Shown in pieces: positions 1 to 31,816 of a stretch of 31,816 nucleotides of DNA (position 1 is the stretch's first letter; every line of letters begins with the position of its first letter). A model generated the notes under the pieces. The model worked only from the letters and a program-made list of their open reading frames with translations, was not told the origin of the DNA and did no database searches. The translations under genes were made by a program, and so were the position numbers. The stretch is from a virus. The stretch spans positions 1-31,816 of IMG/VR virus record IMGVR_UViG_3300042914_001393. One strand, 5' to 3'.

Positions 1-342
1 ATTATTAAATATAAATTGTAATTTTTTTATAATTTCAATATCTTGTAATCCGTCAAATCTTATTAAATAATTATTAACAATTGGCTTAACTTGTTCTAAA
101 TATTGATAAATATTATCAAGATTATTTACCCAATTAACAGGGAATGATATTACTATAGTTGCATTATTATTAATTAATTTATATTTATTATAGAAATTAA
201 TAGTAAATGTAATTTGTTCTTCAATAGTTCTTACTGTATTAGTATCTCCTTGCAATTCTTTGCAATAAGCATATTGTGAATTATTTAATAAATCAGCATT
301 AATTTCATCTGATAAATTATTAATTGTATATAATGTTGTCAT
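1..342 (-). CDS. Hypothetical protein after tail fibre (partial)
   Basis: The reading frame starts with ATG at 342, preceded by a clear AGGAGAT ribosome site, and stays open for 114 codons to the left edge, so the C-terminus is missing. The product starts MTTLYTINNLSDEINADLL and is rich in Asn, Ile and Tyr. I see no signal peptide or membrane segment. It lies directly downstream of the long tail fibre gene, in the same operon, where phages often place fibre-assembly chaperones, hydrolases or more fibre genes. That placement is the only clue to function and I recognise no family. Confidence 0.75.
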   Translation of the reverse strand, partial: MTTLYTINNLSDEINADLLNNSQYAYCKELQGDTNTVRTIEEQITFTINFYNKYKLINNNATIVISFPVNWVNNLDNIYQYLEQVKPIVNNYLIRFDGLQDIEIIKKLQFIFNN

Positions 343-351
343 AATTATCTC

Positions 352-3300
352 CTAAAATTTTATATGAAAATATACAAATTCAGTCGGTTGCATATTATTA
401 TGCGGTTGCCCACCACCTACATTATTTGTGTTATATTGATTAGCTCCTGTATCTAAACCCTGCCTATTGCTAAACACATCGTTAGCGTCATAATCGTTAA
501 ATACATAACCTTGTACATAGTGATTATGACTTGGCATTTGATTAATAGTCAATGTATGTGTTTCAGCACCTGTAAATTTACCTATACCGTGGCTTGTACT
601 TGCATTTGCTAATACTTTGCCTTGATAATCAGGCACATTGAATGTAGTAGCACTTGATACATTTCCAATTGTCAAAAACATAGTATGTGTACCTGATTGT
701 GTACCGCTTGTTGCTATATATGTACTAGTAATTAAATTGGCATAACTAGTTGCTAAATTAAATGTATTAGCTCCTGTTACATTTATCCAATATGTGGTAT
801 TAGCAGATAACCCTGTAGGTAATGCACCTGTTGTTGTAAAGTATATTTTTTGTCCTGTAGTTAGCCCATGGTTAGTTAAGGTGATAACAGCAGGAGTGTT
901 TATTGAAATAGTACAAATACCTTTCTCTGTATTTAATAAATTAAATAATGCAGAATACTCACTACGATTGTAACTATTACCATTACATAATAAATAACCA
1001 CCTATATTTGGTGATATATTTTGTATAATAGTGCCAGTTGGTACATCATTAGCGGTTGTAGGGGTGGGAATATTTAATTGTCTAGCAATAACATAGCTAT
1101 TAACCGCCATAGGTTGCATATTTCCGTTACCAGTTTCCCGAATACTAAAGTTAGTTGGTGATGTTATCGTGATGGTATGATATAGCACACTGTTTGGCGT
1201 ATATGTATTTCCACTATCTGGAGGACATATTGCTGACTCTTGACCTACAAATGCACCAGATGTTTCATTATACCAACGAATAGTACCACCACCGCCTCCA
1301 GCAGTTCCTTGCCACACCGCAGTTAGTTCGTATGTACCAGCAGAAACAAGTCTTAAAATCCCGGTACTAGAAAGTGTAATATTACTTCCTAAAAAATTTA
1401 ATATCTGACTGAATTGCATTCTACGATTTGCATCCCAAGTATTTACCCCAACAGCAGGTTTAACATAAAGATATTGACTTACAACACTACTACCCCCCCC
1501 AGTAGGTGTACTCCACCCACCTTTTGCATCGAGGTACTTATTAGCCACCCCATCACCTGAAGCAGGTGCAGGGACTAAACCTTTCGTACCACCAGAACCA
1601 CTATCGCCTACAAAGTTATTTAAAATAGCAGTTAAATCATTTACATTCTTAACCCCAGTACCGCCTGATGCGATTGGTAATGCAGTTGTCAATTCTATGC
1701 TATCAGAATAACCAGTTCTTGTCAACACAGTACCAAGCAGTGTACTATTAGTCTTATCAAACAATACATTATCAAGAGAATAAAAAGAACCTGTATTGGC
1801 TGTTATTTTAGCCAAATTATCAACAGTCAAACTTACCACGTGCGTACCTGATTGAGTGCCACTAGTTGCTACAAAAATATTTGTAATGTAATTAGCATAA
1901 GTAGTTGATATGTTAAATGTACTAGTATTAATTATTGTTACCCAATATGTAGTGGTAGCAGTTATCCCAGTTGGCAATGCACCTGTAGTTGTAAAATATA
2001 TCTTTTGTCCATTACTTAAATTGTGATTAGCAATTGTAATAACAGCAGGCGTTGCAATGCTTATTGTAGCATTTCCAATCGAGGCAGTTGGTAATATCAT
2101 TGTCGACTTAGAAATATAACAAAAAGCACCAGATGCTATAGTAACCGCTGATGTTACTCTAGATAATGTATATACAGGTGTATCATTAATTCCCATTAAC
2201 CCCGCAAGTATATTAATTGGTAATGAATTTGTATTATTTGCAAAGGTAACTTGAGCCAATGCATTATTAATAGTTACACTTCCGATTGTGCTTCTTTCAT
2301 TAAATAATACTGAACCAGAACCAGTAATTGATACTGTGCCAGCAAAAGTTGAACCTTGGCTATCGGATGAACTAACTTGTAAATATCCACTACCAGTTTT
2401 TGATAATGATGTTGTACTTGAATTATAAAGATAAGCATTTCCGGCACCTGCATGTATAAACGTATTTATATTAAGCCCAATAACCCTAATACTAGAAGCA
2501 GGATTATTTGCTGTAATTGTGCCAGTAAAATTAACTATACCAGATTGTTCTCCGTTTGGTGCTACAATACTAATATTTTGTGCAGTAATAATTGTATTCT
2601 CAGTATAAGTGCCAGGATAAACTACAATTTGAATACCTACATTACCAGCCAATGTTACCGCCCTACCTAAAGTTAATACTGGAGTACTTGGTGTTTTGCC
2701 ATCATTCGTATCAGAACCATTTGGCGATACATAATAAGTATTATTATAGGTAAAAGGTAAATCATTAACATTAGCAATTCCCAGAGTATTCGCTGAAGTT
2801 CTTTTTACCAGTCCCGTTGTTGACAATCCTGTAATTTGGTCTTGTGTAACATTTCCGCCCAATGAGGTATTATTATTTGCAATTGTAATGCTCGAATTAG
2901 CAAGTTTAGAATTTGTAACTACATTGTTACCAATTGTTAAAGCAAGCGAACCCTCAGCATTTGTTACATCACCTGTAAAAGCAGGTACAGCGGACGTCGG
3001 TAATGTAGTCGTCGGTGTAACTTGTGTACCACTAGCATTAAATACAGATAATTGATTAGCAGTAGGCGTCGCACTTGATGAAGTCACAGGATTTGTTAAA
3101 GCATTTTGTTTATTATTAAATGTTGTAAAATCAGTATTTGACAAATAACCTGTTTGCGTTGGGCTTGATTGATTGATAACATTGTTATATTGTGTTTGTG
3201 TCAAATGATAATTTTGGTCGTTGCCATTGCCACCTTGAATACCCGCTAAATTATTATGATACGTAATTAGTGGTGTGTGGGCATGTGAATAATATTGTGC

Positions 3301-4803
3301 AGAATTATAATACACCGTAACAATTGTATTTTGAGTTCTTGTTGTTTTAGCATATAATTTAATTAATAATTTATCAGTTGACAATACAGCATAACTTGTT
3401 TGAGTTCCGCTAATGCTATATTGAATAACTGTTGTAGAACCTATATTATTACTATTATTTAGTGTAAATAACAATGTTTCCACATTAGTTGAACTTAATT
3501 TATACACCTCAGCATAAACATTAGTTGTCGCTTGAGTGCTATCTGACAATGCCCATAAATTAAACTCCCAAATACCCGCATTAATTATTGTTCTATTTAG
3601 TGCTGTTGCAGTAACAAAAGAACCTAACAATGAAGTATTATTATTAACCGTAGTTTGTAATTGGGCTTGAGTACCATTTTTAGGAGTTGCCGATAAAGTT
3701 AAATAAGAATTATCTGTATCATTAGTAAAATAATAAGCACTCCCAATACCAGCTCCTATTGGTAAATTATTAATTCTATTATTTAAATAATCTACATTAT
3801 ATTTCACCACTTGTTCAGTTGGTATTTTGTTATTGCTATTAGCAGTTAAAGAAGTATCTGTACTAAATGCTTTACCACTATCTAATACTTGTCCTGTGTT
3901 ATTAACAGACACAATATTATCAGCCGTAGCACCAGATATAATATTTTGTTTAGTTGTGTCAGACGGGTGAACATGGTCGGCTCTTGCTATATTATTACTA
4001 GAACCTACTGAAACAGCACCGTCCATTTTAATATTAGTCGTATTAGTTTCAAAAGATTGGTTATATGCAGTATTAATTGGTACATCTTGCGGATTTGCAG
4101 GGGCGTTAGTATTATTCATTTTAACAGTAAAAGCGTCCATCAATGCTAATAAAGCATTAGATATACTATTACTATAAACAGATACAGCCAAAATATTCCA
4201 ATTTGCGGGAGTTTGTGCAGGACTATTAACTTTAGCAATAATCATATCACCAACTTTTACTGGTTGCGAATTTAAACTACCCGCTACAGAAACTATCCAA
4301 GTATCTGATTTTAATACCGCCCCACCAGTACCAGAACCGCCTGTAGTTGGATATTGATTGCTAGAAGCGTCATAAACACCTCGGTAATCTAACAACCCCG
4401 CTACGCTTGCGTCGATGTATGTTTTTAAATCTACATTGTCAATTTTAATTAGATTTGGTAAATTAGTGTCATGTATATTAATAACATTACCATTATTATT
4501 ACTAAAAGTAATATAATCATTTTGTGATTTTAATACAATATTACCTAAAATACCGTTAAATACACAACCTGCAAACGGTTCAATAGTAACAGTATTTGCT
4601 GAACTGTCTTTTTTTCTTATTAATACACGTCCCTCAGTTTGTGCTTCAAATTCTCCAACTGGAGTAGTGCTTGTTGTGTATGGTAATGTTATAATAGTAT
4701 TTTCATTTGCAGTAACTGATACCTCTAATCCCCAGTTTTCCAATGAAATATCGCCTGTTGTGGCATAATTCGCTAATAAATTGTTATCAAATATATTTCT
4801 CAT
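352..4803 (-). CDS. Long tail fibre / receptor-binding protein with tail collar domain
   Basis: A 1483-residue virion fibre expected to bind the host surface. I chose ATG 4803 because a GGAG site lies 9 bases upstream and it overlaps the previous stop as ATGA. An in-frame ATG 15 bases earlier lacks such a site. The middle (about residues 690-870) begins YYVSPNGSDTNDG and looks like a right-handed beta-helix. Gly-rich linkers of the kind LVPAPASGDG follow. The C-terminus has a tail collar domain (GGYLLCNG ... TTFNVPDYQGKV), then QMPSHNHY and a GGGQPHNNMQP ending typical of adhesin tips. A module of about 80 residues occurs twice, once inside the collar domain. Fibre identity is firm; the receptor is unknown. 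Confidence 0.9.
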   Translation of the reverse strand: MRNIFDNNLLANYATTGDISLENWGLEVSVTANENTIITLPYTTSTTPVGEFEAQTEGRVLIRKKDSSANTVTIEPFAGCVFNGILGNIVLKSQNDYITFSNNNGNVINIHDTNLPNLIKIDNVDLKTYIDASVAGLLDYRGVYDASSNQYPTTGGSGTGGAVLKSDTWIVSVAGSLNSQPVKVGDMIIAKVNSPAQTPANWNILAVSVYSNSISNALLALMDAFTVKMNNTNAPANPQDVPINTAYNQSFETNTTNIKMDGAVSVGSSNNIARADHVHPSDTTKQNIISGATADNIVSVNNTGQVLDSGKAFSTDTSLTANSNNKIPTEQVVKYNVDYLNNRINNLPIGAGIGSAYYFTNDTDNSYLTLSATPKNGTQAQLQTTVNNNTSLLGSFVTATALNRTIINAGIWEFNLWALSDSTQATTNVYAEVYKLSSTNVETLLFTLNNSNNIGSTTVIQYSISGTQTSYAVLSTDKLLIKLYAKTTRTQNTIVTVYYNSAQYYSHAHTPLITYHNNLAGIQGGNGNDQNYHLTQTQYNNVINQSSPTQTGYLSNTDFTTFNNKQNALTNPVTSSSATPTANQLSVFNASGTQVTPTTTLPTSAVPAFTGDVTNAEGSLALTIGNNVVTNSKLANSSITIANNNTSLGGNVTQDQITGLSTTGLVKRTSANTLGIANVNDLPFTYNNTYYVSPNGSDTNDGKTPSTPVLTLGRAVTLAGNVGIQIVVYPGTYTENTIITAQNISIVAPNGEQSGIVNFTGTITANNPASSIRVIGLNINTFIHAGAGNAYLYNSSTTSLSKTGSGYLQVSSSDSQGSTFAGTVSITGSGSVLFNERSTIGSVTINNALAQVTFANNTNSLPINILAGLMGINDTPVYTLSRVTSAVTIASGAFCYISKSTMILPTASIGNATISIATPAVITIANHNLSNGQKIYFTTTGALPTGITATTTYWVTIINTSTFNISTTYANYITNIFVATSGTQSGTHVVSLTVDNLAKITANTGSFYSLDNVLFDKTNSTLLGTVLTRTGYSDSIELTTALPIASGGTGVKNVNDLTAILNNFVGDSGSGGTKGLVPAPASGDGVANKYLDAKGGWSTPTGGGSSVVSQYLYVKPAVGVNTWDANRRMQFSQILNFLGSNITLSSTGILRLVSAGTYELTAVWQGTAGGGGGTIRWYNETSGAFVGQESAICPPDSGNTYTPNSVLYHTITITSPTNFSIRETGNGNMQPMAVNSYVIARQLNIPTPTTANDVPTGTIIQNISPNIGGYLLCNGNSYNRSEYSALFNLLNTEKGICTISINTPAVITLTNHGLTTGQKIYFTTTGALPTGLSANTTYWINVTGANTFNLATSYANLITSTYIATSGTQSGTHTMFLTIGNVSSATTFNVPDYQGKVLANASTSHGIGKFTGAETHTLTINQMPSHNHYVQGYVFNDYDANDVFSNRQGLDTGANQYNTNNVGGGQPHNNMQPTEFVYFHIKF

Positions 4804-5111
4804 GATAAAATACTCCATTGTGTTTCCGATATTGCTCTTACTTGATATAATTTCCCTTGATATTGAATTGTAAAATTAGTAGGATCATCGCCAAAGATTG
4901 TTTGTCCAGCCCCAGGCTTTATATTAACTACCGCAGAGTTTTTACTTAATTTAACCAATTCTATCAATTGATTGACTTTATCAGGCGAGTAATTAATAAC
5001 TGGTAACGTATAGTCTACGACAACTTCATTATTAAATACTTTTAAAATGTGGTCGTTAGAACCACTTCCGCCACCGCCACCACCGCCTCCAATATTATTT
5101 CCAATTGGCAT
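4800..5111 (-). CDS. Small Gly-rich virion-associated protein
   Basis: A 103-residue protein. The start at 5111 is set by a strong GGAGG site; a longer in-frame start at 5150 would sit inside the preceding gene with no ribosome site. The N-terminus is MPIGNNIG followed by eight glycines in a row, then a compact domain ending QYQGKLYQVRAISETQWSIL, a likely beta-rich fold. It lies between a small beta-sandwich-like protein and the long fibre, and its stop overlaps the fibre start. I infer a baseplate or fibre-attachment part. No family is recognised. Confidence 0.7.
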   Translation of the reverse strand: MPIGNNIGGGGGGGGSGSNDHILKVFNNEVVVDYTLPVINYSPDKVNQLIELVKLSKNSAVVNIKPGAGQTIFGDDPTNFTIQYQGKLYQVRAISETQWSILS

Positions 5112-5115
5112 GATT

Positions 5116-5424
5116 TTATACCTCCACTTTACTTGTTTGTAATGCAACACCTACCGTTGCTACAGTAGCACCTTTAACTACACGATAAGTGCCAGCGGAT
5201 AAATAAATATCTAATCCATTTGTATTTGACGTTAGTTGGAATACAGTATTGTTTGCTTTATAGTTAGTCCACGTTTGCGAAGCGGGACAATATATCTGAA
5301 TTGTAACAGTTTCAGTAGTTGCTAACCCGTCCGCTGTTAAAAATCCAATATGATTAAAATTAACACTAAAACTATCACTTGTTTCAGCAGCAGTTTTTGG
5401 TGTTATCAATATTTTTGTTGACAT
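5116..5424 (-). CDS. Small beta-rich structural protein, hypothetical
   Basis: A 102-residue product starting MSTKILITPKTAAETSDSF. Alternating hydrophobic and polar residues (VTIQIYCP, GTYRVVKGATV) suggest an all-beta fold, such as a capping or decoration domain found in many phages near fibres. It has a ribosome site (AAAAGGAT) before the ATG and sits in the tail-fibre segment. There are no catalytic motifs or membrane segments. The structural role is inferred from location and composition only. Confidence 0.65.
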   Translation of the reverse strand: MSTKILITPKTAAETSDSFSVNFNHIGFLTADGLATTETVTIQIYCPASQTWTNYKANNTVFQLTSNTNGLDIYLSAGTYRVVKGATVATVGVALQTSKVEV

Positions 5425-5436
5425 ATTTTATCCTTT

Positions 5437-6855
5437 TTAAAATTGAATTCTATTTGCATAAAATGTTATATGAAATCTACCTTCACCGCCAGAGGCGGTG
5501 CTATACCAATTTAACCTATTTCGTTGAGGTATATTTTGATTAGAGTATGTAACAAAACAAAGTGCTGGGAAAAGTTGGTTTGAGAAAGTAACAGTACCGC
5601 TTCCAAAACTTTCATTTATGCCCAAAGATGGTCCAAAATCAATAGTATTTGTAAATATGCCTATGGTCTCTAAATCGATACTGCTGTTAGTATAACTGAA
5701 TACTACAAAATCAAAATGTACTAAATAAATTAAGTCGCTAATACTTGCGTTTTGATTAAAATTGATTTTAATTGCGGTTAAATGCCCTGTTAAATTACCA
5801 GTTACAACTTTTGTTTTAAATATTGGTTTGTTATTAATTTGAAAATTATTAGTAAGAACGTCAAAAACACTTGTATCTATTTTTACATTAGAAGGGGTGT
5901 CAGTTATGCTTGGAAAATATAATCTTTTAGGTTCTTGATTTTGTGATACATTATTTGTACCAAGTATTGTATTTGCCTCAGTCAATGTTTTACCAATTAC
6001 AGGCAATACAGTGCCAATTCCTTCAATACATACATCAGACAGATAAAAAGGATTTAGCCAATCTGTTGGATGCGATATAACTTTTAAAACAATAAAAATA
6101 TAATCACTTGGTTTTTCTGATATAGTTCCCAAATTACCACCATAAGTTTTTATTTCTAAAACAGCACTACTATAATTATTTTCTAATAATATGTTTGTAG
6201 TGTATTTATCCAATAAAAATTGTGCGTTTTGAAATTTATACCTCGGGTTACCCGTAAAAGATAACGAATACATCGCACCATTACCACCGCTGTTTTTCAA
6301 TGCAAATTTAATTTTTACATTATAAACTCCTACATTTGTAACTCCCCCAGTTGGCGACTGTAATTTACCACAATAAACCACAATTTCAGTGCCATTTGTA
6401 GTAAAATCACCAGTTATGGGGATTTCAGAAATATTAATATAATCAGATAACTCAGTAAAACCCCAAGATACACCATCAATTTTATTCACATCAGTAATAA
6501 AATTATCGGTGTTATTATCTTTTAATGATGTTACAAATCTACTATAATAATCGCTCCACAGCGTAGCCCCTGTACTATAGCCTCCTGCATTGGCTATGCC
6601 GGGATTAAATGTATATGTACCTCCTTTGTTAAGAAACTCAATATGTTCGCTGTATAACTTGAATACTCCGTTCATTTCAGCACGTTTGACATATTGCCCT
6701 CCTGTAGCAGGGTCTTGCTCTTGACTTGGGGGAAAGCCTATCTCTTGATTGGCTACAATGTTACTAGTGGTGGTTGGTGGGATAACTACATCAGCCGTTG
6801 CAGTAGTGCCATTTGCCCATTTTTTTATAATTGCCATTGGATTTATTAAAGACAT
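5437..6855 (-). CDS. Probable tail fibre or tail spike protein
   Basis: A 472-residue protein with a strong AAGGAGATAAT site before ATG. The first 100 residues contain the pattern KRAEMNGVFKLYSEHIEF and then LNKGGTYTF, which I recognise from the N-terminal, virion-attaching part of phage fibre or spike proteins. The rest is beta-rich and Asn-rich with no recognisable enzyme motif, and ends FHITFYANRIQF. It follows the DUF2612-type baseplate gene, where contractile phages keep their first fibre gene. A second, shorter fibre is my best reading. A depolymerase-type spike cannot be excluded. Confidence 0.7.
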   Translation of the reverse strand: MSLINPMAIIKKWANGTTATADVVIPPTTTSNIVANQEIGFPPSQEQDPATGGQYVKRAEMNGVFKLYSEHIEFLNKGGTYTFNPGIANAGGYSTGATLWSDYYSRFVTSLKDNNTDNFITDVNKIDGVSWGFTELSDYINISEIPITGDFTTNGTEIVVYCGKLQSPTGGVTNVGVYNVKIKFALKNSGGNGAMYSLSFTGNPRYKFQNAQFLLDKYTTNILLENNYSSAVLEIKTYGGNLGTISEKPSDYIFIVLKVISHPTDWLNPFYLSDVCIEGIGTVLPVIGKTLTEANTILGTNNVSQNQEPKRLYFPSITDTPSNVKIDTSVFDVLTNNFQINNKPIFKTKVVTGNLTGHLTAIKINFNQNASISDLIYLVHFDFVVFSYTNSSIDLETIGIFTNTIDFGPSLGINESFGSGTVTFSNQLFPALCFVTYSNQNIPQRNRLNWYSTASGGEGRFHITFYANRIQF

Positions 6856-6864
6856 ATTATCTCC

Positions 6865-7440
6865 TTAAAATACTAAATTGTCTTGAATTGTATAGTTAAC
6901 ACCTGCGGGTATTGGTAATACACCATTTATTGAAAAAATATTTATTTCTACAGGTTCTAATTTAAAATTAAATTCTATTTTCAAAGTCATAACTTCACTT
7001 ATATTTTCTTTTACTCGAACTTTTTTAAACATGCTAATTTTTTGATAATAGTAATTTAATATTTTGCTAATATTGCCTACACTTCCGTTGCTTATTTGTG
7101 ATAAATAAACTAATTGAAGAACTTGCCTATAAGCTTCATCAGTTAAATTTTGAATAATTGGAATGCTTGGTTTGTACCAATTACCGTTATTAAAATTAGC
7201 AGGTGGGTTTAAAAATGAACTAGTCCCATTATAAAAGCCAAACACCTTACGGTCATTGGGGTCAGTTTTTATCCCACGACCAAAATTTAATATTCGCCCC
7301 CAATTGTCTAAACATTCTCCACTCCCTGTCTGAATACTAAAACAATGATTATAAAATTCTTCTTCATCAATTGATAAAATAGGTTTTAATCCATCAATCA
7401 ATGCTTTTAAGTTAGTCGCTTTGTCATATTGAATATACAT
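6865..7440 (-). CDS. Baseplate wedge protein, DUF2612-like
   Basis: A 191-residue protein lying directly after the baseplate J-like gene. It contains the stretches GECLDNWGRILNFGRG and LTDEAYRQVLQL, followed by a central SNGSVGNISKILNYYY segment, all typical of the DUF2612 (gpI-like) family that links wedges to fibres. The C-terminal half ends LPIPAGVNYTI, also family-like. It starts at ATG 7440, two bases from the upstream stop codon. Order J then DUF2612 then fibre matches HI1409-type phages. Confidence 0.85.
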   Translation of the reverse strand: MYIQYDKATNLKALIDGLKPILSIDEEEFYNHCFSIQTGSGECLDNWGRILNFGRGIKTDPNDRKVFGFYNGTSSFLNPPANFNNGNWYKPSIPIIQNLTDEAYRQVLQLVYLSQISNGSVGNISKILNYYYQKISMFKKVRVKENISEVMTLKIEFNFKLEPVEINIFSINGVLPIPAGVNYTIQDNLVF

Positions 7441-7441
7441 A

Positions 7442-8605
7442 TTAAATTACCGTCACTACAATATTATTTAAATTAAGCCTTGCCACTTCATTAATCGCTG
7501 TAGTTATACTTGTGCCTGTAGGACTTGGGCTTGTACCAATTGTAAGTGCTGTAATTTGGTATATGCCTAATTTAACAACTGGGGCATAAAATCTACCAGC
7601 ATAAAAAGGCTCGCCCATTTGCACAGGCACTGTGCCATCTAATCCGTAAAAATTATTATATATAGCCTGTTTTATATTAGGGATAGTTTCAGCAGTAAAA
7701 TTATCATTTATAACAGTTATTGAAATATATGTTTGTACAATATTTGCCACATCAAATTTTGCTGTAAAAATTTCCCATGGGTACAAAGGGTCTATATATG
7801 TTTGCGTTATCCCGCCAACCATCCCACACCCGCCTGATTTTTTTTCATATAAAATTTGTGCTACTTGTGGATAATATTGTGTATCTACATCAACACATAA
7901 ATATATAGATTTAGGTAATATTGTTATGCTATCTACAATTAAATTTGTATTATTATTATTTTCTACAATATTATAATCCTTTATATTTTGATTATTTTCT
8001 AATGCTGATATAATAGATTTTAAAGTACCGCTTGCGTTTAAAGACAAAGATATTTGCCTTCTCTTTCTTAATGCGGTATCTGTCTCCCCCTCACTACCTA
8101 ATGTACCATCATTTGGATTGTTTACACTATCCCAACCTGCTATTTTTTGTAATATTCTATTAACAGTATTAGCATTGCACGGGATGGCACCATTGTCTTC
8201 TGATATAAATAATACTGCTATAGCCCCCGCAGAAGGGATTGTTACACCCGTATCTATTACAAACCTATTCCCCGCTGTATTTAATACAATACTACCAGCA
8301 GGGATTACAGTCCCTACAGCACCTGTAATTATGCAACCTACTTGACTTGGCTTTGGTGGCAATCTTGTAATTTGATGTAAAGCACACAGGCTATCAAGAT
8401 ATTTGCCACTTGCAAAAGCAGGGTCATAAACATAACCTCGTAATAAAGCCCTTGTGTCTTCTACCTCAATACCAATTAAAGACAATTGTTCTACTAGTTG
8501 ACCTATCACACTACTTTCAGATAGAGAAGGATTTTTAAATACATTAATAAATACTTGTTGTATCTCTTGAATTATTTGTTCTGCTGTTTTGTTTGTATAT
8601 GACAT
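7442..8605 (-). CDS. Baseplate J-like protein
   Basis: A 387-residue baseplate wedge subunit. The N-terminal region has the family signature of helices followed by a YLDSLCALHQITRLPP-type segment, then a beta-rich region with VIPAGSIVLNTAG and FISEDNGAIPCNANTVN, and GSEGETDTALRKRRQISL, a hallmark of gpJ/gp6 proteins where the (E/D)TD..LR.R motif is conserved. The ATG has a GGAGATATAA site and abuts the upstream gene. Family length is about 350-390 residues, so it is complete. Confidence 0.93.
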   Translation of the reverse strand: MSYTNKTAEQIIQEIQQVFINVFKNPSLSESSVIGQLVEQLSLIGIEVEDTRALLRGYVYDPAFASGKYLDSLCALHQITRLPPKPSQVGCIITGAVGTVIPAGSIVLNTAGNRFVIDTGVTIPSAGAIAVLFISEDNGAIPCNANTVNRILQKIAGWDSVNNPNDGTLGSEGETDTALRKRRQISLSLNASGTLKSIISALENNQNIKDYNIVENNNNTNLIVDSITILPKSIYLCVDVDTQYYPQVAQILYEKKSGGCGMVGGITQTYIDPLYPWEIFTAKFDVANIVQTYISITVINDNFTAETIPNIKQAIYNNFYGLDGTVPVQMGEPFYAGRFYAPVVKLGIYQITALTIGTSPSPTGTSITTAINEVARLNLNNIVVTVI

Positions 8606-8989
8606 TTATATCTCCAAAATAATCGGTTGTGCTTGATTATTTAATTGTATTTCTACACTTAATTTAAGTTGCCTATCACTAGTTATTGTGTAATTAATAT
8701 TATTAATATTCTTAACTCCATATTCTTTTCGTTGAGTTATACTTAAATAATCATTTTGAGTTTCAATTGCGTTTGTAATATGATAATTAATTAAATTCTC
8801 ATCTAACTGAGGATTAGATAAAATCGCAAGATAAGGTATCCCTAAACTTGTTTTCCACCTATATTCACCTATCCAAAATTTCAATGCTGATGTTATATTT
8901 TGTATTAATTCATTAGCCCCATCTACAGTAGCCAAATCATTACTATCATTTAAATATATGTCTCCATTTTTTAAAGCAATTCCTGTCAT
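8606..8989 (-). CDS. Baseplate sheath initiator (gp25 / DUF2634-like)
   Basis: A 127-residue protein opening MTGIALKNGDIYLNDSNDLA, followed by GANELIQNITSALKFWIGEYRW. This layout (N-terminal beta strands, then helix with an FW..GEYRW-type motif) is characteristic of gp25-like proteins that seed the tail sheath at the baseplate. It lies between the spike gene and baseplate J, the conserved order in contractile phages. The start overlaps the upstream stop by one base, so it is probably translationally coupled. Confidence 0.85.
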   Translation of the reverse strand: MTGIALKNGDIYLNDSNDLATVDGANELIQNITSALKFWIGEYRWKTSLGIPYLAILSNPQLDENLINYHITNAIETQNDYLSITQRKEYGVKNINNINYTITSDRQLKLSVEIQLNNQAQPIILEI

Positions 8990-9738
8990 TATACTACGCC
9001 TCCTGTATTGCTACCTCCAGATTGCACCCCGCTATGAGTATGTGCCTTGAATGGTGAACCATTAATATTTAAATCTCCTCCACTAGTAGCAATACCGTTA
9101 CTACTAATTGAAGTGCCTCCACCTGTTACGCTTGTAGCAGCCGTTACAGTGCTTGTAGCCTCTACGGCACCATCCAATTTAATATTAGGTGCTTTTATCG
9201 TTGCCAAAGTATTTGCCTCCACTTTTACATTATTACCTTTTACCGTAGTATCGCCAGTTGTTATGATATTGATAGGTTTATTAGCACCCGTAATATCTAT
9301 TCCATCTTTTGTTATTTTAACAAAAATTGACGGTGCTTGTCTACCAATTACGCCTAAAATAATACCGTCATTATGATTAAATAATCTAGCACTAGACGGA
9401 TTTGACCTTTTCTTTTCTTTTTTTACCGCTGATATATCTCTTTGTGCATATCCCACGACTACAATATCGCCGACCACTGGCTCTACAATAATACCTGCAA
9501 TGCCACCCCGTATTTCTAATTTGGGTATATTAAATTGAATAGGTGGTTCTTGTGGTACCCCGTCATGCTTTATTAAATAAGTTAAACTCTTAACATCATA
9601 TGTACCATTTGAATTAATAGCCTCAATCTCACATAATAAAATCGTATTTAATTGTTTTAATTTATTATCAATCACATAATCCCATTGATTTGCTTGATTA
9701 AATAATAAGTTCTGATTAATCCCAGTTGCTAATTTCAT
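8989..9738 (-). CDS. Baseplate central spike protein, Gp138-like
   Basis: A 249-residue protein. The N-terminal two thirds form an OB-fold-like region (LLCEIEAINSNGTYDVKSL, then PVVGDIVVVGYAQRDIS) as in Gp138/gpV-type membrane-piercing spikes. The C-terminal third is a repetitive beta-helix (TTGDTTVKGNNVKVEANTL) ending with AHTHSGVQSGG, whose HTH residues (H233, H235) resemble the metal-binding tip of spike proteins. The start overlaps the hub gene stop. The membrane-piercing role is inferred from family and context. Confidence 0.85.
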   Translation of the reverse strand: MKLATGINQNLLFNQANQWDYVIDNKLKQLNTILLCEIEAINSNGTYDVKSLTYLIKHDGVPQEPPIQFNIPKLEIRGGIAGIIVEPVVGDIVVVGYAQRDISAVKKEKKRSNPSSARLFNHNDGIILGVIGRQAPSIFVKITKDGIDITGANKPINIITTGDTTVKGNNVKVEANTLATIKAPNIKLDGAVEATSTVTAATSVTGGGTSISSNGIATSGGDLNINGSPFKAHTHSGVQSGGSNTGGVV

Positions 9739-10730
9739 ACATACCCCAACGGGTCAAAATAATTAAGCATTAATTTCATCTCCCACACTTTACCTCTATT
9801 TTGCAATACTGCTGTTAATTCATGTATCCACCATTCGCTTGACTTCAAAGTCTCTAAAGTATCAGCATAAGGGTCTTGTATTCCTAAGTCTTGATTAGGT
9901 ATATTCACATCACCATCGCTTATATTTAAATCACTAAATGATAATAATTTCACTTTACTGCCCCAGCGAATTGATGGGTTAAGTCTTACTCTAATTGATA
10001 TACCAAATTGTTCTAAAGTAGGATAGCCTAATAATCCATTGTATTTACTAATAGTTAATTCTTGAGTATTAGGGCTTTCATTTAGGTTGTAAACAACCAA
10101 ATAAGGATCGTCAATTTTATATTGTATCCCCGCTTGTGTAGTTAATTCATCTAATTGTTTCGCCAAACTACCAGAAGTGCTAAAATTCTCAACTTGTAAA
10201 CTTTCATTAATTTTAAGAGGCTGATATATTAATTCTATTCCTGTACTATTTTTATAATTTGTTAAAATTTCTTTGATTAAATCTTTAACTAAATGAGTGT
10301 CTTTTGCTTCTAAATTTGGCAAATCAGTATTACCTTTTGCAAACAAATCTTGAGAAAATATTTTAAATGGACGACTTGGATTATTTCTATCTACCATTGC
10401 TGTATAAATCTGCCCAGAATACACCAACGGTGGTAACCCATCATCATTTAATTCGTAACCTGCATATATTTCAATTTTATTACTTGGTAAGTAACTACCT
10501 GTTCTAAATTGTAATTTAGTCAATTGCCTTATATCGCTATTTTGCATACCGTAAATTACAGCCGTAGCATTTGTAATCATCATCCCTGAACTTTTTGTAT
10601 AAATCACTTCCATCGTTAATCCATTAGGACTACCGTCAATTAATTTTGTATTAGATTGGGTGCTTTCAAACACACCTTGGTCTAATTTAAATTTAACAAA
10701 TAAATACCTAGTAGGCAATTCAGTATTCAT
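9735..10730 (-). CDS. Baseplate hub protein (gp27/gpD-like)
   Basis: A 331-residue protein with strand-rich N-terminal domain (RYLFVKFKLDQGVFE, NATAVIYGMQNSDIRQL), then EIYAGYELNDDGLPPLVYSG and a region SGSLAKQLDELTTQAGIQY, features of the hub subunits that carry the spike and contact the end of the tail tube. Placement between the plug-like 95-residue gene and the spike supports this. The ATG overlaps the stop of the upstream gene by one base. I see no lytic domain in it. Confidence 0.78.
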   Translation of the reverse strand: MNTELPTRYLFVKFKLDQGVFESTQSNTKLIDGSPNGLTMEVIYTKSSGMMITNATAVIYGMQNSDIRQLTKLQFRTGSYLPSNKIEIYAGYELNDDGLPPLVYSGQIYTAMVDRNNPSRPFKIFSQDLFAKGNTDLPNLEAKDTHLVKDLIKEILTNYKNSTGIELIYQPLKINESLQVENFSTSGSLAKQLDELTTQAGIQYKIDDPYLVVYNLNESPNTQELTISKYNGLLGYPTLEQFGISIRVRLNPSIRWGSKVKLLSFSDLNISDGDVNIPNQDLGIQDPYADTLETLKSSEWWIHELTAVLQNRGKVWEMKLMLNYFDPLGYV

Positions 10731-11017
10731 TATTTATCCTTATAATTTAAAGTGCAAGTTATACCAAAATTATTATAATTAGGCTCGCTCCCTGCTGTGT
10801 CATAAAAAAATAAATTACCTTTGAGGGTATTGTAATACCTATTGATAATTATTTCATTATTACATTTTATACCTGTATCATATATTACATTATCAATTAA
10901 TAAATCACAAAATAAATTATTGTTTTTTGTATAAAAAATTATTTCTATTGCTTGCTGATTAATAATAGTTCTAACTTTTTGATTTGGTATTCTGCGTAAA
11001 GGTATTTCTCTTATCAT
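10730..11017 (-). CDS. Baseplate plug protein, Pam3 gp18-like
   Basis: A 95-residue protein starting MIREIPLRRIPNQKVRTIIN. The pattern of an N-terminal IPL..IPNQ segment, a central YNTLKGNLFFYDTAGSEP, and a final GITCTLNYKD matches the small baseplate plug proteins described for cyanophage Pam3 and widespread in simple myophages. It overlaps both neighbours by a few bases, suggesting coupled translation. I assign the family from residue pattern and genome position. Confidence 0.7.
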   Translation of the reverse strand: MIREIPLRRIPNQKVRTIINQQAIEIIFYTKNNNLFCDLLIDNVIYDTGIKCNNEIIINRYYNTLKGNLFFYDTAGSEPNYNNFGITCTLNYKDK

Positions 11018-11607
11018 GTTGGACTAACCTCTTTCGTTGTTGTCTTTGGTGTAACAGTGCCACCATCTTTACTCGCTCCATCTTCTGGGTTTTCTATTTC
11101 ATCATCAGGCAAACCATCAGCATTATTATTGCTAATTCGAGCCTCTTGAAATGTTAGCATTGCTACTAATTTCATTCCTCCAACTAATTCATATTGAAAG
11201 TCTGTTAATAATAAATCTTTATAAATATTAAACAATGGATATTGATCAATTATAGTTAATAAAGTATTACTAATTCTGTAACTTTGTAAAGTAGCAACTG
11301 TCTTTGATACTTTTTTTGCTAACTTTTCTTGAGTGTCTTTTTTACTTGTAATGATTGGAGTATAAATCGCTCGTATTTGAATAGTGAAAGGCGTTGCTTG
11401 AATGCTATCACTACTAAAATCGCCTGCTTCTAATACTTCGTACGGTACATTGCTTTTATTCTTAAATGCAAATTCTCCTAAAGCCGTAAATTTAAACACC
11501 GTTTCTTCTTCCGCCTCTTCTTCTGTTGGCTTTTTTAATTTTAAATATTCATTTGTATATATCTTAAAATTAATTTCTTGAGGGGGCTTACTCGTGAATA
11601 ATCCCAT
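11014..11607 (-). CDS. Dit-like tail/baseplate protein
   Basis: A 197-residue protein located between tape measure and baseplate plug, where Dit-like proteins lie in related myophages. The central region (SDSIQATPFTIQIRAIYTP, then IDQYPLFNIYKDLLL) resembles the Dit-like N-terminal fold in which the residues around P..I.I form a ring at the tail end. The C-terminal 35 residues are acidic and Thr/Gly-rich and look disordered (PDDEIENPEDGASKDGG). The start has a TAGGAGA site. Function is inferred from pattern and order. Confidence 0.68.
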   Translation of the reverse strand: MGLFTSKPPQEINFKIYTNEYLKLKKPTEEEAEEETVFKFTALGEFAFKNKSNVPYEVLEAGDFSSDSIQATPFTIQIRAIYTPIITSKKDTQEKLAKKVSKTVATLQSYRISNTLLTIIDQYPLFNIYKDLLLTDFQYELVGGMKLVAMLTFQEARISNNNADGLPDDEIENPEDGASKDGGTVTPKTTTKEVSPT

Positions 11608-11618
11608 TTGTCTGTCTC

Positions 11619-13160
11619 CTAATGACTAAAGCTATTCATAAATGCAAGAGGATTGCTCATATTGTTTTTGCCACTAAACACATCTACAAAATCTTGCGGT
11701 GACTTAACCGCTGGTAATGATACGTTACCTATACTAATACTTTGATTGTTGGTTTTATTAGTGACATTACTTGTTTGACTACTTCCAAACCCAAGTTTAT
11801 TTGCAACATATTCATAACCTTGTTTCAATTCTTGTTTAGGTCTTTCATAATACATCGCTTGCGTCATGACTTTACTAGCATAAGCCGACTGCCCTGTCTT
11901 CTTCCATTCGTTAAATTCTTTCATATCCCCATGCCAATATGCTAATGCCCCCGCTATATTACCACCACTCATTTTCATAGCCTTTGCTAATCTCTCATCC
12001 CTAACTCTTTTATTAATCGCAGGATTAAATAATTCTTCATCCGTTGGTGTATAACCTAACACATCTTTCGCAGCGTCTTTATGAATTTGATATAATCCAA
12101 ACGCTTTACCTTTATCGCCAACCGCTCTAGCATTGCCTCCGCTTTCTATTGACAATTGGGCTTTTTGTATTAAATCACTCGCATTAGGCAAATCTTGTAA
12201 TTGATATTCTAAATTATTTTTAGTTTTCCCGCCCCCAAGAACTTCATGTAAAGCATTATATACTGGTGGTACTGCTTTTTTAATCACTTGATTGGTAAAA
12301 TCTTTACTAACTCCTATCAGTTTATTAAGCATTTCTAAAGCTGGCACTAATGTTTTAGTTATAGTCTCCGCAAGGGGTAAAAATGCGGTTCCCACGGATA
12401 ATTTTAATTTATCAAATTGCTGTGTCATATCTTGCAAATCTTCGTTCAATTTCATAAAATCTTTTTTGTCTTTATCCCCCATAATACCAACTTTTGCTTT
12501 TCCTTGCAATTTTGCGTATTCTTCATTTGATAATTTGAATAACGGCAATAATTCAGCAGTTATATTTAAAGTTGCTAATATAGTTCTTTGTTGTTCGTCC
12601 GTCTTTCCTTGCATTGTCTTCCGTAAATCACCAATAATATCTACAGTGCTACGCAGTGAACCGTTGCTATTTCTCGCACTTATACCTAACCTATTTAAAG
12701 CCCCCGCAAATTGAGGATTTGCACCTGTATTAAGTGATATTAATTGTTGCTCCATGGTAGCAAATAAATTATTCATGCTTTCAACTGGTATACCTAATCT
12801 TTTCGCCATATTGCCAAATATTTGTAGGTTTGTAGTCGAAACACCTGTTATATTAGATAAATTATTTAATCTTACAGCCGTGTCTTTTAATCCCATGACA
12901 AGGTCACTAATACCCTTTACCGCTAACACCCCGCCAATCGCTACCGCTACAGTTTTTAAACTTTTAGCAAAATTATTAAATTTTGCAAACGGTATACTTT
13001 TATTTAATTTTTTAAAAGCATTATCAGTTTTTTCAGTGCTTTTTTTTAAATTCTCATGAACTTTGTCAGCCTCTGAAACCATTTCTTTTAATTTTTTCTT
13101 GGCATCTTTATTTTCTACAATAAATTGCAATATAAACTTATCTAAAATATTCTCAGCCAT
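11619..13160 (-). CDS. Tail tape measure protein with lysozyme-like domain
   Basis: A 513-residue tape measure. Residues 15-55 look coiled-coil, residues 70-90 (VAVAIGGVLAVKGISDLVMG) are hydrophobic, and residues 95-290 are helical with a TGVSTTNLQIFG motif common in tape measure proteins. Residues about 330-440 are a lytic transglycosylase-like domain: SIESGGNARAVGDKGKAFG holds the likely catalytic Glu at 339, followed by FGLYQIH and ALAYWHG. This would cut peptidoglycan during injection. The length is short for a tape measure, implying a short tail. It follows the chaperone genes as expected. Confidence 0.9.
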   Translation of the reverse strand: MAENILDKFILQFIVENKDAKKKLKEMVSEADKVHENLKKSTEKTDNAFKKLNKSIPFAKFNNFAKSLKTVAVAIGGVLAVKGISDLVMGLKDTAVRLNNLSNITGVSTTNLQIFGNMAKRLGIPVESMNNLFATMEQQLISLNTGANPQFAGALNRLGISARNSNGSLRSTVDIIGDLRKTMQGKTDEQQRTILATLNITAELLPLFKLSNEEYAKLQGKAKVGIMGDKDKKDFMKLNEDLQDMTQQFDKLKLSVGTAFLPLAETITKTLVPALEMLNKLIGVSKDFTNQVIKKAVPPVYNALHEVLGGGKTKNNLEYQLQDLPNASDLIQKAQLSIESGGNARAVGDKGKAFGLYQIHKDAAKDVLGYTPTDEELFNPAINKRVRDERLAKAMKMSGGNIAGALAYWHGDMKEFNEWKKTGQSAYASKVMTQAMYYERPKQELKQGYEYVANKLGFGSSQTSNVTNKTNNQSISIGNVSLPAVKSPQDFVDVFSGKNNMSNPLAFMNSFSH

Positions 13161-13162
13161 TT

Positions 13163-13321
13163 TTAACTCTCTTCTTGGTTATTTTCATGAATTATCATAT
13201 TATTATAATTGTTTGTTAAGATAATGTCAAATAATTGAACACAATTATTATATGAAATATTCATAAAATCTAAATAACCACATATTTTATTAGTAATTAA
13301 AGCCCCAATTATATGAGGCAT
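13163..13321 (-). CDS. Small downstream chaperone frame (DUF6889-like), probably made by -1 frameshift
   Basis: A 52-codon frame from ATG 13321 ends just before the tape measure start. Its sequence (MPHIIGALITNKICGYLDFM, then NISYNNCVQLFDIILTN and IIHENNQEE) resembles small DUF6889-type proteins placed at this spot in related phages. The frame is open upstream to 13357 and is exactly -1 to the preceding chaperone, whose end carries A AAA AAT. The ribosome site before ATG is poor (GGGGTGG about 12 bases away), so either frameshifted fusion or reinitiation could make it. Confidence 0.65.
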   Translation of the reverse strand: MPHIIGALITNKICGYLDFMNISYNNCVQLFDIILTNNYNNMIIHENNQEES

Positions 13322-13347
13322 ATCGTATTTAACCACCCCGTAAGTAT

Positions 13348-13833
13348 TTAATTTTTTGCTTGGGCTTCTTGTGAATTTTCGCCCGTTAGTTCCAAAAAAT
13401 CGTTATACACCTCCGCAAACGTGAATTTTAATACTTCATATATTAATTTGCCTAATACTACAGGGCTTTTAACATATAAGTCAATATTCGTATCGATTGA
13501 TACAATTTGTTCCGCTCCATTTAATACTTTGACATGTGATAATATTAGATTATACAAATCTTGCAATTTATCTAAACTTGCATTACTTAATATCTCGTAG
13601 ATTGTATCAGTAATTAATACTAAAGGAGTGATGTTATTAATTGTAACATCATCTTTTACATCAGCCGTTTGTAATACTAAATTAAGTGAATTGACTAACT
13701 CATCTTTGCGAATATTTTTAAATAACATCGGCAAGAATTTCATCAATACCGTCATTGCTGACATTTCTTGTATGATAAATTCTTTTTCTTGCTTTCTATC
13801 TTTTATTGTAATTTTATTTATATTCATTGACAT
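13348..13833 (-). CDS. Tail assembly chaperone (G-like)
   Basis: A 161-residue mostly helical protein starting MSMNINKITIKDRKQEKEF. It sits between the tube gene and the tape measure, the invariant place for the tail assembly chaperone that coats the tape measure during tail building. The last codons before the stop read GCA AAA AAT TAA, giving a run of six A followed by T, a potential slippery site. A shift there would yield a fusion of about 223 residues. The ATG has an AGAAAGG site 7 bases upstream. Sequence itself is not one I recognise. Confidence 0.75.
   Translation of the reverse strand: MSMNINKITIKDRKQEKEFIIQEMSAMTVLMKFLPMLFKNIRKDELVNSLNLVLQTADVKDDVTINNITPLVLITDTIYEILSNASLDKLQDLYNLILSHVKVLNGAEQIVSIDTNIDLYVKSPVVLGKLIYEVLKFTFAEVYNDFLELTGENSQEAQAKN
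13351..13357 (-). other. Candidate -1 slippery heptamer A AAA AAT
   Basis: In the frame of the upstream chaperone the codons are GCA AAA AAT TAA, so the heptamer AAAAAAT fits X XXY YYZ immediately before the stop. The -1 frame stays open to 13163 and encodes the small DUF6889-like segment. Frameshifted G/GT chaperones are widely conserved in tailed phages; the site here is inferred. Confidence 0.55.
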
Positions 13834-13857
13834 AATAGTGCCTTTCTATTAATAATA

Positions 13858-13899
13858 ATGCCTAAAGAAACTATAGAAACAAGTAGGCATCTTGCTTGT
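13858..13899 (-). ncRNA. Candidate H-type pseudoknot upstream of chaperone gene
   Basis: In the minus transcript ACAAG (13899-13895) can pair with CTTGT (13883-13879), and the loop between them contains ATGCCTA (13890-13884), which is perfectly complementary to TAGGCAT (13864-13858). Outside these, AACTATAG (13924-13917) and CTATAGTT (13876-13869) are also complementary, offering a competing fold. It ends shortly before the AGAAAGG ribosome site of the chaperone gene. It may tune translation or protect the mRNA; no known RNA family is recognised. Confidence 0.4.
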
Positions 13900-13930
13900 C
13901 AGTTCTAGTAACCTATCTATAGTTAATTTA

Positions 13931-14413
13931 TTATAGTAGTCCCGCTGCACCCGCTGCTAAACTAACTACCGAACCAAGCGTAGTTTCGTTAATATCACTT
14001 GCATGAAATGTGAAAGTCACTTCTTGCAATCTTTCTAAAGCTTCATACCCTTTGTATTTAGTTACAAATACACAACCATTGTAAGTTGCTGTATAAAAAT
14101 TTGAAGGACTTGTTACAGTAATAGTTGCTGGAGGTGGTGCTTTTAATATTTTTTTTGGTTTCAAAAAATCAATTAAAGACTTAGTTCCAGTTGCATTTGC
14201 TTGTAAAGTTATTTTACCTACAATGATACGAGGTCTGTACGCCACTGTCATAATGCCGTCCATTGTCATTTCGGTATCGACGTCTTCCACATCATCAATT
14301 TGTATAACTTGATTTACCCCAAATCCTTCTGCTACAACAATTGGTACAGTATTTAAAGGTGAAGATACAGTTAATATAAAATCGGACGCCGTAGCATTTA
14401 ATATAACACTCAT
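13931..14413 (-). CDS. Tail tube protein, DUF3277 family
   Basis: A 160-residue protein. MSVILNATASDFILTVSSP followed by the acidic IDDVEDVDTEMTMDGIM and YRPRIIVGKITLQANATG is characteristic of DUF3277 tube subunits of HI1409-type myophages. The protein polymerises into the inner tail tube. It follows the sheath gene closely, and precedes a structured intergenic spacer and the chaperone. Length matches the family (about 145-165). Start ATG has a TAGGAGTAAACC site. Confidence 0.9.
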   Translation of the reverse strand: MSVILNATASDFILTVSSPLNTVPIVVAEGFGVNQVIQIDDVEDVDTEMTMDGIMTVAYRPRIIVGKITLQANATGTKSLIDFLKPKKILKAPPPATITVTSPSNFYTATYNGCVFVTKYKGYEALERLQEVTFTFHASDINETTLGSVVSLAAGAAGLL

Positions 14414-14422
14414 GGTTTACTC

Positions 14423-15949
14423 CTATGCTATATAAGTATTTGTATTGTTAATTGTAAAGAACCCGCCATTGTTTGCATACCAAATTTGCACTTTCATTGC
14501 AGGACGGTTGGCTCTATCCGCAGGTGCTGGAGGTGTAATTTTAATATAATAACCATTACTGGTCAATTCACCGCTAATATCAATTCCTGCTTGTTGTTTT
14601 AATATTGCTTTTTGAGTTTCATCAAATACTTTACCAGTTTGCACAACACCATTATTCAATGCTTTATTCATTACATCAATAATAGATGTCTTTAACAATG
14701 CTTGACCTATTTGTCCATAATCTAATTTACCTACACTACCTAATAAAGTAGCCTCTGCAATCTGTATTTGGTCTGCTAACCATGCATTGTTAGCTTGATT
14801 GTCCATAAATTTATAAGCACCACTTATGTACCCATTACATGAAAACCTAAACTCGCTATTTGCACTATTGAAATTACCATAAAAGTTTACTTTTTTTTGG
14901 ATTAATGCCTCATACTCGGTATCTGTAGTAGCACTAACAGTTAATCCGCTTTGTTGTTTATCACTTAATAATATAGTAGAATTCGCCGCCGTATAATCAA
15001 CTCCCGCAATCATCCCCGCAAAAAAAGCCACATGCGTATAATTATTATAAAGAATTGATACCCCCGCATAATCGTATTCATCTAACACTGCTTTCATTTG
15101 ACTATTATTATTAAGTGAAACCATGTTTGCCTCGTTGCTCCAAGCAATATAATTATATTTAGGGAATTTGCCATTGCACCAATTTGCCAATGCTAAAAAT
15201 TCTACATAACCAACCTCTGTACTTACATTCCACAAAGTCGTAAAAGAATACCAATTTTTTGTTATTTGCAGTATTTTCTCCATGTTTTCAGCAGGTGTTA
15301 AATCTACTGAACCTTGTGATAATACCGCTGCGTCTGATTGTTTTAATTTTAATAATGAACCAAGCCCAACATTTGTACCATCAGTCACATAACCAACTGT
15401 TGATGTACCACTTGTAACAGCATTGCTAATTGTAAAAGCCTCAGTAATGCTGTCATATACAACCGTTGCGTTAGTTAAAGAAGTTTGTCTTATTTCAGTT
15501 TGTAATAAACTTGCTACATTTGATAAACTTGTAGCACTTGATAAATCAATAGTAGTTACATTGACAGTTGCACCATCAAATAATAATGCTAAATCACCAG
15601 CAGTTACCGCTTTTAATGCACTTAATTTATCAATCCCTACAATCCCCCCACGAATGTACGGTGCTACCGCAGTATCAATATATCGTGCAAATCTAATAAA
15701 TCTTGGTTTAGATGGCGAATTATCATAACCTTTAAAATATTTTTCAGCAAATTTATACTCATCACTTGTTAAACCAAAGTAATCGCCAACTAATTCAACA
15801 GAAGTAAAAGGTAACACTGATTGTGTAACATTGTTTGGTATTAATTGATTTTTAGTTAATACTACAGTAACCAAATCTAAACCTGTGGTACTAACATCTA
15901 TTACCGCATTGGTTATAGATATTAATTTATCTAATGATATTGCTGCCAT
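14423..15949 (-). CDS. Tail sheath protein, DUF3383 family
   Basis: A 508-residue contractile sheath subunit. The sequence begins MAAISLDKLISITNAVIDVS, and contains FGLTSDEYKFAEKYFKGYDN and SPSKPRFIRFARYID, hallmarks of DUF3383 proteins, where the Y..A.KYF.G motif is typical. The central region (residues 120-220) is an inserted beta domain and the C-terminal part (residues 440-505) ends with a strand expected to link neighbouring subunits. The presence of a sheath next to the DUF3277 tube fixes this phage as contractile. Confidence 0.93.
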   Translation of the reverse strand: MAAISLDKLISITNAVIDVSTTGLDLVTVVLTKNQLIPNNVTQSVLPFTSVELVGDYFGLTSDEYKFAEKYFKGYDNSPSKPRFIRFARYIDTAVAPYIRGGIVGIDKLSALKAVTAGDLALLFDGATVNVTTIDLSSATSLSNVASLLQTEIRQTSLTNATVVYDSITEAFTISNAVTSGTSTVGYVTDGTNVGLGSLLKLKQSDAAVLSQGSVDLTPAENMEKILQITKNWYSFTTLWNVSTEVGYVEFLALANWCNGKFPKYNYIAWSNEANMVSLNNNSQMKAVLDEYDYAGVSILYNNYTHVAFFAGMIAGVDYTAANSTILLSDKQQSGLTVSATTDTEYEALIQKKVNFYGNFNSANSEFRFSCNGYISGAYKFMDNQANNAWLADQIQIAEATLLGSVGKLDYGQIGQALLKTSIIDVMNKALNNGVVQTGKVFDETQKAILKQQAGIDISGELTSNGYYIKITPPAPADRANRPAMKVQIWYANNGGFFTINNTNTYIA

Positions 15950-15968
15950 TTATCTATTTCTCCTTAAA

Positions 15969-16658
15969 TTAAATTGATGGTGCGTATTCTAATTCATTAT
16001 CAAACAATTGAGTAGCCAAAGGTATATCAGTAATTGCACTATTACTGAATAACTCAAATTTAAATGTAAAACGTTTAATAAAATTCTCATTATCTAAAAC
16101 ATCAGATAAATTGACTATACTAAAATATCTACCCACACTAGCATTGTACGGCTCTAAAAATTGATTGACCAATCTACCATTTACTACTGTTCTCATAATC
16201 TTGGCATTTTTTTCAGCATAATCGCCGTAAAAATCCAGTTGTATTGTGTTTATATCACAAGCAATAATTGTGTAACTTTCAGTCTCTTTGTTATATATTT
16301 CAAGAGGACGCCCCGTTGTGTCACTATCTAATTTTGTTATTACTATAAAATCGCTGTCTTGCGGTATAAATGAATTATTTTGAAAGCCCTCAAATATGTT
16401 ATTTTTATGTGTGTATAATGAGTTTACTTTAGTTACCGCAGGTGTTTGACTAATTGTTATTGTATTGTTTGTCTTTGCTGTTACAAAGCATGGATTAGGT
16501 ATATTCTCACCTATTATTACATCCCCAATATTTATATTAGTAGTAACTATATTTGTAATAATATTACTACCTGTAGTTAAATTACCACCAGTCTGATTGC
16601 CCGTAAAAGTAACTAGCATATCATAAACTCCAGCCAAATTATCTGATGTTATATTCAT
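15969..16658 (-). CDS. Neck/tail terminator-like protein with inserted beta module
   Basis: A 229-residue protein. Start ATG 16658 is preferred over GTG 16667 since AGGG lies 8 bases upstream and the ATG overlaps the previous stop as ATGA. The C-terminal half has TIQLDFYGDYAEKNAKIM and VGRYFSIVNLSDVLD, features of the LIC_12616-type neck terminator proteins. Residues about 22-80 hold a Thr/Ile/Asn-rich beta module (TTGSNIITNIVTTNINIG) of the kind more often seen in fibres, inserted into the N-terminal part. It likely closes the top of the tail. Confidence 0.78.
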   Translation of the reverse strand: MNITSDNLAGVYDMLVTFTGNQTGGNLTTGSNIITNIVTTNINIGDVIIGENIPNPCFVTAKTNNTITISQTPAVTKVNSLYTHKNNIFEGFQNNSFIPQDSDFIVITKLDSDTTGRPLEIYNKETESYTIIACDINTIQLDFYGDYAEKNAKIMRTVVNGRLVNQFLEPYNASVGRYFSIVNLSDVLDNENFIKRFTFKFELFSNSAITDIPLATQLFDNELEYAPSI

Positions 16659-17026
16659 TGTTGGCACCCTATAACACTACTCCAACCAGTAGCATACTTG
16701 CTAATAACTTGTACTATTTTATATTCTAAATTATCACACACAATATAATCTCCTGCCTCTGATAGTGCTTTATTAAGCCCTGTTATTGTGTCAGAATTAA
16801 TATAAAATTTCTTATATATTTTACTTAAATTAATATTATTAATATGCTGTAATTCTTGAGTATTTGCTAAATAAACACGGGCTTTTGTATTCACAGTTAT
16901 ATAAATTGGTGTAATAATGCCTTTATTATTTACATTACCGTTAAACAACTTTAATATAATATCAAACTCAGGTGTAATACTATTTAACACAGGTGTTACT
17001 ATTTTATGCAAATTTAACCCAGCCAT
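16655..17026 (-). CDS. Head-tail connector / neck protein, hypothetical
   Basis: A 123-residue product starting MAGLNLHKIVTPVLNSITP. Two ATG codons stand in tandem; the second is chosen because it overlaps the upstream stop as TGATG and is 7 bases from GAGG. The region SEAGDYIVCDNLEYKIVQV is a beta-rich pattern typical of small neck proteins. It lies between the gpG/gp10-like gene and the neck terminator, matching the order in HI1409-type phages. The exact family is not recognised. Confidence 0.7.
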   Translation of the reverse strand: MAGLNLHKIVTPVLNSITPEFDIILKLFNGNVNNKGIITPIYITVNTKARVYLANTQELQHINNINLSKIYKKFYINSDTITGLNKALSEAGDYIVCDNLEYKIVQVISKYATGWSSVIGCQQ

Positions 17027-17517
17027 CATATTACCTCATATGCCACAGATTTTGACATCTTACCAGTATGAACCAATGGTTTACCCGCTCCGCCTTTTAT
17101 CGCTATAGTCAATGGATGGTTTGCTTGAAATTCTCCATCTTCTATCATCTCACGAATAGCACTTTCTACAATCTCACCAAATATCGCTAATACTTTATCT
17201 ACATCGTATTGATATTTAACTATCAATTTATCTATAATATCAGCCCATTTGTTCTCGTTCTCAGTAGCAGTGCGTTGCATAAAAGGACGAGGCGGTATAT
17301 TAATAAATTTTGTGCTATCTTTTAAATGAAAGCCGTATTTATTAAACAACGCTCTAGTCTTATCAGTAACTGGTACTTTTGCACCATACTCATTAATAAT
17401 TGCTATTTTAGAAATTTCTTTTTGCAAGAAACCCACATTTAGCATTTTTTTGCTAGTAGCAAATTTATTAAGTTTAGTTAATAAATCACTATTCTTAACT
17501 CTTTGAATTTTACTCAC
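17026..17517 (-). CDS. Minor head-tail joining protein (gp10 / virion morphogenesis-like)
   Basis: A 163-residue protein. The pattern INEYGAKVPVTDKTRALF, then FINIPPRPFMQRTATENEN, and the C-terminal NHPLTIAIKGGAGKPLVHTG is the signature of HK97 gp10/Mu gpG-like joining proteins, where the PPRPF and KPL..TG motifs are conserved. It acts at the head-tail junction. It overlaps the upstream DUF4054 gene by 8 bases and the downstream gene by TGATG, so expression is coupled. Confidence 0.85.
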   Translation of the reverse strand: MSKIQRVKNSDLLTKLNKFATSKKMLNVGFLQKEISKIAIINEYGAKVPVTDKTRALFNKYGFHLKDSTKFINIPPRPFMQRTATENENKWADIIDKLIVKYQYDVDKVLAIFGEIVESAIREMIEDGEFQANHPLTIAIKGGAGKPLVHTGKMSKSVAYEVI

Positions 17518-17899
17518 CGTATGCCACCCATGTACTCCAACCTTGTTGCTGTATTATAGCCCAACACAAAGCACCATATTTACTTTGGTTCCACCAAGCA
17601 CTCGTTTTTGTAACTTTAGTGTTAAATTCAAGAGAAGTGCTAACGTCCCCCTCATTAGCACTGCTAATCCTACCCACTAAAGACGCACCTGTACCATCAG
17701 CACCATATATTGTTGTTAATATATGTGCCAATACAAGACACGCCCAATAATACTGTTCGTTTTCATCACTGTACCTTTGCATAGCCCATTGATAAAAACT
17801 TTTAGCATTATAGTTAAATAAATTAGTCAATTTTAAATCGCTAAGTGTAGCAAATTCTGGATAATCTAATTTAAATTGAGTAGGATTAAATACTAACAT
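17510..17899 (-). CDS. Head-tail connector, DUF4054 family
   Basis: A 129-residue protein with MLVFNPTQFKLDYPEFATLSDL at its N-terminus (quoted in part: PTQFKLDYPEFA), the helix YYWACLVLAHILTTIYGA, then GRISSANEGDVSTSLEF and AWWNQSKYGALCWAI. These are the defining features of DUF4054, a connector that docks under the portal in Mu-like and HI1409-like phages. Start and stop overlap neighbours. Length matches the family. Confidence 0.9.
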   Translation of the reverse strand: MLVFNPTQFKLDYPEFATLSDLKLTNLFNYNAKSFYQWAMQRYSDENEQYYWACLVLAHILTTIYGADGTGASLVGRISSANEGDVSTSLEFNTKVTKTSAWWNQSKYGALCWAIIQQQGWSTWVAYGE

Positions 17900-18240
17900 T
17901 ATTTATTACCAATGTTTGATAATCCACCAGCATTTTCAGGGGCTTTGTAACCTGTTGCGTTGGGGTCTACTGGATCCGTTTGCATTTTTATTTTTTTTGT
18001 TTCTTCATATTTTGCCTTCGCGGATTTTTCTTGCTTGTCAGCAAATATATAGCCTTGATTAATAATATGCGAATATTTTGTTTTTATTTCATCCCACACT
18101 GCGTCTTCTATATAAGTTATACCAAAAGCCTCACCTAAACCTAACTGCACAGCCTGAATATTAGCTCCGTTAATTATTACAGAGCCGCCGTTTGTCAAGG
18201 GAAACTCTACATCCATATATTGCCTGTTAACTATATACAT
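17899..18240 (-). CDS. Hypothetical head protein after major capsid
   Basis: A 113-residue protein beginning MYIVNRQYMDVEFPLTNGG. A beta-rich first half is followed by a Lys/Glu-rich helix (DKQEKSAKAKYEETKKIK) and a disordered Gly/Pro tail (PVDPNATGYKAPENAGG). The gene lies between the major capsid and DUF4054 genes, where related phages carry a similar unassigned gene. The ATG has an AAAGGAT site and it overlaps the downstream start. No function is assigned. Confidence 0.72.
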   Translation of the reverse strand: MYIVNRQYMDVEFPLTNGGSVIINGANIQAVQLGLGEAFGITYIEDAVWDEIKTKYSHIINQGYIFADKQEKSAKAKYEETKKIKMQTDPVDPNATGYKAPENAGGLSNIGNK

Positions 18241-18261
18241 GTTTTATCCTTTTATAAATAA

Positions 18262-19365
18262 TTAAATACCAGTTATCGTTACAATCGCCGCAGGCAATCT
18301 AATAATTGCACCAGCAACGCCACAACTTACTTTTTGTTTAATTGAAGACATCCCCACTACTGTGTTGCTATACAACGCTTGAAACGTAAAACCATTTGAT
18401 ACCGTATCTTTAACGTTTGCACTTTCAACTCTTTTTAATATTAATTGAGCCAAGTTACCAGTATCGGCATCGCTTAATTTATATTGTACTGCAGTAATTA
18501 CTTTAATGTTTGGGAAGTTTTCTTGCATCCACATTCTAACAGTTGTACCTAAATTATTTGGCTTTAATAAATTAATTTGGTCTTGAGGTGCTATACATAA
18601 TAACATTTCAGACATTGTATCTAAATTTACGTTATTTGCCAATTTGCTTACTAAACTTTCATACATTGCAGAAATATCAGCAATTATTTCTTCATAAACT
18701 TTATACTTCCATTTTGCACTTGTTGGTTTTGAAACACTTGCAGGTGAAGGTATAGCAGGATTGAGGTCGCTGTCATTTAACAGACCTCTAATATCTTTAC
18801 CTCTTGCAAATCCATTAAAAAATATATCATTTTGCACTAATACCAATTTTCTTGCCGCTGACTCTCTTTTTTCAGATAAAAGATCTATTTTAGCAGCCGA
18901 CATAGTTGCTAATTCTAAGTCACCGTACATGAACCCAGTACTGTATCTGTATACGCCTCGGTTTTCCCAGTTTGCATTTGCGTCAGATATTGCGGGTTCT
19001 TCTCTGTCATCATAATCGCTAACATTACCACTGAATGCAATAGTTGGGAATGACATCGCATTAGTTGCTAAATCCCCTTGCTGGTAATCTGGTCCTATCT
19101 CTCTAAATGCTACTTTTTGTGTAACTGCTCGAATAACTTCGTTAGAGTAAATAGTAGTAAGAAATGCAGGTACGCCTGAACTAGGAGTGTTAAATGAAGC
19201 GTCGATGCTATCTAGTGCCATTTTTATACGCTTGATTTCTTGTTTATCATTTGCTAAATATTGCGGGTTATCCCCAAAAACAATTTTTAAATTATCTTGA
19301 TTGTAATTATTATCAAAAATCATGCCAGTCGCTGATTTTATTCTTTCTAAATCTATGTTTTTCAT
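18262..19365 (-). CDS. Major capsid protein, DUF2184 family
   Basis: A 367-residue capsid subunit with an HK97-like fold by family. Evidence is length, position directly after the cement gene, and motifs such as IYSNEVIRAVTQKVAFREIG, FSGNVSDYDDREEPA, ANWENRGVYRYSTGFMYGD, and FFNGFARGKDIRGLLND, which are typical of DUF2184 major capsid proteins from HI1409-like phages. The ATG has a GGGAG site. The C-terminal stretch QKVSCGVAGAIIRLPAAI is also family-like. I see no cleaved delta domain. Confidence 0.92.
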   Translation of the reverse strand: MKNIDLERIKSATGMIFDNNYNQDNLKIVFGDNPQYLANDKQEIKRIKMALDSIDASFNTPSSGVPAFLTTIYSNEVIRAVTQKVAFREIGPDYQQGDLATNAMSFPTIAFSGNVSDYDDREEPAISDANANWENRGVYRYSTGFMYGDLELATMSAAKIDLLSEKRESAARKLVLVQNDIFFNGFARGKDIRGLLNDSDLNPAIPSPASVSKPTSAKWKYKVYEEIIADISAMYESLVSKLANNVNLDTMSEMLLCIAPQDQINLLKPNNLGTTVRMWMQENFPNIKVITAVQYKLSDADTGNLAQLILKRVESANVKDTVSNGFTFQALYSNTVVGMSSIKQKVSCGVAGAIIRLPAAIVTITGI

Positions 19366-19368
19366 ATA

Positions 19369-19890
19369 TTAAACTCCCATCACATCAGACACATTAGATA
19401 TTTTCACTAGTTGCCCCGCTGTTAATTCAGAAGCCACACTAATAAATTTAAAATTTGTTTTTGTATAAGTCGTCATCGTACCGCCTGCGTCTGCTACTAC
19501 TTCACCAGTTGTATTATTGATATACACAGCCGAACCCGCAACTACAGGATTTGTTCCAACCAAAGTTACTAATTTAACATAAAAAATACCACGGTTTGCA
19601 ATTTCACAAGGATATTTATTAAGTATTGTCAATCCAGCATTAGTTGTAATACCTTGTGTCAAATTTACGTTAGAATTATTGCGAACAACCATACCTGCTA
19701 ACTGTAAGTTACTACCTTTTGCTTGTGCCACTTGGTTATCAGTACCATTTACTAACCATGCAAACGTACCAATTTTTACTCCATTAGTTTCATTTACAGT
19801 ATAACCAATCGTTGGGTAAAACTGAGTAGTAACAAAATTACCCTCATACCCTTGTGCCAAATCCAATAATGCTTCTTTTTGAAATGCCAT
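19369..19890 (-). CDS. Head decoration / structural cement protein, Gp24-like
   Basis: A 173-residue protein starting MAFQKEALLDLAQGYEGNF. The regions GTFAWLVNGTDNQVAQAKGS, LAGMVVRNNSNVNLTQ and AGSAVYINNTTGEVVADAG match phage cement proteins that stabilise capsids in this phage type. It sits between DUF2213 and the major capsid gene. The ATG is 7 bases from AGAAAGGGG, one of the strongest ribosome sites in the window, consistent with a protein needed in hundreds of copies. Confidence 0.85.
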   Translation of the reverse strand: MAFQKEALLDLAQGYEGNFVTTQFYPTIGYTVNETNGVKIGTFAWLVNGTDNQVAQAKGSNLQLAGMVVRNNSNVNLTQGITTNAGLTILNKYPCEIANRGIFYVKLVTLVGTNPVVAGSAVYINNTTGEVVADAGGTMTTYTKTNFKFISVASELTAGQLVKISNVSDVMGV

Positions 19891-19891
19891 T

Positions 19892-21130
19892 TTATAAACC
19901 CCTTTCTTTCAATGCGGTTTCTAAATCTAAAATGCTATTACTATCATATGTTAATTTAGTAAGTTCTTTTTTATTAATACCTAATACACTAACCGCCACT
20001 TTCTTCGCTTTAGTGTCTAGTCCATCAAACGCTATTTTATTATCTTTCAATACTTTGTCATACAAAGCATCAGCACTATCAAACGCGGTGCGGTTAATAA
20101 CCCCAATGTGTTTTTCGCACAACTCTATCGCTTCGTTGTATTCACGCAATTGTTTATTTACTTCATTTTTGATTAATAACTTCAATGAATTACTATCCAT
20201 CGCTGTTTTTTTATCGTCTTTATCTTCTTTGTCTTCATCTTCAGCCTTTTTATCTTTGTAATCTTCTTCTTTGTCTTCATCCTCAGCAGGTGTTAAGAAT
20301 TTAAGAAGTTTCTCTTTCAATTCTGGATCGTTTTGTAACATATCCACAATTTTGTCAAATTCGCTACCTTCACCAGTCTCTTGGTCAAGTGCTATTTTCT
20401 TTTTACTCACTTGTTTTGCTCCTTCTAAAACAATTTTTTCATCATTAATTATCGAACTTGGGTTTCTTGGATTTTCTACTTGTGCTACATGATTTGCAGA
20501 TAATTCAGTCATGATAATATCATATGCTTGTCCTTCATGCACTCCGCTTTTTATCACGGGAGTATATCTATAACCCGCAGATAAACCTTTTTTACCACGG
20601 GCTTCAATTTGCTCCACGGCTTCTTTATCCCAAAGCACTATCGAACAAGTTAAATCCTTGCCATCAAAAGTAATATCGCTTGATAATGTCCCAATAACAT
20701 TACTCTTAGGTATATCATCAGCATAAACAACTAAATGAGTATCTAATAATGGCATGTCTTTAAATGTGTCTTTGGCTTTGTCTATCTCGTCAGCAGGACG
20801 GTATAGTTTATATATTTGGTCGGCATCTAAGCCTAATGATTGATAATTAGGTATTTCTCGCCCAAGATATTCAAATACCCCAGCGGATGTGATAATACAA
20901 TTCGCTATTCTTGTAAATTCGTTATCGTCAGTTGTTCTCTGACTATCGTTAGCAATGGTATGCTCCATATCGGCACTAACCACCTTTTCTAACACAGCCG
21001 TTGCATATGCATATTTATTACTGATGTTATTTTTTTCAGCCTGTAAAATAGCATTATCCCATATCTTCTCTAACTTTTCTACAGATATGTTTTTTTCTTT
21101 ACTTATCTTTTCAATTAAATTATTTGGCAT
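19892..21130 (-). CDS. Prohead protease/scaffold, DUF2213 family
   Basis: A 412-residue fusion-type protein. Residues 75-235 are the DUF2213 domain: DMPLLDTHLVVYADDI with His132, RGKKGLSAGYRY with Ser184, and ELSANHVAQVENPR with His214, resembling the His-Ser-His triad of herpes/HK97-type assembly proteases. Residues 283-308 are an extremely acidic Asp/Glu/Lys run, and the remainder is helical, which fits a scaffold. It stands behind its own predicted promoter and a terminator-like leader. The protease role is inferred from family. Confidence 0.88.
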   Translation of the reverse strand: MPNNLIEKISKEKNISVEKLEKIWDNAILQAEKNNISNKYAYATAVLEKVVSADMEHTIANDSQRTTDDNEFTRIANCIITSAGVFEYLGREIPNYQSLGLDADQIYKLYRPADEIDKAKDTFKDMPLLDTHLVVYADDIPKSNVIGTLSSDITFDGKDLTCSIVLWDKEAVEQIEARGKKGLSAGYRYTPVIKSGVHEGQAYDIIMTELSANHVAQVENPRNPSSIINDEKIVLEGAKQVSKKKIALDQETGEGSEFDKIVDMLQNDPELKEKLLKFLTPAEDEDKEEDYKDKKAEDEDKEDKDDKKTAMDSNSLKLLIKNEVNKQLREYNEAIELCEKHIGVINRTAFDSADALYDKVLKDNKIAFDGLDTKAKKVAVSVLGINKKELTKLTYDSNSILDLETALKERGL

Positions 21131-21171
21131 TTACCTTACTTTTTAACAAAAATAAATGCCTCATAATTTTT

Positions 21172-21203
21172 AAAAAACTCGAACCGCTTCACAGCGTTTT
21201 GAG
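21172..21203 (-). terminator. Intrinsic terminator-like hairpin in leader of capsid genes
   Basis: Read on the minus strand, CTCAAAACGCT and AGCGGTTCGAG pair at 9 of 11 positions around a GTGA loop and are followed by six T. A second, longer-range pairing, AAATGCCTCA (21209-21200) with TGAGGCATTT (21163-21154), shares the CTCA bases, so the two folds compete. This lies between a predicted promoter and the DUF2213 start, as in attenuators. Confidence 0.65.
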
Positions 21204-21225
21204 GCATTTGTTATTAATTATTATT

Positions 21226-21254
21226 AATATATCATAAAATCAATTAGTTGTCAA
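21226..21254 (-). promoter_or_regulatory. Predicted sigma70 promoter for capsid genes
   Basis: TTGACA (-35, 21254-21249) and TATATT (-10, 21231-21226) are separated by 17 bases, with an extended -10 TGA immediately before TATATT. The ATTTTATGATATA part is shared with the promoter at 29048-29076. Transcription would begin near 21219, about 90 bases before the DUF2213 start. Confidence 0.7.
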
Positions 21255-21260
21255 GTATTT

Positions 21261-22040
21261 TTATATTTCTATAATCGGTACGCTGTAACAATTGCAGTTT
21301 ATCTTTTCAGCAGGTTGTATATATTCACCGTCAATATAACAACCTTCTTCAATATTATATACTTTGTTATTTGCTTTGAGGTGTGATTGCCTTGGCTCTT
21401 TGCTTGCTGTACTATGCTTCCATTTTGCTTTAGTAAAACCTAAATCCAATTGCCTAGCTCTATTTATTACATTAGTAGAGTAATCTAATTGATTTTTAGC
21501 AATTGTTTTTACTCTTTTTTTACTTATTGTATTTATTCTTGATAATTCATTTTCTAAATAAGTAAAATCTCTACCTTTGTTTATTGCTTCAAACACCGCA
21601 TCACTTATTTTTTGTTGATATTGTTGTGGTATATTTGTAATTAAATCTATTTGTTGTTGTATTAAATTTTCGTTAGCAATTACTAACCGTTTATTTTCTT
21701 TGCTAAAATTCACAGTTAGTTTTTCTGATAATAATTTTATATTACTATTATTCACTAATTTATTATGCTTATCTATTTGATTAATAAACTTATTAGCAAT
21801 TAGTGGGGCTTTTTTTTCAAATAATTGCACCCATTTTTTAAATAACTTTTTAATTAAATTATTTATTGTTTTGGGTGCTTTATCTAATGCTATTTTATGC
21901 TCTTGTTGCATATATTCTAATTTAATATTAATGAATACATCTTCAATCATCATATCAATTAATCGTTGTAATGCCCGTTTGTACTCAAGCCCAATGCTAT
22001 TATTTGGCTTGATTGCTTTTAATTCTATGATTTTACTCAT
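21261..22040 (-). CDS. MuF-like minor head protein
   Basis: A 259-residue protein from ATG 22040, which overlaps the portal stop as ATGAGTAA; an upstream TTG start is less likely. The sequence is Lys/Asn-rich and helical for 200 residues, and ends with KWKHSTASKEPRQSHLKA and then AEKINCNCYSVPII. This W...S..K..R.SH pattern and the CNC residues (about 249 and 251) define the Phage_Mu_F head morphogenesis domain. It probably acts with the portal inside the prohead. The transcription unit ends at or before the leader terminator. Confidence 0.88.
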   Translation of the reverse strand: MSKIIELKAIKPNNSIGLEYKRALQRLIDMMIEDVFINIKLEYMQQEHKIALDKAPKTINNLIKKLFKKWVQLFEKKAPLIANKFINQIDKHNKLVNNSNIKLLSEKLTVNFSKENKRLVIANENLIQQQIDLITNIPQQYQQKISDAVFEAINKGRDFTYLENELSRINTISKKRVKTIAKNQLDYSTNVINRARQLDLGFTKAKWKHSTASKEPRQSHLKANNKVYNIEEGCYIDGEYIQPAEKINCNCYSVPIIEI

Positions 22041-23511
22041 TGTTTTCAATTTCAATGTTATCAAGATTATCAGTATCTAAATTAGCATAACCATTATCTT
22101 CGTTGTTAGCAATAACTTCTCTCACTTCACTTGTAGATAATATACCCGCTTCTACTCTGTTTTTTTCAGCCTCAGAGTTAAATTTCTCTATTTGTGCTAA
22201 TTCTAATTTATCAGCTTCGTATAATTGCCCAAATTTAATATCTATGTCATGGTCTATTTCAATACCCTCATTTAACATTATCATGTGTAACATTGACATC
22301 AATACAGGTTTTGCCATACTTTCTCTGTAGTTTTCTACCAAATCATACCAGTTACGGTGACTGCTTTCATCATTCGTACTAAAACCACGGGGTGCTATTC
22401 CCAATAATTTCGTTGCTGGTACTTGTGTTATTGTACACAAGAACTCAATATACCTACTAAGCAAGTCATCAAGTCCGCTTACAGCCATTTGCGTTTGAAT
22501 AACCTCTTCTTCGTCTTTTGCAAATATAAAAGCCCCGAAATTATCTCTACCATTAATAAATGATTGTATTCTTGCTTTTGCTTGGACTGGGTCTGTTAGT
22601 GCATCAGGTGATAAACCAACTAAGCAAAGATTGTATCTCTTGATTATTTCTTTAATCTCTTCTCTAATTTCTTCTACATCCATTACAGCCTGTAATATTT
22701 TTTGTGTTAGAGATATACCATAAAACCAATAAACAGGTTTAATAAGTGTAGGCACATGGTTAAATACTACCTTAATCATCCTACTTGAATGAGTTTCTTC
22801 GCCCATGACTGTGTATAATTCAGGCTTATAAAAGTCTTTCTCTTTCGGTTTGTTAAAATTTACAGCAACAGGACTACACCATTGTGGTTCTATCACAGTA
22901 AAATACTCAAGACTACCTTTTGTTATTGATGTAGCATCGTATTTTATTTTTTTGCTTTGCTTATTTTCATCGTTTTTTAGTTTAGTGAATATCTGACAAC
23001 CACCTAGACTAACCGCTGTTAGTAATGCTTTATGTAAAATTTCCTTAACTTCGTATTCTTTTATTCTGTTATTTAACAATTTAATTAATTCGCTTTTATC
23101 TGAACCGTCCGTACTTACCAATTCAAATCCTCCTCGCATTATCTCGTCAGCATACACTTTACAAGCGTTGTATATCAATGGCACTTGTTGATATAATATC
23201 AATGCACCCCAACCTACGAATTGATATTCTTTAGTTAATTGAGTATCATATACCGTTTGATATAAATTACCGAACATCGCAGGATTGTTATCCATTGCCA
23301 TATCTTGTGATGTGATTTGTGCGGTTTTTTGTTGGTCAAATGCAGTTATATATTTGTCATTAAGTTTATATTCTTTTTTTTCTTTGTTTATAGTTGCATA
23401 TTGTTTTTTTATATTTTCTTGTTCTAATTGAGGTATTTCATACTCAATAGGAGCTATAAAAGTACTATCTTTGTGTAATTCTTGTAATATTTCTTTTATT
23501 TTTTTAAACAT
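22033..23511 (-). CDS. Portal protein, DUF1073 / HI1409-type
   Basis: A 492-residue portal. ATG 23511 is selected because GGAG is located 6 bases upstream; a TTG 12 bases earlier would overlap that site. Motifs include GWGALILYQQVPLIYNACKV and YADEIMRGGFEL near residues 95-135, GRDNFGAFIFAKDEEEVIQ, then LCTITQVPATKLLGIAPRG and NWYDLVENYRES, all characteristic of DUF1073 portal proteins. It forms the ring through which DNA is packaged. It follows the large terminase and precedes the MuF gene, the standard order. Confidence 0.93.
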   Translation of the reverse strand: MFKKIKEILQELHKDSTFIAPIEYEIPQLEQENIKKQYATINKEKKEYKLNDKYITAFDQQKTAQITSQDMAMDNNPAMFGNLYQTVYDTQLTKEYQFVGWGALILYQQVPLIYNACKVYADEIMRGGFELVSTDGSDKSELIKLLNNRIKEYEVKEILHKALLTAVSLGGCQIFTKLKNDENKQSKKIKYDATSITKGSLEYFTVIEPQWCSPVAVNFNKPKEKDFYKPELYTVMGEETHSSRMIKVVFNHVPTLIKPVYWFYGISLTQKILQAVMDVEEIREEIKEIIKRYNLCLVGLSPDALTDPVQAKARIQSFINGRDNFGAFIFAKDEEEVIQTQMAVSGLDDLLSRYIEFLCTITQVPATKLLGIAPRGFSTNDESSHRNWYDLVENYRESMAKPVLMSMLHMIMLNEGIEIDHDIDIKFGQLYEADKLELAQIEKFNSEAEKNRVEAGILSTSEVREVIANNEDNGYANLDTDNLDNIEIENNE

Positions 23512-23513
23512 TC

Positions 23514-24764
23514 TTAACTCCAAAAATTAGGATTATTATATAATGCATTCAATGGCTTTTTAGCTTCGCTAATCTGTTTATATAAAGCATATCGCAATGC
23601 ATCAATTAAATGATTGTTAGCGTCTATTATATCAGTTGTAATTTGACTTGTGTTCTTATCAATTTTGTATTTGTAGTTATATAACTCATATATCATATTC
23701 TTACAATTCGGATTAACTATAATTTGTTTGCCTTTGAGATACTCTATCCCAGCTTCTATACTTCCTTTACTTTTTGTAGCCCCTTCACAAGTTAGCCCAT
23801 CGTGATTAAGTTGTGCTATACTATCAGGTCTCGCACTATCACAGTAAAATCGTTTATTAATAGCCTCTGGCATCTTTTGTTTAATCAATTCAGCATATTT
23901 AGTTATTAATAATTTATGTTCGTAAATTTCTCTATTAATATAAATTATATCATTATCTAATAGAAACACTTCAATAATTGCGGTAGGATCTGTACTAAAG
24001 CCAAAATCAAGCCCGTACAACGGATATACTTTGTTTTGTTTGTATAAAAAATCACGTGTGTTGTGAATAATGTCTACATTATCAATCTTAAAATGTCCTT
24101 TAAATACTACGTCCTCAGTCATGCTAATTGGCTTACCTAAATATATATGCTCATACTTTGCGTAGTCCTTTTGTTTCATGTACTCTATTTCAGCCAATGC
24201 GGTGTCAGATAAAAAAGGGTTGTCAAGATAATTTATTTCAATGCAAAGGCTGTCAGGAGGTGTATTAATAACAAATCTTTGATATGTGTCTGATTGTTCT
24301 TCTACGGGATTAAATGCTATTATTATTTGACTACCTGCTTTACGAACAGTCGGTATTAATACATCCCAATCGTGCGCTTTTATAGTATCAGCCTCTTCTA
24401 CAAAGCATATATCAATGTCAGCCGTAGACTTTATCGTGTTTATATCTCTAGCTAAACCTTTAAATATAAACTTAGTGTTACAATTGTAAGATTTTTTACC
24501 TACAATTGTGTCGTGTTTGATTTCGTAAAAATCAGTTAAATTATATTGATATATCATATTTTTAAGTTCAGAATAAGTGCTGTCTTTAATACTTGATTGA
24601 TATTCACGTGTTATTAATATCGTTTGGTGAGATAACATTCCTTGTATTAAACAATATTCACAAATTGCATGAGTCTTAGTGCCACCCCTTCCCCCATATA
24701 ATATAATGTATCTATATTTGCCGCTAAACATAGGTTTGAGTTTTTTAGGAATATTAAAATTCAT
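23514..24764 (-). CDS. terL: Terminase large subunit
   Basis: A 416-residue packaging motor and nuclease of the Terminase_3 (PBSX XtmB) type. Walker A is GGRGGTKT at residues 24-31, Walker B is IDICFVEEAD at 117-126 (Glu123/124), and a coupling motif AFNP is at 150-153. The nuclease half has acidic residues D253 (GLDFGFSTDP), D309 (CDSARPDS) and D389 (HLIDALRY). The start overlaps the small subunit stop as ATGA. It drives DNA into the prohead through the portal. Confidence 0.95.
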   Translation of the reverse strand: MNFNIPKKLKPMFSGKYRYIILYGGRGGTKTHAICEYCLIQGMLSHQTILITREYQSSIKDSTYSELKNMIYQYNLTDFYEIKHDTIVGKKSYNCNTKFIFKGLARDINTIKSTADIDICFVEEADTIKAHDWDVLIPTVRKAGSQIIIAFNPVEEQSDTYQRFVINTPPDSLCIEINYLDNPFLSDTALAEIEYMKQKDYAKYEHIYLGKPISMTEDVVFKGHFKIDNVDIIHNTRDFLYKQNKVYPLYGLDFGFSTDPTAIIEVFLLDNDIIYINREIYEHKLLITKYAELIKQKMPEAINKRFYCDSARPDSIAQLNHDGLTCEGATKSKGSIEAGIEYLKGKQIIVNPNCKNMIYELYNYKYKIDKNTSQITTDIIDANNHLIDALRYALYKQISEAKKPLNALYNNPNFWS

Positions 24765-25309
24765 GATGCTACTATATTAATAACAGGGGCTTGTTCTTCT
24801 TGCTTGTTATTAATTTGTATATTCGTCTGAATTTGGGCAGGTTCTTTATAAAAAGACGCTATTTTGTCTATCGAAGCACCCAAACGTTGCAGTATCTTGC
24901 TTGCGTCATCGTAATTAATTATATTATTCTCTAAATCAAACACTAATTTATTAATAATGAATTTATTAACGTACAGTGCAGTGTTTTGCACGTCTTGCAA
25001 ATCATTAATAATTTGCAACGCTTTACTAAGTTTATGTTTGACAACATCAGGACTCATTGTCTCAAGAGCAGGCACACTATCGTGAAGTCTGTCAATCTCA
25101 ATAAAATTATTAACAGTTGCTTGAGTGATTTTTTTAATTTTACTCAATTTTTTCCAACCAAATTTTTTAGCTCTATTATGAATAGATTGTCTTGTCATGT
25201 CGTATTTTAGTTCCATTTCTTTTAAAGTCATGTCATCATTTTCATAATCGTGTCTTAAATCCTCGTTTGCAAATTCTGCTAAAGTTTTATTTACAGTTGC
25301 TACTTTCAT
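24761..25309 (-). CDS. terS: Terminase small subunit
   Basis: A 182-residue DNA-recognition subunit. A helix-turn-helix is seen at residues 28-51 (TLKEMELKYDMTRQSIHNRA), followed by helical oligomerisation segments. The start ATG 25309 has no convincing ribosome site: it is preceded by AATGTAAAC, a copy of the TGTAAA repeat that fills the adjacent control region, and one repeat lies inside the first codons. Small terminases bind repeated sites near their own gene in many phages, which makes the array a candidate pac region. That link is inferred. Confidence 0.85.
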   Translation of the reverse strand: MKVATVNKTLAEFANEDLRHDYENDDMTLKEMELKYDMTRQSIHNRAKKFGWKKLSKIKKITQATVNNFIEIDRLHDSVPALETMSPDVVKHKLSKALQIINDLQDVQNTALYVNKFIINKLVFDLENNIINYDDASKILQRLGASIDKIASFYKEPAQIQTNIQINNKQEEQAPVINIVAS

Positions 25310-25641
25310 GTTTACATTCTTTACATTTTAAAATCGTTTAAGTTATTGATATATATATATTATTATATAATAAAGTTTACATTTTGTCAAATATTTAAGT
25401 TTGTAAAGCTTAAAAATGTAAAAATGTAAAGCAAAATGTAAAAATGTAAAGATATTTTTTATTAATAATATTTACAAAAAAAAGATAATCGTTATATGGC
25501 TTGCGTTTTGAAGTGTAAAGATGTAAAGTTATGTAAAATTATGTAAAGCAAATCAAAATAAAAAAATTACAATATACTACACAAAATACTCAAGTAAAAT
25601 CAATAATTTACAATAAATATACAATTATTTTACATTTTACA
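25290..25641. repeat. Array of TGTAAA/TTTACA repeats in divergent control region
   Basis: Seventeen exact copies. TTTACA begins at 25290, 25311, 25320, 25376, 25471, 25607, 25629 and 25636; TGTAAA begins at 25402, 25417, 25425, 25437, 25445, 25514, 25522, 25532 and 25542. Spacing is often 8, 10 or 12 bases. A 20-base tandem repeat (25413-25432 and 25433-25452) differs only at the last base. At this base composition about one copy would be expected by chance. The stretch 25310-25738 has no gene; it contains this array and two promoters. Confidence 0.8.
25362..25390 (-). promoter_or_regulatory. Late promoter for terminase and packaging genes
   Basis: Minus-strand TTGACA (25390-25385) and TATAAT (25367-25362) are separated by 17 bases, a consensus sigma70 promoter. 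A repeat copy (25376-25383) lies in the spacer, so a protein binding the array would block this promoter. The transcript would start about 45 bases before the small terminase ATG. Confidence 0.7.
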
Positions 25642-25651
25642 GCAAAAATAG

Positions 25652-25680
25652 TTGACATATGTTAGCAATTGTGATATAAT
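25652..25680 (+). promoter_or_regulatory. Early promoter 1
   Basis: TTGACA (25652-25657) and TATAAT (25675-25680) have a 17-base spacer and an extended -10 TGA. A block of about 38 bases around it (AAAAATAGTTGACATATG onward, then TTGTGATATAATA) recurs at 29579-29617 with a one-base insertion. Array repeats stand just upstream at 25629 and 25636. Confidence 0.78.
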
Positions 25681-25738
25681 ATTGTTATGAAGTTAAAAAA
25701 GTTTCTTAATAAATAACAATTTTTTAAAGGTGATTAAA

Positions 25739-26038
25739 ATGGATAAAATAATAAAAATAGGCAAATATATAGCAGCTCGCGAAGATTCGTTTAGAATGCA
25801 TTATACTAAAAAAGATGTTGAAAACTTAATCGATGAAATTTGGTTAAAATTTAATAATTCACAACTTGATGAAATTGGTGAAACTTTTTTTGTTGAAGAA
25901 GTTAGTTATCAAAACGGTAATAAAAAAATTAGAAAATTTTATTTTGAATTAATTGAAATTGAATATATAACTGATAATGAAACAGGTGAACAAGATGTTG
26001 AAACAGCTTGTTATAAAATTAAATATTTATGTCCTTAA
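25739..26038 (+). CDS. Small early protein, hypothetical
   Basis: A 99-residue product from ATG 25739. A GTG nine bases earlier lies inside the ribosome site AAAGGTGAT and is not a start. The protein (MDKIIKIGKYIAAREDSFRM at the N-terminus) has about 20 acidic and 14 basic residues. It shares a loose pattern I..F..SQ.D..G.TF with the next gene, suggesting distant paralogy. It is the first gene behind early promoter 1. No family is recognised; early position fits host-takeover or anti-defence roles, without direct evidence. Confidence 0.8.
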   Translation: MDKIIKIGKYIAAREDSFRMHYTKKDVENLIDEIWLKFNNSQLDEIGETFFVEEVSYQNGNKKIRKFYFELIEIEYITDNETGEQDVETACYKIKYLCP

Positions 26039-26066
26039 CAAATAACAATTTTTTAAGGTGATAAAA

Positions 26067-26432
26067 ATGATAAAAAATATAGAAAAATTAGTTGATGATT
26101 GTAATTTGTTACTAAAAAAGCATAATCAAAGAGGTGGTTATTATTTAGAAGAAGAAGACGATTTAGAATATTGGTATACTCAAATTTGCAGTGCTTTTTT
26201 AGATAGTCAACAAGATAAAAAATTAGGTGCTACGTTTAGTTATAATTTTGAAGTTCAAGTTGAAGACAATGTTATTTACACAAGTGTTTGTTCATATAAT
26301 TTTAAGTTTAGAATATCAAAAATTATACAAGAAATTTATAATGATGTGTATTATGATGATGACGGTAATGAAGTTGAAAGTGAGGGAATTGATGTTTCAA
26401 TAGAAGACTTTGAGTATATGGGATTAATTTAA
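26067..26432 (+). CDS. Small acidic early protein, hypothetical
   Basis: A 121-residue strongly acidic protein (about 26 Asp/Glu against 10 Lys/Arg) from ATG 26067, with AAGGTGAT placed just upstream. Acidic runs occur at residues 28-34 (EEEDDLE) and 96-105 (DDDGNEVESE). There is a pattern shared with the preceding gene (I..AF..SQ.D..G.TF). The composition is reminiscent of DNA-mimic inhibitors, but no fold or family is recognised. It is the second gene of the early unit, with TAACAATTTT before its ribosome site. Confidence 0.8.
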   Translation: MIKNIEKLVDDCNLLLKKHNQRGGYYLEEEDDLEYWYTQICSAFLDSQQDKKLGATFSYNFEVQVEDNVIYTSVCSYNFKFRISKIIQEIYNDVYYDDDGNEVESEGIDVSIEDFEYMGLI

Positions 26433-26437
26433 CAATG

Positions 26438-26456
26438 CTGACTACTAAGTAGTCAG
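26438..26456 (+). repeat. 19-base perfect hairpin between early genes
   Basis: CTGACTACT, one central A, then AGTAGTCAG form a perfect palindrome right after the acidic gene and before the TAACAATTTT ribosome-site cassette of the next gene. Similar hairpins precede the genes at 29782 and 30025. It may act in mRNA processing or as a weak terminator. Confidence 0.6.
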
Positions 26457-26484
26457 TTATAACAATTTTAAAAGGTGATTAATT

Positions 26485-26658
26485 ATGAATTTACTACAAT
26501 TATATTTACTTAACTATAAATTTAAGTGTGATGATTTTAGTCTTATTAATCAAAATTATCTAATTAATTCAATCAATCACGAAATACAAAATACAGGTAA
26601 AAAAATTAAATGCGGGACGCAGGCTGATAACACAATTTTATTTAATTTTGGAGAATAA
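26485..26658 (+). CDS. 57-residue early protein, hypothetical
   Basis: This short frame starts at ATG 26485 behind the repeated cassette (TAACAATTTTAAAAGGTGAT), the same signal as its neighbours, which is the main reason to call it a gene. The product starts MNLLQLYLLNYKFKCDDFSL and ends with ADNTILFNFGE. It has two Cys and no recognisable motif. Its stop is three bases before the next ATG, so the pair is likely translated together. Confidence 0.65.
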   Translation: MNLLQLYLLNYKFKCDDFSLINQNYLINSINHEIQNTGKKIKCGTQADNTILFNFGE

Positions 26659-26661
26659 AAA

Positions 26662-26817
26662 ATGGATAATACAGAAGACATATTATATTCGGGTGCTGAG
26701 TATAATAAATATAAAAAATATTATAATAATTGTTCAAACTGTCACATAAAATTTATAACTTGCGAAGAATGCAGAGAGTTATATTGTTCAAAGTGTGAGC
26801 ATTGCGAATGTAATTAA
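26662..26817 (+). CDS. Cys-rich mini protein, probable zinc-binding
   Basis: A 51-residue protein starting MDNTEDILYSGAEYNK. The C-terminal half carries nine Cys and two His: CSNCH, then CEEC, then CSKCEHCEC at the end. The paired CxxC spacing is typical of zinc-ribbon or zinc-finger folds and could bind two zinc ions. It begins three bases after the previous stop with GGAGAA as ribosome site. It could bind nucleic acid or host RNA polymerase, but that is inferred from the fold type only. Confidence 0.7.
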   Translation: MDNTEDILYSGAEYNKYKKYYNNCSNCHIKFITCEECRELYCSKCEHCECN

Positions 26818-26821
26818 GAAG

Positions 26822-26861
26822 AATTAACAACTCAGCAATTGAGTAAACTGAGTTGTTAATT
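26822..26861. terminator. 14-bp perfect hairpin ending the early unit
   Basis: AATTAACAACTCAG pairs perfectly with CTGAGTTGTTAATT around a 12-base loop, starting five bases after the zinc-protein stop. There is no long T-run on either side, so it may need Rho or serve for RNA stabilisation; being symmetrical it can act on both strands, including the minus transcript from 26926-26955. Confidence 0.6.
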
Positions 26862-26873
26862 ATGACCCATCTT

Positions 26874-27065
26874 TAGTTTTCTACTATAAAAACTATTCAA
26901 TACAAAACCTTTTTGTATCAAATATATTATATCATAACTTCTAACTAAATGTCAATAACAAAATAACAAAAAATATTAAACTGTGACAATTTGTCACGTT
27001 TTATTTAAATGTGTTGTAATCAAGTTATAACAAACTTTATTATAACTTGCTTATGATTTATCATA
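26874..27065. repeat. Cluster of five inverted repeats in gene-free gap
   Basis: The 305-base gap between early genes and the DnaC-like gene has no gene. It holds TAGTTTT/AAAACTA (26874-26895), ATACAAAA/TTTTGTAT (26900-26918), GTGACAA/TTGTCAC (26983-26997), CAAGTTATAA/TTATAACTTG (27021-27049) and TATGAT/ATCATA (27052-27065). A minus-strand promoter is embedded in it. It is a candidate regulatory region or replication origin. Confidence 0.5.
26926..26955 (-). promoter_or_regulatory. Minus-strand promoter facing the early genes
   Basis: TTGACA (26955-26950) and TATAAT (26931-26926) have an 18-base spacer with extended -10 TGA. Downstream on this strand there is no gene, only hairpins and the antisense side of the early unit, so the product would be a short RNA ending near 26822 or an antisense RNA. 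Confidence 0.55.
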
Positions 27066-27084
27066 TTTTATTTTTTATTTGAAT
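27051..27084 (-). repeat. 34-base repeat, copy 1 (after DnaC-like gene)
   Basis: This copy is identical to the copy at 27920-27953 in 32 of 34 bases. On the minus strand each copy follows the stop codon of a replication gene, next to ATGGGGT and GC-containing hairpin sequence. Confidence 0.75.
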
Positions 27085-27117
27085 AGCACCCCATTAAAAT
27101 TGATTTTAGATGGTGCT
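27085..27117 (-). terminator. Hairpin downstream of DnaC-like gene
   Basis: AGCAC pairs with GTGCT, then CAT with ATG, then TAAAAT with ATTTTA, with small bulges, only a few bases after the stop codon of the DnaC-like gene. No T-run follows on the minus strand, so it may be an RNA 3' end structure instead of a simple intrinsic terminator. Confidence 0.5.
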
Positions 27118-27122
27118 TATAA

Positions 27123-27845
27123 CTACTCTGGATTATTAATCCTGTAATCTTGGTGTTTAGGTTCTAACAATAAAGCATTTTGTCTAATTCGTGAATAAGT
27201 CATGTCTGTTAATTTGCTTTTGAATTCTTTAACAGTCGCATTTGTAAGTAAAATAGTAGATAAATAATTATCATATCTAGCGTCTATAATTTCAAACAAA
27301 ATTCGTTCTTTAAAATCACTGTCATTAGCACCAAACTCGTCTATAACTAAATATCTACAATTAATCACTTCATTGAATAATTTACTATTTTCTATTTTCA
27401 AAGATGCTAAGTTGTAGTACTTCATATAATAACCTAGTTTTGTTATTCTTGTGTTTATATCTAATTCATGCTCAGTTATAAGCTTCTTGAGTAATGCTAT
27501 AGCGAGATGCGTTTTTCCAGTTCCCGTGTTTCCTGCTATTATCAAATTTTGTTTTTTATCATATTTGTTAAGAATTAATTCTTTAATTTCTTTACACCCT
27601 TGAATTTCTTCTTTGTAATTATCAAAATTACTATTTTGATAGCGAAGAGGAATATTTGCTAAATTGATTAATTCTTGTTTGTACTTAATAACATCTTTCT
27701 CAATTTTAGTTCGCTTAACACTTTCTTCACATGCAATACATTTACCATTTGCGTATGATATTACACCGTTACCATGTGTGTCGCAGTTAGTTATAAAAGA
27801 TGGTTTATTAGTTATTAATTCTTCTAGTTTAGTGTTTATATTCAT
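27123..27845 (-). CDS. DnaC-like helicase loader ATPase
   Basis: A 240-residue AAA+ protein. The N-terminus carries a likely metal site with C21, H24, C36 and C39 (CDTHG and CIAC). Walker A is GNTGTGKT at 105-112, Walker B is LVIDE at 166-170, sensor 1 is TN at 201-202 and a possible arginine finger is R219 or R221 (YSRIRQN). This matches phage DnaC/IstB-type loaders, which deliver the host replicative helicase. It lies downstream of the replisome organizer on the same strand, with 150 bases of repeat-bearing spacer between them. Confidence 0.92.
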   Translation of the reverse strand: MNINTKLEELITNKPSFITNCDTHGNGVISYANGKCIACEESVKRTKIEKDVIKYKQELINLANIPLRYQNSNFDNYKEEIQGCKEIKELILNKYDKKQNLIIAGNTGTGKTHLAIALLKKLITEHELDINTRITKLGYYMKYYNLASLKIENSKLFNEVINCRYLVIDEFGANDSDFKERILFEIIDARYDNYLSTILLTNATVKEFKSKLTDMTYSRIRQNALLLEPKHQDYRINNPE

Positions 27846-27919
27846 TTTTTATTACCTTTTTATTAAATATAGTTATTTTGCATTTTAAAGCACCTACAAT
27901 CAATTTTAATTATTAATCC

Positions 27920-27953
27920 TTATCATTTATCATATTTTGTTTTTTATTTGAAT
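27920..27953 (-). repeat. 34-base repeat, copy 2 (after replisome organizer)
   Basis: TTATCATTTATCATATTTTG followed by TTTTTATTTGAAT; differs from copy 1 at two bases. Nearby 27889-27909 (GCACCTACAATCAATTTTAA) resembles, in inverted orientation, the hairpin arm beside copy 1. The rest of the 27846-27995 spacer has no gene. Confidence 0.75.
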
Positions 27954-27995
27954 GTAGACCCCATAGCACCCATTTAAATGATATTTATATTTTAA

Positions 27996-28904
27996 TTACC
28001 AATCTTCTACTACAATCGGTCCAGTTCTTTCTACATTCTTAAAAGTAGAATGTGTAGTTTTATTTTCTTTGCTTTCTTTGTTAATAAATCCTTTATTTTC
28101 ATTGCTACATCTTTCAAACTTTTCATCAAATTTATTGTTTAAAATGTTACTTAAGTCAATATAATTATTTTCTATGTGCCATTTACTAGATAATATATAA
28201 CTCATGACTTTTTTAATATCGTCATTTGTGTATTCTTTTAAGATTTTATTAATTACAGTAACATGTTTCTTATATATTTTTGTATTTTTACTAATTTTTT
28301 TATAGCTTGGTTGTATATTCAATCTTTTCGTATAGTAATACTCTATAATTTGATCCGCTTCGTTATTAACACACAAACTCTCATCATTGTCAAATGATGA
28401 ATAATCAAATGCGTCAGCGTTTGATTTGCTCTTTTCTTTTTTATTATTTTTTTCTTTATCTCTATTCTCTATACTCTTATCTCTATTCTCTAATCTCTGG
28501 TGTACATTTGTACGTACATTTGTACACCCTTCTTGCTTTATCTTTTCTCTGTAATCCCTTATCCTGTCTGCTTCCGTGCTACTTTTCCCAATAAAATTTT
28601 GTATGTCAAGCATGTAAATAGCACCACTGTCTAATACATCAATCAATCCCATATCTTGAAATATTTTCAATGCCTTTTCAACTACCCCAACTGGTTGTCT
28701 AACCAACTGTGCCAACATAATCGGATTATACGGCATCCTATCTTTATACATTAATTTACCTTCGTTTTTAATTGATTTTAAGTATAATTTAAGTAAAATG
28801 TTAGAATAAATAATCCCATCTGGCATACTTTCTAATAAGATTAAGTCTTCAGTATCAAAGAAATTATCTTTTAATTTTAACCAATAATATTTTTTATTAT
28901 CCAT
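27996..28904 (-). CDS. Phage replisome organizer / DnaD-like initiator
   Basis: A 302-residue protein. ATG 28904 is chosen because AAAGGAG is 8 bases upstream; an ATG at 28925 would place that site inside the gene. The N-terminal 120 residues (KKYYWLKLKDNFFDTEDLIL, LKLYLKSIKNEGKLMY, then DRIRDYREK) match the phage replisome organizer N-terminal domain. A Lys/Asn/Glu-rich linker follows (residues 125-165), then a C-terminal domain with IIEYYYTKRLNIQP and NILNNKFDEKFE. It binds the origin and recruits the loader. This family is best known from Firmicutes phages. Confidence 0.88.
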   Translation of the reverse strand: MDNKKYYWLKLKDNFFDTEDLILLESMPDGIIYSNILLKLYLKSIKNEGKLMYKDRMPYNPIMLAQLVRQPVGVVEKALKIFQDMGLIDVLDSGAIYMLDIQNFIGKSSTEADRIRDYREKIKQEGCTNVRTNVHQRLENRDKSIENRDKEKNNKKEKSKSNADAFDYSSFDNDESLCVNNEADQIIEYYYTKRLNIQPSYKKISKNTKIYKKHVTVINKILKEYTNDDIKKVMSYILSSKWHIENNYIDLSNILNNKFDEKFERCSNENKGFINKESKENKTTHSTFKNVERTGPIVVEDW

Positions 28905-28937
28905 ATTTATAACTCCTTTACACAATATTATAGATAT

Positions 28938-28991
28938 AAAAAAAGCCTCTACAAATACATCGCTACCACACGTAGTATTTAATAAAGGCTT
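28938..28991 (-). terminator. Terminator hairpin in leader of replication genes
   Basis: On the minus strand AAGCCTTTA (28991-28983) pairs with TAGAGGCTT (28951-28943) with one G-U pair; AAATAC and GTATTT extend it, and T residues follow. It lies about 35 bases before the replisome organizer start. A second hairpin upstream (28989-29013) overlaps its left arm, giving an attenuator-like arrangement. Confidence 0.7.
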
Positions 28992-29024
28992 ATCAGTTAT
29001 AAAATAACTTAAGGCTGGTGGTAG
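28963..29024 (-). ncRNA. Candidate structured leader with antiterminator and long-range pairing
   Basis: CTTAAGTTAT pairs with ATAACT-GA-TAAG (29013-28989) and excludes the terminator's left arm. CTACCAC (29024-29018) is complementary to GTGGTAG (28969-28963) located in the terminator loop, which would give a pseudoknot. AGCCTT occurs twice and both copies can meet AGGCT. I do not recognise a known riboswitch class. Confidence 0.5.
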
Positions 29025-29047
29025 TCAATCTTAAATTATCTAATAGT

Positions 29048-29076
29048 ATTATATCATAAAATAACAATTTTGTCAA
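29048..29076 (-). promoter_or_regulatory. Promoter for replication genes
   Basis: TTGACA (29076-29071) and TATAAT (29053-29048) with a 17-base spacer and extended -10 TGA. It shares CTTGACAA and ATTTTATGATATA with the capsid promoter at 21226-21254. Its -35 box overlaps a possible plus-strand -35 (TTGTCA, 29070-29075) facing RusA. Confidence 0.78.
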
Positions 29077-29114
29077 GTACCATATTATAATATAATAGCA
29101 TTTTATGTTATAAT
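29070..29114 (+). promoter_or_regulatory. Weak divergent promoter region for RusA gene
   Basis: Plus-strand TTGTCA at 29070-29075 and TATAAT at 29091-29096 have a short 15-base spacer; another TATAAT is at 29109-29114 without a good -35. One of these probably serves the resolvase gene starting 28 bases further on. Confidence 0.4.
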
Positions 29115-29141
29115 ATTACAACAAAATAGAAAGGATAAATA

Positions 29142-29504
29142 ATGGATAATAAAATAATAACCCCATACCCAGTATCTACGAATAGATACTATAGAGTTTT
29201 TCGAAATATTACAACTTTGTCTAAAGAAGGTAAATTATTCAAAGAAACAGTTAGATTTACTAATTTAAAATATCAACCGACGCTTGATGATATTAGTTTA
29301 GATATAACTATTCATGCTAAACTCAAGAAAAATGGGACAAGTTACACAAAAATTATTGATTTAGATAATTCACTAAAATGTATACTTGACAGCTTGATTG
29401 GAATTGTGTATCAAGATGATAAACAAGTTAAAGAATTACATGTCAGATACGGTGAACCAAAACAAAACGGCGGGGCTACTGTTATATTTAATATAATATC
29501 ATAA
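29142..29504 (+). CDS. rusA: RusA-like Holliday junction resolvase
   Basis: A 120-residue endonuclease that resolves four-way junctions made during phage recombination and replication. The opening IITPYPVSTNRYYRVFRN matches the RusA pattern P.S.N..YR. Catalytic acidic residues lie in IIDLDNSLKCILDSLIGIVY: D73, D75, N76 and D83, followed by the QDDKQV motif with D92 and D93. The length is standard. The ATG has an AAAGGAT site. It is transcribed divergently from the replisome organizer and stands before the second early promoter. Confidence 0.93.
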   Translation: MDNKIITPYPVSTNRYYRVFRNITTLSKEGKLFKETVRFTNLKYQPTLDDISLDITIHAKLKKNGTSYTKIIDLDNSLKCILDSLIGIVYQDDKQVKELHVRYGEPKQNGGATVIFNIIS

Positions 29505-29586
29505 TTAATTTATAAAAAAATATTAAGTTATTACAGTAATTTATTAATTATTTAATAAAAAATATAACTTATTCTTACAAAAATAG

Positions 29587-29616
29587 TTGACATATGTTAG
29601 CAAGTTGTGATATAAT
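29587..29616 (+). promoter_or_regulatory. Early promoter 2
   Basis: TTGACA (29587-29592) and TATAAT (29611-29616) with an 18-base spacer and extended -10 TGA. The whole block is nearly identical to early promoter 1 (one inserted G in the spacer), so both units probably respond together. It leads into a 160-base untranslated leader. Confidence 0.78.
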
Positions 29617-29642
29617 ACAGTATAAAAGGTTAGAAATAACAA

Positions 29643-29659
29643 GGTCTTTAACAATTTGG
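29643..29659 (+). promoter_or_regulatory. boxA-like antitermination element
   Basis: GGTCTTTAACAATTTGG lies about 20 bases after the predicted start of transcription from early promoter 2. It contains TCTTTAACAATTT, the core found in E. coli-type rRNA leader boxA (GCTCTTTAACAATTT), the NusB/NusE recruitment site. A small stem-loop follows at 29684-29700 (ATGGGTTGGTAGCCAT). Antitermination is inferred. Confidence 0.5.
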
Positions 29660-29720
29660 GAAAACTCAGAAAATACCGCATTTATGGGTTGGTAGCCATG
29701 AGGAATTTAGATTATATATA

Positions 29721-29744
29721 AAGACTATTAGAAATAGTAGTCTT
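29721..29744 (+). repeat. Hairpin in leader of early unit 2
   Basis: AAGACTATT and AGTAGTCTT pair over nine positions (one G-U) around a six-base loop, before the TAACAATTTT ribosome-site cassette of the next gene. Position and size resemble the hairpins at 26438 and 29988. Confidence 0.55.
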
Positions 29745-29781
29745 GCTTGTGTAATTTAACAATTTTAAAAGGTGATAAAAA

Positions 29782-29982
29782 ATGAGTTATATTCAAAGTT
29801 ATTCATATTTAAATACAAAATTTAAAGAACCTGACAATTTTGACCCGCCCGATGAAGACGAATTTACTGAAGAGCAATTAGCAATGATTGAAACATTAAA
29901 AGAAGAACGAGACGCATATGAAGATGTGTTACGAGAACAATATCAAGAATACATGGACGATTATTATAGTAATAATATTTAA
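29782..29982 (+). CDS. Very acidic 66-residue early protein
   Basis: A small product starting MSYIQSYSYLNTKF, with about 19 Asp/Glu against 5 Lys/Arg, giving a strongly negative charge. Residues 17-31 are Asp/Glu/Pro-rich and residues 30-60 look like one charged helix. The ribosome site is the repeated TAACAATTTTAAAAGGTGAT cassette. It is the first gene of early unit 2. Size and charge recall DNA-mimic anti-restriction proteins, but I recognise no family, so the role is unknown. Confidence 0.75.
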   Translation: MSYIQSYSYLNTKFKEPDNFDPPDEDEFTEEQLAMIETLKEERDAYEDVLREQYQEYMDDYYSNNI

Positions 29983-29987
29983 ATAAC

Positions 29988-30008
29988 AGGCTATATTTAA
30001 TATAGCCT
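29988..30008 (+). repeat. 21-base perfect hairpin between early genes
   Basis: AGGCTATATT, a central T, then AATATAGCCT, followed by TTT and the AAAGGTGAT ribosome site. It may be a weak terminator or a processing site, and makes expression of the following gene adjustable. Confidence 0.6.
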
Positions 30009-30024
30009 TTTAAAGGTGATTAAA

Positions 30025-30348
30025 ATGTATTATAAAGATAACACAATAATTAGTTGTGAAATAAAAAACAGTGATAAATTAATGGATTATGTAAAAAACG
30101 TGTGGGATTTTGATTATAAATTTTATTATAATTTATTGATTGATAAAATATTGATTAAATTAATAAATAAACAAGAATTGATACTTATTGAAAATGTGGA
30201 CAAAAATACTGCTGTGAAATTAAAATTTAATATAGAAGATGTGATTATTAATGATGTACACACAAATTATATATTAAATTGTGAGATAAAAAATAAAGTT
30301 GTGCATGATGATGATTTTTGGTCATTAGTGTATAAAGATTTAATTTAA
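30025..30348 (+). CDS. Early protein, hypothetical
   Basis: A 107-residue product from ATG 30025; a GTG at 30016 is part of the AAAGGTGAT ribosome site and is not used. The protein (MYYKDNTIISCEIKNSDKLM at the N-terminus) is Ile/Lys/Asn-rich with alternating strands and helices and two copies of CEIKN-type sequence near residues 10 and 90. No family is recognised. It is in early unit 2 between the acidic protein and the ERF gene. Confidence 0.75.
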   Translation: MYYKDNTIISCEIKNSDKLMDYVKNVWDFDYKFYYNLLIDKILIKLINKQELILIENVDKNTAVKLKFNIEDVIINDVHTNYILNCEIKNKVVHDDDFWSLVYKDLI

Positions 30349-30366
30349 TTTTATAAGGATATAAAA

Positions 30367-30993
30367 ATGGAAGAAAAAAAAACATTCAAAGAAAGATTTT
30401 TAATTGCTCAATCAAAAATTAAGAAAATTGAGAAAGATGGGAAAAACCCTCATTATAAAAGTGATTACACAACTTTACCACATGCTTTAGAACAAATATT
30501 ACCACACTTACAAGAAAATAAACTAATTTATAGAACAGAATTGCAAGATGATAAATTAATAACTATTATTGAAGATGTATTATCAGATGCTTTTTTTAAA
30601 ACTGAGATTAAATTAATAAACACCATTGACATGCAAAAAATGGGAAGTGCAATAACTTATGCTCAAAGGTATGGTTTATTAAGTATAATGGGATTGGCAT
30701 CTGGCATTGATGATGACGGTAATGAGGCATCTGTAAAAACAAATGTTATAAATAATAATCAAATTGATATAAAAAATAATGTTGATTATAAAAAAATTAT
30801 AGAAAATGATAAAATTAAAAAAATTATAGAAGAGGATAAAATAGAAAAGCAATTTGTTGAATTAGTAAAAGATAATAAAGCATTATTTAGTGAAGCTGAA
30901 TTAATAACATATAGAAATTATATAAATGATAATAACATTGAAAAAATGAAAAACACGATAGTAAAAATTCAAACTAAAATAATGAAAGGATAA
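30367..30993 (+). CDS. erf: ERF-family single-strand annealing protein
   Basis: A 208-residue recombination protein. Residues 26-110 hold the ERF core: KNPHYKSDYTTLPHALEQIL, then residues 88-110 with DMQKMGSAITYAQRYGLLSI, followed by GIDDDGNEA. The GSAITYA.RY motif is the signature of the family. The C-terminal 70 residues are a charged Lys/Glu helix region. It anneals complementary strands and works with the YqaJ exonuclease encoded next. The ATG has an AAGGAT site. Confidence 0.93.
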   Translation: MEEKKTFKERFLIAQSKIKKIEKDGKNPHYKSDYTTLPHALEQILPHLQENKLIYRTELQDDKLITIIEDVLSDAFFKTEIKLINTIDMQKMGSAITYAQRYGLLSIMGLASGIDDDGNEASVKTNVINNNQIDIKNNVDYKKIIENDKIKKIIEEDKIEKQFVELVKDNKALFSEAELITYRNYINDNNIEKMKNTIVKIQTKIMKG

Positions 30994-30996
30994 ATT

Positions 30997-31816
30997 ATGA
31001 TACAAGGTAGTCAAGAATGGCACGACTACAGACGCACACGCATAGGAGCGAGTGATTTTGCTCTTATGTGTAGTAGTCTTGGTTATAGTGCTAATATATT
31101 TAATACAAGTGTAGAATTATCAATAAACGACAAATTAAATAATAAAGTGATGGAAGATAACTATTTCACATTAAAAGGTAAAGAATTTGAACCGATAATT
31201 TTGAATTATCTTAAAACATTAGATATAAAAGGTACTCAAGATATTATAACTTATTGGTATGACAATAGAATAATGGCAAGTTTAGATTGTTACGACCAAC
31301 AAAACAATGTTTCAGTTGAGATTAAAACTACTAGTAAAAATAAAGATAAATATGATGAAATGATTAAATATTATCAATACCAAGTAATACATCAATACTA
31401 TACGCTTGCTACTGATCCGATATGTTATATATTATTATATAACATAAAAAGTAAAGAGTTAAATTTAATTAAAATTGATTGTAATGAAATTATGGATAAA
31501 AGCACTTGGTTAGGCATATGTATAAAATACTTAAATAAAATGGACGAGATAGAAAAAAATAAAAATGATAATAACATTATACAATTATTGGATGCAAGAG
31601 AACAAATTGAGTTACAAATTAAAGAATTTACAAAACAAAAAGATGAGATAACTGATTACATAAAAGGACTATATAAAGAAAGCACGGTTGTTGGTGATTA
31701 TAAAATTACAGTAAGCACAAGCAAAACAGCGAAGTATGGAAAATGGATAAAAGACAATAATATTAATCTTGATGATAAATATTATACTGAAAGCACTAAT
31801 GTAACTATTAAGAAAT
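30997..31816 (+). CDS. YqaJ-like viral recombinase exonuclease (partial)
   Basis: The frame starts at ATG 30997 behind AAAGGAT and is open for 273 codons to the right edge, so the end is missing. It matches YqaJ/lambda-exonuclease-type nucleases: RRTRIGASDFA near residue 16, GKEFEPIILNYL (E65), SLDCYD (D97), VEIKTTSK (E108 and K110) and YYQYQVIHQYY. The acidic and lysine residues form the metal-dependent active site. It resects DNA ends for the ERF annealing protein that starts the pair. Confidence 0.9.
   Translation, partial: MIQGSQEWHDYRRTRIGASDFALMCSSLGYSANIFNTSVELSINDKLNNKVMEDNYFTLKGKEFEPIILNYLKTLDIKGTQDIITYWYDNRIMASLDCYDQQNNVSVEIKTTSKNKDKYDEMIKYYQYQVIHQYYTLATDPICYILLYNIKSKELNLIKIDCNEIMDKSTWLGICIKYLNKMDEIEKNKNDNNIIQLLDAREQIELQIKEFTKQKDEITDYIKGLYKESTVVGDYKITVSTSKTAKYGKWIKDNNINLDDKYYTESTNVTIKK

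Follow-up and report, generated by a model that had tools for sequence, protein, structure and literature searches.

What does a dense array of one six-base word do at the divergent junction of the late and early operons of a phage? This question was raised by the window, i.e., the whole virus contig analyzed here (31,816 nucleotides, 31.8 kb), which had no end repeats and may therefore represent an incomplete genome. Counting confirmed the preliminary description of 17 exact TGTAAA/TTTACA sites in about 350 bases in both orientations, 9 on the plus strand and 8 on the minus strand (Table 1). In dinucleotide-preserving shuffles of 25280-25660 (n = 5000), the comparison proposed in that description, the word occurred 1.6 times on average and 7 times at most. 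Across the whole window TGTAAA was observed 56 times against 60.5 expected, and its enrichment was therefore purely local to the array. Successive sites were spaced by 21, 9, 56, 26, 15, 8, 12, 8, 26, 43, 8, 10, 10, 65, 22, and 7 bases; the recurrence of 8- or 10-base spacing was reproduced (5/16 intervals), the tandem runs placed sites 7 to 12 bases apart, and the 20-base tandem repeat proved to be perfect. The TGTAAA core was constant with varying flanks, giving an array consensus of roughly AATGTAAAG. Helical phasing was weak when all sites were pooled (best period 9.6 bp, p = 0.03) and was not significant for each strand separately. The GC content was 17.6% in the array and 30.5% in the window.

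Table 1. Coordinates of the array, its neighbors, and related features (window positions unless another contig is given).
Feature	Position	Strand	Remark
Full TGTAAA/TTTACA array	25290..25641	both	17 exact sites
Three sites (25290, 25311, 25320)	25290..25325	-	putative terS leader and 5' end
A/T-only run, 26 bp	25349..25374		between site groups; contains late -10
Late (terS) promoter	25362..25390	-	TTGACA-N17-TATAAT, 12/12 consensus
Late-promoter spacer site	25376..25381	-	between -35 and -10
Five tandem sites (25402, 25417, 25425, 25437, 25445)	25402..25450	+	directly upstream of late -35
Tandem repeat, 20 bp	25413..25451	+	2.0 copies, 100% identical
Lone TGTAAA site	25471..25476	-	
Four tandem sites	25514..25547	+	spacings 8, 10, 10
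Three sites	25607..25641	-	upstream of early promoter 1
Early promoter 1	25652..25680	+	TTGACA-N17-TATAAT, extended -10, 12/12 consensus
Putative terS	24761..25309	-	182 aa, N-terminal HTH; weak PHROG matches (TerS, DNA-binding families)
terL	23514..24764	-	Terminase_3 and Terminase_3C
Early-leader copies	25709-25742, 26037-26070, 26458-26487, about 29758-29784, 30008-30030		
Probable origin in replisome-organizer gene	28457-28525		GTACAAATGTAC repeats and AGAGAATAGAGATA repeats
ACAAATGT word inside replisome-organizer gene	28503-28523		
Other-word arrays in L031	L031:41-240 and 607-636		

On the minus strand, the first gene of the late operon occupies the terS position and encodes an HTH protein; terL, which is clearly identifiable, comes next. 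The HTH protein was assigned as a putative TerS from weak matches and its position beside terL. Its AF2 model was weak (pLDDT 65, pTM 0.34), with an HTH and a long helix predicted; no significant match to its fold was found in the PDB, and no homologue was identified among isolate phages. The early operon ran on the plus strand from about 25.74 kb. At 27.1-28.9 kb the minus strand encoded a replisome organizer of the Phage_rep_org_N type together with a DnaC-like loader, after which the plus strand carried genes for RusA, an Erf-like annealing protein, and a YqaJ nuclease. A leader of the form ~AACAATTTTTTAAAGGTGATxAAAATG recurred before several early ORFs.

Both promoters flanking the array were perfect sigma-70-type promoters, and the sites lay on them as previously noted. 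One site was located in the late promoter spacer, where a bound protein could block RNA polymerase, and sites reached the start region of terS, with those at 25311 and 25320 just upstream of the putative ATG and that at 25290 inside the coding sequence. Early promoter 1 contained no TGTAAA itself; the nearest site of the group upstream of it ended 11 bases before its -35. The segment around this promoter (25643-25681) was 98% identical to 29578-29617, and this second copy was without an array.

Among the explanations considered, we tentatively prefer, at somewhat short of even confidence, that the array serves as a multi-site operator where the late (terS-first) and early operons meet, holding or tuning late transcription. 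A TGTAAA-reading DNA-binding protein would occupy many short, mostly head-to-tail sites cooperatively, covering the -35, the -10, and the upstream flank of the perfect-consensus late promoter. Late transcription would thereby be kept off, or its level set, until the protein leaves these sites, either displaced or titrated away as phage DNA is replicated. We infer this binding, its repressing direction, and its timing from the anatomy of the locus: the operator reading is favored because the site density is far above that of the shuffles, and because a 12/12 late promoter carries a site in its spacer and five tandem sites directly before its -35. The array almost certainly provides docking sites for a DNA-binding protein, and this binder might be TerS, another phage protein encoded outside this fragment, or a host factor. 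The operator part of the preliminary description thus fits the late-promoter anatomy, but the window proteins that were scanned yielded no cognate repressor and no candidate besides TerS; the only DNA-binding proteins resembling a regulator or initiator among them were TerS and the replisome organizer. In addition, the array reaches far past what promoter control requires, which speaks against an operator.

Relatives were searched by TerS, TerL, and the early genes. Close relatives in viral contigs were limited to L007, L008, and L010 and the partial L009 and L011; none were found in genome contigs, and 25200-25760 had no DNA match among isolate phages. L007 was identical to the window across the overlap, and its contig begins inside the array. 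In L008 (TerL 86% and TerS about 39% identical), the 154 bp preceding terS contained six TGTAAM sites (p = 0.003 against shuffles, with the motif widened post hoc), and the late promoter, TTGACA-N17-TACAAT, has TGTAAA in the spacer; the operator reading is therefore also favored by this relative. No site was present in the 81 bp available upstream of terS in L010 (TerL 83%, TerS 31%), or in L021 (TerL 54%), whose late promoter has an inverted repeat, TTGATAACAA/TTGTTATCAA, instead. Conservation of the array among close relatives, proposed earlier as a check, was thus partial: it was seen in L008 but not in L021 or the short L010 segment. Distant TerL relatives in annotated phages had different terS surroundings and were uninformative for the array. 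In L031, a distant TerL relative, arrays of other words (TAACCA/TGGTTA and ACCAAACCGT) were located upstream of an HTH TerS. The contigs of two 55% TerL relatives from different samples (L019 and L020) start at an identical base inside terL.

The word was further sought in two IMG/VR pattern scans, and all counts and settings given here refer to the matches listed. Many matches proved to be repeats within coding sequence, confined to one strand of an ORF with a period of 9 or 18, and were excluded. Dense two-strand arrays recurred in unrelated phages in two settings, the rest having no clear neighbor. Some lay beside DUF3987/PrimPol, VapE, or primase/helicase genes (e.g., L086, L153, L117, L187, L366, L387, L388, and L400; L187, L387, and L388 were placed here by sequence likeness to scanned PrimPol proteins). 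Others lay upstream of terS (L129/L076/L335/L381, the HMO-2011-type L134/L361, L356, and L390, in which TerS was assigned by its position beside a clear TerL), at the early/late junction wherever the flanks were known, and spanned at least four TerS/TerL types unrelated to that of the window. The operator reading is favored as well because dense arrays precede terS in these four further unrelated types. TATGAA, used as a control with the same base composition, gave 3/120 dense two-strand arrays against 24/120 for TGTAAA, which supports the arrays being real; this comparison bears on the arrays, not on enrichment at terS. The arrays compared with that of the window (L129/L335/L381, L134/L361, L356, and L390, and the primase-linked L086, L153, L187, and L387) shared the core word, 7 to 16 sites in both orientations, and similar spacings; they differed in the predominance of TGTAAAC in many, against TGTAAAG in the window, and in their terminases and replication genes. 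Within the literature covered, a search for TGTAAAC repeats in phages yielded nothing relevant.

Spacer TGTAAA as a general trait of promoters near arrays was considered and set aside: it occurred in 3/47 consensus-like promoters near arrays and 2/164 far from them, which is not convincing. The promoter of L361, which has an unrelated TerS, reads TTGACAgatTGTAAACTagggtgTATAAT, compared with TTGACAaaaTGTAAACTttattaTATAAT in the window; this likeness may reflect the TGTNAACTAG motif of L361's own family. A repeated TGTNAACTAG motif was found upstream of terS, promoter spacers included, in the HMO-2011-type L421, L428, L361, and L134.

A packaging role, also suggested at the outset, is possible as the sole explanation but rather unlikely. 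TerS rings assembled on the array repeats, which cover the 5' end of terS and its promoter, would direct a nearby TerL cut, as in SPP1, and their occupancy may repress terS. The SPP1 pac region overlaps PL1/PL2, the ribosome-binding site, and the 5' end of gene 1, and contains three direct-repeat sets (PMC6316719, PMC4737164). The window array is placed in the same way, with repeat-bearing DNA across the late promoter, leader, ribosome-binding site, and 5' coding region of terS, and the predicted N-terminal HTH and long helix of TerS are consistent with such a role. It differs from SPP1 pac in having one six-base word 17 times in both orientations and a late promoter with consensus -35 and -10, whereas the PL1 -35 is atypical. 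In all the relatives in which terS is complete (L007, L008, and L010), a contig end falls 81-154 bp upstream of that gene; these could be physical ends, but are equally explained by poor assembly of a repeat region of 17.6% GC. The positional match to pac stands, but the word was not coupled to TerS type across phages. TerS as the reader, and with it the proposal that TerS represses its own promoter, is weakened because arrays precede at least four unrelated, non-homologous TerS/TerL types and because the L134/L361 array is missing in Pelagibacter phage HTVC115P, which shares 70% TerS identity with L134 and carries TGTTAACTAG motifs instead; the array thus varies within the HMO-2011 family. 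The DNA-binding domain of SF6 TerS showed little specificity for such repeats (PMC4737164), and the TerS assignment in the window is itself putative, both of which argue against this reading. The preferred operator array might possibly serve as a packaging region in addition, by analogy with SPP1.

An unlikely proposal of broader scope is that many unrelated phages carry dense arrays for one widely conserved TGTAAA-reading protein, either a host factor or a mobile phage regulator. Acting at the early/late terS junction in some of these phages and next to primase genes in others, it would couple late transcription to replication and packaging through a single DNA word. No DNA-binding gene was common to the window and the other array-bearing phages; only TerL and the Erf-like protein matched.

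We regard it as improbable that the array is a replication origin with TGTAAA iterons around an AT-rich unwinding element, even though most other dense arrays with an identifiable neighbor, among the matches listed, adjoined primase, PrimPol, VapE, or primase/helicase genes. Origins of PICIs consist of two sets of short iterons with an AT-rich stretch between them (PMC6092414). The site groups of the window similarly border the 26-bp A/T-only run, but several further groups exist and the run coincides with the consensus -10. Unlike PICI/SaPI origins, the array lies at the terS promoter and has no adjacent pri/rep gene: no PICI/SaPI-type primase or initiator gene adjoined it in the window, and the 31.8 kb yielded no primase/helicase gene. 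Small DnaA-domain-IV-like proteins adjoined TGTAAA arrays and PrimPol genes in two contigs (L153:481-849, L169:2863-3300) and are possible initiators of those origins.

The phage also has another probable origin. Over the N-terminal 120-150 residues, its replisome organizer was 59-68% identical to proteins from phages of Streptococcus, Lactococcus, and Enterococcus, and the organizer gene contains repeats, ACAAATGT followed by CACCAGAGA and TAGAG-like repeats, that are shared with these Firmicutes phages. Seven relatives compared had mid-gene ACAAATGT-like repeats (or GGACATTTGTC forms), then CACCAGAG and TAGAG-like motifs, or close variants. SPP1 has two origins, with oriL inside gene 38 (PMC6316719), and because of this analogy the main origin of the window phage most likely lies inside its replisome-organizer gene. 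The earlier suggestion of an iteron-type origin is not supported if the initiator of the phage itself is taken as its reader, because that initiator has a conserved in-gene origin with a different word, ACAAATGT, which is missing from the array; a second origin at the array, as the two origins of SPP1 might suggest, would require another initiator. The genome is a mosaic: its probable origin is conserved in phages of Streptococcus, Lactococcus, and Enterococcus, although it is mainly proteobacterial phages that provide the matches for its TerL and capsid.

Response regulators of the OmpR/PhoB type use direct-repeat boxes, for example the CpxR box GTAAA-N5-GTAAA. The TGTAAA words may resemble such boxes, and a chromosomal regulator of the host could read the tandem sites. 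A host factor is consistent with the recurrence of the word across unrelated phages that were not seen to share a DNA-binding gene, and with the tandem spacing of 8-12 bp common in TGTAAA arrays. We nevertheless consider it a doubtful explanation: the hosts are probably diverse (contigs with 28-54% GC), and an 8-bp spacing is short for OmpR/PhoB-type regulators. Neutral, functionless growth of a short AT-rich repeat in non-coding DNA is very improbable despite the perfect 20-bp tandem duplication and the incomplete conservation among relatives, because sites in both orientations, unrelated intervening sequence, and a constant core with varying flanks are unlike slippage, and the control word gave far fewer arrays.

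Little is understood of how phages silence a strong consensus late promoter, or of how a small terminase recognizes the DNA of its own phage. With a single word repeated over 350 bp at a terS promoter, the array, which we favor as an operator, is compact enough to be tested easily. Further, the recurrence of TGTAAA in phages of unrelated lineages points to a common, as yet undescribed binder, which could be found by pull-down from one laboratory phage.
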